DNA of 64,000 bases, from positions 934,001 through 998,000 of the forward strand of contig NZ_AKVN02000001.1 of NCBI RefSeq assembly GCF_000271485.2. Reading direction: 5' to 3'. Positions 1-64,000 of the stretch are shown here, piece after piece. The notes under the pieces are model-generated. The model saw nothing but the letters and a program-made list of their open reading frames with translations. It was not told the origin of the DNA and ran no database searches. Made by a program: the position numbers and the translations under genes. The stretch's first letter is position 1; each line of letters opens with the position of its first letter. Origin of the DNA: Pelosinus fermentans DSM 17108 (GTDB lineage: Bacteria > Bacillota > Negativicutes > DSM-13327).

Positions 1-941
<941 letters not shown>

Positions 942-2105
942 ATGAAAAGCATTCCCTATGGTAGACAAGATGTTAATCAAGCTGATATCGAAGCTGTTAT
1001 TGAAGTACTGCGATCCGATTGGTTAACCCAGGGACCTACTCTTGAGCGGTTTGAGCAGAAAGTAGCTGAGTATTGTGGTGCCAAGTATGCGGTAGCTGTA
1101 AATAGTGCTACGTCTGCTTTACATATTGCTTGCATGGCGGCTGGTCTTGGACTAAATGATATATTGTGGACATCGCCCAATACTTTTGTTGCCTCGGCAA
1201 ATTGTGGTCGTTATTGCGGGGCAGTAGTGGATTTTGTGGATATTGATTTTCGCACTTATAATATGAGTGTTGAAAAGCTGGAACAAAAATTAGCCTTGGC
1301 TAAAGAACAGCACAAGCTACCTAAAGTCGTCATTCCAGTACATTTTTCTGGGCAATCTTGCGAAATGGACAGAATCTCCATACTTGCTAAAGAATATGGT
1401 TTTACGGTAATTGAGGACGCATCACATGCCATTGGTAGTCGTTATAAAGGTCAAGAGGTAGGTTGTGGTGCATATTCTGACATGACTATATTCAGTTTTC
1501 ACCCTGTGAAAATTGTTACCACCGCTGAAGGCGGAATGGTATTAACTAATAAACAAGAGCTTTATGAAAGATTAATCCAATTTCGTAGTCATGGCATTAC
1601 CAGGAAACAAGAACTGATGACAGAAGAAGCTCATGGTTCTTGGTATTATCAACAGCTTGACTTAGGCTATAACTATCGCATGACAGATATTCAGGCAGCG
1701 TTAGGACTTAGCCAAATGGATCGGTTAGATGAATTTGTAATGAGGCGGCAAGGGATAGCAGAAAAATATAATGAAAAACTACAGGGCTTACCCATCGTAT
1801 TACCATGGCAGCATCCAGATACTTATTCAGCGTATCATTTATATGTAATTTGTTTAGAGGAAGATAAAATAACAAAAACTCATAAACGGGTATTTGAAGA
1901 ATTACGCCAAGCCGGAATTGGTGTGAATCTGCACTATATACCTGTACATACTCAGCCTTATTACCGTGAATTAGGTTTTGATTGGGGAGACTTTCCGGTT
2001 AGTGAGTATTATTACCAAACTGCAATTAGCATTCCTATGTATTCGGCTATGACGGACGCGGATCAAGATTATGTTATTAAAACTCTTAAAGAGGTTTTAC
2101 TATGA
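942..2105 (+). CDS. pseC: UDP-4-amino-4,6-dideoxy-N-acetyl-beta-L-altrosamine transaminase
   Basis: PLP-dependent aminotransferase of the DegT/DnrJ/EryC1/StrS family that aminates the PseB product at C4. The PLP lysine is K190 in SFHPVK, with the aspartate of VIEDASHA (D159) that contacts the pyridine nitrogen. The 387 aa length fits PseC. The ATG abuts the pseB stop and has an AGGAGA ribosome site overlapping the pseB end, which indicates translational coupling. Its last four bases overlap the next gene (ATGA). The HYIPVHTQPYY motif near the C terminus is a family hallmark. Confidence 0.94.
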   Translation: MKSIPYGRQDVNQADIEAVIEVLRSDWLTQGPTLERFEQKVAEYCGAKYAVAVNSATSALHIACMAAGLGLNDILWTSPNTFVASANCGRYCGAVVDFVDIDFRTYNMSVEKLEQKLALAKEQHKLPKVVIPVHFSGQSCEMDRISILAKEYGFTVIEDASHAIGSRYKGQEVGCGAYSDMTIFSFHPVKIVTTAEGGMVLTNKQELYERLIQFRSHGITRKQELMTEEAHGSWYYQQLDLGYNYRMTDIQAALGLSQMDRLDEFVMRRQGIAEKYNEKLQGLPIVLPWQHPDTYSAYHLYVICLEEDKITKTHKRVFEELRQAGIGVNLHYIPVHTQPYYRELGFDWGDFPVSEYYYQTAISIPMYSAMTDADQDYVIKTLKEVLL

Positions 2106-2830
2106 AAACGGTAATTATTGTACAGGCAAGAATGACGTCAACACGTCTACCGGGGAAAGTACTAAAAACTGTTTTAGATAAGCCTTTATTGGAATACCAA
2201 ATAGAACGTCTTCGAAGAATAAAATTAGCAGATGAAATTGTTATTGCGATAACTACTAATGATACAGATCAACCGATTGTTGATTTTTGCAACCGACTTG
2301 ATCTCCCTTTTTTTCGTGGATCGGAAGAAGACGTACTCTCTAGGTATTATGGGGCGGCTGTGGAACATAGTGCTGATGTAGTGGTTCGAGTTACATCAGA
2401 TTGTCCAGTCATTGATCCGGTATTAAGTGATGGAGTGATTGACTTTTTTTTTAAACCGCAAAATGATTATGACTATTTGCGGTTGTTTCAATATCCTCGA
2501 GGACTAGATACGGAGGTTTTTACCTTCAAGGCCTTAGAGGAATCTTATTTTGAGGCAAAGAAACAACCTGAAAGGGAGCATGTTACTCCGTTTCTTTATA
2601 GGCATCCAGAACGGTATAAGGTAAAATACATGACCCCTCTTGAAGATTATAGTCATCATAGATGGACGGTGGATACACCAGAAGATTTTGAACTGATAAA
2701 ACGGATTATTGAGGAGTTGTATCCTGTTAAGAAAATGTTTGATTTTGTCGATATAATAAAAGTAATTCAAAGAAATCCAGAGTGGTATTATATTAATGAT
2801 GGAGTGCGGCAGAAAGAATATGGAGAATAA
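2102..2830 (+). CDS. pseF: CMP-sugar synthetase, SpsF/PseF-type cytidylyltransferase
   Basis: Nucleotidyltransferase of the SpsF family (COG1861 type), recognised by the N-terminal VQARMTSTRLPGKVL loop that binds CTP and by the VVRVTSDCPVIDP strand with metal-binding acidic residues. In Firmicute pseudaminic acid clusters this family takes the place of the Campylobacter-type PseF and probably activates pseudaminic acid to CMP-Pse. The gene overlaps pseC by 4 bases (ATGA), so it is coupled to it. The symbol reflects inferred role; by sequence it is closest to spore-coat SpsF. 242 aa is a normal length. Confidence 0.8.
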   Translation: MKTVIIVQARMTSTRLPGKVLKTVLDKPLLEYQIERLRRIKLADEIVIAITTNDTDQPIVDFCNRLDLPFFRGSEEDVLSRYYGAAVEHSADVVVRVTSDCPVIDPVLSDGVIDFFFKPQNDYDYLRLFQYPRGLDTEVFTFKALEESYFEAKKQPEREHVTPFLYRHPERYKVKYMTPLEDYSHHRWTVDTPEDFELIKRIIEELYPVKKMFDFVDIIKVIQRNPEWYYINDGVRQKEYGE

Positions 2831-2866
2831 TAGAATTCTCATATAGTTTGAAAGGCTGTGTATAGG

Positions 2867-3643
2867 ATGAAAGTAGTAATACTTGCGGGTGGTTTTGGTA
2901 CACGTATTAGTGAAGAATCCCATTTAAAACCAAAGCCGATGGTGGAAATTGGTGGACGTCCAATTCTCTGGCATATTATGAAAATATATTCTTATTATGG
3001 ATTTAATGATTTTGTTATTTGTTTAGGTTATAAAGGATATTGCATTAAAGAATATTTTGCCCATTATTTTTTGCATGAAGCAGATGTGACATTTGACTTT
3101 ACAGTGCCAAATCAGCAAATTATTCATAATCATCATGCTGAACCATGGAAAGTCACCTTGGTGGATACTGGATTAGAGACAATGACTGGAGGACGAGTAA
3201 AACGTATACAACCATATATCGGAAATGAATCCTTTATGCTTACCTATGGTGATGGAGTAAGTAATGTAGACATTGGTAGTTTAGTCGAATTTCATAAATC
3301 CCATGGGAAATTTGCAACTGTTACTTCTGTTCAGCCCTCAGGGCGTTTTGGTGCGATTGAGATGACTGCTGGAAATGTGGTACAGGGATTCCAAGAAAAA
3401 CCTCAAGGAGACGGTGGCTGGATTAACGGCGGGTTCTTTGTGTTAACGCCTAAAGTATTTGATTACATTAAAGATAATAGTACTTTTTTTGAACGCGAAC
3501 CTATGGAGAACCTAGCAAAAGATAATCAGTTACTTGCCTATAAGCATGATGGTTTCTGGCAACCTATGGATACTATACGTGACAAAGAAAATCTGGAAAG
3601 CTTATGGCAGAATAATAAAGCGCCATGGAAAATATGGGAATAG
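2867..3643 (+). CDS. rfbF: Glucose-1-phosphate cytidylyltransferase
   Basis: Makes CDP-glucose from glucose-1-phosphate and CTP, the entry step to CDP-3,6-dideoxyhexoses. The nucleotidyltransferase signature LAGGFGTRISEES starts at residue 5, followed by KPKPMVEIGGRPILWHIM, both diagnostic of RfbF. I place the start at ATG 2867, which gives 258 aa, the family's usual length; an in-frame GTG at 2858 is the alternative. First gene of an rfbF-rfbG-rfbH-SDR set that directly follows the pseudaminic acid genes after 36 bases. Confidence 0.93.
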   Translation: MKVVILAGGFGTRISEESHLKPKPMVEIGGRPILWHIMKIYSYYGFNDFVICLGYKGYCIKEYFAHYFLHEADVTFDFTVPNQQIIHNHHAEPWKVTLVDTGLETMTGGRVKRIQPYIGNESFMLTYGDGVSNVDIGSLVEFHKSHGKFATVTSVQPSGRFGAIEMTAGNVVQGFQEKPQGDGGWINGGFFVLTPKVFDYIKDNSTFFEREPMENLAKDNQLLAYKHDGFWQPMDTIRDKENLESLWQNNKAPWKIWE

Positions 3644-3654
3644 GTGCTTATAAA

Positions 3655-4725
3655 ATGATAGATAAAAGATTTTGGCAAGGAAGAAGAGTCTTTATTACTG
3701 GGCATACTGGCTTTAAAGGATCTTGGCTCTGTTTATGGTTAAGCGCATTAGGTGCAGAAGTTACTGGATATGCCTTGCAGCCACCCACTGAACCTAGTCT
3801 ATTTGAGTTGTGTAAGGTTGATGAACTGGTAAAATCGATTATTGGTGATGTGCGTGATGGTGAGAAATTAGCTAAAGTTATGTCAAAGGCTGATCCAGAG
3901 ATCGTTATACATATGGCTGCGCAGGCGTTAGTAGGAGATTCCTATAGAAATCCTGTAGATACTTATGCTATTAATGTAATGGGGACTGTTAATGTATTGG
4001 AAGCCGTACGGACATCTAACGGTGTAGAAGCGGTAATTAATGTGACAACCGACAAATGTTATGAAAATAAAGAATGGGTATGGGGTTATCGAGAAAATGA
4101 GCCGATGGGTGGATATGATCCTTACTCCAGTAGTAAGGGGTGTTCTGAATTGGTGACTTCTTCTTATCGGAACTCTTTTTTTAGCCCTAATGAATATGAA
4201 AAACATGGTATTGGTATAGCTTCAGCCAGAGCTGGTAATGTCATTGGTGGCGGTGACTGGGCTAAAAATCGTTTGATACCTGATTGTATAAATTTTCTTT
4301 TAAAGAATGAAAAGATTAGGATTCGTAATCCTCATTCCATACGTCCTTGGCAACACGTACTAGAGCCTCTTAGTGGATATTTACTATTGGCGCAAAGATT
4401 ATATGAGGATGGAGCATCTTTTGCCGAAGGCTGGAATTTTGGTCCTAATGACAGTGATGCGCAATCAGTAGAGTGGGTCGTTAAGAAAATGTGCGAGGAA
4501 TGGGGAGGCTATGCATCTTATGAAGTAGATAAAGGTAACCACCCTCATGAAGCTCGTTATTTAAAGTTGGATTGTTCCAAAGCAAAAATGAAACTCCTTT
4601 GGCAACCTAGTTGGAATTTAGAACAGGCATTGGAGAAAATCATTGAATGGGTTCATGCCTATCAAGCAAAGGCTGATATGCGAGAATTTTGCTTGCAACA
4701 AATACGAGAATACATGAAATCATAA
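3655..4725 (+). CDS. rfbG: CDP-glucose 4,6-dehydratase
   Basis: Extended SDR enzyme that converts CDP-glucose to CDP-4-keto-6-deoxyglucose. The NAD-binding GHTGFKGSWL loop is at the N terminus and the catalytic Y-x3-K is in YDPYSSSKGCSE. RAGNVIGGGDWAKNRLIPD and RNPHSIRPWQHVLEPL are RfbG hallmarks. I choose ATG 3655 (356 aa) because it aligns with the family start and avoids overlap with rfbF; an in-frame ATG at 3625 inside the end of rfbF is possible but would add ten residues not seen in the family. Confidence 0.92.
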   Translation: MIDKRFWQGRRVFITGHTGFKGSWLCLWLSALGAEVTGYALQPPTEPSLFELCKVDELVKSIIGDVRDGEKLAKVMSKADPEIVIHMAAQALVGDSYRNPVDTYAINVMGTVNVLEAVRTSNGVEAVINVTTDKCYENKEWVWGYRENEPMGGYDPYSSSKGCSELVTSSYRNSFFSPNEYEKHGIGIASARAGNVIGGGDWAKNRLIPDCINFLLKNEKIRIRNPHSIRPWQHVLEPLSGYLLLAQRLYEDGASFAEGWNFGPNDSDAQSVEWVVKKMCEEWGGYASYEVDKGNHPHEARYLKLDCSKAKMKLLWQPSWNLEQALEKIIEWVHAYQAKADMREFCLQQIREYMKS

Positions 4726-4743
4726 TGTGAGGTATAGGGTAGT

Positions 4744-6093
4744 ATGAGTGATAATACGAAAATAGAAAAGCAATTAAGACAGCAAGTCATTGAAGCGGCC
4801 ATTAAGCATTATGAAGTAAAGCATAAAAGAGAAAACAGTTTTAAACCAGGTGATCGTATTTCGTATGGTGGTCGTGTTTTTGATGAAAAAGAGATTATTA
4901 ATTTAATTGATTCTTCTTTGGATTTCTGGCTAACGACAGGTAAGTATGCTGAAAAATTTGAGAAAGAATTTGCTGAGTTTTTAGGGATAAGGCATTGTTC
5001 TTTAGCTAATTCTGGCTCATCGGCTAATCTTTTGGCATTTATGGCACTAACTTCTCATAAGCTTGGTAACCGCAGAATTAAAAAGGGGGATGAAGTCATC
5101 ACCGTAGCTGCTGCTTTTCCGACAACGGTTGCACCGATTATTCAATATGGGGCGATTCCTGTGTTTGTCGATGTAACATTGCCTACATATAATATTGACA
5201 TTACGCAATTGGAAGTGGCTTTATCTGATAAAACTAAAGCAGTAATGATTGCCCATACGCTAGGTAATCCTTTTGATTTGCAGACGGTAAAAGATTTTTG
5301 CGATGCGCATAATCTATGGTTAATTGAAGATAACTGTGATGCACTGGGAACAAAGTATTTGTATAACGATGATTGGAAATATTCTGGCACAATTGGGCAT
5401 ATTGGCACGTCCAGTTTTTATCCGCCACATCATATGACTATGGGCGAGGGTGGGGCAGTATATACGAATGATACCCAGTTGAAACATATCGTTGAATCTT
5501 TTCGGGACTGGGGGCGTGACTGCTGGTGTCCGTCAGGTAAAGATGATACTTGTAAAAATCGGTTTACTCAGCAATTTGGTGAATTGCCTGTAGGATATGA
5601 TCATAAATATGTGTATTCTCATATAGGATACAACTTAAAAGTGACTGATATGCAGGCTGCAGTTGGGTGTGCCCAACTGGAAAAGTTACCTTTCTTTATT
5701 GAAAAGCGCAAAGAGAATTGGAAAATGCTGCGAGAGGGGTTAGATGAATTACAAGATATGTTCATTCTGCCCGAAGCAACAGCTAAATCTCAGCCGAGCT
5801 GGTTTGGATTTTTACTAACCGTGAGAGAAGATGCAAATTTTACTCGTGATGAGATAGTAATATATTTAGAGAGAAGTGGTGTACAAACTAGAATGTTGTT
5901 TGCGGGCAATTTATTGAGACATCCGTGCTTTGATGAGATGAGAAAAACAAGTGAAGGATATAAAATTATTGGTGATTTAAAGAATACAGATACAATCATG
6001 AATCGGACTTTTTGGATAGGAGTCTATCCTGGAATGACAAATGATATGATCATTTATATACTGGAAAAGATAATGGGCTTTGTGAAGATATGA
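4744..6093 (+). CDS. rfbH: CDP-4-keto-6-deoxyglucose 3-dehydrase (E1, PMP- and 2Fe-2S-dependent)
   Basis: Removes the C3 hydroxyl of CDP-4-keto-6-deoxyglucose. It is an aminotransferase-fold enzyme in which the PLP lysine is replaced by histidine: PPHHMTMGEGG contains H229-H230 where other family members have lysine. Cysteines at 198, 260, 262 and 270 match the ligand pattern of its [2Fe-2S] cluster. Its 449 aa length fits RfbH. It needs a reductase (E3, RfbI/AscD type) that I do not find in this window, so reducing power must come from another locus. The following SDR gene overlaps its end by 4 bases. Confidence 0.93.
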   Translation: MSDNTKIEKQLRQQVIEAAIKHYEVKHKRENSFKPGDRISYGGRVFDEKEIINLIDSSLDFWLTTGKYAEKFEKEFAEFLGIRHCSLANSGSSANLLAFMALTSHKLGNRRIKKGDEVITVAAAFPTTVAPIIQYGAIPVFVDVTLPTYNIDITQLEVALSDKTKAVMIAHTLGNPFDLQTVKDFCDAHNLWLIEDNCDALGTKYLYNDDWKYSGTIGHIGTSSFYPPHHMTMGEGGAVYTNDTQLKHIVESFRDWGRDCWCPSGKDDTCKNRFTQQFGELPVGYDHKYVYSHIGYNLKVTDMQAAVGCAQLEKLPFFIEKRKENWKMLREGLDELQDMFILPEATAKSQPSWFGFLLTVREDANFTRDEIVIYLERSGVQTRMLFAGNLLRHPCFDEMRKTSEGYKIIGDLKNTDTIMNRTFWIGVYPGMTNDMIIYILEKIMGFVKI

Positions 6094-6980
6094 AGATTTT
6101 AGTTACAGGAGCAACAGGTTTCTTAGGGAGTAATCTTATAAAGGCATTGTTGAAAAATGGTCATGAGGTCTGTATTTTAAAACGCAGTTTTTCTGATGCT
6201 TGGCGAATAAATGAAGTATTATCACAAATTAGTACATATGATATTGATCTATGTGAATTGGAAAAACCATTTAAAGAGCAAGGAAAGATCGATGTAGTCA
6301 TTCATACAGCAACTTGCTATGGGAGAAAAGGCGAAAATATTAAAAAAATAATTGAAACTAATATACTGTTTCCATTGATGCTGTTAGAAATAGCAAGTTC
6401 TTATGGTACAGATGTGTTTATTAATGTTGATACTTTTTTCAACATTAATAATGGTTTGTATAAGTACTTAAATGAGTATGTTTTATCTAAAAAGCACTTT
6501 CTGGAATGGGCTAAACAGTTTGCTAATACTGGAAAAATTTGCTTGGTAAATACAAGATTAGAGCATATTTATGGACCTCATGATGATGAGACTAAATTTA
6601 CAAATTATGTAATAAAAAGTTGTTTAAGGAATGTTTCAGAATTGCAACTAACAGAGGGAGAACAAAAAAGGGATTTCATATATATAGATGATGTAGTTGA
6701 TGCTTATATGTTATTGATAAAGCAGGAAGGAAATCAAGTTAAGCAATTTCAAGAATATGAAATAGGTAGTGGTCAATCAATTTCAATTCGGACTTTTGTT
6801 GAACTCGTTCATACTATCGCAAAATCAAATACTAGATTAAATTTTGGGGCTCTGCCTTATAGAGAAAATGAAATTATGATATCATGTGCCAACACTGGAA
6901 AGCTTAGTGGGTTAGGATGGAGAGCCAATGTATCATTAAAAGCTGGGATTAGTGCAATTATAAATGAGGAATTTTTATAA
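6090..6980 (+). CDS. NAD-dependent epimerase/dehydratase, probable CDP-3,6-dideoxyhexose reductase (RfbJ-like)
   Basis: SDR protein with an N-terminal GATGFLGSNL dinucleotide loop and a Y-x3-K in YVLSKKHFLEWAK. Position immediately after rfbFGH, overlapping rfbH by 4 bases, implies it completes a CDP-3,6-dideoxyhexose by reducing the 4-keto group, like CDP-abequose synthase (RfbJ) or CDP-paratose synthase (RfbS). From sequence alone I cannot say which epimer is made. The RDFIYIDDVVDAY block is typical of sugar-nucleotide SDRs. 296 aa is in the RfbJ range. Confidence 0.75.
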   Translation: MKILVTGATGFLGSNLIKALLKNGHEVCILKRSFSDAWRINEVLSQISTYDIDLCELEKPFKEQGKIDVVIHTATCYGRKGENIKKIIETNILFPLMLLEIASSYGTDVFINVDTFFNINNGLYKYLNEYVLSKKHFLEWAKQFANTGKICLVNTRLEHIYGPHDDETKFTNYVIKSCLRNVSELQLTEGEQKRDFIYIDDVVDAYMLLIKQEGNQVKQFQEYEIGSGQSISIRTFVELVHTIAKSNTRLNFGALPYRENEIMISCANTGKLSGLGWRANVSLKAGISAIINEEFL

Positions 6981-7081
6981 TGAACAATTACTTGATCTTA
7001 GGTTAAAAAATATTATAAACATGATATTAACATTTTATCTACAGTGTACGTTGTGTAAATAATAAAAAGGGGATTTTCTAA

Positions 7082-8281
7082 ATGCCTAAATTATCAATTT
7101 GTATTCCAACCTATAATCGAGCAATAGACTTAAGAAGGTGTCTTGAATCAGTGTTAAGTACTCAAGATAGGGATATTGAGGTTGTTGTGCAAGATAATTG
7201 TTCTCCTGATCAGACGGAACAGATTATTAGTTCATTTTGCGACACTAGAATCAAATATTATAAAAATGACAAAAATATTGGAATGGTTTTAAATATAATA
7301 TCTATTATTGAGAAAGCAACTGGGGATTTTATCTTCTTTTTGACTGATGATGATTGTATGCTACCTGGGAGTATCGCTAAAGTTAAAGCCTTTATAGAGA
7401 AAGGGGTTGACTGTTTTACCACGGATGCAATTATGTACTTGGAAAAACAGAAACAAGCGAATACTTATAGTTATTTTAATAGTAATATTATTACTTGTCA
7501 TGAAGATAAAGAAAAAATCACACAGATATTTTTGTCATCACATATATTATCTAGATGTTGTTTTAAAAGAAATCTAATTGATATTGAATTTTTAAAAGTA
7601 CATGGTGATAATTGGTACCCTCACATGCTGATAGTACTTTTGTTTTATTTGCGTTCAGCAAGAATAGGATATCTTGCTGAACCAATAGTTATGCACACAT
7701 GGGAAAATGAGACGTTTTGGGGTGTGTCGCCTTATAATTTTAAAGAGTTACATCAAGGTCAGGTTAATATCATTATGTCAGTGTATCCACAAATTGATGA
7801 AGAAATGTTTAATTGCCTAGTCTATAATTTTTCTATAATTAAGGGTTATATTCATGAAGATTTTAATGAAATTTTAACAGTTGAAAAAAAGAAGGAAATA
7901 TTGTATGAACTAAAAAAGATAGAAATAAAAAAACAAAATAGTGAAGTAAACGCGAGTATATTGAAAATAGCTAATAAAAAAACGTTTATATGGGGTACAG
8001 GTAAGGCAGCACAATATTGTTATGATGTATTATTAAAGCGTGGTTTGGGCGAAATAGTCATTGGATTTATTGAGAATAATCCATTAAAGTGGAATAGTTG
8101 TTTCAATAAGAAGAAAATATATTCACCTAGTGCCTTGCATGACATAAAAGATACATGTATGGTACTTATAGGGTCAATGTATTATAGTGAAATTGGTATT
8201 GAGTTGGAGCAGTTAGGATTTGAGAAGGTAAATGATAAGGTCTTTTTATTAAGAAAGGAAACACGACATAACAATAAATAA
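7082..8281 (+). CDS. GT2 glycosyltransferase with C-terminal Rossmann-like module
   Basis: Residues 1-230 are a GT-A fold transferase of family GT2: ICIPTYNRAIDLRRCLES at the start, NCSPDQTE nucleotide-binding region, and FLTDDDCML as the metal-binding acidic motif near residue 95. From about residue 295 to the end lies a separate module (FIWGTGKAAQYCYDVL, then GFIENNPLKWN and VLIGSMYYSEIGIELEQLGF) shared with three other proteins in this cluster. It presumably transfers a sugar to flagellin or a surface glycan. An AAGGGGA ribosome site precedes the ATG. A 101-base gap separates it from the rfb genes. Confidence 0.85.
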   Translation: MPKLSICIPTYNRAIDLRRCLESVLSTQDRDIEVVVQDNCSPDQTEQIISSFCDTRIKYYKNDKNIGMVLNIISIIEKATGDFIFFLTDDDCMLPGSIAKVKAFIEKGVDCFTTDAIMYLEKQKQANTYSYFNSNIITCHEDKEKITQIFLSSHILSRCCFKRNLIDIEFLKVHGDNWYPHMLIVLLFYLRSARIGYLAEPIVMHTWENETFWGVSPYNFKELHQGQVNIIMSVYPQIDEEMFNCLVYNFSIIKGYIHEDFNEILTVEKKKEILYELKKIEIKKQNSEVNASILKIANKKTFIWGTGKAAQYCYDVLLKRGLGEIVIGFIENNPLKWNSCFNKKKIYSPSALHDIKDTCMVLIGSMYYSEIGIELEQLGFEKVNDKVFLLRKETRHNNK

Positions 8282-8384
8282 TAGATTGATTTTATTAATG
8301 ATAATAACATATCGGCACTTATATGGAAGAACTTCTTAATTGATATAGATCAACTGGAATAAAGGAAGGGAGTGCTTTTTATTG

Positions 8385-8708
8385 CATGATTTATAAGAAA
8401 TCGAAGTGAAAAGAAGTTAGTACTATTTGGTGCAAGTGGTTTCGATTGGGATGCATTTGAATGGCTAGCACAATGGATAATTGATGTGGACATTTTTTGT
8501 GATAATAATGCGAATAATTGGGATACTGAGGGGTGCTAAAAAAAATATTCAAAGTTATAAGCCCAAATTGGCTATTTGTATTTATCATAGACCAGAAGAT
8601 ATTTTTGAAATCCCACTATATATTAAATCTATTATGCCAGAGTATCAATTGTATTTAGGACATAAACGTTTCTACGATGAGACTGAAACTGTTTGTTATG
8701 CGATTTGA
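8385..8708 (+). pseudogene. Remnant of a Rossmann-module/FkbM methyltransferase gene
   Basis: Two pieces of one protein are read in different frames. From about 8408 to 8541 the frame gives KKLVLFGASGFDWDAFEWL then FCDNNANNWDTEGC and a stop: the same Rossmann module found at the C termini of the neighbouring transferases. From about 8528 another frame gives LRGAKKNIQSYKPKLAI and EIPLYIKSIMPEYQLYLG, the usual C terminus of FkbM-family SAM methyltransferases, ending at 8708. The methyltransferase core between them is missing. A possible original ATG at 8385 runs into a stop after seven codons. I read it as an internal deletion plus frameshifts; no functional product is expected. Confidence 0.72.
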
Positions 8709-8746
8709 TGGGGTGCGCATAAATAATGAGGGGGGATTGCTACTTT

Positions 8747-9883
8747 ATGAACAATGATTACAAAAATGATTTTGGTGTAAAAAAAAAGTATCAAGGGGAA
8801 GTAATTCATGTTGCTATTTCTATCCACGATCCAATCGGTACATATGCTAAACATGCAGGGGCAACAATAGCCTCAATTTTTGCAAATACTTCAGTGTCAG
8901 TGTGCATACATATCCTACATGATGAAACGTTAACCCAAGAGAATAGAAAGAAATTCGAAAAACTATCAGAGAATTTTAATCAGGAAATAAGGTTTCATTT
9001 AGTAGTACTTCCCGAAAACATATTATCTTATAAATATGAACGAGTTACTCAAGGAGCATTATTTCGCCTATTACTGCCTGATATATTGACTGAGGAGAAA
9101 ATAATTTATTTTGACTGTGATGTTATTGTAGATTTAGATATTAATATATTATGGGGTATTTGTATAAAAGGATATCCGCTTGCAGCTGTTAGAGATGGTG
9201 GAATATCATATTGGGACGATCAAAAAAAATATCTAACTAAAAAAAATGGTATGCAGATAGAGAAATATTTTAATTCAGGAGTATTGGTTTTAAATTTAAA
9301 ATATATACGTGAAAATCATTGTCTTGCAAAAGAGGCTTTTGATTTCCTTGAGACACATCAAGAACGTGCATTTCAAGATCAAGATGCATTGAATTTTTTA
9401 TTTCAAAAAAAATATTTGCCTTTACATGAGGATTTCAACAGTTTTGCAATGGTTAAGGGTGATAAATATGAAAGCGGAAAAATATGGCATTGGGCATGGA
9501 ATAAACCTTGGGATAGATTTATAAGTATGGTTGATATACTTTATTGGAAATATTTATCACTTACGTCTTGGAGCAGTGATGCCTTTCATTTATTTTCCGT
9601 ATTGCAATATAGTAATGATGCTGAAAGAAAAATTATTATATTTGGTGCTGGCAGTGCTGGTGAGAAGGTTTGTAGGAATTTGCCAGCGCAAATTGAATAT
9701 TTTGTAGATAATGGTCAAGCTAAATGGGGTGACTATCTAAATGGAATTCCCATTCGTTCTCCAGAATGTTTGCTTAATGAAGATATAAAAAGTGTAATAA
9801 TTATTGTTGCAAGTCAATATCACTCTGAAATATCAAAGCAACTTTTAAACATGGGATTTAAAAAATATGTAAACTTTTTGTAA
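8747..9883 (+). CDS. GT8 glycosyltransferase with C-terminal Rossmann-like module
   Basis: Family GT8 (LgtC/GspA-like) retaining transferase. Key features are the N-terminal VAISIHDPIG strand, RVTQGALFRLLLPDIL, the DxD metal site in YFDCDVIVDLD, and FNSGVLVLNLKYIRE. The last 90 residues (IIIFGAGSAGEKV, YFVDNGQAKWGDYL, VASQYHSEISKQLLNMGF) are the shared module. I place the start at ATG 8747, which has an AGGGGGG ribosome site about 11 bases upstream; an in-frame ATG at 8726 sits before that site. Length from 8747 is 378 aa. Confidence 0.85.
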   Translation: MNNDYKNDFGVKKKYQGEVIHVAISIHDPIGTYAKHAGATIASIFANTSVSVCIHILHDETLTQENRKKFEKLSENFNQEIRFHLVVLPENILSYKYERVTQGALFRLLLPDILTEEKIIYFDCDVIVDLDINILWGICIKGYPLAAVRDGGISYWDDQKKYLTKKNGMQIEKYFNSGVLVLNLKYIRENHCLAKEAFDFLETHQERAFQDQDALNFLFQKKYLPLHEDFNSFAMVKGDKYESGKIWHWAWNKPWDRFISMVDILYWKYLSLTSWSSDAFHLFSVLQYSNDAERKIIIFGAGSAGEKVCRNLPAQIEYFVDNGQAKWGDYLNGIPIRSPECLLNEDIKSVIIIVASQYHSEISKQLLNMGFKKYVNFL

Positions 9884-9936
9884 CTTAACATATAGAAGTT
9901 TTAATAATTAATTATTTAGATAGGAAGGTTTTTAAA

Positions 9937-11016
9937 ATGGGTGATATTCCTTTAGTCTCGGTTATCATTGATAATTATAACTATGGTCGTTTTATCGGAG
10001 AAGCTATTGAGTCGGTATTAAGACAGACATTTACAAATTATGAATTAATAATCGTCGATGACGGTTCTAACGATAATTCACGAGGAATCATTGACAGTTA
10101 TTATCATAAACATTCTGAAAAAATTGTGCTAGTATACAAAGAGAATGGTGGACAGGCTTCAGCATTTAATGCAGGTTTTAAAGTCGCTAAAGGGGATATT
10201 ATAGCTTTTTTAGATAGTGATGACTATTGGTTTGAGGAAAAATTAGCAAAAGTTGTAGAAGCCCATAAGGAACATGCTATTGTACAGCATAATCTTATTA
10301 AAGGTGAAAAAAAATTCTATGATATTTTAGAAAGTCCTTATAGACAAGCGTGGTTTAGACAATATGGCTATTATGATAATTTTGTGCCAACTTCCGCTTT
10401 ATCTTTTACACATAAGCTTTTAAATAAAATATTTCCTATTCCAGAAACGAATGCAGTAAAAATATGTGCGGATGCATATATAATCGGACATGCTTTATAT
10501 CTTGACAATATATACTCAATAGAGGATTGCTTAGGTTTTTATCGTGTACATGGCAATAATCTTTTTTATTGTGCAGGTGATGATGAACGGTTAGGTAAAA
10601 TTACTGTGGCATTAAATGAAACTTTTGTAGCAAAAGGCTTACGATCTGTTCCGTTTCATAAAACCCAGGCGGATGCCTTAGTAAGTGCTATAGAAATAAA
10701 GTCTGAGTTTACATATTTAATATATGGAACTGGGACAGCTGCTTTAAAACTTTATGATCGTATTATCGAAAATGGTGCTAAAGTATCTTACTTTAGTGAT
10801 TCTAATCCGCAAAAATGGGGAAGCTTTATTGATAAAATTAAAGTTGTTGAACCAGAGAATATTAAAATGGAAAGAAATAAGTTTGATAAAATCGTAATAG
10901 GTAGTAGTTATATCGAAGATATTTTAGTAAAATTGAGCGAACTAGGATTTATACCACAACTTGATATAGTTTACCCTGGAATGACTACACTCAAGGGTAG
11001 CAACAGAGATGAATGA
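9937..11016 (+). CDS. GT2 glycosyltransferase with C-terminal Rossmann-like module (copy 1)
   Basis: GT2 transferase: VSVIIDNYNYGRFIGEAIES at the N terminus, ELIIVDDGSNDNSR, and the DxD-type AFLDSDDYW near residue 95. The C-terminal module starts near residue 265 (LIYGTGTAALKLYD, YFSDSNPQKWGSF, IVIGSSYIEDILVKLSELGF). It is a close paralogue of the next gene along its whole length, so the pair arose by tandem duplication. A GGAAGG ribosome site precedes the ATG. Acceptor and donor sugars cannot be read from sequence. Confidence 0.86.
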   Translation: MGDIPLVSVIIDNYNYGRFIGEAIESVLRQTFTNYELIIVDDGSNDNSRGIIDSYYHKHSEKIVLVYKENGGQASAFNAGFKVAKGDIIAFLDSDDYWFEEKLAKVVEAHKEHAIVQHNLIKGEKKFYDILESPYRQAWFRQYGYYDNFVPTSALSFTHKLLNKIFPIPETNAVKICADAYIIGHALYLDNIYSIEDCLGFYRVHGNNLFYCAGDDERLGKITVALNETFVAKGLRSVPFHKTQADALVSAIEIKSEFTYLIYGTGTAALKLYDRIIENGAKVSYFSDSNPQKWGSFIDKIKVVEPENIKMERNKFDKIVIGSSYIEDILVKLSELGFIPQLDIVYPGMTTLKGSNRDE

Positions 11017-11094
11017 AATATTGTCTGATGAAGATTCAAATTGAAAAAACAATAATATCTATTGCTGTGAATTTAGACAAGAAAGGAATAAAAA

Positions 11095-12159
11095 ATGAAT
11101 GGTGATCATTTAGTCTCAGTCATTATTGATAATTATAACTATGGTCGTTTTATTGGAGAAGCTATTGAGTCGGTATTACGGCAGTCATATAGAAATTACG
11201 AATTAATAATCGTTGATGATGGATCTACGGATAATTCACGGGAAATCATTGATAGTTACTATCAACAGAATTCTGATAAAATTGTAGCGATATATAAAGA
11301 AAATGGTGGGCAGGCTTCGGCATTTAATGCAGGTTTTAAAATAGCAAAAGGAGAAGTTGTAGCCTTTTTAGATAGTGATGACTATTGGTCTGAAGATAAA
11401 TTGGGAAAAATTGTTGAGATTCATAAGGAGCATGCCATTGTTCAGCATAATCTTATAAGAGGTGAAATGAAATTTGTTAATGTCTTAGAAACCGGTTCTA
11501 TACAGTTACTATTTAAAAAATTTGGCTTTTTTGGTAAAGTTATGCCAACGTCTGCATTGTCTTTCAATTACGATGTTCTAAATAAAGTATTTCCCATACC
11601 TGAGGTTGATGCAGTGCGAATTTGTGCTGATGCTTATATTATAAGTCATGCATTATATTATAAAAATATTTACTCTCTTGATGAATGCTTGGGGACGTAC
11701 CGTGTACACGGCAACAATCATTTTTATTGTGCAGGCGATGATATTGAACGAAGTGGTAAAATTGTTGCAACTTTGAATGAAACACTGCAAACAAAAGGGT
11801 TAGAGCCTGTGCCTTGCCATAAAACGCAAGCTGATGCTTTAGTAAGTGCAATGGCAGTAAAATCGGAATTGTCTTATCTAATATATGGTACCGGGACAGT
11901 AGCCTTAAAACTCTATGATTATATTATTGCTAACGGGGGAAAAGTCAATTACTTTAGTGATTCTAACCTGCAGAAGTGGGGGACTTTTATTAATGATGTG
12001 GAAGTAATAAATCCAGAGAAGATCAAACTTATTCGTGAAGACTTTGATAAAGTAGTAATAGGCAGTAGTTACATAGAAGATATTGTAAAGAATTTAGGCG
12101 ATTTAGGATTAAGGCCGCAAGTGGACGTTGTCTTTCCTGGAATAGACTTGAAAGGATGA
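11095..12159 (+). CDS. GT2 glycosyltransferase with C-terminal Rossmann-like module (copy 2)
   Basis: Paralogue of the gene before it, with nearly the same first 100 residues (IDNYNYGRFIGEAIESVLRQ is identical) and the same domain order: GT2 domain with IIVDDGSTDNSR and AFLDSDDYW, then the module LIYGTGTVALKLYDYI, YFSDSNLQKWGTF, VVIGSSYIEDIVKNLGDLGL. The two copies differ most between about residues 110 and 150, where the acceptor site of GT-A enzymes usually lies, so they may act on different acceptors. Four bases separate its stop from the radical SAM gene, implying co-translation. Confidence 0.86.
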   Translation: MNGDHLVSVIIDNYNYGRFIGEAIESVLRQSYRNYELIIVDDGSTDNSREIIDSYYQQNSDKIVAIYKENGGQASAFNAGFKIAKGEVVAFLDSDDYWSEDKLGKIVEIHKEHAIVQHNLIRGEMKFVNVLETGSIQLLFKKFGFFGKVMPTSALSFNYDVLNKVFPIPEVDAVRICADAYIISHALYYKNIYSLDECLGTYRVHGNNHFYCAGDDIERSGKIVATLNETLQTKGLEPVPCHKTQADALVSAMAVKSELSYLIYGTGTVALKLYDYIIANGGKVNYFSDSNLQKWGTFINDVEVINPEKIKLIREDFDKVVIGSSYIEDIVKNLGDLGLRPQVDVVFPGIDLKG

Positions 12160-12163
12160 TAAA

Positions 12164-14107
12164 ATGAGATCACCTGCAAAGATGGAAACCATTCAAATAG
12201 AAGTGACAAATGCCTGTGTACATGCCTGTTCTAATTGTACACGATTATGTGGACATCATAAGAACCCATTTTTTATGAATTGGGAGACTTTTGAGAGGGC
12301 AGTAGCTTCGTTAGAAGGTTTTGATGGTATTATTGGTATAATGGGTGGAGAACCTACCTTGCATCCCGAATTTAAAAGGTTTGCACTTCATTTGCGAGAA
12401 CAACATAGCATGAAGGATAATCTTAATGCAGCAAGGCAGCCATTAGAAGACTTTCTAAAGTATACGAGAAATAAACATAATGCTTACCGTGTACTTAATA
12501 AGGATAAAGGACCAGGATTATGGACTTCGATTACGAAGAAGTATTATGAGTATTTTGAGCTGATTCAGGATACTTTTGTTTTTCAATGTTTGAATGATCA
12601 TAGAAATCCTAGCTATCATCAGCCGATTATGGTTACTAGAGGTGAGCTTGGTATACCTGATAAAGAATGGATAGCATTACGTGATAATTGCTGGATACAA
12701 AATAGCTGGAGCGCTAGTATTACACCCAAAGGTGCTTTTTTTTGTGAAGTAGCTGCGTCCTTGGATATGTTGTTTGATGGTCCTGGCGGCTGGCCGATTG
12801 AACCAGGCTGGTGGAAAAGAAAACCTGAAGATTTTGGTGATCAGCTTCATTGGTGTGAAATGTGTGGTGTGGCACTTGAGACGTTTAAGCGAAATGCTAA
12901 TGAGGAAGTGGATGATGTATCACCTCTAATGTATGAAAAACTGCTGAAAATGGGTAGTCCTAAGCTTAAAAAAGGCGCAGTGGAGGTATATCAGCCTGGT
13001 ACTGAAATTTTACGTGAAGGTTATGATGATTTTGTACGAGGACAGTATATTGCAGATGTTTCTCAAAAAATAGCTAGGGACAATGCTAATTTGTTTCCAA
13101 AGGCTCTAGAGGGTATTCTTTTTTGTGATGACCTGTCTATTGCTGATATAAATGATATTATAATTAAGAATATAAAATATTTTGATAGTATAGTCTTAGC
13201 AACGTCCTCTCAATTGCAAGCGGATAGTTTACAGCAAATTCTTATGAAGTTTTCTAATGTATTAGTGGTATGTTTAGAGAGCGCTCAATGGGGACAGTTA
13301 TTAAACATGTCAATTGGTAGTTTACAACATCATGATTGGATTATGCTTTTATCACGTGGCATGATGTTACCAGAGGATTTTAGAGAAAGGCTCAATGGTT
13401 TGGTGTTTAATCCAGGAGTATTGTATAAAATGGGCTCAGTGCCTTTCTTTAATAAACGGGCTGAAGCATTGCTGCATCATGGTTATGATGGGATAGGGAA
13501 ATGTTTTGAGTATGTCGAATTTGAGAAGTTTTGGGACATAGAAAAGGTTATTAATTTATCAGGGTTAACAGTGGGACAAGACGGTAAGGAAGAAGAAAAC
13601 TGGCGAAATATAGTTGACGAAGATTTTTGCAATGATCAAGGGTTTCGTGTGCAGTTTGAGACAATAATGTTGCAGGCAGTTCCGACGAAAGGGAAGATCA
13701 TTGTTACCCAATCTGCATCGTATTTTTTAACAAGGGCATTAATTCGATTGCTAAAAGAAACTGGTTTTGAACCACATGTTATTTCTCATGAGCGTTTTGC
13801 TCATACTTTTGAAGATGTCTTACCTAACATGAATACACATGTATTTAATAATATTGAGCATTTTGATTTTGTAGCGTTAAAAGAACATTGCGATAGTATT
13901 TTAAAGGAAATTACGTTTAGTGGTGCTGTTGTACCTTATAGTATTTTGAATAAAACGGCTAAACTGGATGATGGTTATCAGCAAATTGAAAAGGTAGCTG
14001 CCTATTTAGGTGGAAAAGTTGTAGCCAGAGTTAACATCAAAAGAAATTTTGTAGTAAATAATACTCCTAATATAGATTCTCCAATTATTAACGTTTGGAA
14101 ATATTAA
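12164..14107 (+). CDS. Two-part radical SAM protein with uncharacterised C-terminal half
   Basis: The N-terminal third is a radical SAM domain: cysteines 18, 22 and 25 form the C-x3-C-x2-C [4Fe-4S] site in TNACVHACSNC, followed by the GGEPTLHPEF strand. A cysteine-bearing SPASM-like stretch (DNCWIQNSW, FFCEVAASLDM, HWCEMCG) follows by about residue 245 and could hold an auxiliary cluster. Residues 300-647 match no family I recognise; they contain two alpha/beta segments resembling sugar-binding domains (GILFCDDLS, GKIIVTQSASYFLTRALIRL). Position directly after the duplicated transferases suggests it modifies a sugar or the glycosylated protein. The gene ends 30 bases before ugd. Function is unknown. 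Confidence 0.75.
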   Translation: MRSPAKMETIQIEVTNACVHACSNCTRLCGHHKNPFFMNWETFERAVASLEGFDGIIGIMGGEPTLHPEFKRFALHLREQHSMKDNLNAARQPLEDFLKYTRNKHNAYRVLNKDKGPGLWTSITKKYYEYFELIQDTFVFQCLNDHRNPSYHQPIMVTRGELGIPDKEWIALRDNCWIQNSWSASITPKGAFFCEVAASLDMLFDGPGGWPIEPGWWKRKPEDFGDQLHWCEMCGVALETFKRNANEEVDDVSPLMYEKLLKMGSPKLKKGAVEVYQPGTEILREGYDDFVRGQYIADVSQKIARDNANLFPKALEGILFCDDLSIADINDIIIKNIKYFDSIVLATSSQLQADSLQQILMKFSNVLVVCLESAQWGQLLNMSIGSLQHHDWIMLLSRGMMLPEDFRERLNGLVFNPGVLYKMGSVPFFNKRAEALLHHGYDGIGKCFEYVEFEKFWDIEKVINLSGLTVGQDGKEEENWRNIVDEDFCNDQGFRVQFETIMLQAVPTKGKIIVTQSASYFLTRALIRLLKETGFEPHVISHERFAHTFEDVLPNMNTHVFNNIEHFDFVALKEHCDSILKEITFSGAVVPYSILNKTAKLDDGYQQIEKVAAYLGGKVVARVNIKRNFVVNNTPNIDSPIINVWKY

Positions 14108-14137
14108 TACTAGGATAGGAACAGAGGCGGCGGTATT

Positions 14138-15460
14138 ATGAAAATTGCTATGATAGGTACAGGCTATGTTGGTCTTGTTTCGGGAACTTGTTTTGCTGAG
14201 ATGGGAAATGATGTAATTTGCGTTGATAATAACGCTGAGAAAATAGCAATGTTATATGACAATAAGATACCCATTTATGAACCAGGATTGGAAGAGTTAG
14301 TAAGAAGCAATCAAGAAAGTGGCAGGCTTACCTTTACTACAGATATTAAAAATGCTATTGAAAATGCGCTAGTGATATTCATTGCAGTTGGTACCCCTAC
14401 TGGTGATGATGGATCTGCCGACTTAAAGTATGTATATGAAGTTGCAGCTTCCATTGGCCAATATATCAATGGCTATAAAATAATCGTGGATAAATCAACA
14501 GTGCCCATCGGTACCGCAGATCAGGTAAAGAGAATTATTTGTGCTGAGCAAGTAAAAAAAGGGACGGAATTTGAATTCGATGTAGTATCCAACCCGGAAT
14601 TCTTAAAAGAAGGCGCAGCTATTGTCGATTTTATGCGGCCTGATCGAGTGGTGATTGGGACTGATAATGTTAGGACTGCTGAGCTTATGAAAGAATTGTA
14701 TGCACCATTTGTTAAGAATGGTCATCCAATACTCAGCATGGATATAAAATCAGCAGAAGTAACAAAGTATGCAGCCAATTGCATGCTGGCTGCTCGCATA
14801 TCATTTATGAATGAGATAGGGAAAATGTGCGAGGCAACTGGTGCTGATGTAACTAAAGTACGGCAGGGTATTGGAATGGACAGCCGCATTGGTATGGCAT
14901 TCTTATATGCTGGTCTGGGATATGGAGGCTCCTGCTTTCCCAAAGATGTGAAAGCCTTAATTAAGACTTTTGAGAGTATCGGCATTCCATCTGAATTATT
15001 ATCGGCAATCGAAAATATTAATCTGAATCAGCGCAAGATATTCTTAGATAAAATCTATAAGCATTTTGAGAACTCTTTGCAAGGGAAAACCATTGCGATT
15101 TGGGGATTGGCATTTAAACCGAATACAGATGATGTACGTGAGGCACCTGCTATCACGATTATCGAAGAGTTGGTTAAAAGAGGCGTAAGGATTAAAGTCT
15201 ATGATCCTCAGGCTTTTAAGACAGCAAAGCAGCTTTTAGGAATAGATAATGGCAACATACAATATGAAAAAAATCAATATGATGTATTAGCAGATGCAGA
15301 TGCTTTGCTTATCATAACAGAATGGAATAGTTTCAAAAGACCAGATTTTGAAAAAATAAAATCACTGTTAAAAACGCCAGTCATTTTTGATGGCAGGAAT
15401 TTATATGAACCATTATTGATGAAGAATAGTGGCTTTACATATTATTCAATAGGGAGATAA
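14138..15460 (+). CDS. ugd: UDP-glucose 6-dehydrogenase
   Basis: Oxidises UDP-glucose to UDP-glucuronate with two NAD+. The NAD loop GTGYVGLVSGTCFAEMG is at the N terminus, VDKSTVPIGTADQV and the NPEFLKEGAAIVDFMRPDRV block follow, and the catalytic cysteine lies in GYGGSCFPKD. 440 aa is the usual length for the TuaD/Ugd family. Its product feeds the UDP-glucuronate decarboxylase 1.2 kb downstream, so the pair should produce UDP-xylose. A GAGGCGG ribosome site precedes ATG 14138. Confidence 0.94.
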   Translation: MKIAMIGTGYVGLVSGTCFAEMGNDVICVDNNAEKIAMLYDNKIPIYEPGLEELVRSNQESGRLTFTTDIKNAIENALVIFIAVGTPTGDDGSADLKYVYEVAASIGQYINGYKIIVDKSTVPIGTADQVKRIICAEQVKKGTEFEFDVVSNPEFLKEGAAIVDFMRPDRVVIGTDNVRTAELMKELYAPFVKNGHPILSMDIKSAEVTKYAANCMLAARISFMNEIGKMCEATGADVTKVRQGIGMDSRIGMAFLYAGLGYGGSCFPKDVKALIKTFESIGIPSELLSAIENINLNQRKIFLDKIYKHFENSLQGKTIAIWGLAFKPNTDDVREAPAITIIEELVKRGVRIKVYDPQAFKTAKQLLGIDNGNIQYEKNQYDVLADADALLIITEWNSFKRPDFEKIKSLLKTPVIFDGRNLYEPLLMKNSGFTYYSIGR

Positions 15461-15464
15461 GGCT

Positions 15465-16640
15465 ATGATAAAGATATCGGCAGTAATACCTGCGTATAAT
15501 GCTGAAAAATATGTTGAAGAAACACTTAGCAGCTTGATAGGGCAAACCTATCGATTACACGAAATTCTTGTAATCGATGATAAAAGCAGTGATAATACAG
15601 TAACTATAGTAGAAAGATTAGGAGCAATGTCTAGCATCCCGATTAAACTCATTTGTCAAGAAAAAAACCAGGGGGTGTCTTCTGCGCGTAATCGTGGCAT
15701 TATGGCATCAGAGGGTGATTGGATTCTTTTCATGGATGCGGATGACATTGCTGTGGCTGGGTTGGTGCAGGCGGAGGTAGCTTATTTACTAACGTTACAA
15801 AAACAATCGGCAGATCATTGGGTAGTGGTGTATCCTGCCTATTCTCAGATTAATGCAGGTGGAGAGGATATATCTGGCATTATGCGAGGTCAGCAGCTGA
15901 CTTCTTGTAATTCCTTTGGCAGTGAATTAGTACGGAATCAGTTGATAACGCCATCTGGAGTTTTGGTAAATAAAGCGGCAATGCTGGAAGTGGGCAATTT
16001 TAAGATTGGTCTAAAACATCAAATAGAAGATTGGTATTTATGGCTGCAGCTTGCACAGCGAGGTGGCGGTTTTGCATATGTAGATGAGCCTTTAGTCAAG
16101 GTTAGAAGGCATAATGAGAATGCTACCAAAAGTATGTCCAAGGCATTAGGTGCTGAAATGGAAGTACTTGGATTTTACGAGTTAGCTGTTATAAAACAAG
16201 CTATTTTTTCCAGAGATTTATCTTCATTAAACAATTTAGTTGATTATGTAAGTATATTGTTTAAGCTAGGAGAATGGGATTTAGGGTATGAGGAATTAAG
16301 TAAGGCAGATGATGCCCAGTTTGCTTCCGTATTATTTCTACAGGGCTTATATTGTTTGAAGAAAAATCAAATCCTTCAGGCGAAGGATTATCTGGAAAGA
16401 GCAGTGAATGGGAACCGTCAAAATGGTGCTGCTTTAAATAACTTGGGAGTGGCACATGCCCTGCTGGGAAATATGGTTACTGCGCAAGAGTATTTAAAAG
16501 AAGCATTGCAAAAATTCCCTGGATATATTGATGCTAAGAAGAATTTGCAAGTTATAGATAGAAAAAGTAGTTATCAGTTACAGGATTTTAATATTACCTC
16601 GCGAGAGTTAAGACCCGTTTTATTGAGCTATTCTGAGTAA
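15465..16640 (+). CDS. GT2 glycosyltransferase fused to C-terminal TPR repeats
   Basis: Residues 1-220 form a GT2 domain: [52 protein letters not shown] and the metal site MDADD near residue 90. Residues about 260-375 look like tetratricopeptide repeats ([53 protein letters not shown]), which commonly mediate protein contacts. The fusion suggests the transferase docks on a protein acceptor such as flagellin or on a partner enzyme. It starts 4 bases after ugd and ends 17 bases before uxs, so these are one operon. Confidence 0.83.
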
Positions 16641-16657
16641 AATTGGAGATTAGGATA

Positions 16658-17596
16658 ATGAAAAAAATATTAGTTACAGGTGGGGCGGGTTTTATTGGCT
16701 CCCATTTGTGCCGAAGATTAGTTAATGATGGATATGAGGTCATTTGTCTGGACAATTTTTTTACTGGCAGCAAGAGAAACATACAAGATTTAATAGAAAA
16801 GCCTAATTTTGATGTAATTCGGCAAGATGTTACCCAGCCAGTCAAGTTTAACGTAGATGAAATCTATAATCTTGCTTGTCCTGCCAGTCCTGTACACTAT
16901 CAATACGATCCCATTGCCACTATGAAAACAAGTGTTTTAGGTGCAATAAATATGTTGGAGCTGGCTCAGGATAATGGTGCGAAAATATTACAAGCCTCTA
17001 CCTCGGAAGTATATGGAGATCCTTTAGTACATCCCCAGTTAGAAACCTACTGGGGAAATGTAAACCCTATTGGCATTCGTAGCTGTTATGATGAGGGAAA
17101 ACGTGCAGCAGAAACCTTATTTTTTGATTATCATCGTAAGTGTGCAATACCAATTAAAATAATACGTATTTTTAATACCTACGGAACCGCAATGCACCCC
17201 AACGATGGAAGAGTAGTAAGTAATTTTATTGTTCAAGCCTTAAGCGGTCAAGATTTAACCATATATGGCGATGGTCAGCAAACACGTTCTTTTTGTTATG
17301 TAGATGATTTGGTTGCTGGCATGATATTGATGATGAATAGCGATCCTGATTTCATTGGCCCAGTCAACTTAGGAAACCCAGGAGAGTTTACTATGCTGGA
17401 ATTAGCTGAAATGGTAAAGGCGATGACACAGAGTCGGTCATCAATTATATTTAAACCACTCCCTGCAGATGATCCGAAGCAAAGAAAACCAGATATCACT
17501 TTGGCACAACAAAAACTTGGATGGATACCAAGGATATCATTAAAAGAAGGATTGACAAAAACGATACAGTATTTTAGTAACTTGGAGGGTCTTTAA
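16658..17596 (+). CDS. uxs: UDP-glucuronate decarboxylase (UDP-xylose synthase)
   Basis: Extended SDR that decarboxylates UDP-glucuronate to UDP-xylose. [14 protein letters not shown] binds [22 protein letters not shown] is the diagnostic UXS block, and the catalytic Y-x3-K is in [31 protein letters not shown] is also typical. Start chosen at ATG 16658 (312 aa, the family length), with a GGAG site 9 bases upstream; a TTG at 16643 would add five residues ahead of the beta strand. Paired with ugd upstream. An ACP gene follows its stop directly. Confidence 0.93.
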
Positions 17597-17893
17597 ATGA
17601 AGCAAAAAATCATTGATATCATTCTTCACGAAGTAAGTGAATTAAATGAACAGTTGGACAATAAAGTTGCTATAGAAAACGGTGAAAATGCAGGCTTATA
17701 TGGCTTAACAGGCGTTCTTGATTCCTTGGGGCTTGTTACGTTAATTGTTGCTGTTGAGCAAGCGATAGAGGATGAATTAGGATTGGTCATCAGCTTGGCT
17801 GATGAAAAAGCGATGTCACAGAAAAATAGTCCTTTTCGTACGATTGGTACATTAGCTGATTATATAGTAAAGGTTAGTCAGGAGGAAGCGTGA
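17597..17893 (+). CDS. Acyl carrier protein
   Basis: A 98 aa carrier protein with the phosphopantetheine site at the serine of GVLDSLGLVTL (around residue 43) and the acidic helix II VAVEQAIEDELG. The stop overlaps the next gene's start (TGATG), so it is translationally coupled to an SDR reductase and an AMP-dependent ligase. The three together look like a dedicated acyl-loading and reducing set rather than housekeeping fatty acid synthesis. It starts directly after the uxs stop. Confidence 0.83.
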   Translation: MKQKIIDIILHEVSELNEQLDNKVAIENGENAGLYGLTGVLDSLGLVTLIVAVEQAIEDELGLVISLADEKAMSQKNSPFRTIGTLADYIVKVSQEEA

Positions 17894-18603
17894 TGGACAA
17901 GCCAGTTACTTTAATTACGGGAACAAGCAAGGGAATCGGAAAAGCTCTGGTTGAACATTATGTCTCTCTTGGTCATCAAGTCATCGGCTGCAGCCGTAAT
18001 GCTGTTGAGTGGAAAATCGAAGGCGCCCAGGGGAATTATCAACATTATATTGCTGATGTAAGCGATGAAATAGCTGTAAAAGCTATGTTTTCCGATATAC
18101 GCAAACAGTATGGTCGTCTTGATCATTTGATGAATAATGCTGGAATTGCGTCCATGAACCATTCCATCCTTACGCCACTGAAAACAGTGCATCAGGTGCT
18201 AAATACGAATGTAGTTGGTACTTTCCTATTTTGCCGAGAAGCAGCAAAATTAATGCAAAAGAAACGTTATGGAAGAATTATAAATTTTGCTACGGTTGCC
18301 ACTCCTTTAAAGCTGGAAGGAGAGGCAATTTATGCTGCCTCGAAGGCCGCAGTGATTACATTAACGCAAATATTGGCCAAGGAGTTTGGTGAGTATGGTA
18401 TTACAGTGAATGCCATAGGGCCTACACCTGTACAAACAGATTTAATCAAGTCTGTGCCCAAAGATAAGATTGATAGCTTGCTGAACCGGCAAGCTATTAA
18501 GCGTTTTGGGCAATTTCACGATATTAGTAATGTCATTGATTTTTTCTTGAAAGTGGAAAGTGATTTTGTGACAGGACAAGTGATCTTTTTGGGAGGCATT
18601 TAA
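17893..18603 (+). CDS. SDR oxidoreductase, FabG-like 3-oxoacyl-ACP reductase
   Basis: Classical short-chain dehydrogenase of 236 aa: TGTSKGIGKALVEHY cofactor loop, NNAGIAS strand, catalytic serine-tyrosine-lysine with Y-x3-K in YAASKAAVITLTQ, and the C-terminal TGQVIFLGGI. Start placed at ATG 17893 with AGGAGG 7 bases upstream; the GTG at 17890 is nearer than ideal. Between the ACP and the ligase, it probably reduces an ACP-bound 3-keto acyl group, but a sugar substrate cannot be excluded. Confidence 0.82.
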   Translation: MDKPVTLITGTSKGIGKALVEHYVSLGHQVIGCSRNAVEWKIEGAQGNYQHYIADVSDEIAVKAMFSDIRKQYGRLDHLMNNAGIASMNHSILTPLKTVHQVLNTNVVGTFLFCREAAKLMQKKRYGRIINFATVATPLKLEGEAIYAASKAAVITLTQILAKEFGEYGITVNAIGPTPVQTDLIKSVPKDKIDSLLNRQAIKRFGQFHDISNVIDFFLKVESDFVTGQVIFLGGI

Positions 18604-19944
18604 GTGGTTATTGATTTTTTACTAAAGGGATTTGCCGCGAATAAAGACAAGGAAGCAATTATTTGGCAAGATCAGTCCTTCAATTATGGATGGATCTTAG
18701 CTTCAACTAAAGCTAAACTAACGTTTTTGCAAGAACGTTTAAAGCCTAATTCTGTAGTTACATTGGAGGCTGATTTTTCTCCAAACGCTGTGGCCATTTT
18801 ATTGGCTTTAATTGAGTGTGGCTGCATCATTGTGCCTTTGACGGATTCAGTAACGCATAAAAAAACGGAGTTTAGACAAATAGCAGAAGTTGAATTTGTT
18901 ATTACGGTTGCGACAAATGATGAAATTGTAATAGAACATACAGGAATAAAGGTTGAACATGAATTTTTATTACATCTGAAGACGGAAAAGAGACCAGGAC
19001 TTGTCTTGTTTTCTTCAGGGTCTACGGGTAAAAGTAAAGCAGCATTACATGATTTTGTACCATTGCTGGAAAAATTTAAAGTTCCTCGACATGGGATGAG
19101 AACCATTAGCTTTTTATTATTTGATCATATTGGCGGCGTAAATACTCTGTTATATACATTGTCCAACGGAGGATGTGTAGTTACTGTTAACGAACGTTCC
19201 CCGGAAGAGGTTTGCCGTTCTATTGAAAAGTATCATGTAGCAACATTACCTACGTCTCCAACTTTTATTAATTTATTATTATTAAGTGAAGCCTACAAGC
19301 TTTTTGACCTTAGTAGCTTAACGTTAGTAACCTATGGAACCGAAGTGATGCCGGAAAGTACCCTTTTACGATTTAATCAATTATTTCCAAATGTTCGTTT
19401 GCTGCAAACCTATGGTCTTTCGGAAATTGGTATTATGAGGTCTAAATCTAAATCATCGGAATCCTTATGGGTGAAGATTGGCGGTGAGGGTTTTGAAACT
19501 CGAATCGTTAACAATATTTTAGAAATTAAAGCAAATTCAGCCATGATGGGTTATCTTAATGCTCCCAGTCCATTTACTGCTGATGGGTGGTTTCATACAG
19601 GAGATGTAGTGGAAGTCGACGGTGAATACATGAAGATCTTAGGGCGAAAGTCTGAGATGATCAATGTTGGAGGGGAAAAGGTTTACCCTGCTGAAATAGA
19701 AAGTGTGCTGCAGTTGATGGATGGTGTGGAAGATGTAGCGATATCGGCCGAAAGGAATCCGATTACTGGTAACTTGGTAAAGGCGAGAGTAAAACTCAAG
19801 ACAGAAGAGACCATTGGTGAATTCCGCAAAAGAATGCGTGAGTTTTGTAAAGGTAAGTTGGAAGGGTTTAAAGTTCCGCAAAAGGTGGTATTGGTTGATA
19901 CAACGATGTATGGCGAACGCTTCAAAAAAATGCGTAAAGAGTAA
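18604..19944 (+). CDS. AMP-dependent acyl ligase (ANL superfamily)
   Basis: ANL-family enzyme that adenylates a carboxylate and passes it to a thiol, here plausibly the phosphopantetheine of the neighbouring ACP. The P-loop-like motif is LFSSGSTGKSKAALHD near residue 140; QTYGLSEIGIMRSK, GWFHTGDVVEVDG and the hinge ILGRKSEMINVGGEKVYP are all present, as is the C-terminal lysine region KVPQKVVLV. At 446 aa it is short for acyl-CoA synthetases, fitting a carrier-protein-loading type. The GTG start follows the SDR stop without a gap. Confidence 0.84.
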   Translation: MVIDFLLKGFAANKDKEAIIWQDQSFNYGWILASTKAKLTFLQERLKPNSVVTLEADFSPNAVAILLALIECGCIIVPLTDSVTHKKTEFRQIAEVEFVITVATNDEIVIEHTGIKVEHEFLLHLKTEKRPGLVLFSSGSTGKSKAALHDFVPLLEKFKVPRHGMRTISFLLFDHIGGVNTLLYTLSNGGCVVTVNERSPEEVCRSIEKYHVATLPTSPTFINLLLLSEAYKLFDLSSLTLVTYGTEVMPESTLLRFNQLFPNVRLLQTYGLSEIGIMRSKSKSSESLWVKIGGEGFETRIVNNILEIKANSAMMGYLNAPSPFTADGWFHTGDVVEVDGEYMKILGRKSEMINVGGEKVYPAEIESVLQLMDGVEDVAISAERNPITGNLVKARVKLKTEETIGEFRKRMREFCKGKLEGFKVPQKVVLVDTTMYGERFKKMRKE

Positions 19945-19964
19945 AACAATGGCGGTGAAAAAGA

Positions 19965-20501
19965 ATGCTGCGATTTGATCATATTAGGGAAGAAGATTTG
20001 GAACTGATTTTAAGCTGGCGGACTCATCCGAGCGTTACACAATATATGTACACAGATATTTCTAATGATATTGAGGGACAAAAAAAATGGCTTCAATGGA
20101 TATCATCTGATTCAGCATGTTGTTACTGGCTGATACATTATCAGGAAAAGCCAATTGGTGTGATTGGACTTACTGATATTGATGCCAATAATAAACGCTG
20201 TTCATGGACGTATTATATTGGGGATGAGACATTTCGTGGGATCGGTGGTATCATCCCTCCTTATTTATATAATTATATTTTTAATGTTTTACAGTTTAAG
20301 AAAATCATTGCCGAAGTTATGGAGGGCAATGAGCGAATTATGAAACTTCACCAGCTCCATGGCTATCGGCAGGTTGGGATATACAAAGAACATATATATA
20401 AGTATGACAGGTATCATGATGTGACGGTTCTGGAACTCTTAGATACAGAGTGGCAGAGAATCGGCAAGAAATACAAGAAATGCATTGCTCATTTTGCATA
20501 G
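19965..20501 (+). CDS. pseH: UDP-4-amino-4,6-dideoxy-N-acetyl-beta-L-altrosamine N-acetyltransferase (GNAT)
   Basis: GNAT acetyltransferase of 178 aa that acetylates the 4-amino group of the PseC product. The N-terminal MLRFDHIREEDLELILSWR and HPSVTQYMYTD are typical of PseH, as is WTYYIGDETFRGIGG in the acetyl-CoA-binding region and GNERIMKLHQLHGY near the C terminus. It is separated from pseB/pseC by 18 kb of other glycan genes but shares strand and operon-like spacing. Because a formyltransferase gene follows, another acyl donor cannot be excluded. Confidence 0.85.
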   Translation: MLRFDHIREEDLELILSWRTHPSVTQYMYTDISNDIEGQKKWLQWISSDSACCYWLIHYQEKPIGVIGLTDIDANNKRCSWTYYIGDETFRGIGGIIPPYLYNYIFNVLQFKKIIAEVMEGNERIMKLHQLHGYRQVGIYKEHIYKYDRYHDVTVLELLDTEWQRIGKKYKKCIAHFA

Positions 20502-20528
20502 TAAAATATGATGAGATAGGTGTAAAAA

Positions 20529-21221
20529 ATGAATATTGTTATTGCAACAATAAAGCCGTGGAATATTGAATATGCGAATCAATTTAAAAAAAAATATGGG
20601 GATCGTTATAATATCCATATTATAGCGAATCAAAAGGATTTAACGTATAACGTCTTAGAAAAAATACAACCCCTATATGTCTTTTTCCCCCATTGGTCGT
20701 GGATTATTCCTGAAAAAATACATCAAGACTTTGATTGCATTGTCTTTCATATGACGGATCTGCCATTTGGCAGAGGGGGAAGTCCGTTACAAAATCTCAT
20801 TGTACGAGGTTTAGAGAATACAAAACTATCTGCATTAAAAGTAGACAGTGGTATGGATACTGGCGATATATATTTAAAAGAAGATTTAAATTTGAATGGA
20901 ACTGCTGAAGAGATTTTCATAAGGGCAGCCGATCTTATTTTTACTAAAATGATTCCAGCTATTCTTGAGATACAGCCTATTGCGAAGAAGCAAACGGGGA
21001 CGGTTACAAATTTTATTCGGAGAAAACCTGAGGAAAGTCAGTTATATCCTAATATGAAATTAACACAACTATATGATCAAATTCGTATGCTAGATGCAGA
21101 TGGTTATCCTAAAGCATTTATTGAATTTGGTAAGTATAAGCTTGTATTATCCCGGGCTAGTTTAAAACATGGAAAAGTAATTGCGGATGTAGAAATTGTA
21201 GAGGAGGGACATGATGAGTAA
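20529..21221 (+). CDS. Formyltransferase-like protein (methionyl-tRNA formyltransferase fold)
   Basis: Resembles the hydrolase/formyl-transfer N-terminal domain of Fmt and ArnA: FFPHWSWIIPEKI aligns with the Fmt loop carrying the catalytic region, FHMTDLPFGRGGSPLQNLI with the substrate loop, and KVDSGMDTGDIYLKED with the conserved D-x-G-D motif. At 230 aa it lacks the tRNA-binding C-terminal domain, so it should act on a small substrate, probably an amino sugar nucleotide using N10-formyltetrahydrofolate. It overlaps the PIG-L gene by 11 bases. Confidence 0.8.
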   Translation: MNIVIATIKPWNIEYANQFKKKYGDRYNIHIIANQKDLTYNVLEKIQPLYVFFPHWSWIIPEKIHQDFDCIVFHMTDLPFGRGGSPLQNLIVRGLENTKLSALKVDSGMDTGDIYLKEDLNLNGTAEEIFIRAADLIFTKMIPAILEIQPIAKKQTGTVTNFIRRKPEESQLYPNMKLTQLYDQIRMLDADGYPKAFIEFGKYKLVLSRASLKHGKVIADVEIVEEGHDE

Positions 21222-21897
21222 GATTTTAGTAATTGTCGCTCATCCTGATGATGAACTACTTGGTATTGGCGGAACTGTAAGAAAATATCGTAATGCCAAT
21301 CACGATCTAGAATGCATTATTCTTGGTGAAGGAATGACGTCCAGGGCAAATAAACGCGAAGATACTCCTAAGGGACTGATTGATGATTTACATGATCAGA
21401 CAATTAAGGCCGCTCAGAAGATCGGCTATGCAAACGTGCACTTTTCTAATTTTCCAGACAACCGTTTTGATTCCGTTGATTTGTTAGATATTATAAAAGT
21501 GGTTGATAGCCACATACAGCGTTTTCAGCCAGAAATTGTTTATACACATCATTATGGTGATCTTAATATTGATCATCGAAAGACCTTTGAAGCTGTCATC
21601 ACAGCTTGCCGGCCAGTCGGAACGTATTGTGTAAAAGAGATATACTCTTTTGAAACACCTTCTTCTACAGAATGGCAGTTTCAACATGGCGATAAAACCT
21701 TTAAAGCGAATGTTTTTGTTGATATAGAAGATACACTGCAGGTGAAGCTGGATGCAATGGCTTGTTATCAATCAGAATTAGGGGAGTATCCACATCCCAG
21801 GTCATTAGAAGCTTTAGAAATCATTGCAGCTAGATGGGGAACCGTAGTCGGTAAACGCTATGCGGAAGCTTTTGAATTAATCAGAAAGGTAGAATGA
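21211..21897 (+). CDS. PIG-L family N-deacetylase
   Basis: LmbE/PIG-L zinc-dependent deacetylase: the metal-binding AHPDDE motif is in IVAHPDDELLGIGGTV near residue 10, and the third ligand is in VYTHHYGDLNIDHR. 228 aa is the usual size. These enzymes remove acetyl groups from GlcNAc-type sugars. Next to a formyltransferase and an acetyltransferase gene, it may expose an amine that is then re-acylated. ATG 21211 and ATG 21214 are both usable with the GGAGGG site just upstream. One base separates it from pseG. Confidence 0.88.
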   Translation: MMSKILVIVAHPDDELLGIGGTVRKYRNANHDLECIILGEGMTSRANKREDTPKGLIDDLHDQTIKAAQKIGYANVHFSNFPDNRFDSVDLLDIIKVVDSHIQRFQPEIVYTHHYGDLNIDHRKTFEAVITACRPVGTYCVKEIYSFETPSSTEWQFQHGDKTFKANVFVDIEDTLQVKLDAMACYQSELGEYPHPRSLEALEIIAARWGTVVGKRYAEAFELIRKVE

Positions 21898-21898
21898 A

Positions 21899-22996
21899 AT
21901 GGTAAGGATTGCAATAAGGGCTGACGGCGGAAAAGGTGTAGGCTTGGGTCACATTATGCGATGCTTGTCCTTAGCGAAGGCTTTTCGGAAGGTTGGGCAT
22001 TTGGTTTATTTTCTTACGAAATACAACATGGGTATATCATTAATAGAAAAAGAAAAATTCGAAGTCATTCGAATACCTTCTGAAGAAAAAGAAAGAGAAG
22101 GTTTTTTTTACGGCAATTCCGAGCAGCTAGTATCTGAGGCACAGGTTATTCTTAAGCTTCTTCACCAATATAAAATAGATATATTAATAATAGATAGCTA
22201 TAATATTACCAATCAATATTTTCTAACTTTAAAATCTTATGTAAGTTGTCTAGTCTATATTGACGATGAAAATAAATCGACGTATCCAGTGGATGTGGTG
22301 ATTAATGGTAATATTACTGCTGCATATCTAGGATATCGAAAGTATAATAACAATCAAGTTTTGCTATTAGGACCACAATATAATATGATTCGTGACGAAT
22401 TTAAAAATATTTCTCCTAGAGGGATTAGGGAAAATGTAGAAGAGATAATGATAACTACAGGTGGATCAGATCCTTATCATATGACTGAAAAACTACTGAA
22501 TACTTTTTTAAATAATGATTACTTTAGCAAGGTCCGATTTAATGTGCTGGTAGGATCAGGCTTTACTACGAGCCAAGATTTAATTCATCTAAGTCAAGAT
22601 CATGAGCGAGTAGTTTTGTATTCTAATGCGATAGCGGATACACCAGGTTTAATGAGGTATTCTACTATTTCTGAAATGATGCTACGTTCTGATATCGCAC
22701 TATCAACTGGTGGCAGCACTCTATATGAATTTGCTGCGTGCGGCGTACCAGTCGTAGCATTTATTGTGGCTGAAAATCAAAGATTTCTTGTAGAAAAAAT
22801 GGAGCATTTAGGTTATATAATCAATTTAGGGTGGCATAATCAAATTTGTGAGGAACAAATAGTAGATCGTACTAGGCGATTAATGAATGATTATGCCGCA
22901 AGAGCTAAGATGAGCAGCAAATGCCTGGAGCTAGTTGATAGTTTGGGAACAGAACGAATTGTTAAGGAGCTGACTAGGGAGTTTGTTAGTAGCTAG
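21899..22996 (+). CDS. pseG: UDP-2,4-diacetamido-2,4,6-trideoxy-beta-L-altropyranose hydrolase
   Basis: GT-B fold, MurG-like hydrolase that removes UDP to give 2,4-diacetamido-2,4,6-trideoxy-L-altrose, the substrate of PseI. RADGGKGVGLGHIMRCLSLA is the N-terminal PseG signature with its catalytic histidine (GLGHIMR), and DSYNITNQYF, ITTGGSDPYHMT and ALSTGGSTLYEFAACGVP mark the second nucleotide-binding domain. 365 aa is the normal length. It is in the same run as pseH and starts one base after the deacetylase. Confidence 0.92.
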   Translation: MVRIAIRADGGKGVGLGHIMRCLSLAKAFRKVGHLVYFLTKYNMGISLIEKEKFEVIRIPSEEKEREGFFYGNSEQLVSEAQVILKLLHQYKIDILIIDSYNITNQYFLTLKSYVSCLVYIDDENKSTYPVDVVINGNITAAYLGYRKYNNNQVLLLGPQYNMIRDEFKNISPRGIRENVEEIMITTGGSDPYHMTEKLLNTFLNNDYFSKVRFNVLVGSGFTTSQDLIHLSQDHERVVLYSNAIADTPGLMRYSTISEMMLRSDIALSTGGSTLYEFAACGVPVVAFIVAENQRFLVEKMEHLGYIINLGWHNQICEEQIVDRTRRLMNDYAARAKMSSKCLELVDSLGTERIVKELTREFVSS

Positions 22997-23254
22997 TAGT
23001 TTATTTAGATATTATCATAGTAAGGGATTTTGATGGACTTGCATAGGGTTTACGAGTGATTTTATGTTATGGAAAATTATGATTTTCCCTTAAAGACTGT
23101 GCACATAAAGGCCAAAGCAGAGGTACCTTAAAGCAAGTTTATAATTGGCTATAGATGATGATTTCATCGTACCTTTTGGAATATTATAACAAAATATGCG
23201 AGCTATTTTTTAGGGATACAAATGTATGCATTAGGTTGGGGAGGTTACTTATTT
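22997..23254 (+). other. Intergenic stretch between pseG and fliB
   Basis: No gene is supported here. A small perfect hairpin, GGAAAAT-TATG-ATTTTCC at 23071-23088, has no U-run after it, so it is not a convincing terminator. The ribosome site for fliB (GGGGAGG, 23238-23244) lies at the end. Confidence 0.4.
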
Positions 23255-24499
23255 ATGTTATCAGGGAAAAAGATGTTTATTCAGCCGCAATATTTTAGTA
23301 AATTTAGATGCATTGGTACAGAATGTGAGGATACTTGCTGTAGCGGATGGAAAGTCATCATTGATAAAAACACATATAAAAAATATCGTGAATGCTCAGA
23401 TAAAGATTTGCGTAGACAAATGGATAAACAAATAACACGTAATCGTGGTGTTAATGCTAATGATGATTATTATGCTAAGATAAAAATGGATTCTGAAAGC
23501 AACTGCCCATTTTTAAATAACGAAAGGCTTTGTATTATCCAAAAGAAGATGGGTGAAGAATATTTATCAAAGATCTGTAATAGTTATCCTAGGGAGTTGC
23601 GGTGCATTGATGGTATAATCGAAAGGTCTCTTAAACTGTCATGTCCCGAGGTTACACGGTTAGCATTACTTGATTCTGGTTTGATGGAGTTTAATGAAGT
23701 GGAAGATCAGTTATCCATGCACAATAATATAGTAGTAACTATAGATACTACAGATGCTAAATATAATAAAAGTTTGGAAAAGTATTTTTGGGCCTTGCGT
23801 ATTTTTACAATAATTACTTTGCAAAAGAGAGACTACTTATTGTGGGAGCGCTTGATTATTCTAGGTCTTTTTTATGATAATGTGAATAATGCTGTGAATG
23901 AAAATAAGCTAGATACGATTCCTCAGGTTATCAATAAATATGAAACTATGATAGAGCAGGGGTTCTTACACGAAGAATTAAAGCAAATTCCAGTAAATAA
24001 TGCTGTTCAGATGAATTTGATAAAAACATTAGTAGATGCAAGATGTAGTTTTGGCGTAGATACGAGCTTTGCAGATTGGATATCAAAATTTTCACAAGGT
24101 ATTCAATATAATTCTGAAGATGACATAGAAGTAAATGCTGCTAGATATGAAGAAATCTATCGAAAATATTATGAGCCATACATACAGCACAAGGAATACA
24201 TATTAGAAAATTATATGGTGGACTATGTGTTTAAAACAATGTTTCCACTTAGTGGCAAGAAATGTTGTTTTGATAGTTATATAATGATGATTGTTCATTA
24301 TGCGATAATAAAAATGTTGCTTATTGGCATAGCTGGGTTTTATAAAGAAAAGTTTGATAATAAACAAATTATAAAGTTGATTCAGTCCTTTGTTAAAACT
24401 GTTGAACATAATCCATTATATTTAAAAAATGTTTTAAACTGTTTTACTGAAAATAAATTTACTTCTATGGCATATATGGCTATTTTGATAAAGAATTAA
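23255..24499 (+). CDS. fliB: Flagellin lysine-N-methylase
   Basis: FliB-family protein that methylates lysine side chains on flagellin. The cysteine-rich N terminus (FRCIGTECEDTCCSGWKV), NCPFLNNERLCIIQ, LSKICNSYPRELRC and LKLSCPEVTRLALL are the family signature; the cysteines are thought to hold an iron-sulfur cluster used in the reaction. Start chosen at ATG 23255 (414 aa), 10 bases after a GGGGAGG site; the in-frame ATG at 23222 lies before that site. Its presence between pseG and pseI ties the glycan island to flagellin as the protein substrate. Confidence 0.85.
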   Translation: MLSGKKMFIQPQYFSKFRCIGTECEDTCCSGWKVIIDKNTYKKYRECSDKDLRRQMDKQITRNRGVNANDDYYAKIKMDSESNCPFLNNERLCIIQKKMGEEYLSKICNSYPRELRCIDGIIERSLKLSCPEVTRLALLDSGLMEFNEVEDQLSMHNNIVVTIDTTDAKYNKSLEKYFWALRIFTIITLQKRDYLLWERLIILGLFYDNVNNAVNENKLDTIPQVINKYETMIEQGFLHEELKQIPVNNAVQMNLIKTLVDARCSFGVDTSFADWISKFSQGIQYNSEDDIEVNAARYEEIYRKYYEPYIQHKEYILENYMVDYVFKTMFPLSGKKCCFDSYIMMIVHYAIIKMLLIGIAGFYKEKFDNKQIIKLIQSFVKTVEHNPLYLKNVLNCFTENKFTSMAYMAILIKN

Positions 24500-24632
24500 T
24501 AACTTATAATTAAAATGGTGATTATATTTTTATTGGTAAATTTTTACGATAGAACATACAGATAACACATCCTGCCTTGAGGGGTATCCCTCTCAAAAGG
24601 GGATTTTAAAAAAGACTTTTCGGAGGTTAATT

Positions 24633-25682
24633 ATGCAGCCAATTAAAATGCAACAATTTGCGATAGGTAAAGAATATTGTCCCTTTGTCATAGCAGAAAT
24701 GTCTGGAAATCACAATCAATCACTAGAACGAGCATTGGCAATTGTGGATGCGGCGGCAGATTGTGGCGTACAGGCTCTCAAGTTACAGACATACACAGCA
24801 GATACGATGACCATTGATATTGAGGATAAAGAATTTTTTATTGATGATTCTGAGAGCTTGTGGAAAGGCAAATCTCTTTACAATTTATATCAGGAAGCTT
24901 ATACGCCTTGGGAATGGCATAAACCAATTTTTGATCGCTGCCGTGAGCGAGGGATGATTGGCTTTAGTACTCCCTTTGATGAAAGTGCTGTTGATTTTTT
25001 AGAATCTCTGAATGTATCTTGCTATAAAATAGCTTCTTTTGAAATGACAGATTTGCAGTTGATTCGAAAAGTGGCTGCTACCGGTAAGCCCATGATCATA
25101 TCTACGGGGATGGCAACTGTGGCAGAGATTGATGAGACGGTACGGGCAGCCAGACAAGGGGGATGCCAGGATCTTATTTTGCTTACATGTACTAGTACAT
25201 ATCCCGCGACACCAGCCAATACCAACTTAATGAAGATTCCTCATATGAAGGATTTATTCTCCTGCCAGGTGGGCTTGTCTGATCATACCATGGGGATTGG
25301 CGCAGCGATTGCTAGTATCGCATTAGGAGCGACTGTTATCGAAAAACATTTTACGCTATCAAGAGCCGATGGTGGTGTAGATTCCGCTTTTTCGTTAGAA
25401 CCTGCAGAAATGGCAGCATTGGTTACAGAAAGCGAACGGGCTTATCAGGCACTGGGGCAAGTTAGTTACGGCCCGAGTAAGGCAGAGCAAGCATCTTTAC
25501 AACATCGAAGATCCTTATATGTAGTAGAAGATATTCAGGCGGGTGAATTGTTTACCAAGCATAATGTACGGGCCATTCGACCTGGATTAGGTCTGCCGAC
25601 GAAATATTTAGATTTAGTCATTGGTCGAAAAGCAAAAGAGGATGTGGGGCGAGGTACACCTGTGAGTTGGGAAATACTGTGA
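24633..25682 (+). CDS. pseI: Pseudaminic acid synthase
   Basis: Condenses 2,4-diacetamido-2,4,6-trideoxy-L-altrose with phosphoenolpyruvate to pseudaminic acid. The NeuB TIM barrel starts with CPFVIAEMSGNHNQSLERAL and contains ALKLQTYTADTMT, GFSTPFDESAVDFL, KIASFEMTDLQLI, ISTGMATVAEI and VGLSDHTMGIGA; the metal-binding and substrate histidines are in EKHFTLSRADGG. The SAF antifreeze-like domain is at the C terminus (RRSLYVVEDIQAGELF onward). Last gene of the island. A CGGAGG ribosome site precedes the ATG; the 133-base leader holds a weak GC-rich stem near 24577-24600. Confidence 0.94.
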   Translation: MQPIKMQQFAIGKEYCPFVIAEMSGNHNQSLERALAIVDAAADCGVQALKLQTYTADTMTIDIEDKEFFIDDSESLWKGKSLYNLYQEAYTPWEWHKPIFDRCRERGMIGFSTPFDESAVDFLESLNVSCYKIASFEMTDLQLIRKVAATGKPMIISTGMATVAEIDETVRAARQGGCQDLILLTCTSTYPATPANTNLMKIPHMKDLFSCQVGLSDHTMGIGAAIASIALGATVIEKHFTLSRADGGVDSAFSLEPAEMAALVTESERAYQALGQVSYGPSKAEQASLQHRRSLYVVEDIQAGELFTKHNVRAIRPGLGLPTKYLDLVIGRKAKEDVGRGTPVSWEIL

Positions 25683-25741
25683 TGCTATGGTGTTGTTCAA
25701 GATGTTTTTAGTAAAGGAACGCATTATAGGAGTCTTTTTTC

Positions 25742-25770
25742 TTGCAATTTATTTCTAATAAGCTTATAAT
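25742..25770 (+). promoter_or_regulatory. Strong sigma-A-type promoter of the structured RNA
   Basis: TTGCAA at 25742-25747 and a perfect TATAAT at 25765-25770 are separated by 17 bases. Transcription would begin near 25777, just ahead of the first paired segment of the RNA candidate. Confidence 0.7.
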
Positions 25771-25776
25771 ATAGGT

Positions 25777-26030
25777 TAAGAACCTATTGCTTAGGTCTGT
25801 GGTTGAAAGTCGAGGCCAGTCGCAGGCGAAACGATCCACATAAGGAGTCCAAAGCGGCTCTGAGCATGGTGCGGTTTAGGGGTAAGTCCTGCCGAGTTAT
25901 TAGCTACGTCAGCTAGATTCGAGAGTGGCAGTAGTGAGGAGATTGATTTCTTATTAGCGAACCTTCCAGCAGGCGGGTGTGGGGGCAAAGACCAGGTCAG
26001 CTAAGCAGTGTGGTCCTTTAGAATTCATAA
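25777..26030 (+). ncRNA. Structured RNA candidate, possibly a raiA-motif RNA
   Basis: About 250 GC-richer, non-coding bases directly downstream of a near-consensus promoter. A closing helix pairs TGCTTAG (25788-25794) with CTAAGCA (26001-26007), extended by GTCT with AGAC at 25989-25992. Internal helices include TGTGG/CCACA (25798-25802 with 25836-25840), TAGCT/AGCTA (25901-25905 with 25911-25915, continued by GAGT/ATTC), and CCTGC/GCAGG (25888-25892 with 25969-25973). The family is not certain. Large structured RNAs of the raiA motif occur near raiA-secA in Firmicutes, and this one precedes a zinc-ribbon gene in the same general neighbourhood. A covariance-model search would settle it. Confidence 0.6.
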
Positions 26031-26048
26031 GGTGAGGGGATTTCTTTA

Positions 26049-26342
26049 ATGGCTTTTCAGGACAAAACTCTAAAATGTAAGGACTGTGGCGTAGATTTTG
26101 TGTTTACAGCAGGAGAGCAGGAGTTTTACGCAGAAAAGGGATTTGAAAATGAGCCTGCACGTTGTCGCGAGTGTCGCGATGCGAAAAAACGCAGTCGCGA
26201 AGGTGGCGAACGTCAAACATCACAACGGGAAATGCATGAGGTGATTTGTGCTGGATGTGGTATTACTACACAAGTGCCATTTAAGCCTCGTAACGATAGA
26301 CCGGTTTATTGCCGGGAATGCTTCACAGCGCAAAGGTCATAA
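26049..26342 (+). CDS. Small zinc-ribbon protein (CxxCx-type, possible nucleic-acid binding)
   Basis: 97 aa with two zinc-ribbon halves: KCKDCGVDF and RCRECRDAKKRS in the first part, and CAGCGITTQV and YCRECFTAQ at the C terminus, giving four C-x2-C pairs. The basic linker (KKRSREGGERQ) suggests nucleic-acid contact. This family is common in Firmicutes but has no settled function. It is preceded by the structured RNA candidate and ends at a strong terminator, so it may form one transcript with that RNA. GGTGAGGGGA serves as the ribosome site. Confidence 0.8.
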   Translation: MAFQDKTLKCKDCGVDFVFTAGEQEFYAEKGFENEPARCRECRDAKKRSREGGERQTSQREMHEVICAGCGITTQVPFKPRNDRPVYCRECFTAQRS

Positions 26343-26351
26343 GTACGCAGC

Positions 26352-26382
26352 ACTCGGATGAGAAATCATCCGAGTTTTTTTG
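26352..26382 (+). terminator. Rho-independent terminator after the zinc-ribbon gene
   Basis: ACTCGGATGA pairs perfectly with TCATCCGAGT across a GAAA tetraloop and runs into seven T residues. Confidence 0.88.
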
Positions 26383-26466
26383 TTGTATAAAGTAAGTGAG
26401 AACTGCCATTGGTGTGAGGTCTTGCAGCTTCGTACATGAAGATTGGTCTTGTTAAAGAATAGACGT

Positions 26467-26500
26467 AAAAAAGAGCAGATCCGTAAAGGTTTGCTCTTTT
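26467..26500 (-). terminator. Terminator after the RelE-type toxin remnant
   Basis: The 5' AAAAGAGCA and 3' TGCTCTTTT arms (26469-26477 and 26492-26500) flank a 14-base interior. T-runs occur on both strands, so it can stop transcripts from either side. Confidence 0.6.
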
Positions 26501-26515
26501 ATATTTTATGGCAGG

Positions 26516-26768
26516 CTATCGATATATTTCCCGTCGATGTCCTATATGCAAAGCTAAGATGATAGCTTCGCTTTTTACTATTTCCAGGATAATACGATAA
26601 TCGCCAACTCTGAGCCGCCAAGTATTAGGTATGCCACTAAGTTTTTTTATATCCTTCCCAATTAAGGAAATTTCCAATTCTAAAAGTTCGGTAATAAATT
26701 CGTTTGCAGGTAAATGCATCTAATTTTTCTAAATCTTTTTCGGCTCTTTTGGTAATGACTACTTTCAT
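26516..26768 (-). pseudogene. RelE/ParE-type toxin with a frameshift
   Basis: Ribosome-associated or RelE-like mRNA interferase toxin of the ParE/RelE superfamily. Starting at ATG 26768, the first frame gives KVVITKRAEKDLEKLDAF and TCKRIY; a second frame gives ELLELEISLIGKDIKKLS, NTWRLRVGDYRIILEI and the C-terminal GHRREIYR. The span is 253 bases, one too many for a single frame. Removing one base of the TATTA run near 26691-26700 restores a complete 83 aa RelE-like protein. The start overlaps the antitoxin stop (ATGA). It is either a disabled toxin or a sequencing error in a short run. Confidence 0.75.
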
Positions 26769-27019
26769 GAATCCAAATCTCTTATAAAATCGGTCAGTGG
26801 TCTGACATTACCAGCCTTAATATCTTTTTTTGCTGCGGCAATAGCTGCTAGTGCATTATCAGAAAGTGGTTCGTCATCAAGAGGAACATGATTTAACGCT
26901 TGCAGGAAAACTTGATCAGCTTTTTCAATCAAAAATTCCAGGAAGCGTTTGGCAGCTTCAGTTTCGCCATCAGGTAACGCGTCAATCAGCTTGTATAGAT
27001 CTTGTTTTGCGGTACTCAT
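26765..27019 (-). CDS. Antitoxin of a RelE/ParE-type module
   Basis: 84 aa acidic protein with an N-terminal dimerisation helix (AKQDLYKLIDALPDGET, AAKRFLEFLIEKAD) and the C-terminal toxin-binding tail (DDEPLSDNALAAIAAAKKDI, VRPLTDFIRDL). It matches the Firmicute RelB-like antitoxins usually paired with a RelE toxin. It overlaps the frameshifted toxin by 4 bases (ATGA). An AAGGAGG site lies just upstream of its ATG at 27019. If the toxin is inactive, this antitoxin would be an orphan. Confidence 0.75.
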   Translation of the reverse strand: MSTAKQDLYKLIDALPDGETEAAKRFLEFLIEKADQVFLQALNHVPLDDEPLSDNALAAIAAAKKDIKAGNVRPLTDFIRDLDS

Positions 27020-27103
27020 GTTGGTACCTCCTTGCTGAAAAATATTTTACTTATTGTTACTGTATCATACTCGACCGATAGTAGCAAGGTTAAGGAGAAG
27101 AGA

Positions 27104-27127
27104 GCTGGTGCTTATGAGAGCACCAGC
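27104..27127 (-). terminator. Stem-loop between the two toxin-antitoxin loci
   Basis: GCTGGTGCT (27104-27112) pairs perfectly with AGCACCAGC (27119-27127). On the minus strand it is followed by a C/U-rich tail, and on the plus strand by CTTTT. It probably ends the transcript of the second toxin gene. Confidence 0.5.
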
Positions 27128-27134
27128 CTTTTAG

Positions 27135-27428
27135 TCATTTTATATAGCGTTTTAGAGTGTCCCAGAAGTTTTCACGGGTTCCTGCCATAATGACGATTAC
27201 TTTTCCGCCATCAGTGAGATTGTAAATTCGATATGCGATTTCATAGTTGGTTTTGTTATAGTAGATATCATAGCCATACATGCCAGATAAATCGCCACTT
27301 TTCTCTTCGCCGATATAGGGATCTTTTTGAATCTCTTCTAGTGCATTTTTATATTTTTGCTTCAGGTTCTTATCTTTAAGTTTTTTGAAATATTTTTCGG
27401 CTGGGGGTAAGAAAATAAGCTGATACAT
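27135..27428 (-). CDS. Type II toxin, RelE/ParE superfamily
   Basis: 97 aa toxin with the fold signature FLPPAEKYFKKLKDKNLKQK at the N terminus, ALEEIQKDPYIGEEKSGDLS in the middle, and strands IYYNKTNYEIAYRIY and VIVIMAGTRENFWDTLKRYI at the C terminus. It is one base after the stop of the AbrB-type antitoxin gene, so they are co-transcribed from the promoter at 27875-27904. Unlike the toxin 0.4 kb away it is intact. Its target (ribosome-bound mRNA or gyrase) cannot be told from sequence. Confidence 0.82.
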   Translation of the reverse strand: MYQLIFLPPAEKYFKKLKDKNLKQKYKNALEEIQKDPYIGEEKSGDLSGMYGYDIYYNKTNYEIAYRIYNLTDGGKVIVIMAGTRENFWDTLKRYIK

Positions 27429-27429
27429 A

Positions 27430-27813
27430 TTAATTATCTGTATTGAAGATTTCTTGGAATTTATCTTGGCTGTGGCTGGTCAAAGCAGTTTTATCTGCTT
27501 CGGTGATTAATAATTCGACAGCAGGACGAACCTTTTGGTTCATTTCTGTAAATTTAGTAAGTAATTGTTCGCCTGATAATCCTTGAGCGACAAGATCACT
27601 CAGAATTTCTACAGCAAATTCGCCTGTGAATTCAGGAGAGATGGGTTTTATGATTAACGCCCCATCTTTAATATAGCAATCGACTTCATTAGATATTCCT
27701 AACATTTCATGGAATTTAACAGGAATAGTAATCTGACGTTTGCGGGAAACGCTAATTCTCTTTCTGTCCATGGCTTCACGTCCCAGTATATTTTTAGTAA
27801 GGATTCTCGTCAT
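27430..27813 (-). CDS. AbrB/MazE-type antitoxin
   Basis: 127 aa with a swapped-hairpin AbrB DNA-binding domain: DRKRISVSRKRQITIPVKFH, LGISNEVDCYIKDGALIIKP at about residues 15-57. The rest (SDLVAQGLSGEQLLTKFTEM and beyond) should wrap the toxin. Start chosen at ATG 27813 because a CCGGAGG site lies 9 bases upstream; the internal ATG 14 residues later has none. Pairing of an AbrB-type antitoxin with a RelE-type toxin is known for hybrid type II modules. An inverted repeat upstream may be its operator. Confidence 0.8.
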   Translation of the reverse strand: MTRILTKNILGREAMDRKRISVSRKRQITIPVKFHEMLGISNEVDCYIKDGALIIKPISPEFTGEFAVEILSDLVAQGLSGEQLLTKFTEMNQKVRPAVELLITEADKTALTSHSQDKFQEIFNTDN

Positions 27814-28326
27814 TATTATATACCTCCGGTCAAAGAAAGATGCATGTCAAATTTTCTTTGTTTCTTTGATTTTTATTATACATGTTTTCAGGAGCGATGG
27901 TCAAGGGGCAAGTCTGGTAAGGCTAGGTAAGGGAGCTTGTGTGTGTACTGTTTAATGCCATCGTGCTTGAAATGCAAAACTGTAAGCGATCAAGTAAAAT
28001 CTACCCAAAATGGGCACTAAAAAAGCTAGTATTGATGAGAGAGGGGGAAAAGTGAAATAAGACGGTTACAATACAGGTTATATTTTCGATTCGTTTTAGA
28101 AAGTCTCAGAATGTTTGTATTAGATAAGAGAAGATAATTTTGTGTAGCAGCAGGAATTTACTCTTGTACAATCGAAATAAAGCGACAGGTGTAGTATTAT
28201 GACTGAATTACGGTAATAATGTGTATATATTTCTTATTACGTTGCTGGTAGCTTCCATGCACATCCAGTGGGCAGACTAAAGAGCAGAAAAGCCGTATAT
28301 GGAGAATTGAAAAAGGATGAAGTGAT
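27814..28326. other. Divergent intergenic region between antitoxin and jetD
   Basis: 513 bases without a supported gene. The left end holds the antitoxin leader, an inverted repeat CAAAGAAA (27831-27838) / TTTCTTTG (27853-27860) that could be an AbrB operator, and the minus-strand promoter. I see no convincing promoter for jetD and no repeat in 27910-28310. The GC content and word use look unlike coding DNA. Confidence 0.45.
27875..27904 (-). promoter_or_regulatory. Promoter of the AbrB/RelE toxin-antitoxin operon
   Basis: On the minus strand, TTGACC (27904-27899) and TATAAT (27880-27875) are separated by 18 bases. The predicted transcript starts near 27868 and runs through the inverted repeat before the antitoxin. 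Confidence 0.6.
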
Positions 28327-29361
28327 ATGAGAGTAGTAACAGAGGAGTTAGTGTTGCATTTTTTACAGAAGTATCCTCGTCGCACGATTTCTCTTGTGGA
28401 GATAGAAAATGTAATTCCAGGTGGGATCGAATATCGAGATTTTGCAGATAGTATGAAGAGGTTGATGGCAGATGGAGTCGTGGTTCCGATTTCCAGTCAA
28501 GGGACGAATCAAGCCCAGCCGCCATTGCCGATTCGATATCGCATCCATAAGCAGAAAATGCAGGCTGACTTTTTTGAAAGAATACGAAAACGTCAGCTTT
28601 CTTTGCATCCTGGCATCAATATAGAACATTATTTTAAAGGATCAGAAGCTAAGTGGAATAGGGAGCAGGTATGGCTGGATCAGCTGGATTCTTATCTGAA
28701 GGCTTTTGGTCTGCCAAAGACGGAGACTTCTGTATGGGAGCGTTCCTATGAGATTATGGGAGATGAGAAATGGATTCGGGATGGCGGCGGCGGTGCTTTT
28801 TTGCAGCAGGTTGGTGTATATGAGAAACTGCAAATGATGGAGCTTGCTGAGCCTCTCCGGTTTGCACTCAATCCCAGGCGTATTCAAGATGCGCAATGTT
28901 ATCATTTAATTGTGGAAAATAAAACGACTTATGACGCTTTGGTGGACATTTTGCCTGAGACGGATCTTCTTACGCTGATTTATGGTGCGGGCAAAGGTTT
29001 TTTGAATAGTATCACCCAGTTGGAGAAACAGCTGCATCTGGAAGGTGCTTCGCATACGTTGTATTATTTTGGTGACCTGGATTTTGAAGGCATCACCATA
29101 TGGCACTTATTGAATCAACGTCGCCCGGCCTCTTTGGCTCTGCCCTTTTACCAGGCTTTATTGGACAAGCCGTTTCATCAGGGAAAAGAAAATCAGCGTA
29201 AGGATCTTAGAGCCTATGAACAGTTTTTGCAGAGTTTTTTAGCTGCGGATCAGGAAAAAATCCAGAATCTTTTTGCCAAACAGGGCTATTATCCCCAGGA
29301 AGCCTTATCGATACAGGATTTGCAGCATATGGGGAGGACCACTCAATGGAAGAGTATTTAA
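28327..29361 (+). CDS. jetD: Wadjet/Mks system nuclease subunit JetD (MksG)
   Basis: JetD is the Toprim-like nuclease that cuts plasmid DNA extruded by the JetABC SMC complex. The N-terminal part (LQKYPRRTISLVEIENVIP) resembles the DUF3322-type domain. The C-terminal DUF2220/Toprim half shows LIYGAGKGFLNSI, IVENKTTYDALVDIL with the catalytic glutamate, and YYFGDLDFEGITIWHLL with the D-x-D pair. 344 aa appears complete. It overlaps jetA by 16 bases. Here jetD is first in the locus. Because jetB and jetC are broken, JetD probably has no working partner. Confidence 0.8.
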   Translation: MRVVTEELVLHFLQKYPRRTISLVEIENVIPGGIEYRDFADSMKRLMADGVVVPISSQGTNQAQPPLPIRYRIHKQKMQADFFERIRKRQLSLHPGINIEHYFKGSEAKWNREQVWLDQLDSYLKAFGLPKTETSVWERSYEIMGDEKWIRDGGGGAFLQQVGVYEKLQMMELAEPLRFALNPRRIQDAQCYHLIVENKTTYDALVDILPETDLLTLIYGAGKGFLNSITQLEKQLHLEGASHTLYYFGDLDFEGITIWHLLNQRRPASLALPFYQALLDKPFHQGKENQRKDLRAYEQFLQSFLAADQEKIQNLFAKQGYYPQEALSIQDLQHMGRTTQWKSI

Positions 29362-30824
29362 AAGATACGACGAAAGGTTTTGGGGAACGCTTTAGACGGT
29401 TGGCTATTTTCACGCCTTTATTTTCCCTAAAAGGCAAGCGAAAAAGTGCGGTGCTGCCTTTTGACATTGATTGGTTTAGTTTAGGATTATTGACGTTGCT
29501 CTTTTTCTTTGAAAGCAAGCTGCATCGCCAAGGGAGAAAAGGCCGTCAGGAACTTGCTGATTATTTATATGAAGCAACCCAGGGGCAGATTGGTGCTACG
29601 CGCGCTCACTATGATCTGATCACGGAGACCATTATGGATACCTTTCGGGACCCGATGGGCAAGCGTCATAATGAAGTTTTTTTCAATTGGGAGACTGGTA
29701 CTCAGGAGGTCGTTCAATTTTCCTTATTAAAGACGGATGCTTTTGATCAGGACAATAATCGGCAATATTTTACCTTGGATGAAGCAGGGTTAGAGCTGAT
29801 CTTTGCGACGAAAGAATATTTTAGTGAGTTTCGGATCTCCATTGCCCAGCTTTTAATTCGCAAGCAGCTGGAAAAGGGTGAGTTCGCAAGTGCCTTGCAT
29901 GAAATCCATGAAATGCGCATTGCCGTGCAATCTCTGCGGGATCATATTCAACGTTTGGGATTAGAGGTAACTCGCAATATTATTTCTGATGATACCTATG
30001 GGAAATATGCGAAGACCATCGAAAACGTGTACGAAAGGCTGACACGGGAAGATGAAGAGTTTCGTGAGCTGTATGGTTTTGTTAAGGAAACAACGGCAAA
30101 AATTCAATTTGAGAGCCAGGAACAAGTCGATGAGGAGGCTCGCCTTCAGATTGCTCAGGTGTCGATTGAATTGGGTGAGGTGCACCAACTGCATCATGGC
30201 TTATTGTATAATGTGATGCAGCTGAAGAACAAAGCTTTGGAAGCGGCTCGGCAGGCGCTTTTCTCAGCGGGGATTCAAAGCTTTAATTTTGATCAGGAGA
30301 TTGTATCCAGGATTGTGTCTTCGCCCCTGCCGGAGGAAGCGGTAAAGGGATTGGTACATCCCTTTACCCGATTGCATCAGCAGACCAGTTGGTCTTTGCT
30401 GGCCCTTTTATTTCCCCAGCGGCTGCAGCGAAGCGACCAGGAGGAAGAAACGGCAGCTTATCCTGAGATGGAAGAGGAGGAATATCGTCAGCACACTCTG
30501 CAGCAGGAAGAAAATTTTAGCCGCATTATGGAGGAAGTGATTCAGGTCATGGATGGCAAGGATTCTATGGAATTAAAAGATATGGTATCAGGTTTGCCGG
30601 GAGAGCTTTTGCAGCATCGTTCTTTCTATGATTTTTGGCTGTTGCTCCATCAGCGGAGTCCTGTTGTAAAGGGCGTGGGGGAAGGCAAACATGTTTTGGA
30701 TAAAGCCTTAGCCCTGTTAGGGGATGACATTCTGGAAGTTGGGGAAAAACCAGAACTTTTACAAATGACAGAGCAGTATACACTACAGAATATGTGCTTT
30801 ACGAGGCGGAGGAAAGATGGATGA
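29346..30824 (+). CDS. jetA: Wadjet kleisin subunit JetA (MksF-like)
   Basis: 492 aa, rich in charged helices, matching JetA/MksF kleisins that bridge SMC heads. Landmarks are RRLAIFTPLFSLKGKRKSAV, YDLITETIMDTFRDPMGKRH, FSEFRISIAQLLIRKQLEKG and a long helical region about residues 190-300. The C-terminal third holds QTSWSLLALLFP and the acidic EEETAAYPEMEEEEYRQ. No Walker motifs, as expected for a kleisin. The frame is intact. Its ATG lies inside the end of jetD and its stop overlaps the jetB start (ATGA), as in working Wadjet operons. Confidence 0.78.
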   Translation: MEEYLKDTTKGFGERFRRLAIFTPLFSLKGKRKSAVLPFDIDWFSLGLLTLLFFFESKLHRQGRKGRQELADYLYEATQGQIGATRAHYDLITETIMDTFRDPMGKRHNEVFFNWETGTQEVVQFSLLKTDAFDQDNNRQYFTLDEAGLELIFATKEYFSEFRISIAQLLIRKQLEKGEFASALHEIHEMRIAVQSLRDHIQRLGLEVTRNIISDDTYGKYAKTIENVYERLTREDEEFRELYGFVKETTAKIQFESQEQVDEEARLQIAQVSIELGEVHQLHHGLLYNVMQLKNKALEAARQALFSAGIQSFNFDQEIVSRIVSSPLPEEAVKGLVHPFTRLHQQTSWSLLALLFPQRLQRSDQEEETAAYPEMEEEEYRQHTLQQEENFSRIMEEVIQVMDGKDSMELKDMVSGLPGELLQHRSFYDFWLLLHQRSPVVKGVGEGKHVLDKALALLGDDILEVGEKPELLQMTEQYTLQNMCFTRRRKDG

Positions 30825-31066
30825 ATTATGAACAGCAGGATATTGTAAAGGCTTTTCAACTCTATACTCGTCTGGCAGCCCAAGGGTTTATTGCTGAGGA
30901 AGATGTGGAATATTATCTCATGCACGAGGATGTACAGAGCTTATTAGAACAGTTTGTTCACTATGTAGATGCCATATTGGTTCAACTTGCTGCACCCGCA
31001 GGGAAGAGCGGGAACGGTTTTACCAGGAGAAGTTTGCTGCCCAGGTTCATGTTTTTACTGAATTAG
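30821..31066 (+). pseudogene. jetB: Truncated Wadjet KITE subunit JetB (MksE-like)
   Basis: Starts at ATG 30821 (AGGCGGAGGAAAG site upstream; ATGA overlap with jetA). The first 57 codons match the N terminus of JetB: DIVKAFQLYTRLAAQGFIAE, EDVEYYLMHEDVQSLLEQF, VHYVDAILVQLA. After this point, near 30985-30995, similarity ends and the frame runs out of register through 31066. JetB proteins are normally near 200 aa, so about two thirds are missing. The downstream sequence in another frame is the middle of jetC, showing that a deletion joined the two genes. Confidence 0.75.
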
Positions 31067-32355
31067 TATCTGTGGTGAAAGAACAGTTGTCCTGCAATCG
31101 GACTAGGGTTGAGGAAGAATTGGCAATGACAGCAGGAAGTCATCAACAGTTGCAGCAGGAAATGGAAAAGTGGCAAAAACTGATTACCAAGATGGAAACT
31201 CGAAATGGGAAATTGGAATTTTTGACAGAAGCAGTTGTCGTTACGTCCTTAACAGGAGAAGAGGTTCAATCCTTTCCTTATGAAAGTATCGGGATGGTGG
31301 CTGCTTTATTGGAGGCTATGGAAGCTTCTTATGAAGAGCTGGCAGCCAGTAAACGGATCGTGGAGCAGGCTAAACTTCATTTTGAAAAGTTTTGTCATCA
31401 TTCTAACTTTCAAAATGAAAAAATGCGGCAAAGTATTCTCAATGGTATCCGGCAAAAACAAAGCTATCAGCAATTAGTGATTTGGGAGAAGGAACTAAGA
31501 CACCACATTCAAGGGGCCAATCGAGTGGCCGAGCAAAATATGCAGGCCTACAATGAAGATATTAAACATTTTATTAATCAGCTTCACTTGCATCTCATCA
31601 GTATTTGTGATGAAATGGGGCTGATTCAAAAGATGACAGGGGTAAAAGTTGAGGAGCATTATAAAACGATTTATGAAATAAAGACACCTGTATGGGAAGA
31701 AAGCGCTGCTAAAGAAAAATTGCTGGAGCATTTGGAATGGATGACCGAGCAATTGGCAGCAGATAGTTACAAGCAGGAAGATGGCATGGAGGATAGTAAA
31801 AAGATACGAAAAAATATTGAGAACTGGCTGAGTCCTTCTTATCTCTTTACCCGGATTAGTCCTAATAAGAATTTTACGGTAGGGGTACGCAAAGTGTCCA
31901 ATGATAGCCGCATCAGCAACTATCCTGTGGATTGGGCTACGTCGAATAGTTGGTCGGGGGGAGAAAAGTGGAGCAAGAATATGGCTCTGTTTTTAGGGAT
32001 TCAAAGTTATTTAGTGGAAAAACGCCAGCCCAGCAGGCAGAGTAAGGGTCATAGCCGCACAGTGGTGCTGGATAATCCCTTTGGATAAGCTTCCAGTGAT
32101 CATGTACTAGAGCCGGTGTTCTTTATTGCTGAAAAATTGGGGTTCCAGGTCATTGCTCTTACGGCTCTGGCAGAGGGAAAGTTTCTGCGGGATTACTTCC
32201 CCATTATTTATAGCTGCCGACTGCGATCAGCAGTGGGTGGCGAGACATCCGTCATGAACAAAGAGCTCCATGTCAATCATGCCTTCTTCCAGGATAAATA
32301 CCCTCAAACTCTAACACGCCTTGGGCAAGTCAAACAGATTGAGTTATTGAGCTAA
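30991..32355 (+). pseudogene. jetC: Truncated Wadjet SMC ATPase JetC (MksB-like), 5' deleted and with an internal stop
   Basis: The frame open from about 30991 encodes coiled-coil (EERERFYQEKFAAQVHVF and on) and the C-terminal ATPase head: TSNSWSGGEKWSKNMALFL is the ABC signature and TVVLDNPFG the Walker B. The N-terminal head with Walker A and most of the first coiled coil are absent. A TAA at 32086-32088 interrupts NPFG-ASSDHVLEP, one base change from an AAA or similar lysine codon; the same frame then continues to a normal end at 32355 (FFIAEKLGFQVIALTAL). Two independent lesions make a functional product very unlikely. Confidence 0.82.
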
Positions 32356-32373
32356 ATAAAAAAATGAAAACCA

Positions 32374-32434
32374 ATGAACCGCGAAGATATGAAATAGGTA
32401 TCCCTTTGTGTATTTCGCGTCTTTGCGGTTCAAA
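32374..32434. repeat. Palindromic intergenic repeat, GAAG subtype (copy R1)
   Basis: Left arm TGAACCGCGAAGATATGAAA (32375-32394) and right arm TTTCGCGTCTTTGCGGTTCA (32413-32432) pair with four mismatches in 20. It lies between the jetC remnant and the first binding-protein gene. Confidence 0.75.
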
Positions 32435-32467
32435 GTGTTTTCTTTTAAAAATACTCCTGCTATAATA

Positions 32468-32497
32468 TTGACTAAATATGCATAAACAATGTATAAT
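32468..32497 (+). promoter_or_regulatory. Promoter of the first substrate-binding protein gene
   Basis: TTGACT (32468-32473) and TATAAT (32492-32497) with an 18-base spacer. The surrounding bases (TATTGACTAAATAT and TGTATAATTAT) are repeated before the second copy. Confidence 0.72.
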
Positions 32498-32535
32498 TAT
32501 AAAGAAATTGAGAATGTAAGCAGGAGGGTTATTCT

Positions 32536-33309
32536 ATGTCAAAGAAAATCATGTCATTATTAATTATCGTGGTGCTGATTGCATCATTTGGTTTGGCTGG
32601 GTGCAGTAAAGAGGGAGCATCCACTGCGAAAGTATTGAAAGTGGGTACGGATGCAGGTTTTGCTCCATTTGAGTTTCAAGATGAAAAATCAAAAGAATAT
32701 GTGGGTTTTGATATGGATTTGATTAAAGCCTTAGGTAAGCAAATGGGTTATGAAGTACAAATTCAAAATATGAATTTTGATGGACTGATTCCTGGTTTAG
32801 AAGTGAATAGCATTGATGCAGTTGCTTCCGGTATGACTATTACAGAGGCTAGAAAGCAAAAAGTGAATTTTACCAAGCCTTATTATCAAGCTGGATTAAC
32901 CATCGTAGTGAAAAATGACAATAATACGATTAAGAACTTTAAAGATTTAGAAGGCAAGAAGATTGCAGTGCAGATTGGTACGACTGGTGCTGCAGAGGCA
33001 AAGAAGATTAAAGATGCGCAGGTGCGTGAGTTTAATAATGCTCCCGAAGCCTTTATGGAATTAAAAGCTGGCGGTGTAGATGCCGTTGTGAATGATAAAC
33101 CTGTGAATGAATATTATATTGCCCAATCAGGCAGCAAAGATGCCAAAGCTGTTGGCGAGCCTCTGCAAGCTGAAGAATATGGGATTGCCGTTGCCAAGAA
33201 GAATACAGAGCTGGCAGGTAAATTAGATAAAGCTCTTGATGAGCTGAAAAAAAATGGCGAGTATGAAAAAATATACGTAAAATGGTTTGGTAAAAAGCCA
33301 GGAATATAA
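32536..33309 (+). CDS. Polar amino-acid ABC transporter substrate-binding lipoprotein (copy 1)
   Basis: Family 3 extracellular binding protein, 257 aa. The signal peptide ends in the lipobox GLAGC near residue 23, so it is lipid-anchored outside the cytoplasmic membrane. Ligand-binding landmarks: VGTDAGFAPFEFQDEKS, GFDMDLIKALGKQMG, ASGMTITEARKQKV, VQIGTTGAAEAKKIKD and VDAVVNDKPVNEYY. It is the first of three paralogues followed by one permease and one ATPase. Own promoter just upstream. The ligand is a polar amino acid by family; its identity is not readable. Confidence 0.9.
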   Translation: MSKKIMSLLIIVVLIASFGLAGCSKEGASTAKVLKVGTDAGFAPFEFQDEKSKEYVGFDMDLIKALGKQMGYEVQIQNMNFDGLIPGLEVNSIDAVASGMTITEARKQKVNFTKPYYQAGLTIVVKNDNNTIKNFKDLEGKKIAVQIGTTGAAEAKKIKDAQVREFNNAPEAFMELKAGGVDAVVNDKPVNEYYIAQSGSKDAKAVGEPLQAEEYGIAVAKKNTELAGKLDKALDELKKNGEYEKIYVKWFGKKPGI

Positions 33310-33337
33310 CCTGATAAAAGTATAATGTATACATTGC

Positions 33338-33365
33338 GGGACTGGGTGAAAACCGGGTCCCTTTT
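33338..33365 (+). terminator. Terminator after binding protein copy 1
   Basis: GGGACTGGG and CCGGGTCCC form an imperfect stem around TGAAAA, followed by a short TTTT. Confidence 0.6.
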
Positions 33366-33387
33366 GCTATATTCTATAAAAAAAGTA

Positions 33388-33417
33388 TTGACTAAATATC
33401 CAAGGCGTATGTATAAT
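33388..33417 (+). promoter_or_regulatory. Promoter of the second substrate-binding protein gene
   Basis: TTGACT (33388-33393) and TATAAT (33412-33417), 18-base spacer. It is almost the same promoter as before copy 1, so gene and promoter were duplicated together. Confidence 0.72.
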
Positions 33418-33463
33418 TATGAACATTACAAGATTACAAACAAATAGCGGGAGGAAAGAAAAA

Positions 33464-34231
33464 ATGTCTAGAAAAATACTATCCTTGTTCATAATTGGAA
33501 TATGTATCTTATCTTTAGGATTGGTAGGCTGTGGTAAGCAGGAAGCGAAACCGGCCAAAGTTTTGAAAGTCGGATCGGAAGCGGCTTTTGCTCCTTTTGA
33601 GTTTCAAGATGAGAGTACAAAAGAATATGTGGGTTTTGACATTGATTTAATTAAAGCCATTGGCAAGCAAATGGGTGCCGAAGTACAGATTCAGAACATG
33701 GGATTTGATGGATTGATTCCTGGTTTAGAGGCTAACAGTATTGATTTGGCTATTTCAGGAATGACGATTACAGAAGAACGAGCCAAGAAAGTAAGTTTTT
33801 CTAAGCCTTATTATAAATCTGGTTTGACGATGGTTGTAAAAACTGATAATACGAGCATTCAGTCTTTCAAAGATTTAGAAGGCAAAAAGATTGCTGTTCA
33901 ATTAGGTACGACTGGCGCAGATGAAGCTAAAAAAGTAAAGGATGCACAAATTCGTGAGTTTAACAGTGCTCCAGAAGCCTTTTTAGAGCTTAAAGCTGGT
34001 GGTGTTGACGCTGTTGTAAATGATAAACCGGTAAATGAATATTATATTGCCAAAACCGGCAGTAAAGATGCTAAAATGGTCGGTGAACCTCTAACTGCTG
34101 AGGATTATGGTATTGCAGCTTCAGGTAAGAATAAAGAGCTGATTGACCAAGTTGACAAAGCATTGGAAGAATTAAAAAAGAACGGCGAATATGAAAAAAT
34201 TTACGTAAAATGGTTTGGTAAAAAACCCTAA
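33464..34231 (+). CDS. Polar amino-acid ABC transporter substrate-binding lipoprotein (copy 2)
   Basis: 255 aa from ATG 33464, chosen because the GGGAGG site is 10 bases before it and the start matches the paralogues (MSRKILSLF); an in-frame ATG at 33419 lies at the promoter -10 region and cannot be used. Lipobox GLVGC. Binding-protein landmarks: VGSEAAFAPFEFQDEST, GFDIDLIKAIGKQMG, ISGMTITEERAKKVSF, VQLGTTGADEAKKVKD and VDAVVNDKPVNEYY. Very similar to copy 1 throughout. Confidence 0.9.
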   Translation: MSRKILSLFIIGICILSLGLVGCGKQEAKPAKVLKVGSEAAFAPFEFQDESTKEYVGFDIDLIKAIGKQMGAEVQIQNMGFDGLIPGLEANSIDLAISGMTITEERAKKVSFSKPYYKSGLTMVVKTDNTSIQSFKDLEGKKIAVQLGTTGADEAKKVKDAQIREFNSAPEAFLELKAGGVDAVVNDKPVNEYYIAKTGSKDAKMVGEPLTAEDYGIAASGKNKELIDQVDKALEELKKNGEYEKIYVKWFGKKP

Positions 34232-34283
34232 TCCAATCATCGTACATAAAGACAAAAAGAACACACCCCGTCACTGCGTGCCA

Positions 34284-34308
34284 CCCCTCTCAAGAGGGGA
34301 TTTTTTTT
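34284..34308 (+). terminator. Terminator after binding protein copy 2
   Basis: CCCCTC and GAGGGG pair around TCAA and are followed by an A and eight T residues. Confidence 0.85.
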
Positions 34309-34345
34309 ACTCTTCGCATCTTCGCGTTTCAAAAGGGTTTATTTT
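34309..34345. repeat. Half copy of the palindromic repeat, GAAG subtype (H1)
   Basis: Only the right arm is present (CTTCGCATCTTCGCGTTTCA with the tail AAAAGGGTTTATTTTTG), directly after the terminator T-run. No left arm is seen upstream. The tail resembles that of copies R2 and R6. Confidence 0.6.
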
Positions 34346-34403
34346 TGTCACTCGAAGAGTGGACATTTAATAAAGTGTATTATTTTGATAATACAAAAAA
34401 TGC

Positions 34404-34431
34404 TTGATGATTCAGAAAAAAGATGTAAAAT
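34404..34431 (+). promoter_or_regulatory. Promoter of the third substrate-binding protein gene
   Basis: TTGATG (34404-34409) and TAAAAT (34426-34431) with a 16-base spacer. It differs from the promoters of copies 1 and 2, so copy 3 may be regulated separately. Confidence 0.5.
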
Positions 34432-34474
34432 AGTAGAAGGTAAACAAATAGAGTTGTTATGGGAGGTTATTTGA

Positions 34475-35254
34475 TTGTCGAAAAAAATGCTGAGTTTGAT
34501 GGTAGTCGGAATTTTGGTATTATCCTTGGGTTTAGTTGGCTGTGGTCAGAAGGCTGCAGATACGGACAAGGCCAAAGTACTTAAAATTGGTGCAGAGATG
34601 ACATTTCCGCCTTTTGAGTTTCAGGAAGAGGGCAATAAAGAATATGTTGGCTTTGATATGGATTTGGCAAGAGCAGTGGCAAAGCAAATGGGCTACACTG
34701 CAGAAATTCAAAACATTGGTTTTGATGGTCTGATTCCTGCATTGGAAGCAGGCAATATTGATATGATCGTATCCGGTATGAGCATTACAGAAGAACGTAG
34801 TAAAAAAATAGCGTTCTCCAAACCTTACTATAAATCTGGTTTGTCCATTGTAGTTAAAGGGGACAATAATTCGGTTGCTAGCTTTAAAGATTTAGAAGGT
34901 AAAAGAATTGCTGTACAAATTGGCACCACAGGTGCTGAAGAAGCTAGAAAAATAAAAGATGCAAATGTACGGGAATACAATAGCAATTCCGAAGCATATA
35001 TGGAACTAAAAGCTGGCGGTGTGGATGCAGTAGTGAATGATCTGCCAGTGAATGAATATTACTTAACAAAAAGCGGCGAGAAAAATGCCAAAATTGTTGG
35101 CGATATCGTCAATGCCGAGGAATATGGCATGGCTGTAACGAAGAAAAACACGGAGCTAGTGGAAAAAGTAAATAAGGCAATCGATGAGTTAAAGAAAAAC
35201 GGCGAATACGAAAAAATTTATGTGAAATGGTTTGGTAAAAAACCACAACTATAA
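34475..35254 (+). CDS. Polar amino-acid ABC transporter substrate-binding lipoprotein (copy 3)
   Basis: 259 aa beginning at TTG 34475, chosen because it gives MSKKMLSLM, which aligns with both paralogues, and has GGGAGG 8 bases upstream. Lipobox GLVGC. Landmarks: IGAEMTFPPFEFQEEGN, GFDMDLARAVAKQMGY, VSGMSITEERSKKIAF, VQIGTTGAEEARKIKD and VDAVVNDLPVNEYY. It is more diverged from copies 1 and 2 than they are from each other, and has its own promoter. It ends just before a large palindromic terminator. Confidence 0.9.
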   Translation: MSKKMLSLMVVGILVLSLGLVGCGQKAADTDKAKVLKIGAEMTFPPFEFQEEGNKEYVGFDMDLARAVAKQMGYTAEIQNIGFDGLIPALEAGNIDMIVSGMSITEERSKKIAFSKPYYKSGLSIVVKGDNNSVASFKDLEGKRIAVQIGTTGAEEARKIKDANVREYNSNSEAYMELKAGGVDAVVNDLPVNEYYLTKSGEKNAKIVGDIVNAEEYGMAVTKKNTELVEKVNKAIDELKKNGEYEKIYVKWFGKKPQL

Positions 35255-35301
35255 ATAATGAAGAGGCTGCCTCAAACGCTTGAGGCAGCCTCTTCATTAT
35301 T
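35254..35301. terminator. Bidirectional terminator with a 22-bp perfect stem
   Basis: The arms 35254-35275 and 35280-35301 are perfect complements around an ACGC loop. The sequence sits between convergent genes (binding protein copy 3 and the beta-barrel gene) and can end transcripts from both. Confidence 0.9.
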
Positions 35302-35303
35302 CC

Positions 35304-35894
35304 TTACCATATGAGAGGAAACTTATATTCTGAATCACCTTCATCATTTTCCCTGTTAATGCCTCCTATATCAAAGCGATAGGATAAGCCCCAATAAAAA
35401 CCATCACATTTTTTATCGTTAAACTTTGAAATCCGGTATGTAAAATTGGTTTTTAAATCATCAGTCAGCTTATAGCTTAATCCCACCTGTGATTCGCGGA
35501 AATGACTGCCAACGACCTGGGACACATAGTAATCCCAGTCTTCATTGAGAAAACCGTTCGTTGCTCCTCCAAAAAAAGACTTATTATGAGAATCCATTGA
35601 CACATTGCCAACTATGAATCGCGAATTGGGGCCAAAATTAAATTGGGCGTAAGTTTCATTTGTCTTGTAGCCAGCAGACCGCCAATTCGTTTTTTCGAAC
35701 CCAACTGTCAGTGAATGTGTAATTTTATAGTCAAAGTTAAAATTACTCCCACTATCACTACTGTTATGAATCATGAAGTCTACATTAAGATCTCCAGTTT
35801 CCAAATTCTTAACTGGAGCAGCCAACGCGGTGCCAAGCATGAGATAGGTGCAAAAAAAAGATACTACAGCTATTTTTGTTCCTTTTTCCAACAT
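35304..35894 (-). CDS. Probable outer-membrane beta-barrel protein
   Basis: 196 aa from ATG 35894, where GGAGGGAT precedes the start by six bases; a longer in-frame ORF reaching 36017 begins inside a repeat and is rejected. Residues 1-26 are a signal peptide (KIAVVSFFCTYLMLGTALAAP, split by the cleavage site after ALA). The rest is a series of short alternating amphipathic strands (FNFDYKITHSLTVGFEK, QVGLSYKLTDDLKTNFTYRI, DGFYWGLSYRFDIGG) ending near a strand, as in outer-membrane barrels. Function unknown. It is one of the signs that the host has an outer membrane. Confidence 0.65.
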   Translation of the reverse strand: MLEKGTKIAVVSFFCTYLMLGTALAAPVKNLETGDLNVDFMIHNSSDSGSNFNFDYKITHSLTVGFEKTNWRSAGYKTNETYAQFNFGPNSRFIVGNVSMDSHNKSFFGGATNGFLNEDWDYYVSQVVGSHFRESQVGLSYKLTDDLKTNFTYRISKFNDKKCDGFYWGLSYRFDIGGINRENDEGDSEYKFPLIW

Positions 35895-35931
35895 GAGAAA
35901 ATCCCTCCTAACGATTTTAATGAAACTTACA

Positions 35932-35940
35932 ATTATATCA
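35932..35940 (-). promoter_or_regulatory. Extended -10 promoter of the beta-barrel gene
   Basis: On the minus strand TGATATAAT gives a TGn-extended -10 element; no good -35 is seen. Transcription would start near 35925, about 30 bases before the ATG. Confidence 0.45.
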
Positions 35941-35999
35941 ATTATCGTTGTTCTTCTTTGTTTTTTGCTTTGAAAATAAAAATGACAGCGTTCAACTCC

Positions 36000-36041
36000 T
36001 CTTCGTGTTCTTTGCATCTATTCGCGCCTTCGCGTTTCACG
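36000..36041. repeat. Half copy of the palindromic repeat, GAAG subtype (H2)
   Basis: A right arm only: CTTCGTGTTCTTTGCATC then TTCGCGCCTTCGCGTTTCA followed by a T-run. It lies between divergent genes (beta-barrel and permease), so it is not there as a terminator for either. Confidence 0.55.
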
Positions 36042-36106
36042 TTTTTTTGTTTATTTCTAAGTGACTTTAAAAACCATATTTTAAAGAGATCCACGTTTCA
36101 ATAGGA

Positions 36107-36135
36107 TTGACAGCATTGTCCTGTGTGTTTATAAT
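36107..36135 (+). promoter_or_regulatory. Consensus promoter of the permease-ATPase operon
   Basis: TTGACA (36107-36112) and TATAAT (36130-36135) with a 17-base spacer, the strongest match in the window. It rules out the longer reading frame that would start at 36107. Confidence 0.82.
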
Positions 36136-36190
36136 CATAGTGTTGCGTTATTATACACGCATACATATTTTTGAATTAAGGGTGAAGACT

Positions 36191-36856
36191 ATGAACTTTG
36201 ATTTTGATTTAATTGTGCGTTCCTTTCCCCTTTTACTAGTCGGTGCAGGGGTAACGGTGCAAATTACAGCATTCAGTGTGAGTCTGGGTTTGCTAATTGG
36301 AATGTTTGTTGGAATTGCACGTTTATCCAATACTTGGATTATTAAAGCATTAGCTGCAGTGTATGTGGATTTTATTCGCGGCACACCGCTGTTAGTGCAG
36401 ATTTTTCTTATTTATTTTGCACTGCCCATTATTGTAGGGCAGCGGATTGATCCTTTTATTGCTGCGATTACCGCTTGCAGTATTAACAGCGGTGCCTACG
36501 TGGCAGAGATCTTCCGCGGCGGAATTCAATCCATTGACAAAGGGCAGATGGAAGCAGGACGTTCTCTTGGTATGACTTGGGGACAGACCATGCGCCATAT
36601 TATTTTGCCTCAGGCTTTCAAGCGCATTATCCCGCCTTTAGGAAATGAGTTTATTGCAATGATGAAAGATTCTTCTTTGGTATCGGTAATTGGTTTTGAA
36701 GAGCTTACGAGAAGAGGGCAGTTAATTATTGCCCGCACCTACGGGTCTTTTGAAATATGGTTATCTGTAGCATTTATTTATTTGATTATGACCTTCACAA
36801 TTTCACGTTTGGTAGATTATTTGGAGCGGAGGTACAAAATCGATGATAAGCATTAA
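36191..36856 (+). CDS. Polar amino-acid ABC transporter permease
   Basis: His/Glu/Gln/Arg-type permease of 221 aa with five predicted membrane segments: [36 protein letters not shown] start, [14 protein letters not shown] and the rest. The EAA loop is [20 protein letters not shown] with the glycine that contacts the ATPase. ATG 36191 is chosen for its fit with the family and the AAGGGTGA site. It overlaps the ATPase gene by 14 bases. It should serve the three binding proteins upstream, since only one permease gene is present. Confidence 0.92.
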
Positions 36857-37562
36857 AAATGTTCATAAACATTTTGGCAAACTCCATGTTTTAAAAGGGA
36901 TTAATGCTCATATTGCAGAGAAAGAAGTTGTCGTTATCATTGGACCCAGTGGTTCAGGTAAGAGTACATTACTCCGCTGCATTAATTACTTGGAAGAGCC
37001 AACAGAAGGCGAAATTATAGTGGATGGCATTCCTCTTACGAATGAAGCCAATATTAATAAAGTGCGGGAAGAAGTAGGGATGGTTTTTCAGCGCTTTAAT
37101 TTATTTCCTCATAAATCAGTATTAGAAAATATCATCCTGGCGCCTATGACTGTGCGAAAAACACCAAAGTCTGAGGCGGTAAAAATTGCCCAGGATTTAC
37201 TTGTAAAGGTTGGACTGGCTGACAAGGAACATGCCTATCCGGAGCAGCTGTCAGGTGGACAGCAGCAGCGGGTGGCGATTGCCAGAGCATTGGCTATGAA
37301 ACCGAAAATCATGCTGTTTGATGAGCCCACTTCTGCCCTTGATCCGGAAATGGTTAAAGAAGTGCTGGATGTTATGAAATCCTTAGCTCATGAAGGAATG
37401 ACAATGGCGATTGTTACTCATGAAATGGGCTTTGCCCGGGAAGTTGGGGATCGGGTTCTTTTCATGGATGAAGGACGCCTTGTGGAAGAAGGCACGCCAG
37501 AAGAGATTTTCTCTCATGCGAAAGAAGAGCGAACTAAATCCTTTTTATCTAAAATATTGTAA
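36843..37562 (+). CDS. glnQ: Polar amino-acid ABC transporter ATP-binding protein
   Basis: 239 aa ATPase of the GlnQ/HisP type. Walker [10 protein letters not shown] near residue 35, Q-loop [15 protein letters not shown] signature [15 protein letters not shown], Walker [16 protein letters not shown] and the H-loop VTHEMGFA. The symbol indicates family; the true substrate is unknown. It energises uptake through the permease just upstream. Confidence 0.93.
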
Positions 37563-37601
37563 GAAAAAGGATGATTTCTTATAAATTCCAGGCTGTGCGA
37601 T

Positions 37602-37630
37602 TTGACACACATATCCAGGAATGTTATACT
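37602..37630 (+). promoter_or_regulatory. Promoter of the cold-shock gene
   Basis: TTGACA (37602-37607) and TATACT (37625-37630) with a 17-base spacer. The roughly 50-base leader up to 37689 contains the AGGAGGAG site. Confidence 0.75.
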
Positions 37631-37689
37631 TTAGATAGTGGTCACGTGGTTGGCCTCAGTTTATTGTTTATTTTAGGAGGAGTTTCATA

Positions 37690-37887
37690 ATGATTGGTAA
37701 AGTAAAATGGTTTAGTTCTGAAAAAGGCTATGGTTTCCTTGAAAGAGAAGATGGCGGCGATGTATTCGTACATTTCTCAGCAATTCAAGATCAAGGCTTC
37801 AAAACTTTAACTGAAGGTCAACAAGTTGAGTTTGATATTGTTGATGGCGCACGTGGACCGCAAGCAGCTAACGTTGCTAAAGCTTAA
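37690..37887 (+). CDS. csp: Cold-shock protein (single-stranded nucleic-acid-binding)
   Basis: 65 aa single cold-shock domain. The RNA-binding motifs RNP1 (KGYGFLER region) and RNP2 (VFVHFSAI) are present, with the usual start [14 protein letters not shown] and end [10 protein letters not shown]. It acts as an RNA chaperone. Ends at a strong terminator, so it is monocistronic. Confidence 0.95.
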
Positions 37888-37906
37888 TAGATTTTGAGCA
37901 AATATA

Positions 37907-37931
37907 CCCGGCTATTATAGCCGGGTTTTTT
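37907..37931 (+). terminator. Terminator after csp
   Basis: CCCGGCTA pairs with TAGCCGGG around a three-base loop and is followed by six T residues. Confidence 0.9.
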
Positions 37932-37942
37932 GATTATATATA

Positions 37943-37990
37943 ACCCTTTGTGTACTTTGCGCCTTTGTGGTTCAATTCGTTTTATATCTT
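37943..37990. repeat. Half copy of the palindromic repeat, CAAAG subtype (H3)
   Basis: CCCTTTGTGTACTTTGCG and CCTTTGTGGTTCAATTCG form a right arm with the tail TTTTATATCTTTT. It closely matches the right half of R4 at 47930-47975, including the tail, but has no left arm; the csp terminator lies where that arm would be. Confidence 0.6.
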
Positions 37991-38119
37991 TTAGAGAACG
38001 TGTCGCATTCTCTTATAGTACTAATAGATATAATTATCGAAATAGTTAAAATTTATAAAGGACTTTAATATCTGTATGGAGAATGATACTTATAAGACAC
38101 TGAAAGGAGATGGGCGATT

Positions 38120-38650
38120 ATGGCAATCATAGTACGAGGCAAAAATATTGAGATTACACCAGCACTAAAGGAGTATGTAGTAAAACGCACTAGTAAGATT
38201 ACGAAATACTTCGATACTCTAGGAGAGATTACAGCTATTTTGGCTGTAGAAAAAGGTCGCCATATAATTGAATTGACTGTGCCGGTTAATGGTATGATTC
38301 TCAGAGGCGAGGAAGCCACTGCTGATATGTATACTTCCATTGATCTAGTTGTAGACAAAATTGAAAAACAAATTGAAAAATATAAAACCAAAATTTCTCG
38401 CCGCATGAAAGCCGGTACCTTTAAAGGGGAATTAGTTGCTGCTACTGCCGCTCCAGAGGTAGAAGAACTCCATGTTGTGAAGACGAAACGATTTGCTGTT
38501 AAACCGATGGATATTGAAGAGGCTATTTTACAGATGAATCTTGTCAATCATGATTTTTATGTATTTAGCAATTCGGAAACAGAAGAGGTCAATGTAGTAT
38601 ATCGCCGTAAAGATGGAAGATATGGTTTGATTGAACCTGATTTTAACTAA
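38120..38650 (+). CDS. hpf: Ribosome hibernation promoting factor, long form
   Basis: 176 aa. Residues 1-100 are the HPF/RaiA ribosome-binding domain (IIVRGKNIEITPALKEYV, KYFDTLGEITAILAVEKG, DLVVDKIEKQIEKYKTKI). The C-terminal domain (RFAVKPMDIEEAILQMNL, HDFYVFSNSETEEVNVVY) dimerises the factor and pairs 70S into 100S particles. AAGGAGATGG serves the ATG. Located upstream of secA and prfB, the usual Firmicute position for this gene, though a hydrogenase operon now lies between. Confidence 0.93.
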   Translation: MAIIVRGKNIEITPALKEYVVKRTSKITKYFDTLGEITAILAVEKGRHIIELTVPVNGMILRGEEATADMYTSIDLVVDKIEKQIEKYKTKISRRMKAGTFKGELVAATAAPEVEELHVVKTKRFAVKPMDIEEAILQMNLVNHDFYVFSNSETEEVNVVYRRKDGRYGLIEPDFN

Positions 38651-38713
38651 GGAATAGATATGGCTCTAAGGTATAGTTAAAATGAAAAAATAAGTGCAGA
38701 GTTAAAAGAGTAA

Positions 38714-38767
38714 GCACAAGGTAACCACGTGAAACAATGTTTCATGTGTGTACTTTGTGCTTTTTTT
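38714..38767 (+). terminator. Terminator after hpf
   Basis: GCACAAGGTA (38714-38723) pairs with TACTTTGTGC (38751-38760), with an inner CACGTGAAAC/GTTTCATGTG helix around AAT. Seven T residues follow. Confidence 0.85.
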
Positions 38768-38825
38768 ATTCAATCACAAAAATCCCCTCTTCTGGCATGA
38801 GGAAGGGGGAAGGAGGAGCAATCAT

Positions 38826-40367
38826 ATGAGGATATTTACAAGGAAGGGCACTGTGCTGTCACGCCGAAAGTTCTTTAAGCTGCTTGGGGGCATGGGGCTG
38901 ACGGGTGCGGTAGCGTCTATATCTGGATGCAGTACTGATGCGGTTGGAGGGAAAGGATGGATACCGGGGCAGTATCAAGTACCGGGAAATTGGCCAGTCA
39001 AGGTCAAGGGGCGTATCCCGATTGATCCGGCCAACCCTTCCATTGTGCGGGATGATCAGAAATGCATTTTGTGCGGTCAGTGTTTAGATGTTTGTGAGAA
39101 GGTACAAACAGTCTACGGATATTATGAATTACCAATAAAAAAAGATATTACTTGTGTGAATTGTGGACAGTGTGCCTTGTGGTGTCCAACGTCATCGATT
39201 CGGGAAAGGGAAGATCTTCAAAGTGTATTACGAGTATTGGAGGATCCTAACCTGCATATTGTCATTCAAACGGCACCGGCTACTCGTGTTTCCCTTGGGG
39301 AAGAGTTTGGTCTGCCAACTGGCAGCATCGTAGAAGGACAACAAGTTGCTGCTCTCAAACTGTTAGGTTTTGATGCTGTGTTTGACACTAACTTCAGCGC
39401 GGATGTAACGATTATGGAAGAGGCAACAGAGCTGCTCAAGCGCTTAGACAAAGGCAATGCCTTGCCGCAGTTTACCTCTTGCTGTCCAGGATGGGTAAAA
39501 TTTTGTGAATACTATTATCCTGATTTACTGCCCCATCTATCTTCTGTTAAATCTCCCCAGCAAATTTTAGGGGTTCTGGCAAAGACCTATTACAGTGAAA
39601 GAGTAGGAATAGCACCTGAAAATATTGTGTCTGTGGCTGTGATGCCCTGTACTGCAAAGAAATTCGAATGTCAGCGGCCCGAAATGAATGCTGCTGGACG
39701 AAAAGCTGGCAATCCTCAAATCCGTGACGTGGATTTTATTTTAACTACTAGAGAATTAGCACGCTTAATGAAGTTACGAAAGATTGATCTCAGTGGTTTG
39801 GAAAGCGCAGCGTACGACCATTTGATGGGAGAAAGCAGCGGAGCGGGCGTCATTTTTGGTGCTACTGGAGGAGTAATGGAAGCAGCTGTCCGCTCTCTTT
39901 ATTTTCTGGTCAGCAAACAACGCCCGCCTGAGCAACTACTTAAATTTGATGCTGTACGAGGCCTTGGTGGTGTCAAGGAGGCTGAAGTTATGATTCCCGG
40001 CAAGGGAAGCCTAAAAGTTGCAGTTTGTCATGGATTAAAGAATGCCAGAATGATCTTGGAAAAAGTTCGTGGGGACAATTCTCCCTGGAGCTTTATTGAG
40101 TTTATGGGCTGCGTAGGAGGATGTATCGGTGGTGGCGGTCAACCTCGTACTTCCTTAGCTTCTGCCGATGAGGTCAGACAAGCGCGCATTGCTGGTCTCT
40201 ACAGCTTGGATGACAGGATTTATAGGAAAAGAGCTAGCTTTGAAAATCAGAAAGTTCAAACTTTATATAAAGAATATCTTGGTAATCCGGGAAGCGATCT
40301 TGCTGAAACATTATTACATACTCATTATGTCGATCGAGCCAAGGATGTAACGATACGAAAGAAATGA
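38826..40367 (+). CDS. hydA: Exported [FeFe]-hydrogenase catalytic subunit
   Basis: 513 aa from ATG 38826 (AAGGAGGAGCAATCAT site). The N terminus has a twin-arginine signal, SRRKFFKLL, followed by a lipobox-like ISGC, so the folded enzyme is probably exported and possibly lipid-anchored. Two ferredoxin clusters follow: CILCGQCLDVCEK and CVNCGQCALWCP. The H-cluster motifs are TSCCPGWVKFCE, MPCTAKKFECQRPE and FMGCVGGCIGGGGQP. It oxidises or produces H2. The downstream HybA-like and HybB-like genes suggest electrons pass to the quinone pool. Confidence 0.93.
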   Translation: MRIFTRKGTVLSRRKFFKLLGGMGLTGAVASISGCSTDAVGGKGWIPGQYQVPGNWPVKVKGRIPIDPANPSIVRDDQKCILCGQCLDVCEKVQTVYGYYELPIKKDITCVNCGQCALWCPTSSIREREDLQSVLRVLEDPNLHIVIQTAPATRVSLGEEFGLPTGSIVEGQQVAALKLLGFDAVFDTNFSADVTIMEEATELLKRLDKGNALPQFTSCCPGWVKFCEYYYPDLLPHLSSVKSPQQILGVLAKTYYSERVGIAPENIVSVAVMPCTAKKFECQRPEMNAAGRKAGNPQIRDVDFILTTRELARLMKLRKIDLSGLESAAYDHLMGESSGAGVIFGATGGVMEAAVRSLYFLVSKQRPPEQLLKFDAVRGLGGVKEAEVMIPGKGSLKVAVCHGLKNARMILEKVRGDNSPWSFIEFMGCVGGCIGGGGQPRTSLASADEVRQARIAGLYSLDDRIYRKRASFENQKVQTLYKEYLGNPGSDLAETLLHTHYVDRAKDVTIRKK

Positions 40368-40437
40368 TTTAAGGTGTAGTTTTTGCTAATAAACAGTTGT
40401 TTTTCAAGAGACTGTTTTTTATGAGCGGAGGAGGAAT

Positions 40438-41301
40438 ATGATGGCTAAAGGAGTTTTAGTCGATATACCAAAATGCATAGGTTGTGGCAGTTGTACGGTA
40501 GCTTGTAAGTTGTGGAATCAGGTGGGCTTTGACGAGAGGTATCCTTCCAGTGGGAAGGAAGCAGTCTTAAGTGATAAGAATTGGACAATTGTCGTATCTT
40601 GTGAAGTGGTGGATAAAGAGAATCGTCCCGCATGGCGTTTTACAAAACAGCAATGTTTGCACTGTCAGCAGCCTGCTTGTGTTTCTGCCTGCTTTTCTAA
40701 GGCATTACAGAAAAACAGTGATGGGGCAGTTGTATATTATCCTCATTTATGTGTGGGTTGTCGTTACTGTATGGTGGCTTGCCCTTTTGATATTCCTCGC
40801 TATGAATGGGATAAGACATTTCCCTTAGTAACAAAGTGTCAAATGTGTTCTACGCGAATTAGCCAGGGGGAAGCTCCGGTGTGTGTGCTGGTTTGTCCTA
40901 CGGGTGCCATAGAATTTGATGAACGGGATTCCTTGCTGAAGAAGGCACACGCTAAGATTCATAAAGATAGCACTTATACAAGGAGTATATATGGGGAAAA
41001 GGAGGTTGGTGGAACAGGATGGCTCTATATCTCTGATGTTGCTTTTGACAAATTGGGATTTAAGACCAATCTGGGAAGTGATTCTCTACCGATTTATAGT
41101 CATAATTATCTAAAGTATATACCCGGTATAGCTGTCATTTGGGGGATGCTGCTAACAGGCCTGTATTACTATGGTAAACGGAAGAAAGATTTGTTAACTA
41201 AAAACCGGGAATCAGAAATCAGCAGTACTGATAAGAAACGGGAAAAGGAAGTCGTTTCTCGGAAAAACTCATCTAGAAAGTCAAAGGATGAGCATAATTA
41301 A
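40438..41301 (+). CDS. Four-cluster ferredoxin subunit with C-terminal membrane anchor (HybA/FdnH-like)
   Basis: 287 aa. The ferredoxin clusters are CIGCGSCTVACKLW, QCLHCQQPACVSACF, CVGCRYCMVACPFD and CQMCSTRISQ...CVLVCP, typical of the electron-transfer subunits of DMSO-reductase and hydrogenase complexes. A single membrane helix near residue 225 (YIPGIAVIWGMLLTGLYYYG) is followed by a long basic tail. It lacks its own signal, so it may be co-exported with the Tat-borne hydrogenase or face the cytoplasm. GGAGGAGG is the ribosome site; ATG 40438 and 40441 are both usable. Confidence 0.88.
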   Translation: MMAKGVLVDIPKCIGCGSCTVACKLWNQVGFDERYPSSGKEAVLSDKNWTIVVSCEVVDKENRPAWRFTKQQCLHCQQPACVSACFSKALQKNSDGAVVYYPHLCVGCRYCMVACPFDIPRYEWDKTFPLVTKCQMCSTRISQGEAPVCVLVCPTGAIEFDERDSLLKKAHAKIHKDSTYTRSIYGEKEVGGTGWLYISDVAFDKLGFKTNLGSDSLPIYSHNYLKYIPGIAVIWGMLLTGLYYYGKRKKDLLTKNRESEISSTDKKREKEVVSRKNSSRKSKDEHN

Positions 41302-41345
41302 CGTTGGCCATGTTACAACCTACGTTTATCGTTAGCTCATCCTTT
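41283..41345. repeat. Intercistronic inverted repeat in the hydrogenase operon
   Basis: AAAGGATGAGC (41283-41293, inside the end of the ferredoxin gene) pairs perfectly with GCTCATCCTTT (41335-41345), with a further TAACG/CGTTA pairing inside. No T-run follows, so it is more likely an mRNA processing or stabilising stem than a terminator. Confidence 0.6.
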
Positions 41346-41411
41346 GCCTGCTTCATAGATATAGATACTGGTTTCTGAGAGACTTACAGGAAGGTATAGG
41401 AGGAAGAAGAA

Positions 41412-42563
41412 ATGAAAAATGATTTTTTGCCTTGGCGGTTTACGATCACCAAACCTCGTATGATCTTACTGTTTTTAGCGGCAGTAAGTGCAGCAATTAT
41501 TATTTTCCGCTTGATTACGGGGTTTGGCATGGTAACCAATCTAAATGACAATCATCCCTGGGGTTTTTGGATTGCCTTTGATGTTCTTGCTGGTGTTGCC
41601 TTGGCTGGAGGCGGATATTCTACTGCATTAATTGTTCACATTCTGCATCAAGAGCAATATATGTCTGTTGCAAGAAGCGCACTTTTAACATCTTTATTTG
41701 GATATATCTTAGTCATGTTTGGTTTATTTTTAGACATTGGTCAATGGTTTAATTTCTGGCGGCCTTTCGTATCTTGGGGGCATTCCTCAGTGCTTTTTGA
41801 AGTATTTTGGTGCCTTTCTATTTATACGACTATTCAAGTATTGGAATTTGGTGAAATTATTACGGAACGAATTGGCGTGAAGTTTCATGTCTGGCTGAAG
41901 AAACTATTGCCTATCTTACTGATTGTGGGAGTGATTTTTCCCACTTTACACCAAAGTTCTCTTGGGGGGTTATTCCTAATTACCGTATATAAGCTATACC
42001 CTTTATGGTGGTCGAGCTTTATCCCTATTTTCTTCTTATTATCTTCATTTTTTGTTGGTCCGGCGATGATTTGTGTAGAATCCATTATAGCCGGCAGAGC
42101 TTTTCACCACGATATCTCAACATCCGTATTACATGGATTAGCTAAGATTAGCAGCTGTGCAATGATCCTCTATTTCGTATTGAAAATATATGATCTTGCC
42201 GAAAGGGGAATCTTAGGGTTGATGTTTGCTGGAAATATGGAAGGTAATCTATTTTTAATTGAAATGATAGCTGGCATTCTTCTTCCTGTTGGTATTGTTT
42301 TCAGCAAAATGGGTACTACTAAAAAAGGCTTATTAGCATATGGGCTGCTGGTTAGCTGCGGTGTGGTTCTTAATCGTTTAAGTATTGTACTTATTGGCCT
42401 GTCTAAACCAGGGCAAGGCATTTATCTTCCTTCTGTATGGGAAGTATTTACTAGTATTGGTCTGGTGGCTATTGGCTGTTTGGCCTATTGTTTCATTGTA
42501 GAAAACTTTCGTATTTTTGGAGATGAGGATCGTCGGAAGATGTACTTCAAGCATTCAGCATAG
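41412..42563 (+). CDS. NrfD/HybB-type integral membrane subunit
   Basis: 383 aa polytopic protein of the NrfD/PsrC/HybB family, with about ten hydrophobic segments. The family-typical NDNHPWGFWIAFDVLAGVAL lies near residue 45, followed by GGYSTALIVHIL and VMFGLFLDIGQWFNFWRPF. These subunits bind quinone without haem. It is preceded by AGGAGGAAG. As the last gene of the hydA operon, it would couple the exported hydrogenase to the menaquinone pool. Confidence 0.88.
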   Translation: MKNDFLPWRFTITKPRMILLFLAAVSAAIIIFRLITGFGMVTNLNDNHPWGFWIAFDVLAGVALAGGGYSTALIVHILHQEQYMSVARSALLTSLFGYILVMFGLFLDIGQWFNFWRPFVSWGHSSVLFEVFWCLSIYTTIQVLEFGEIITERIGVKFHVWLKKLLPILLIVGVIFPTLHQSSLGGLFLITVYKLYPLWWSSFIPIFFLLSSFFVGPAMICVESIIAGRAFHHDISTSVLHGLAKISSCAMILYFVLKIYDLAERGILGLMFAGNMEGNLFLIEMIAGILLPVGIVFSKMGTTKKGLLAYGLLVSCGVVLNRLSIVLIGLSKPGQGIYLPSVWEVFTSIGLVAIGCLAYCFIVENFRIFGDEDRRKMYFKHSA

Positions 42564-42572
42564 AATGTTTAC

Positions 42573-42620
42573 ATGGGTTTTTTCCTATTTACCGATTAAG
42601 GTAGGGAGAAAACCCATTTC
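42573..42620. terminator. Bidirectional terminator between the hydrogenase operon and a small gene
   Basis: ATGGGTTTT with TTCC and TACC (42573-42593) pairs with GGTAGGGAGAAAACCCAT (42600-42617), with a few bulges. It lies between convergent genes. Confidence 0.65.
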
Positions 42621-42638
42621 TTAGGTTTTGATAGAGGA

Positions 42639-42848
42639 CTAGGATAAGAGCTCCAGACGACGATTCGTTACAAGTTCGCTAAGAGTTGTGGTATCCAGTT
42701 CTCTGGCCTTGTGTGCAAATTCTTCTCGGGTAAAGATCTTTTTATCAATAAGTAAATCAATTAAAACCGTGATTGCCAAAGTATTCTTATAATCCGTATC
42801 TTTTAAGTCTGCAATCTGTCCAATTACATTAATCGAGTTTAGTTGCAA
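42639..42848 (-). CDS. Small protein of unknown function
   Basis: 69 aa, no family recognised. The start is TTG 42848, with an AAGGAGG site at normal distance (42855-42861). The sequence is largely helical and charged (LAITVLIDLLIDKKIFTREE, FAHKARELDTTTLSELVTN), with no membrane segment or cysteines. It is read against the hydrogenase operon and diverges from secA. The clear ribosome site is the main evidence that it is real. Confidence 0.6.
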   Translation of the reverse strand: MQLNSINVIGQIADLKDTDYKNTLAITVLIDLLIDKKIFTREEFAHKARELDTTTLSELVTNRRLELLS

Positions 42849-42978
42849 GGTAATTCCTCCTTAAAATAAAAAAATATTGTATATTCTCAGGTATTCCCAT
42901 TTTATGAGTAATTTATACTTAAAATAGGTTTTCTTGTAAGCTGAGAAAGTAATAAATAAAAATCTATAGAGCTATAAA

Positions 42979-43110
42979 AAAAGTAATGAACCGCGAAGAT
43001 CACGAAGAAATGCAAAGAACGCGAAGGAGATAGTATCGTTAATTCATATTCTTCATAGTCTTTATATTCTTCGCATCTTCGCGGTTCAAAATGCTTTATT
43101 TTTTTGTCTC
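42979..43110. repeat. Palindromic intergenic repeat, GAAG subtype (copy R2)
   Basis: TGAACCGCGAAGAT (42987-43000) pairs perfectly with ATCTTCGCGGTTCA (43075-43088). Both arms continue with further GAAG words, and the flanks are AAAAAAAGTAA on the left and AAATGCTTTATTTTTTT on the right. It lies between divergently read genes. Apart from this repeat and the secA promoter, I see nothing in 42862-43269. Confidence 0.85.
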
Positions 43111-43180
43111 GTAGCATTTTTTCCTATTCTCCCATATAGGATTATTGCTTAATGTGAGGCCCAAGTTTTCTTTATTTACT

Positions 43181-43209
43181 TTGACTTATGTATTATCTTT
43201 TGATAAAAT
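43181..43209 (+). promoter_or_regulatory. Promoter of secA
   Basis: TTGACT (43181-43186) and TAAAAT (43204-43209) with a 17-base spacer, about 75 bases before the start codon. Confidence 0.65.
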
Positions 43210-43285
43210 TTAGAATTAGGCATATACTGTAAACTAAGAGAAGTTTTTTCATGAAATGTGCTAACTTTTAAGGAGTTGATACCAG

Positions 43286-45802
43286 TTGTTTAAGTTTTTA
43301 AAAAATCTCTTTGGTGATGATAATGAAAAAGAAATAAAACGTATGATGAAATATGTGGAAGAAGTCAATACATTTGAACCTGCCATGCATAAATTAAGCG
43401 ATATTTCACTGTCTGCTAAGACAGGTGAGTTTAGACGTCGTTTAGAACAAGGCGAGACATTGGATGATATTTTGCCAGAGGCTTTCGCTGTTGTACGGGA
43501 AGCTTCTCGCCGTGTATTGGGTATGAGGCATTTTGATGTTCAGCTGCTAGGCGGTATTACGCTGCATGAAGGCAATATTGCTGAGATGCGTACAGGGGAA
43601 GGTAAAACTCTCGTAGGTACTCTAGCTACATATCTGAACGCTCTGACTGGTAAAGGTGTTCACGTTGTTACCGTTAATGATTATTTAGCAAAACGTGATA
43701 GTGAATGGATGGGGAAAGTATATCGCTTTTTAGGTCTGACGGTAGGACTCATTGTACATGGCCTGGATTTTGTTGATCGTAAACAGGCGTATCATGCGGA
43801 TATTACTTATGGCACGAATAATGAATTTGGTTTTGACTACCTGCGGGATAATATGGTTATTTATGCAGAGCAAATGGTGCAGCGTCCATTAAATTACGCT
43901 ATTGTGGATGAAGTGGATAGTATTCTCATTGATGAAGCGCGCACACCTCTCATTATTTCCGGACCAGGGGAGAAATCAACCGAATTATATCATGTCTTAG
44001 CAAGAATTACTCCGAAACTAAAAGAAGGCGAAGACTATACCGTTGATGAAAAGACCCGCACCGTAGCACCAACGGAAAGTGGTATCGCCAAAGCAGAAAA
44101 ACTGCTTGGAATTACCAATCTATATGATCATGCCAATATTGAGATGTCTCACCATTTTAATCAGGCCCTGAAAGCGAAGGGATTAATGAAACGGGATCGG
44201 GATTATGTGGTAAAAGACGGAGAAGTCGTCATTGTAGATGAATTTACGGGCCGCTTAATGTTTGGCCGCCGCTACTCTGATGGTCTGCATCAGTCCATTG
44301 AGGCAAAAGAAGGAGTAAAGGTAGAACGGGAAAGCCAAACCTTAGCTTCCATTACCTTCCAGAATTATTTCCGTATGTATAAGAAATTGTCCGGTATGAC
44401 AGGTACTGCTAAAACAGAAGAGGCAGAATTCCGGAAAATTTATAAACTGGACGTTATTACGATTCCGACGAACAAAGAAGTAAGCCGTACGGATCTGCCG
44501 GATGTAATTTATAAAACCACCGGGGCAAAATATAGAGCTGTAGTCAATTCCATTGTAGAACGTCATGCAAAAGGACAGCCGGTGCTCGTAGGTACGACTT
44601 CCATTGTGCAGTCAGAACATTTGAGTGATATGTTAAAAAAGAAAGACGTGCCTCATAATGTACTAAATGCTAAGTATCATGAAATGGAAGCCCAAATTAT
44701 AGCCCAGGCCGGGCAGCCGGGAGCTGTGACCATTGCTACGAATATGGCAGGCCGCGGTACGGATATCGTGTTAGGTGAAGGTGTGGCTGATCTGGGCGGA
44801 CTGCATATTATTGGTACAGAACGGCATGAAAGTCGTCGTATCGATAATCAGCTGCGTGGTCGTGCCGGTCGTCAGGGGGACCCTGGATCTTCTCACTTCT
44901 TCTTATCCTTGGAAGATGACTTAATGCGTTTATTTGGTTCCGATAATATTGCGACAATCATGGATAAATTGGGCATGGAAGAAGATGAGCCCATTGAACA
45001 TAGCTTAATTACGCGCTCCATTGAACAGGCCCAGAAGAAAGTCGAAGGCCGTAATTTTGACATGCGTAAGCATGTATTGGAATATGATGATGTAATGAAC
45101 CAGCAGCGGGAAGTCATCTATGGACAGCGCCGCCAGATTTTGACAGGCGAAGATATGAAAGAAAACATTTTCCATATGATTGAAAAACTTATCAATCGGG
45201 GTATGGAACTGTTTGCTGACGAAAAATTATATCCAGAAGATTGGAATACCCAAGGCTTGGTTGAATACTGCGAAGATGTTTTTGCCCCAGAAGGTCAGTT
45301 AAAGGCAGAGGAACTTGGCAATTTAAGCCGTACAGAGCTGCAGGAAGAATTGCTTAAGGTAGCAACGGATTCTTATAATGCCCGGGAAGCCTTGTTTGGT
45401 TCTGATAATATGCGGGAGATGGAAAAGGTTGTTATGCTGAAAGTGGTCGATTCCAAATGGATGGAACATTTGGATGCCATGGATATGCTGCGTGAAGGCA
45501 TTAGTCTGCGGTCCTACGGTCAGCGTGATCCATTGATTGAATATAAGATTGAAGCCTATGACATGTTCCAGCAGCTGATTGATATCATCCAGGAAGAGAT
45601 TGTGAAATATATTTATCGGGTGAATATCGTTGCTCCTCCTGAAGATCGCTTGCAGCAGGCTCATGCCAGCCATGGAGAAGAAGAGGCAAAAGAGCCAAAA
45701 GCACAGCAGCCAATCGTCAATGCAGAGCAAATTGGCCGTAATGACTTATGCCCATGCGGTTCAGGTCAGAAATACAAAAAATGCTGCGGAGCTGCAAAGT
45801 AA
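43286..45802 (+). CDS. secA: Preprotein translocase ATPase SecA
   Basis: 838 aa motor of the Sec pathway. TTG start with AAGGAG 10 bases upstream. Walker A is in [20 protein letters not shown] near residue 100, and the [19 protein letters not shown] block carries the DEAD-type Walker [14 protein letters not shown] and [15 protein letters not shown] are motifs of the second nucleotide-binding fold. The C terminus is the zinc-binding [14 protein letters not shown] that binds SecB and ribosomes. Followed by repeat R3 and prfB. Confidence 0.97.
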
Positions 45803-45810
45803 AGAGATTT

Positions 45811-45890
45811 GAACCACAAAGGCACAAAGGACACAAAGTTTTAAATACTTTTTTGTGTTGCGCGTAAGCGCAATTGTGCCTTTGTGGTTA
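45811..45890. repeat. Palindromic intergenic repeat, CAAAG subtype with nested hairpin (copy R3)
   Basis: AACCACAAAGGCACAA (45812-45827) pairs perfectly with TTGTGCCTTTGTGGTT (45874-45889). Immediately inside the right arm is a second hairpin, TTGCGC-GTAA-GCGCAA (45858-45873), with a GNRA-type loop. It lies between secA and prfB. Confidence 0.85.
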
Positions 45891-45927
45891 ATGATTTTTA
45901 AAACTTAATTTATTGGAGTTGATACAG

Positions 45928-47029
45928 TTGTTGTTAGAAGATTTGCGAGTACAGATTGCTGCTTTTGAACAGAAATTAGTTGAAGTGAGGGCTTCTCTTT
46001 GACGTTGCCGGCAAAGAAGAACGTATTTCCTTATTAGAAGATACAATGGGGGGGCCAGGTTTTTGGGATGATCCTGATAAAGCGCAAAAAGTCGCCCAGG
46101 AGCTAAATGTCTTGAAAGATGGTGTAGCCCAATTTGAGCAGCTGTCCACAGCCTATGAGGATTTAAGTCTATTGTGGCAAATGGGAATGGAAGAAAAGGA
46201 TGAAAGCATCTATCCGGAAGTCCTGGAAGCTGTTGATAAGATGACTAAGGATATTGAACGATTGGAAGTTGCTTTAATGCTGTCAGGAGAACATGATGGC
46301 AGCAATGCCATACTAACACTCCATGCCGGCGCTGGCGGTACGGAGGCTCAGGATTGGGCTCAAATGCTGCTGCGCATGTATGTGCGCTGGGCGGAGAAGA
46401 ATGGTTATAAAGTAGAAACCATGGATTTTCTGGCGGGTGATGAAGCTGGAGTGAAAAGTGCTACGATTTTAGTTTCTGGTCTAAATGCTTATGGCTATTT
46501 AAAATCAGAAAAAGGGGTGCACCGCCTAGTGCGCATTTCTCCATTTGATGCCAGCGGTCGTCGTCACACTTCCTTTGCTGCTGTGGATGTTATGCCTGAA
46601 ATTGATGATAATGTAGACATTGATATTAATATGGCTGATGTTCGTGTAGACACCTATCGTGCCAGTGGGGCGGGCGGTCAGCATATCAACAAAACGGATT
46701 CCGCCGTACGCATGACACATGTTCCAACGGGCGTTGTAGTACAGTGTCAGACCCAGCGTTCCCAGATCAAGAATCGTGAACAATGTATGAAAATGCTGCG
46801 GGCTAAATTATATGAATTAGAACGCCAGAAACAGGAAAATATAAAAAATGAGCTTGGCGGCGATTATCAGGCCATTGAGTGGGGCAGCCAGATTCGTTCG
46901 TATGTATTTCATCCTTATAATATGGTAAAAGATCATCGCACTAACGCGGAAACCGGCAATGTCCATGCCGCCATGGATGGAGACCTTGGCCTTTTTATCG
47001 AGGCATACTTAAAACAAGGAAAGAAGTAA
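45928..47029 (+). CDS. prfB: Peptide chain release factor 2, programmed +1 frameshift
   Basis: Release factor that reads UGA and UAA. The gene is joined from 45928-45999 and 46001-47029: 24 codons lead to CTT-TGA-C, where the ribosome slips forward one base at the in-frame TGA (46000-46002) and continues as DVAGKEERISLLEDTMG. An SD-like GTGAGGG lies just upstream of the slip site, as in other prfB genes, making synthesis self-limiting. The GGQ motif is in ASGAGGQHINKTDSAV, which contacts the peptidyl centre. Total 366 aa, the usual length. The start is one of two tandem TTG codons after GGAG. Confidence 0.95.
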
Positions 47030-47051
47030 GAGAAATAAGGAGGCGTATCCT

Positions 47052-47741
47052 GTGACAAAAGGCTTGCGTCTTGTGATTGTGATATTGTTGCTGGCAGTTG
47101 CCGGTGAGGTACTGCTGCCAATGATATTATCGGATATTGTAGCCAAAGGTATGAGGGGCTTGGTAGGTAGTGAGCAAGTGACAGCTACATTGACCAAACG
47201 CCCGGCTCTCCTCATGTTGGGTGGTAATTTTGATAATATTACCGTTAATGCCCGGCAGGCAAAAGTAGATAAACTAGTATTTGATGATATGAGTATTACA
47301 TTAAAAGATGCCCAGTTAGATATAGGAGCGCTCATTACTCGCCGTTTGGTTGCCTTTCAGTCTATTGGTGATGTAGAGATTCGGGGCACAGTAACTCAAG
47401 ATGAACTGGCGCGGTATTTAAACCAAACCGTTAAAGGAATAAAAAATGCCGTAGTAGATATACAATCTGACAAAATAAAGGCCAGCAGCAGCTTTTCCCT
47501 TGGAGGCTTCGCCAATGTGGCTGTAACTCTAGAGGGAAAGATTGTGGGTGACGGACAAAAGATCAAATTCGTTACGGATCAATTTTTGCTGAATAATCGA
47601 ATGACTGGTAATTTAGGAGGCGCTCTTTTAACTGAGGTCTCTTTAGTGGATTTGAATAAATTGCCTTTCCATGTAAATGTCCGTGACATTGTAATGGAAA
47701 GCGGGAAAGTCATTTTATATCTAGATAACCGTCCACATTAG
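47052..47741 (+). CDS. DUF2993 family exported or membrane-anchored protein
   Basis: 229 aa. One hydrophobic N-terminal segment (LRLVIVILLLAVAGEVLLP) anchors or exports it. The rest matches DUF2993 (LmeA-like) proteins: VTATLTKRPALLMLGGNFDN, VDKLVFDDMSITLKDAQLD and a beta-rich C-terminal half. The family is linked to envelope lipid or polysaccharide handling in actinobacteria, but no role is known in this group. GTG start with AGGAGGCG upstream, 22 bases after prfB. Confidence 0.75.
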   Translation: MTKGLRLVIVILLLAVAGEVLLPMILSDIVAKGMRGLVGSEQVTATLTKRPALLMLGGNFDNITVNARQAKVDKLVFDDMSITLKDAQLDIGALITRRLVAFQSIGDVEIRGTVTQDELARYLNQTVKGIKNAVVDIQSDKIKASSSFSLGGFANVAVTLEGKIVGDGQKIKFVTDQFLLNNRMTGNLGGALLTEVSLVDLNKLPFHVNVRDIVMESGKVILYLDNRPH

Positions 47742-47802
47742 TACAGCGTCAACTCTAAAACAGCCCGACAATATCACGCCGATTAGGGTTGATGCTGCAC
47801 GA

Positions 47803-47828
47803 GCCCTTATCAGGGCAATTTTTTTTGT
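47803..47828 (+). terminator. Terminator after the DUF2993 gene
   Basis: GCCCT-TATC-AGGGC (47803-47816) is followed by AA and eight T residues. Confidence 0.65.
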
Positions 47829-47842
47829 AATAGTAAAAAATG

Positions 47843-47990
47843 AAATTGAACCACAAAGGCACAATGCCGCTGACGCGGCACACAAAGGAGTTCACAAAAA
47901 AATATAAATAGGTCCTTAGACCCTTTGTGTCCTTTGCGTTTTTGTGGTTCAATTCGTTTTATATGTTTTAATGGGCGTGTTGTGTTTTGT
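47843..47990. repeat. Palindromic intergenic repeat, CAAAG subtype with nested hairpin (copy R4)
   Basis: AATTGAACCACAAA (47844-47857) pairs perfectly with TTTGTGGTTCAATT (47941-47954). After AACCACAAAGGCACAA in the left arm sits the hairpin TGCCGC-TGAC-GCGGCA (47865-47880). The right half and its tail (TCGTTTTATAT) match half copy H3. I see nothing else in 47991-48125. Confidence 0.85.
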
Positions 47991-48143
47991 CTATGACGCA
48001 CAGTTTTTATAAAAATTATCCTTAAAAAGCAGGATATTGGAGTGTTCTGCCAGAATATGATGAAGTTGCATAAAGTATTGCGACTAGGGGTTACAATATT
48101 GTTTATATGACCGTACTTGATAGATAAGGTGGGATAGATTGTT

Positions 48144-50195
48144 TTGAGAGATTTTAAATATAATAAGATATTATTACTGTGCATCGTCATCGGTCTAGCG
48201 GCAGCGTTAACCATTGTCTGGCAGCGCCATAAAATAGAAGAAAGCAGCACAACCATTGAGATGGTCATGGAGTATGAAGATGTTGTAGAACTGGCTCAGC
48301 TTGAGGGGGTTCCTGCCGAACATGTGATGCGGCGCATGAAAGAGGCTGGAATTACTTCTCTGGCAGTGTATGAGACCACGCTGGAGAAACTAAATAAAAG
48401 CGGTAAGGTAGCAGTTTTGTCGGGTGCCCAATTGCTGCAGCAGTATTATACAGGTATGCTAGGTGATGCAGTTTGGCGTAACTTAGTAGAAATAGGCCGT
48501 ATTCAAGCAGAAGATGTCTATGTTGTTGGACGTGATCCGCAAGTTTTCGCTGAGGTGAAAGAGGATCTGATCGAAAGGTTGAGCCCCGAGAGGGTGGCAG
48601 TCCTTGACAGTCAGCGCCAGATTTTAGCTGTGAAAGCAAATTATGAAAAAGTACTAAAATGGAATCTTGGTTTGCCAACGGATGAAATGCGTTATGTGTC
48701 TGGTCAAGGATTTTATGTAGTAGCACGGCCTAGCAATTATACAAAAGTGGAAAAAGAGAATGTAGAAGGGGTATTTGCCCGCTTATCAGGTATTGAAAAT
48801 GTTTCTGCACTGATATTTGTTGGTGATGAAGCCTTGGGGTATCCTGATCTATTGCCGTTGACTTTGGAGAAAGTCAAAAGCAAACAATTGACATTAGGCT
48901 TGATTGAACATCCTCTGCAATTACAGTTTTTTAAACAAGAGGGGCTTGTTCCCATGGCGATAGCCAATGATTACAAGGCAGCTCGTGTGTATGTGATTCC
49001 TAAAGATGAACAGCCTAAATTAAAATCAGCCGAAGCAGTTCAACGCTGGATTGTAACGGATCAAGAACGCAATATACGCATTAATTTGCTTCGAAAATAT
49101 GATAAAGCCGAACCGGGCAAAACCCTTTTAGAAACCAATTTGGAGTATGTCGCCAATGTGAGAGATGGTTTAATTGCCAGTGGTTTTACCATCGGTAAGG
49201 CAGGACTTTTCCATCCCTATTTCCCACAAGTCTTCTTATTAGTGGCAATTACCATTGGAGCAGTGGCTGCGGGAGTATTATTTTTGACCTTAGTGCGTCC
49301 TTTTCCTGCCCGCTATCAATATGCACTATTGCTGCTGCTCTCTCTGGTTTTTGCATTTCCTTTGCTAAAAGGCAGCGGCAATGCAGTGCGCCAGGCAGTG
49401 GCATTATGCAGTGCTGTTATTTTCCCTGTTTTAGCTATGACGTGGCAGCTTGACCGCTGGAAAAAGCTGTCGATAGAAGGGCGGGGAAGTCTCGCCGGCA
49501 TTATAAAAGATGGGATCGGCGGGTTAATCATCACCGTCATGCTGTCCATGGTTGGCGGTATGTATGTGGCAGCTGTACTGGGGGATGTACGTTTTTTTCT
49601 GGAAATGGAAATTTTCCGTGGTGTAAAGGTAACCTTTGTGGCTCCGCTGCTCCTTATTACGATCATTTATTTAGCTCGGTATAATTTATTTGAAAATGAA
49701 CAAGAGGATGAAAAAGACATTTGGCAGCAGGTTATAAAATTGCTGAATTATCCTTTGTATATTAAAACCTTATTTGTATTTGCCCTGGCAGCAATTGGTG
49801 CTTGGATATTCATTGGCAGATCTGGTCATACAGCAGGTGTGCCTGTACCGGATATAGAACTAAAAATGCGGGCCTTTCTAGAAAGGGTTATGTATGCCAG
49901 ACCGCGAGGCAAAGAATTTATGATTGGGCATCCTGCTTTTTTCTTAGCAGTTATGGCACTGTATCGTCAATGGCCTCGTGTGGTACACTATGCAATGATC
50001 GTAGCTGCAACTATTGCCCAGGGTTCCCTGGTTGAAACCTTTGCCCATTTGCGCACTCCAGTGCTCATGTCTTTTGTTCGGGGCATAGATGGCATGGTAG
50101 CAGGTATTGGTGTAGGTATAGTAGCAGTACTTGCTGTTCAAGTGCTTTGTTACTTGTCTGTTGTCCTAGGAAGGAGATCTGTTAAGAATGAGTGA
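48144..50195 (+). CDS. DUF5693 family polytopic membrane protein
   Basis: 683 aa. The first 30 residues form one membrane helix (ILLLCIVIGLAAALTIVW). About residues 45-340 are extracytoplasmic (VVELAQLEGVPAEHVMRRMK, DVYVVGRDPQVFAEVKEDLI and so on), followed by about eight membrane segments from VFLLVAITIGAVAAGVLF to VGIVAVLAVQVLCYLSVV. It matches the DUF5693 proteins that sit before csaB in Negativicutes and some Clostridia. The role is unknown, but the 8-base overlap with csaB implies a shared function in cell-surface polymer modification. TTG start. Confidence 0.78.
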   Translation: MRDFKYNKILLLCIVIGLAAALTIVWQRHKIEESSTTIEMVMEYEDVVELAQLEGVPAEHVMRRMKEAGITSLAVYETTLEKLNKSGKVAVLSGAQLLQQYYTGMLGDAVWRNLVEIGRIQAEDVYVVGRDPQVFAEVKEDLIERLSPERVAVLDSQRQILAVKANYEKVLKWNLGLPTDEMRYVSGQGFYVVARPSNYTKVEKENVEGVFARLSGIENVSALIFVGDEALGYPDLLPLTLEKVKSKQLTLGLIEHPLQLQFFKQEGLVPMAIANDYKAARVYVIPKDEQPKLKSAEAVQRWIVTDQERNIRINLLRKYDKAEPGKTLLETNLEYVANVRDGLIASGFTIGKAGLFHPYFPQVFLLVAITIGAVAAGVLFLTLVRPFPARYQYALLLLLSLVFAFPLLKGSGNAVRQAVALCSAVIFPVLAMTWQLDRWKKLSIEGRGSLAGIIKDGIGGLIITVMLSMVGGMYVAAVLGDVRFFLEMEIFRGVKVTFVAPLLLITIIYLARYNLFENEQEDEKDIWQQVIKLLNYPLYIKTLFVFALAAIGAWIFIGRSGHTAGVPVPDIELKMRAFLERVMYARPRGKEFMIGHPAFFLAVMALYRQWPRVVHYAMIVAATIAQGSLVETFAHLRTPVLMSFVRGIDGMVAGIGVGIVAVLAVQVLCYLSVVLGRRSVKNE

Positions 50196-51321
50196 GATTG
50201 TTATTTCAGGATACTATGGTTTTGGCAATGCCGGTGATGAAGCCATGCTGGCAGCCATGATCGAAGTATTGACTGAACTTGCATCCGATATTAAAATTAC
50301 AGTGATCTCCGGTAACCCAGAGGATACCTGCAGACGTCACGGAGTAGCGGCTGTATATCGTTTAAACTTTCCTGAGATTATCAAAGTTTTGTCACGAAGC
50401 CAGCTGTTAATCAGCGGCGGAGGCAGTTTGCTCCAGGACGTCACCAGTGAACGCAGCTTATATTATTACTTAAGCATTATGATGTTCGCGAAAAAACTGG
50501 GCACTCCTGTTATGCTCTATGCCCAGGGAATTGGTCCAGTGCGCGGCACATTGGCTAGAAGTGCGATGCGCTATATTGGTAATATGGTGGATTTAATTAC
50601 TGTCAGAGACGAAGGTTCTCTTGCAGAGTTAAAGCGTCTGGAAGTAGTAAAGCCGCCAATCCATGTTACTGCGGACCCTGTACTGGCAATGCATCAGGTG
50701 GATAAGCAAATTGGCCGCAGGATTTTGCGCAATGCCGGAGTGGAAGGCAATGTACCTCTCATTGGTATATCGGTGCGGGAATGGAAGGATTGGAAGCACT
50801 ATAAAGAGGTTCTAGTGGAAGCCGCCAATCAATTGGCAGAAGAATTTGAGGCAAGAATTGTATTCTTGCCTATGCAATGGCCGGAGGATTGTGCCGTATC
50901 AAAAAGAATGGCTATTCGTACGAAATCCAAGGCGATTGTACTCACGGAAGAGTATACCACCAGTGAATTATTGTCCTTAGTGGGAAACTTTGATATGCTG
51001 ATTGGCATCCGGCTCCATGCCTTAATCTTTGCCGCAGTAATGCATGTGCCAATGGTAGGGATTTCCTATGATCCTAAAATTGATCGTTTTTTAGAGTCTT
51101 TAGGAGAATGTCATGCTGGAGATTTACAAAATCTAGATGCCCAAAGTTTGGTAGAAAAAGTGCGCCAGCTATGGCCGACAAGCAAAGGGGCAAAACAATC
51201 CAAAGTTGAGCAGAGTACATATCTTAGGGATAAAGCATTTCAAAATGCAGAATTAGCGTTGGAACTCATTTCTCAAAGAAAGTGGGGGAAGGCAAATCAT
51301 GAAAAAAATAATATGGCGTGA
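50188..51321 (+). CDS. csaB: Polysaccharide pyruvyl transferase CsaB
   Basis: 377 aa enzyme that adds ketal-linked pyruvate to cell-wall polysaccharide, which SLH-domain proteins then bind. GYYGFGNAGDEAMLAAMIEV at the N terminus and LISGGGSLLQDVTSERSLYY are the family signature; the C-terminal GIRLHALIFAAVMHVPMVGIS follows the GT-B-like pattern. In diderm Firmicutes, SLH-domain outer-membrane proteins use such attachment, so CsaB may help tether the outer membrane. AGGAGATC is the ribosome site; the gene overlaps both neighbours. Confidence 0.9.
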   Translation: MSEIVISGYYGFGNAGDEAMLAAMIEVLTELASDIKITVISGNPEDTCRRHGVAAVYRLNFPEIIKVLSRSQLLISGGGSLLQDVTSERSLYYYLSIMMFAKKLGTPVMLYAQGIGPVRGTLARSAMRYIGNMVDLITVRDEGSLAELKRLEVVKPPIHVTADPVLAMHQVDKQIGRRILRNAGVEGNVPLIGISVREWKDWKHYKEVLVEAANQLAEEFEARIVFLPMQWPEDCAVSKRMAIRTKSKAIVLTEEYTTSELLSLVGNFDMLIGIRLHALIFAAVMHVPMVGISYDPKIDRFLESLGECHAGDLQNLDAQSLVEKVRQLWPTSKGAKQSKVEQSTYLRDKAFQNAELALELISQRKWGKANHEKNNMA

Positions 51322-52144
51322 TTACCTGGGAATTGCAGTAGGAGCTGCCATTACAGCGGTTAGCCTCAATATGTTTTTAATACCGAATAAGGTGGCAGCA
51401 GGTGGTGTCAGCGGTCTGGCGACGGTGCTACATCATTTATTGAATTGGCCGGTAGGGATTATTATGCTGGCATTTAATATTCCTTTATTTATCATTGGTC
51501 TTAAGGTCATGGGGGCGCGTTATGGTATTAATACCCTGTTTGGTGCTGCAATGCTTTCTATCGCCATTGATCTGATGGCTCCTTACACACCTGTGCTGAC
51601 AGGTGATTTGCTGCTCAATTCCTTATATGGCGGTGTCATAGGCGGTATTGGTATGGGAATTGTCTTTCGCTATAAAGGCAATACTGCAGGGACAGCCTTA
51701 GCGGCTGTTATTTTAAATAAATTACTGAAGATTCGTGTAGGGCAAGCCATGATGGCTGCTGATTTTTTTGTAATCGTCTTTGCCGGTTTAGCCTTTAAAA
51801 GCGCTGAACTTTCATTATATGCGTTGATTTCGATCTTTGTAACAGGACAGATTGTTGATTTGGTACAAGAAGGTCCTAGTACGTCTAAGGCCTTTTTTGT
51901 TATGAGCAGTCAGCCAAAACAGGTAGCAGATGCCATTATTAAGGAAATGGATCGAGGCGTCACTGTGCTCCAAGCAAAGGGCGGCTATACGGGAGATCCT
52001 CGAGAGATGCTATTGTGTGTGGTAAGTACCAGTGAAGTGACACAGTTAAAGGAAGTCATTTATCATATTGATTCGAAGGCTTTTGTGATTGTGACCACTG
52101 CTCACGAGGTATTAGGTGAAGGTTTTACAGAAGTAAAAATATAA
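51299..52144 (+). CDS. YitT family membrane protein
   Basis: 281 aa: five or six membrane helices (DYLGIAVGAAITAVSLNMFL and following, with GVSGLATVLHHLLNWPVGII) form the DUF161 part, and about residues 205-281 the soluble DUF2179 domain (KAFFVMSSQPKQVADAIIKE, DRGVTVLQAKGGYTGDPREM). The transported substrate is unknown. Overlap with csaB (23 bases) places it in the same transcription unit. Confidence 0.85.
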   Translation: MKKIIWRDYLGIAVGAAITAVSLNMFLIPNKVAAGGVSGLATVLHHLLNWPVGIIMLAFNIPLFIIGLKVMGARYGINTLFGAAMLSIAIDLMAPYTPVLTGDLLLNSLYGGVIGGIGMGIVFRYKGNTAGTALAAVILNKLLKIRVGQAMMAADFFVIVFAGLAFKSAELSLYALISIFVTGQIVDLVQEGPSTSKAFFVMSSQPKQVADAIIKEMDRGVTVLQAKGGYTGDPREMLLCVVSTSEVTQLKEVIYHIDSKAFVIVTTAHEVLGEGFTEVKI

Positions 52145-52170
52145 AGCTTGATTTTAAGGAGGTCATAGAT

Positions 52171-53016
52171 ATGGCTGAAAAACTGACGCAAGAACAAGTA
52201 TCCCAATTGGAAAAATATGCACAGTCCATTCGCTATAGTATTGTGCAAATGGTTACGGAGGCTCAATCGGGTCATCCAGGTGGTTCCTTATCAGCGGCCG
52301 ATATTCTCACAACATTATATTTTGCTGAGATGAATGTAAACCCTAACGATCCTCAGGCAGCGTCCAGAGATCGTTTTGTATTATCCAAAGGTCATGCAGC
52401 TCCTGTTTTGTATGCGACATTGGCAGAAAAAGGCTTTTTCCCAAAGGAAGAATTGCTCACGCTGCGTAGGATTGACAGTCGCTTGCAAGGACATCCCAGC
52501 ATGAAGAACCTGCCAGGTATCGATATGTCTACCGGTTCATTAGGACAGGGTTTGAGCGCTGCTGCAGGATTGGCACTGGCTGCTCGTCTTGATAATAGTG
52601 CAAGCCGCGTTTACACTGTCCTGGGTGATGGCGAGCTGGAGGAAGGTATGGTATGGGAAGCTGCTATGTTTGCTGCCCATTACAAATTAGATAATTTGAC
52701 TGCTTTTGTAGATTTTAATGGACTGCAAATTGATGGTCCTATTTCCGAAGTATTATCACCATTGCCGATTCCAGAGAAATGGGCTGCTTTCAACTGGCAT
52801 GTGATTCAAATTGATGGACATGACATACAGGCGATTTATGATGCGATTCAAACTGCTAAAACAATAAAAGGCAAACCAACGATGATTGTTGCCCAAACGA
52901 TAAAAGGCAAAGGCGTATGTGAAATGGAAAACATTGCTGATTGGCATGGCAAGGCTCCTACCCGTCAACAATGTGATTTGTTCCTGTCCCAATTAAATGA
53001 ATTAGAAGCACAATAA
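52171..53016 (+). CDS. tktA: Transketolase, N-terminal subunit
   Basis: 281 aa half of a split transketolase of the non-oxidative pentose phosphate pathway. SGHPGGSLSAADILTTLYF and the thiamine-pyrophosphate motif VLGDGELEEGMVWEAAMFAA near residue 150 are present. An AAGGAGG site precedes ATG 52171. The pyrimidine-binding half is encoded by the next gene after 55 bases; both must assemble to be active. Confidence 0.94.
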   Translation: MAEKLTQEQVSQLEKYAQSIRYSIVQMVTEAQSGHPGGSLSAADILTTLYFAEMNVNPNDPQAASRDRFVLSKGHAAPVLYATLAEKGFFPKEELLTLRRIDSRLQGHPSMKNLPGIDMSTGSLGQGLSAAAGLALAARLDNSASRVYTVLGDGELEEGMVWEAAMFAAHYKLDNLTAFVDFNGLQIDGPISEVLSPLPIPEKWAAFNWHVIQIDGHDIQAIYDAIQTAKTIKGKPTMIVAQTIKGKGVCEMENIADWHGKAPTRQQCDLFLSQLNELEAQ

Positions 53017-53071
53017 AAAATAGGCAGGTTCAAACCGACGTTTTGAATCAGCCGCTAAAGAGGTGTAGAGA

Positions 53072-54007
53072 ATGGGTTTAGCAACTCGTGAAGCATATGG
53101 AGAAATATTAAAAGAGCTTGGGGGAAAATATGAAAATATTGTTGTGCTAGATGCGGATTTATCCAAATCTACCAAGACAGCTGTATTTGCAAAAGCATTT
53201 CCTCAGCGTTTTTTTAACGTAGGAATTGCAGAACAAAATCTAATGGGCGTAGGAGCGGGTTTGGCTGCCGGCGGAAAGATACCTTTTGTATCTACTTTTG
53301 CCATGTTTGCTGCTGGCCGGGCTTTTGAACAAATCCGGAATTCGATTTGTTATCCAAAACTGAATGTTAAGATTGCTGCTACTCATGCTGGTTTAACAGT
53401 TGGTGAAGATGGAGCTTCCCATCAAGCCATTGAGGATATTTCTCTCATGCGCAGCATTCCGAATATGACAGTGATTGTGCCGGCAGATGCTGAAGAAACC
53501 CGGAAAGCGATTACTTTTGCAGCAGAATATGATGGCCCTGTTTATATTCGTCTAGGACGTATGGCAGTTCCCGATTTATTTGCTGCTGATTATACATTCG
53601 AGCATGGCAAGGCTGTACAACTTGCAGATGGTAAAGATGTTACTATTATTGCGACTGGCATTATGGTTGGTGCCGCAAATGAAGCTGCTAAGCAATTACA
53701 AGATGCAGGTATCAGCGCCAGAGTGCTGAATATCCATACCATTAAGCCAATTGACAAGGAAGCGATCATAAAGGCCGCTGCTGACACAGGCGCCATTGTC
53801 ACTTGCGAGGAACACAGTATCATTGGCGGCTTAGGCAGTGCTGTTGCGGAAGTACTGGTAGAAAACAGTCCTGTTCCTATGGAACGCATCGGTGTATGTG
53901 ATACCTTTGGTGAGTCCGGTATACCCAGCGCTCTGTTAAAGAAATACCACTTAACTGCAGAAGATATCGCTGCAGCTGCTAAGAAAGTAATTAGCCGTAA
54001 GAAATAA
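53072..54007 (+). CDS. tktB: Transketolase, C-terminal subunit
   Basis: 311 aa partner of the preceding gene. RFFNVGIAEQNLMGVGAGLA carries the catalytic glutamate that activates thiamine pyrophosphate; KIAATHAGLTVGEDGASHQA and the C-terminal transketolase domain (DVTIIATGIMVGAANEAAKQ, VTCEEHSIIGGLGSAVAEVL) follow. Together the two subunits interconvert sugar phosphates and supply erythrose-4-phosphate and ribose-5-phosphate. Ends at a strong terminator. Confidence 0.94.
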   Translation: MGLATREAYGEILKELGGKYENIVVLDADLSKSTKTAVFAKAFPQRFFNVGIAEQNLMGVGAGLAAGGKIPFVSTFAMFAAGRAFEQIRNSICYPKLNVKIAATHAGLTVGEDGASHQAIEDISLMRSIPNMTVIVPADAEETRKAITFAAEYDGPVYIRLGRMAVPDLFAADYTFEHGKAVQLADGKDVTIIATGIMVGAANEAAKQLQDAGISARVLNIHTIKPIDKEAIIKAAADTGAIVTCEEHSIIGGLGSAVAEVLVENSPVPMERIGVCDTFGESGIPSALLKKYHLTAEDIAAAAKKVISRKK

Positions 54008-54021
54008 ATACCAATACCAAT

Positions 54022-54066
54022 AAAACGCCCCTCGCATGCATACACATGTAGAGGGGCGTTTTATTT
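54022..54066 (+). terminator. Terminator after the transketolase genes
   Basis: AAAACGCCCCTC (54022-54033) pairs perfectly with GAGGGGCGTTTT (54051-54062) around a 17-base loop, followed by ATTTTCT. Confidence 0.88.
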
Positions 54067-54109
54067 TCTAGGGTGTGTCACCTTTTTTATTGTGTATGGA
54101 GGGGAAAGG

Positions 54110-54859
54110 ATGAAGGCATGGCGGGTTGTCAGTTTAGGCAGGCGGGTGCTGAGTAAATTAGCCCTTTGTATGATGGGCTTTATTGCCATGCTGAAGATGG
54201 GGTCTACAGTAGCGATGGCGGTATCGATGATCATTTCCATTCTGGTATATGCGATGGCTTTTGGACTAAAATTTGCTGTTGGGTTTGTAATCCTACTGCT
54301 TTTGCATGAATGGGGGCATTTGGTGGCATCTAAGGTTGTTGGTTTGCCTGTTTCACGTCCTATTTTTATACCTTTTCTTGGTGCTGTTATACGTATTAAG
54401 AAATTGCCGTTAAATGCCAAGATGGAAGCCAATGTAGCCATCGGCGGACCTGCCATGGGGACCTTAAGTGCATTGCTCTGTCTGGTATTTTACTTATGGA
54501 CGGACAGTTTACTAATGCTGGTGCTTTCGTATACAGCTTGTCTTTTAAATTTATTTAATCTGATTCCTTGCGATCCTCTGGATGGAGGACGCATTGCTGT
54601 TGCTGTAACCCACCGTCTTTGGTGGCTGGGAAGCCTGATTATTGGCATACTATTCTTGCAGACATATAGTTTTTTCTTATTTATATTCTTTTTGTTTTCC
54701 TTATACAGAACCTGGAAGAATGTCGATATTAAAGAGAATTATTCTTATTATCAGCTTACCATGAAACAGCGTTTAGCAGTGGGCTGGTGGTATTTTGGCC
54801 TGATTATCGTTCTAGGGGTCACGACGTTATATATTGGGGCAATCTTTCACGGCCAGTAG
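54110..54859 (+). CDS. M50-type site-2 protease family membrane protein
   Basis: 249 aa from ATG 54110, chosen because GGAGGGG lies 6 bases upstream; the GTG at 54092 is upstream of that site. The zinc site HEWGH (residues 66-70) lies within a membrane helix, and the third ligand is in NLIPCDPLDGGRI. Six or so membrane segments. It resembles SpoIVFB/S2P-type proteases without a CBS or PDZ domain. The substrate is unknown; sporulation or stress sigma pathways are typical for the family. It stands alone between a terminator and repeat R5. Confidence 0.85.
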   Translation: MKAWRVVSLGRRVLSKLALCMMGFIAMLKMGSTVAMAVSMIISILVYAMAFGLKFAVGFVILLLLHEWGHLVASKVVGLPVSRPIFIPFLGAVIRIKKLPLNAKMEANVAIGGPAMGTLSALLCLVFYLWTDSLLMLVLSYTACLLNLFNLIPCDPLDGGRIAVAVTHRLWWLGSLIIGILFLQTYSFFLFIFFLFSLYRTWKNVDIKENYSYYQLTMKQRLAVGWWYFGLIIVLGVTTLYIGAIFHGQ

Positions 54860-54940
54860 AGAGATAATAGGAAAATATCATTGAAATGTCATTGCTTCAC
54901 TACCGTTTGCAAATGACCAAAAGAGCAAATAGAACGATTT

Positions 54941-55024
54941 AAACCGCAGAGACGCAGAGGACGCTGAGGGGGATTTTTAACCCTATCTATCTTTTCTCTG
55001 TGTTCTCTGCGTCTCTGCGGTTCG
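54941..55024. repeat. Palindromic intergenic repeat, CAGAG subtype (copy R5)
   Basis: AACCGCAGAGACGCAGAG (54942-54959) pairs perfectly with CTCTGCGTCTCTGCGGTT (55005-55022). The inner parts of the arms continue with GACGCTGAGG and TTCTCTGTG. It lies between the M50 gene and ftsE; I see no other element in 54860-55218 apart from the AGGGAG site before ftsE. Confidence 0.88.
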
Positions 55025-55218
55025 ATTATCGGGCTTTTCTTGATAATGACAGATAGTGGAGCATATTCTTATTTGAGCAGCCTAATTTCTACAATTTACT
55101 ACTTTGTAAAAGTTGGATGATGAAAATTAATAGCAAAAAAAAGGGATTTAGCTATTAACGTCAAAGATTTAATACTAGAATTGAAATTTTTCTGGTAGTG
55201 AGGGAGAGTGACGAAAGT

Positions 55219-55905
55219 TTGATTCATTTAGATGGTGTTTCTAAAATTTATGACAATGGTTGTGTCGCCCTCTCTGATATTACGCTTGACATTCCAAAAG
55301 GTGATTTTGTATTTGTGGTAGGTCCTAGTGGTGCAGGTAAGTCCACCTTTATAAAGTTGATTTTTCGGGAGGAACTTCCGACAAAAGGTAAATTAATTGT
55401 CAATGGTCGTAATGTTGGTGAGTTAGAGCCTTCAGAGATACCATATCTGAGGCGTAATTTAGGTATTGTGTTTCAGGATTATAGATTGCTGCCAAATAAA
55501 ACCGTATATGAGAATGTGGCTTTTGCCATGCAGGTAATCGAGTCATCCCGCCGTGATATTCAAAAGCGGGTATCTCATGTATTGGACTTGGTGGGTTTAC
55601 GTCATAAAGCTAAGAATTTTCCAGGTGAGTTGTCTGGTGGTGAGCAGCAGCGTATTGCCATTGCTAGGGCGATTGTCAATAATCCCGTGGTGGTCATTGC
55701 TGATGAACCTACAGGTAATCTTGATCCGGAGACCTCTTGGGACATTATGAGAATCTTTGAGCGCATTAATCGGGATGGGACAACCATTGTCATGGCTACG
55801 CATGATAAAAGCGTAGTGGATGCTATGAAAAAACGAGTTATTGCCATTGAAAAAAGCCGTATTGCTCGGGATCAGGTGAAAGGGGTATACGGCTATGAAG
55901 ATTAG
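55219..55905 (+). CDS. ftsE: Cell-division ABC ATPase FtsE
   Basis: 228 aa from TTG 55219, which gives MIHLDGVSKIYDNG, the standard FtsE start and length; a GTG at 55198 would add seven residues. Walker A GPSGAGKST, Q-loop GIVFQDYRLLPNKTVYENVA, signature LSGGEQQRIAIARAI, Walker B VVIADEPTGNLDPE. With FtsX it activates peptidoglycan hydrolases at the septum or in sporulation. It overlaps ftsX by 11 bases. Confidence 0.93.
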   Translation: MIHLDGVSKIYDNGCVALSDITLDIPKGDFVFVVGPSGAGKSTFIKLIFREELPTKGKLIVNGRNVGELEPSEIPYLRRNLGIVFQDYRLLPNKTVYENVAFAMQVIESSRRDIQKRVSHVLDLVGLRHKAKNFPGELSGGEQQRIAIARAIVNNPVVVIADEPTGNLDPETSWDIMRIFERINRDGTTIVMATHDKSVVDAMKKRVIAIEKSRIARDQVKGVYGYED

Positions 55906-56782
55906 AACCATGGAATATTTTATTAAAGAAGCTCTTTCTTCTTTGAAACGCAACGGATTAATGAGCTTTGCATCCGTGACTACAGTAGCTTTATCCCTGC
56001 TCATTTTGGGGATGTTTCTGGTCATGGTACTTAACTTAAATAATATGGCTTCTGCATTAGAATCACAGGTGCAAATTTCTGTATATTTGCAGGATGGCTT
56101 AACGGATCTTGAAATGCGTGAGGTGGGAACCCGCATTACCAAGATTCCAGGCGTTGTGCAAGTGAATTTTGTAGGGAAAGAAGAGGCGATGAGTCGCTTT
56201 AAAGAGCGTCTAGGTGAGCAGCAGGGACTGCTGAATGCATTAGGCGAAGCAAACCCTTTACCGAATGCTTTTGAAGTAAAGGTGGACAAGACAGAACGTG
56301 TAAAAGCCGCCGCTCAGGCTATGATGCAGTTTAAAGGAGTAGAAAACGCTAAATTTGGTCAGGAAGTAGTCGAGCAGTTATTTGCTTTAACAAAAATGGT
56401 ACGCATTTTTGGTTTGATTATCATTGTATTTTTGGCCCTGGCCGCTCTGTTTATTATTTCGAACACCATTCGAATTACGGTATTTGCCCGGCGTAAGGAG
56501 ATTGGCATTATGAAATATGTAGGGGCTACCAATTGGTTTATTCGCTGGCCTTTCTTATTGGAAGGCATGATGTTAGGGTTTGGTGGAGCATTAGTTGCAG
56601 TCTTGTTTTTAAACGAAACCTATGGGGTTCTGATCCATCAGGTATATGAATCCTTAGCCTTTCTACCGCTAATTCCCCAATACCCGTTTATTACGAATAT
56701 TAGTGTAGTGTTATTAGTGACAGGAACAGTAATTGGTGCTTTAGGCAGTACGATATCACTACGTCGCTATATGAGAGTATAG
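55895..56782 (+). CDS. ftsX: Cell-division ABC permease FtsX
   Basis: 295 aa membrane partner of FtsE, with four membrane helices: FASVTTVALSLLILGMFLVM near the N terminus, then a large extracytoplasmic loop (about residues 55-160) that binds the hydrolase activator, then VRIFGLIIIVFLALAALFII and two more. The final SLRRYMRV is typical. The gene after it encodes an EnvC/M23-type partner, so this is a complete FtsEX-activator set. Confidence 0.92.
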   Translation: MKIRTMEYFIKEALSSLKRNGLMSFASVTTVALSLLILGMFLVMVLNLNNMASALESQVQISVYLQDGLTDLEMREVGTRITKIPGVVQVNFVGKEEAMSRFKERLGEQQGLLNALGEANPLPNAFEVKVDKTERVKAAAQAMMQFKGVENAKFGQEVVEQLFALTKMVRIFGLIIIVFLALAALFIISNTIRITVFARRKEIGIMKYVGATNWFIRWPFLLEGMMLGFGGALVAVLFLNETYGVLIHQVYESLAFLPLIPQYPFITNISVVLLVTGTVIGALGSTISLRRYMRV

Positions 56783-56802
56783 AGGGTAGCAGGAGGGATT
56801 GG

Positions 56803-57924
56803 ATGTTTAAAAAGTATTTAGCCATGGGCTTAGCAGCTGTGGTAATGTGCGTGGCGATTGGCCCTGCATTAGCCAATGAGTTGGCAGAACAGCAGCAGCA
56901 GGTTCAGCAGCAGATGCAGATTCAGCAGGAGAAAGCTGCTGAGGCCAAACAGAAGGTCAATAGTGTTGCTGATCAATTACATAAAGTGCAGATCCAGCTG
57001 GATAACGCCCAGGGAGATTATAATGCGATTCAGGCAAAGCGAAATGCAACGGAAGAATTGATTGCTGTAAATACGGTTGTTTTAGAGAAAGCCGAAAAAA
57101 ATCTATCTGAGCGCAGTTTAATATTGAATAAACGGATTCGCGATATTTACCAAAATGGTCAGTTAAGTTATTTGGATGTTTTATTTGGCGCCAATGATTT
57201 TAGCGATTTTACCACTCGTATGGATCTTTTGAAACGGATCATGGATAAAGATATTGAATTGATTGTAAAAGTGAAAGCAGAACGACAATTGGTGCTGCAA
57301 AAGAGAGCTGAATTAGAAAGTGATAAGGCTGCTATTTTACAATTAGAAAAAGCAGCCATTGAAAAGAAAAAAATCATTGAGTCCAGTAAGAAAGAAAGAG
57401 AAGCTGTTTTGGCAGCGGCTGTTAATGAACGGGATACAGCAGAACAGTCCTATCAGGAACTTTTAGAAACTTCCCGTAAAATTGAGCAGATGATAAGGCG
57501 CAGTCAAGGTGGAAAACAAGGACCTAGCGGCGGAACAGGGGCTCTGATGTGGCCTACAGATGTTACGGAAATTACTTCACCCTATGGCTGGCGTACGCAC
57601 CCGATTTTTGGCACATCCCTTTATCACAGTGGTATTGATATTGGAGCTGATTATGGGGATTCCGTACGGGCTGCTGATAGTGGAGTGGTGATTTATGCAG
57701 ATTGGATGGGTGGTTACGGTAAGGCCGTGATCATTGAACATGGAAATGGTATCTCTACGTTATATGGGCATAATTCGGAACTGCTCGTAGTAGAAGGGCA
57801 AAGAGTGCGTAAAGGAGAAGTGATTTCTCGCGTAGGTTCAACAGGGTATTCTACCGGACCTCATTTGCATTTTGAAGTCCGTGAAAATGGTTCACCTACC
57901 AACCCGATGGGTTATTTGCCCTAA
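56803..57924 (+). CDS. Murein hydrolase activator / M23 peptidase with coiled coil
   Basis: 373 aa. Signal peptide (LAMGLAAVVMCVAIGPALAN), then a coiled coil of about 190 residues beginning LAEQQQQVQQQMQIQQEKAA, then an M23 LytM domain from about residue 250: SPYGWRTHPIFGTSLYHSGIDI (first ligands H and D, quoted in part), and the GPHLHFEVRENG motif. All four zinc ligands appear present, so it may be an active endopeptidase, unlike E. coli EnvC. The coiled coil should bind the FtsX loop. GGAGGG is the ribosome site. Confidence 0.9.
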   Translation: MFKKYLAMGLAAVVMCVAIGPALANELAEQQQQVQQQMQIQQEKAAEAKQKVNSVADQLHKVQIQLDNAQGDYNAIQAKRNATEELIAVNTVVLEKAEKNLSERSLILNKRIRDIYQNGQLSYLDVLFGANDFSDFTTRMDLLKRIMDKDIELIVKVKAERQLVLQKRAELESDKAAILQLEKAAIEKKKIIESSKKEREAVLAAAVNERDTAEQSYQELLETSRKIEQMIRRSQGGKQGPSGGTGALMWPTDVTEITSPYGWRTHPIFGTSLYHSGIDIGADYGDSVRAADSGVVIYADWMGGYGKAVIIEHGNGISTLYGHNSELLVVEGQRVRKGEVISRVGSTGYSTGPHLHFEVRENGSPTNPMGYLP

Positions 57925-57940
57925 ATGTAAATAGCATCAC

Positions 57941-57971
57941 CATAAGGGTACCCGCGGTGGGTGCCCTTATG
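57941..57971 (+). terminator. Stem-loop between the M23 peptidase gene and ctpA
   Basis: CATAAGGG with ACCC (57941-57953) pairs with GGGT and CCCTTATG (57958-57971) around GCGGT. No T-run follows, so it may be only a partial terminator. Confidence 0.45.
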
Positions 57972-58083
57972 GAATATTTCATGGAATTTCTACATATATT
58001 TAATTATGTGTGTTTTCATAGAGAAGAAAGTAGCGAAATTTGAAAGGGTATTCAAATTTCTAATTTGGAATTGGGGTGTATAG

Positions 58084-59226
58084 ATGAGTCGTCGTAAGAT
58101 TATCGTATCAGCCATTTTATTAGTTGTCTTTACCTTTACGGTAACAGCTGGCGGATTTTTATATCTGTTAAAGGGAAATTCTTCCGATGTTGTAAGTACC
58201 TTAAAGTTTTTCAGGGCCTTGCAGGTTGTGAAAGCCCGCTATGTAGAGCAAGTGGATACAGAGACCTTGGTAGCTGGGGCTGTCAAGGGAATGGTCAGCT
58301 CTTTAGGAGATCCCCATTCCATTTATATGGATGCCAAGATGTATAAGGACTTTATGGTAGAAACAGAAGGTTCTTTTGGCGGCGTGGGTATGGTTTTGGG
58401 AGTAAAAGATAAGACCTTGACGGTTGTTTCGCCGATTGAAGGCACGCCCAGTGATAAAGCTGGAATCAAAAGCGGAGATCAAATCCTTCAAATTGACGGT
58501 AAAGATACGAAAGATATGGCCTTAGATGAAGCCGTCAGTAAAATTCGCGGGCCTGAGGGGACTACTGTCAGTTTAGCCGTTCGTCATGAAAGTGAACCTG
58601 TAAAAGAGATTGCTTTGACCCGGTCTAACATCCAAATTAAAACCGTAGCAGGTAAAATGCTTCCCGATAAGATTGGTTATATCCGAATATCCATGTTTAA
58701 TGACAACACAGGCAATGATTTTGCTCAGAAGTATAAAGAACTGGAAGCAGAAGGTATGAAAAGCATTATTCTTGATCTTCGGGATAATCCAGGCGGCTTA
58801 TTAGAGGAAAGTGTTAAGGTTGCCAGTAAATTTGTGCCCAAAGGACCCGTTGTTTCTGTTGTTACCCGGGATGGGCATCGAGAGACTCATTCTTCTAATT
58901 TAGAGGCGGTTAAATATCCTGTAGCTGTGTTGGTTAACGGTGGCAGCGCCAGTGCCTCAGAGATTGTGTCTGGAGCAATTCAGGATACAGCATCTGGAAC
59001 GTTAATTGGTACAAAGACATATGGTAAAGGGTCAGTGCAAACCGTGCTTCGCTTAGACAGCGGCGCCATTAAATTGACCATTGCCAAATACTTGACACCA
59101 AATGATCGCTCCATAAATGGCATTGGTATTGAACCGGATATAAAAGTGGAAATGGATAAGGATGCAAAGTCAGATGTACAATTAGACAAAGCCATTGACT
59201 TTGTAAAAGAAAAGATGGGAAAATAA
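58084..59226 (+). CDS. ctpA: Carboxyl-terminal processing protease (S41)
   Basis: 380 aa. One N-terminal membrane segment (IIVSAILLVVFTFTVTAGGF) exports or anchors it. The PDZ domain (GVGMVLGVKDKTLTVVSPIE, AGIKSGDQILQIDGKDTKDM) spans about residues 95-180. The catalytic serine is in NGGSASASEIVSGA and the lysine in TKTYGKGSVQTVL. CtpA/CtpB proteases process envelope and sporulation signal proteins. It is co-directional with ftsEX and the M23 gene. Confidence 0.93.
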   Translation: MSRRKIIVSAILLVVFTFTVTAGGFLYLLKGNSSDVVSTLKFFRALQVVKARYVEQVDTETLVAGAVKGMVSSLGDPHSIYMDAKMYKDFMVETEGSFGGVGMVLGVKDKTLTVVSPIEGTPSDKAGIKSGDQILQIDGKDTKDMALDEAVSKIRGPEGTTVSLAVRHESEPVKEIALTRSNIQIKTVAGKMLPDKIGYIRISMFNDNTGNDFAQKYKELEAEGMKSIILDLRDNPGGLLEESVKVASKFVPKGPVVSVVTRDGHRETHSSNLEAVKYPVAVLVNGGSASASEIVSGAIQDTASGTLIGTKTYGKGSVQTVLRLDSGAIKLTIAKYLTPNDRSINGIGIEPDIKVEMDKDAKSDVQLDKAIDFVKEKMGK

Positions 59227-59232
59227 AGGATC

Positions 59233-59261
59233 GCGGCTGGCTTTTGCTTAGCCGCTTTTTT
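59233..59261 (+). terminator. Terminator after ctpA
   Basis: GCGGCT (59233-59238) pairs with AGCCGC (59250-59255) and six T residues follow. Confidence 0.8.
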
Positions 59262-59272
59262 CTAAGGGCCAA

Positions 59273-59365
59273 AAAAGTAATGAACCGCGAAGTCGCGAAG
59301 ATACACGAAGAACGCGAAGAGGTATATATTTAGTCTTCGCGTCTTCGCGTTTCAAAATGTTTTAT
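59273..59365. repeat. Palindromic intergenic repeat, GAAG subtype (copy R6)
   Basis: TGAACCGCGAAGTCGCGAAG (from 59281) pairs with CTTCGCGTCTTCGCGTTTCA (59335-59354) with two mismatches. The left flank AAAAAAGTAA and right flank AAATGTTTTATTTTTT match those of R2. It lies between the ctpA terminator and the PDZ gene. Confidence 0.85.
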
Positions 59366-59417
59366 TTTTTAGGCCTCGTAATGTTCTTGTTATCAGAATT
59401 TGATTAGAGGTGAAGTT

Positions 59418-60662
59418 ATGTTCCCGTGGCAGGAATTAATACGGCTTTCTGTTGGCGGTGTGGTAGCTGCTTTCTTTGAGCCAATATTTTGGATGATCAT
59501 TGCCTTAGTTGGCTTTCAATACTGGAAACTGCAGAAAAGTCAGCAGCGTATGTTTGGTGTATGCGGCTTTTCTTTGACTCAGCAGATTGCCTTAGCCATT
59601 TCTCTGGGGAGTATCGGCGGCATTATGGGAACATTCCTGCTGACGCTGGTAGGCCTCAATGTAGATCAATTGGGCCTTGCGTATATTTGGCCGGTAGCGA
59701 TACTGCTGATGATGGTCAATATGCGATTTCTATGTTTTGCTTATGCCGGAGGCGTGGTGGCTTTATCTAAAGTATTATTTGGCTGGCCCAATGTTGACGT
59801 ATCCCAGGTATTAGTATTGGTAGCAGTTCTTCATATCACAGAAAGTATTTTAATCGCGATTAGTGGAATTTATGGCAGTATGCCGATTATTTTAAAGCGT
59901 AAAAATGGACAATTAGTCGGGGCCTTTAATCTGCAAAACTTTTGGCCTCTTCCTCTTTTATTAATGTCAGCAGTTGCAGTTCCAGAGTTGAAAGTACCTG
60001 AGGGTGTCTTAGACATGCCGGATTGGTGGCCCTTGCTGCCAGTCCAAGGAGTACTGCCGGAGGGACATATTTGGATGTATGCCATGGTATCAGTAGTGGC
60101 TGCTTTAGGATATACAGACATTGCAGTAGCCAGTTCACCACAAATGCGCCGCCGTAAATCCGCTTTGCATTTGGGACTTTATAGTATTGTACTGCTTGCC
60201 CTCGCTCTGTTGTCGGTTCATTATAAATGGCTGCAGGCAGTGGCGGCGATGGTGTCTTTCTTAGGTCATGAGATGCTGATTCAGATCGACAGCCGCCAGG
60301 AGTTAGAGGGACTTCCCCGTTATGTGCCTCCTGCCAAAGGTCTTATGGTATTAGATACGGTAGTGGATACACCTGCACAAAAGGCAGGGATAAAATCAGG
60401 CGATATTCTCCTGAAGCTGCATAATCTGACCATTGATACTAAGGAGCAGTTAGCAGAAGCTATTTATTTTGCTCCCCCTGTATTTATAATGGAAATCCTG
60501 CGTGACGACCGCAGGATCGAAAAAAAAGTGAAATTTACTCAAAATCATAAAATGTTAGGTGTAATCTTAGTGCCGGAGGGCAATGAATTATATTATGTTC
60601 AATTAGCAGAAGATAAATTTTGGCTATGGGAAAAAGCAAAAGGGATATGGGGAAAAAAATAA
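59418..60662 (+). CDS. Polytopic membrane protein with C-terminal PDZ domain
   Basis: 414 aa from ATG 59418, chosen for the AGAGGTGA site just before it; the TTG at 59400 is upstream of that site. About eight membrane helices (AAFFEPIFWMIIALVGFQYW, LAISLGSIGGIMGTFLLTLV and others) fill residues 1-300. The PDZ domain follows (GLMVLDTVVDTPAQKAGIKS, GDILLKLHNLTIDTKEQLAE). It matches the cell-division topological-determinant-like MinJ pattern of a multi-helix protein with a PDZ tail, but I cannot assign it to MinJ with confidence. Confidence 0.75.
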   Translation: MFPWQELIRLSVGGVVAAFFEPIFWMIIALVGFQYWKLQKSQQRMFGVCGFSLTQQIALAISLGSIGGIMGTFLLTLVGLNVDQLGLAYIWPVAILLMMVNMRFLCFAYAGGVVALSKVLFGWPNVDVSQVLVLVAVLHITESILIAISGIYGSMPIILKRKNGQLVGAFNLQNFWPLPLLLMSAVAVPELKVPEGVLDMPDWWPLLPVQGVLPEGHIWMYAMVSVVAALGYTDIAVASSPQMRRRKSALHLGLYSIVLLALALLSVHYKWLQAVAAMVSFLGHEMLIQIDSRQELEGLPRYVPPAKGLMVLDTVVDTPAQKAGIKSGDILLKLHNLTIDTKEQLAEAIYFAPPVFIMEILRDDRRIEKKVKFTQNHKMLGVILVPEGNELYYVQLAEDKFWLWEKAKGIWGKK

Positions 60663-60734
60663 CAAAAAAATGTAATGTTTATTATTAAAGAATTATTATA
60701 TAATGAATTTACATTCAATCGATTTCATAGAAGT

Positions 60735-60763
60735 TTGACCGAACGTATGTACTGTGATAAAAT
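60735..60763 (+). promoter_or_regulatory. Promoter of uvrB
   Basis: TTGACC (60735-60740) and TAAAAT (60758-60763) with a 17-base spacer. The spacer is almost entirely occupied by one LexA-like half of the palindrome below. Confidence 0.72.
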
Positions 60764-60779
60764 TACAGTACATACGTTC
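60741..60779. promoter_or_regulatory. LexA (SOS) operator pair at the uvrB promoter
   Basis: GAACGTATGTACTGT (60741-60755) and ACAGTACATACGTTC (60765-60779) are perfect inverted complements. Each contains CGAAC/GAAC-GTAT-GTAC, close to the Gram-positive LexA box CGAAC-N4-GTTYG. The palindrome lies over the spacer and -10 box, so a repressor bound there would block uvrB until DNA damage. Confidence 0.75.
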
Positions 60780-60810
60780 TAATGAATATTTGTAAAGACT
60801 GGTGATGTTT

Positions 60811-62874
60811 ATGGCAACGGTTCCTAAATTGAATACGGTATATCATGAAGGCGGAATTCCTTTTAAGGTGGAAGCTCCTTTCGTACCAATGGGGGATCAG
60901 CCGACTGCAATTCATAAGCTGAAAGATGGTATTGTAGCAGGGCAAAAGGCCCAGGTTCTACTGGGAGCGACGGGGACAGGTAAAACCTTTACCATTGCAA
61001 AATTGATTGAAGAAGTGCAAAAGCCGACCTTGGTAATTGCTCATAACAAGACCTTGGCAGCTCAGCTTGCCAGTGAGTTCAAAGAATTCTTTCCTCATAA
61101 TGCTGTAGAATATTTTGTAAGTTATTATGATTATTATCAGCCAGAGGCGTATATTGCTCATACGGATACCTATATTGAAAAAGATTCTTCTATCAATGAT
61201 GAAATCGATAAATTGCGTCACTCCGCGACCAGTTCTTTATTTGAGCGCCGTGATGTGATTATTGTAGCCAGCGTATCTTGTATTTATGGCTTAGGATCTC
61301 CTGATGAATATCATGGTCTCGTGCTATCTCTCCGCCAAGGACAAGCCAAAGACCGAGATGAAATCTTACGAAAATTAGTAGCGATTCAGTATGAACGCAA
61401 TGATATTAATTTTGTTCGCGGGAAATTCAGGGTGCGAGGGGATGTAGTCGAAATCTTTCCTGCCGCCTATGGAGAAAGAGCCATACGAGTGGAATTATTT
61501 GGTGATGAAATTGAACGAATTTTAGAGATTGATACGCTTACAGGAGAAATCTTGGCAGAGCGCAAACATATTGCTATATATCCTGCATCTCACTATGTAA
61601 CGTCACGAGAAAATATGCTGCGATCAGTAGCGGATATTGAGGCAGAACTGGAAGTACAGCTGGCGTCATTCAAGGCAAATGGGAAATTGGTAGAAGCCCA
61701 GCGATTGGAGCAGCGTACCAAGTATGATCTGGAAATGATGCAGGAAATGGGATATTGTTCGGGAATCGAAAATTATTCCAGACATTTGACGGGACGAAAT
61801 CCAGGGGATTCCCCTTATACCTTAATTGATTACTTTCCTGAAGATTTTTTAATCGTGATTGACGAATCTCATGTAATGCTGCCCCAGCTTCGTGCCATGT
61901 ATGCAGGAGATCGGGCTCGTAAAGCATCCTTAATCGAAAATGGCTTTCGTCTGCCATCAGCTTTTGATAATAGGCCCTTGACCTTCTTAGAGTTTACAGA
62001 GCGTATTAATCAGATTATCTATGTTTCAGCTACTCCAAGTGCTTATGAGCTGGGGGAAGCCAGCCAAGTCGCGCAGCAGGTGATTCGTCCTACGGGTCTC
62101 ATCGATCCTGAAGTGGAAGTACGTCCTATTAAGGGGCAAATGGATGATTTGCTTGGTGAAATCAAATTACGGGCTGCTGCAAATGAGAGAGTACTGATTA
62201 CGACTCTGACGAAAAAAATGGCAGAAAATCTTACAGAATTTCTAAAAGAAATGGGGATTCGCGTACGGTATCTGCATTCCGATATTGTGACCATTGAACG
62301 GGGCGAGATTATTCGTGACTTAAGAGCGGGTGTGTTTGATGTACTCATCGGCATCAATCTTTTGCGAGAAGGGTTGGATTTGCCGGAGGTTACATTAGTT
62401 GCCATTTTGGATGCGGATAAAGAGGGATTTTTGCGGTCTGATACTTCTTTGATTCAGACCATCGGCAGAGCAGCTCGTAATGTGAATGGCCGGGTTATTA
62501 TGTATGCTGATGTGATTACCAAATCCATGGCACGAGCCATGGAAGAAACGGATCGCCGCCGAGATATCCAGATGGCGTATAACGAGGAATATGGCATTAC
62601 TCCCACCACCATTCAAAAACGGGTTAAAGAGCTGATTGAAACGACAAAAGTGGCTGAAAGCCCTGAACTGTATCGAACAGACCGCTTAGGCAATATGAGC
62701 CAGAGTGAAATGTTAGATCTGATCGGCAATCTGGAAAAGGAAATGCGCCTCGCCTCCAAGCAACTGGAATTCGAACGCGCCGCCGAACTCAGAGATATGA
62801 TCGTAGAACTAAAAGGCAGGGTAGGGAAGGTAGTAAAAGAGAAATCTCCAAAGAGCAAGAAGAGTAAAAAATGA
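60811..62874 (+). CDS. uvrB: Excinuclease ABC subunit B
   Basis: 687 aa damage-verifying helicase of nucleotide excision repair. Walker [17 protein letters not shown], the beta-hairpin that probes the strand ([20 protein letters not shown], quoted to 20), [11 protein letters not shown], and [16 protein letters not shown] in motif VI. The UVR domain that binds UvrC ends the protein ([20 protein letters not shown]). I choose ATG 60811 because the GGTGAT site is just before it; GTG 60802 and ATG 60805 are alternatives. It is the first gene of uvrB-uvrA. Confidence 0.96.
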
Positions 62875-62875
62875 T

Positions 62876-62980
62876 TAAACGCGAAGACGCGAAACCGCTA
62901 TCACGGTACACGAAGGGACACGAAAAGTTTTCATTAATATTATTTCTTCGTAAAATCTTCGTGCCTTCGTGTTTCAGCTT
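62876..62980. repeat. Palindromic intergenic repeat, GAAG subtype with nested hairpin (copy R7)
   Basis: AACGCGAAGACGCGAA (left arm, from 62878) is followed by the nested hairpin ACCG-CTATCA-CGGT and then ACACGAAGGGACACGAA. The right arm reads CTTCGTGCCTTCGTGTTTCA (62957-62976) and ends in a T-run. Arm pairing is imperfect. It lies between uvrB and uvrA. Confidence 0.75.
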
Positions 62981-63030
62981 TTTTTACATCATATGGGACT
63001 TATAGATTAGAGTCAGAAAGGAATATACCA

Positions 63031-64000
63031 ATGAAAGAAAAGATTGTTATTAAGGGTGCAAGGCAGCACAATTTGAAAAATATTGATATTGAGATTCCCC
63101 GTAATGAGCTGGTTGTCATTACAGGGTTAAGCGGGTCAGGTAAGTCTTCTTTGGCCTTTGATACCATTTATGCGGAAGGGCAGCGGCGTTATGTGGAATC
63201 CTTGTCTGCTTATGCCCGTCAGTTTTTGGGGCAGATGGACAAGCCGGATGTGGATTATATTGAGGGGCTGTCTCCTGCCATTTCCATTGATCAGAAAACA
63301 ACCAGCCGTAATCCTCGTTCCACAGTTGGGACAGTAACAGAAATCTATGACTATTTGCGTCTGCTGTTTGCCAGAGCAGGCCGTCCTCATTGTCCGAAAT
63401 GCGGTAAGCCCATTACCCAGCAAACCATCGAACAGATGGTTGATCAGTTGGTGGCTTTGCCTGAGGGGACTCGTCTGATGCTTATTGCCGGAGTCATACG
63501 AGGAAAAAAAGGCGAACATCAAAAAGTGCTGGAAGATATTCGTAAGAATGGATATGTCCGGGTACGAGTTGATGGGGAAATTCGTGATGTGGCAGATGAA
63601 ATCAAGTTAGAAAAAAATAAAAAGCACACCATCGAAGTGGTAGTAGATCGGATTGTCCTGCGAGAAGGAATCAATCAGCGGCTGGCGGATTCTCTGGAGA
63701 CAGCTCTCACCTTGGGAGAAGGCGTGGTAAATGTGGATGTCGTAGGAGATCAGGAACGAATCTTCAGCCAGAATTTTGCTTGTATCGAATGCGGTATTAG
63801 TCTGCCTGAAATTGCTCCCCGGATGTTTTCCTTCAATAGCCCTTTTGGTGCGTGCCCGGATTGTACCGGCTTAGGAAACAATATGGAAGTGGACCGCTCT
63901 TTAATTGTCCCTGATACTAGCAAGGCTCTTATTGATGGCGCCATCACTCCTTTGAGTAAAAACATAAATTCCTATTTTATGTGCCAGTTAGAAGCAGTAC
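63031..64000 (+). CDS. uvrA: Excinuclease ABC subunit A, 3' end outside window
   Basis: The reading frame from ATG 63031 stays open to the end of the window (323 codons visible of about 940). Walker A is [20 protein letters not shown], followed by [20 protein letters not shown] and the [20 protein letters not shown] block. The first zinc motif is CPKCGKPI with the second pair in CIECGIS and ACPDCTGLG. UvrA dimers find bulky lesions and load UvrB. AAAGGAAT precedes the start. It should be co-regulated with uvrB from the LexA-controlled promoter. Confidence 0.97.

Follow-up and report, generated by a model that had tools for sequence, protein, structure and literature searches.

The SMC motor of Wadjet systems, JetABC, extrudes circular DNA and activates the nuclease JetD. 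All four subunits and the JetC ATPase have been shown to be needed in Wadjet operons other than the type III operon described here, and JetD is believed to be held in an autoinhibited state before JetABC acts; by itself it cuts only when its concentration is high (PMC10586767). MksG, a homologue of JetD, cuts DNA in vitro when MksBEF is absent, and its acidic residues are needed for cutting (PMC10123090). Damaged or lost Wadjet loci have also been described. Spontaneous loss of Wadjet has been reported in Clostridium cellulovorans, in which a targeted jetABCD deletion increased plasmid uptake/conjugation by about five orders of magnitude (PMC12287153), and the authors of PADLOC presented a Wadjet locus with a frameshifted jetC and discussed pseudogenised defence systems (PMC9252829).

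We analysed a 64,000-nucleotide stretch of Pelosinus fermentans DSM 17108 DNA (the window), in which the locus at 28327-32355 is, judged from its sequence, a type III Wadjet (JetABCD) operon by descent that is incomplete as a system. A protein search of GTDB genomes supplied two intact loci for comparison: L004, from a Pelosinus fermentans MAG (UBA6563), and L005, from Sporomusa malonica, with JetA proteins 95% and 67% identical to that of the window, respectively. The features of the locus are as follows:

26381-32445, no strand: strain-variable island (toxin-antitoxin modules and Wadjet); five Pelosinus relatives are without it
28327-29361, + strand: intact type III jetD (344 aa), encoding a Toprim nuclease that resembles Topo VI-A by profile matches and fold search
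29346-30824, + strand: jetA (type III kleisin-like subunit), intact, 492 aa
30821-30984, + strand: jetB remnant, first 54 codons and 2 bases, by profile match and comparison with L004
30984-30985, + strand: deletion joint, 3605 bp gone (L004 11640-15244), by base-by-base comparison with L004
30985-32085, + strand: jetC remnant, codons 1015-1381, comprising the coiled-coil end and the C-terminal head up to Walker B (VVLDNPFG)
32086-32088, + strand: in-frame TAA interrupting jetC at codon 1382, where both intact relatives, L004 and L005, have a sense codon
32089-32355, + strand: jetC tail, codons 1383-1470 and the original stop, severed from the upstream part

The genes lie in the order jetD-jetA-jetB-jetC, all in the same direction, and both the order and the overlaps match those of L004, L005 and the other loci of the class. 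The jetA and jetD frames overlap by 16 bases. Past 30984, the jetB frame runs out of frame inside jetC to a stop that ends at 31066, and the jetC remnant is missing Walker A, the N-terminal head and the middle of the protein. The neighbours of the operon are toxin-antitoxin genes, one set of ParE type (26516-27019) and one AbrB/MazE-like with ParE-like (27135-27813), both on the - strand. L004 has the same flanks and carries the island, with other genes where the window has this second toxin-antitoxin pair; in L004, a 56-bp repeat of the zinc-ribbon gene's terminator brackets the first pair (at about 7349-7404 and 7958-8012). The island is flanked by a zinc-ribbon protein gene on one side and three consecutive amino-acid-binding proteins of an ABC transporter on the other. 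These three (32536-35254) are tandem paralogous lipoproteins, about 70-77% alike in DNA, and are conserved in tandem in several Pelosinus genomes. At the right island edge (32380-32460) we observed a dispersed palindromic repeat, AACCGC...GCGGTT, with 21 further partial copies in the genome; sequences like it also occur in the Wadjet-free site of two relatives (G004 and G006).

Each of the four pieces matched a PADLOC type III profile (PDLC00592, 00566, 00575 and 00582 for JetD3-JetA3-JetB3-JetC3), as expected from the initial annotation, which had called the locus a decayed Wadjet operon without database searches. The jetD product matched JetD3 over positions 3-344 of 346 (6.6e-103), with a PF09983 match above the cut-off, and the jetA product matched JetA3 over positions 4-499 of 503 (3.2e-192). 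These near-whole matches bear out the view that jetD and jetA are intact. The locus thus has a Toprim-domain JetD nuclease, a JetA kleisin-like subunit and a co-directional four-gene operon with jetD first. It has no full JetB (KITE) subunit, the jetB remnant matching only positions 1-55 of 247 in JetB3 (4e-12). Nor does it have a JetC SMC ATPase with Walker A, signature and Walker B: codons 1-1014 are gone and a TAA follows Walker B. The JetC3 profile matched positions 1048-1383 of 1472 before the TAA (2.5e-98) and 1395-1471 after it (3e-40), and a read-through search of the whole genome found JetC3 only once, over positions 1024-1471 and with one TAA inside the match. JetA, JetC3 and JetD_C each match the 5,027,115-base assembly once, always in this locus, and a second match to any of them was not found.

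The early reading had also proposed a deletion across jetB and jetC and suggested looking for an intact copy in a close relative. L004 is such a copy, with complete jetD (344 aa), jetA (492), jetB and jetC, the last carrying Walker A (ENGGGKT), signature (SWSGGE) and Walker B (VVLDNPFG), and alignment to it gave the deletion ends. The joint at 30984|30985 lies opposite L004 positions 11639 and 15245, so that 3605 bp are missing from the window: in L004 numbering, three quarters of jetB and jetC codons 1-1014, leaving 54 jetB codons and 2 bases. The open frames, the out-of-frame fusion of jetB into jetC and the TAA at 32086-32088 were all as first described, as was a jetC that lacks its N-terminal head and Walker A and is stopped past Walker B. 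Two details required adjustment: jetB does break early, but it matches for 54 codons (30821-30984) rather than about 57, and the fusion lies at 30984|30985 rather than near 30990. We found no microhomology or repeats at the joint; because its ends share no bases, the deletion looks like the product of illegitimate joining. The TAA at 32086 is a second lesion, independent of the deletion, because jetC codon 1382 is a sense codon in both L004 and L005.

To place the damage in its class, we surveyed 381 Negativicutes genomes, of which 21 had a JetA3 match. Besides the window and L004, 17 type III loci were fetched (one, in G297, appears to be L005's own genome, and partial contig-end matches in G273 and G282 were left out), and in all of them the frames of D, A, B and C are full length. 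Three JetC matches contain stops, which were rejected as decay since they lie upstream of the JetC start, as was a stop in one JetD match that sits at the end of the gene. No recurrent type III Wadjet decay was seen among these 17 loci, and all 18 other loci keep the four jet genes together. Since the genes are full length in every other locus examined, four full subunits are the normal state and the damage is, on the sequences compared, private to this strain among those loci rather than a form of the system. In the five Pelosinus relatives whose two flanks share a contig, there is no island and the flanks lie 20 to about 210 bp apart. Trees of the flanks split G004/G006 from the rest and did not order the other genomes, so they do not decide between gain and loss of the island in the genus. 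On plasmid records, the JetA search gave only a 27% match, on a Pontibacillus replicon of 898 kb.

We consider it highly probable that a type III Wadjet operon was recently inactivated in this Pelosinus lineage by a deletion and a nonsense codon, and the Wadjet system of this strain is very probably dead, and recently so. Compared with L004, the 3605-bp loss took away three quarters of jetB together with jetC codons 1-1014, and the separate nonsense codon cuts the remaining JetC after Walker B. Plasmid restriction by this route would be lost in the strain because JetC lacks Walker A, JetB is incomplete and the genome holds no second copy. JetD, if made, would stay idle in its autoinhibited form, and jetD and jetA would be intact only because the time since the break has been too short for decay. 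As causes of the loss, selection against the restriction of plasmids (the cost suggested in the initial annotation), drift once exposure to plasmids had ended, and chance are all possible.

Comparison with L004 allowed us to estimate the age of the break. Between the window and L004, dS and dN/dS were 0.17 and 0.23 for jetD, 0.24 and 0.09 for jetA, 0.40 and 0.115 for the jetC remnant before the TAA, and 0.37 and 0.013 after it. When amino-acid changes were polarised with Sporomusa, the broken and intact branches had 7:6 in JetD, 3:2 in JetA and 5:4 in the JetC remnant; changes on the broken branch are no faster than on the intact one. All residues invariant in the other loci of the class are kept (107/107 in JetA, 22/22 in JetD and 33/33 in the JetC remnant). 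Under a simple Poisson model, the neutral share of the branch in the JetC remnant had a median of 0.05 and a 95% upper bound of about 0.13, the timing being approximate given few polarised substitutions (9/34 in the JetC remnant) and synonymous divergence that is uneven along the locus. The absence of branch acceleration, the kept invariant residues and a neutral share of at most about 0.13 all fit the recent decay that had been surmised at the outset. Over 24633-35254, synonymous divergence from L004 was 0.09 in the zinc-ribbon gene, 0.17 in jetD, 0.39 in the jetC remnant and 0.41 in a neuB-like gene, and this unevenness suggests recombination between Pelosinus lineages.

An alternative is that the jetD-jetA pair is under selection and has a role that needs neither JetB nor JetC, such as that of a free nuclease or of a partner to a different SMC complex. 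Both frames are open with all their invariant residues and have low dN/dS (0.23 and 0.09), and the activity of MksG without MksBEF in vitro gives a precedent (PMC10123090). However, the dead jetC remnant is as well conserved (dN/dS 0.115 and 0.013), with changes no faster than in the intact relative, and the conservation therefore reflects recent loss. At most 13% of the branch was neutral, and at that bound fewer than two stops are expected in jetD and jetA, so their intactness needs neither selection nor a retained function. This agrees with the original proposal that the pair is intact through recency. The four genes also stay together in all 18 other loci, and we regard a selected jetD-jetA pair as very unlikely. 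It is less probable still that JetD, with JetA or with the 54-residue JetB N-terminus, remains functional without the SMC motor as an orphan nuclease module. The suggestion that function of JetD alone would be new also needs tempering, as in vitro DNA cleavage by MksG without its SMC partners is already on record (PMC10123090).

JetD itself has the acidic residues E197, D250, D252, E254 and E325. E197-N198-K199 and G249-D250-x-D252 are invariant, and both would fit a Toprim metal site. The predicted JetD structure had a mean pLDDT of 91 and a pTM of 0.59. A fold search with this model linked only topoisomerase VI-A and its relatives; the best PDB match was topoisomerase VI-A (E 9.6e-05), with a TM-score of only about 0.36. 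The low TM-scores perhaps reflect two domains placed differently in the model. Sequence searches of JetD and JetC against solved structures returned nothing useful.

We also considered whether both lesions stem from faulty sequencing or assembly, with the operon intact in the strain. The assembly is imperfect, as it contains an unresolved prophage contig. It is nonetheless near-complete, and two independent errors would be needed, a clean 3605-bp deletion with unique flanks and a substitution; moreover, the assembly holds no trace of the missing segment, and the flanking genes show normal identity. Errors of this kind are thus highly improbable. The prophage contig, C2 (L006, 1-18040; 18,040 bp), joins chromosome C1 position 1927190 to 1880950, the ends of a 46 kb prophage (C1:1880950-1927190). 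The joint is a 58-base overlap (C2:11914-11971) that adjoins an integrase gene, and C2 crosses the prophage att joint. Because C2 joins both prophage ends, an excised circle or a tandem copy of the 46 kb prophage was probably present in the sequenced culture. The idea that C2 is a plasmid tolerated through the broken Wadjet was rejected, since the contig consists of prophage sequence that spans the two ends of the prophage itself; the assembly contains no plasmid. The reported size limit of Wadjet is 50-100 kb (PMC10586767), and a 46 kb prophage circle would be near that limit, although a link to the loss of Wadjet is speculation. The prophage also appears, from its translation, to encode a Ku-like protein that binds DNA ends (L006:10206-11024, strand -).

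Programmed or phase-variable excision of a restorable segment can be dismissed as extremely improbable: the right deletion end falls exactly on a jetC codon boundary, a one-in-three chance, but there are no repeats at the joint, nothing in the assembly matches the 3605-bp segment, the jetB-jetC reading frame is lost and there is a second, independent lesion, the nonsense codon.

Recent inactivation makes this strain a natural knockout for an anti-plasmid defence, and the genus also offers a close relative with the operon intact in synteny and others whose site is empty. A comparison of intact, broken and absent loci is therefore ready for asking whether plasmid carriage shifts when Wadjet is lost and whether cells tolerate a JetD that has no partners. 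In other respects, the case is ordinary defence-gene turnover.

The locus resembles type III Wadjet, intact in L004 and Sporomusa malonica L005, in gene order, overlaps and four profile matches, but differs in that jetB and jetC are truncated and only JetD and JetA can be made whole. As in Clostridium cellulovorans, a deletion has hit a Bacillota Wadjet locus, spontaneously in that case; there, however, the whole cluster was gone in a 23 kb deletion in a laboratory mutant, whereas here 3.6 kb was lost inside the cluster in a natural genome (PMC12287153). Like the PADLOC example, this is a Wadjet operon with a broken jetC, but there a frameshift broke a type I system, while our type III locus has both a deletion and a nonsense codon, mapped by comparison with an intact sister (PMC9252829). 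Decayed Wadjet loci and spontaneous Wadjet deletions have thus already been published, and the Pelosinus case is a new, well-mapped further example.
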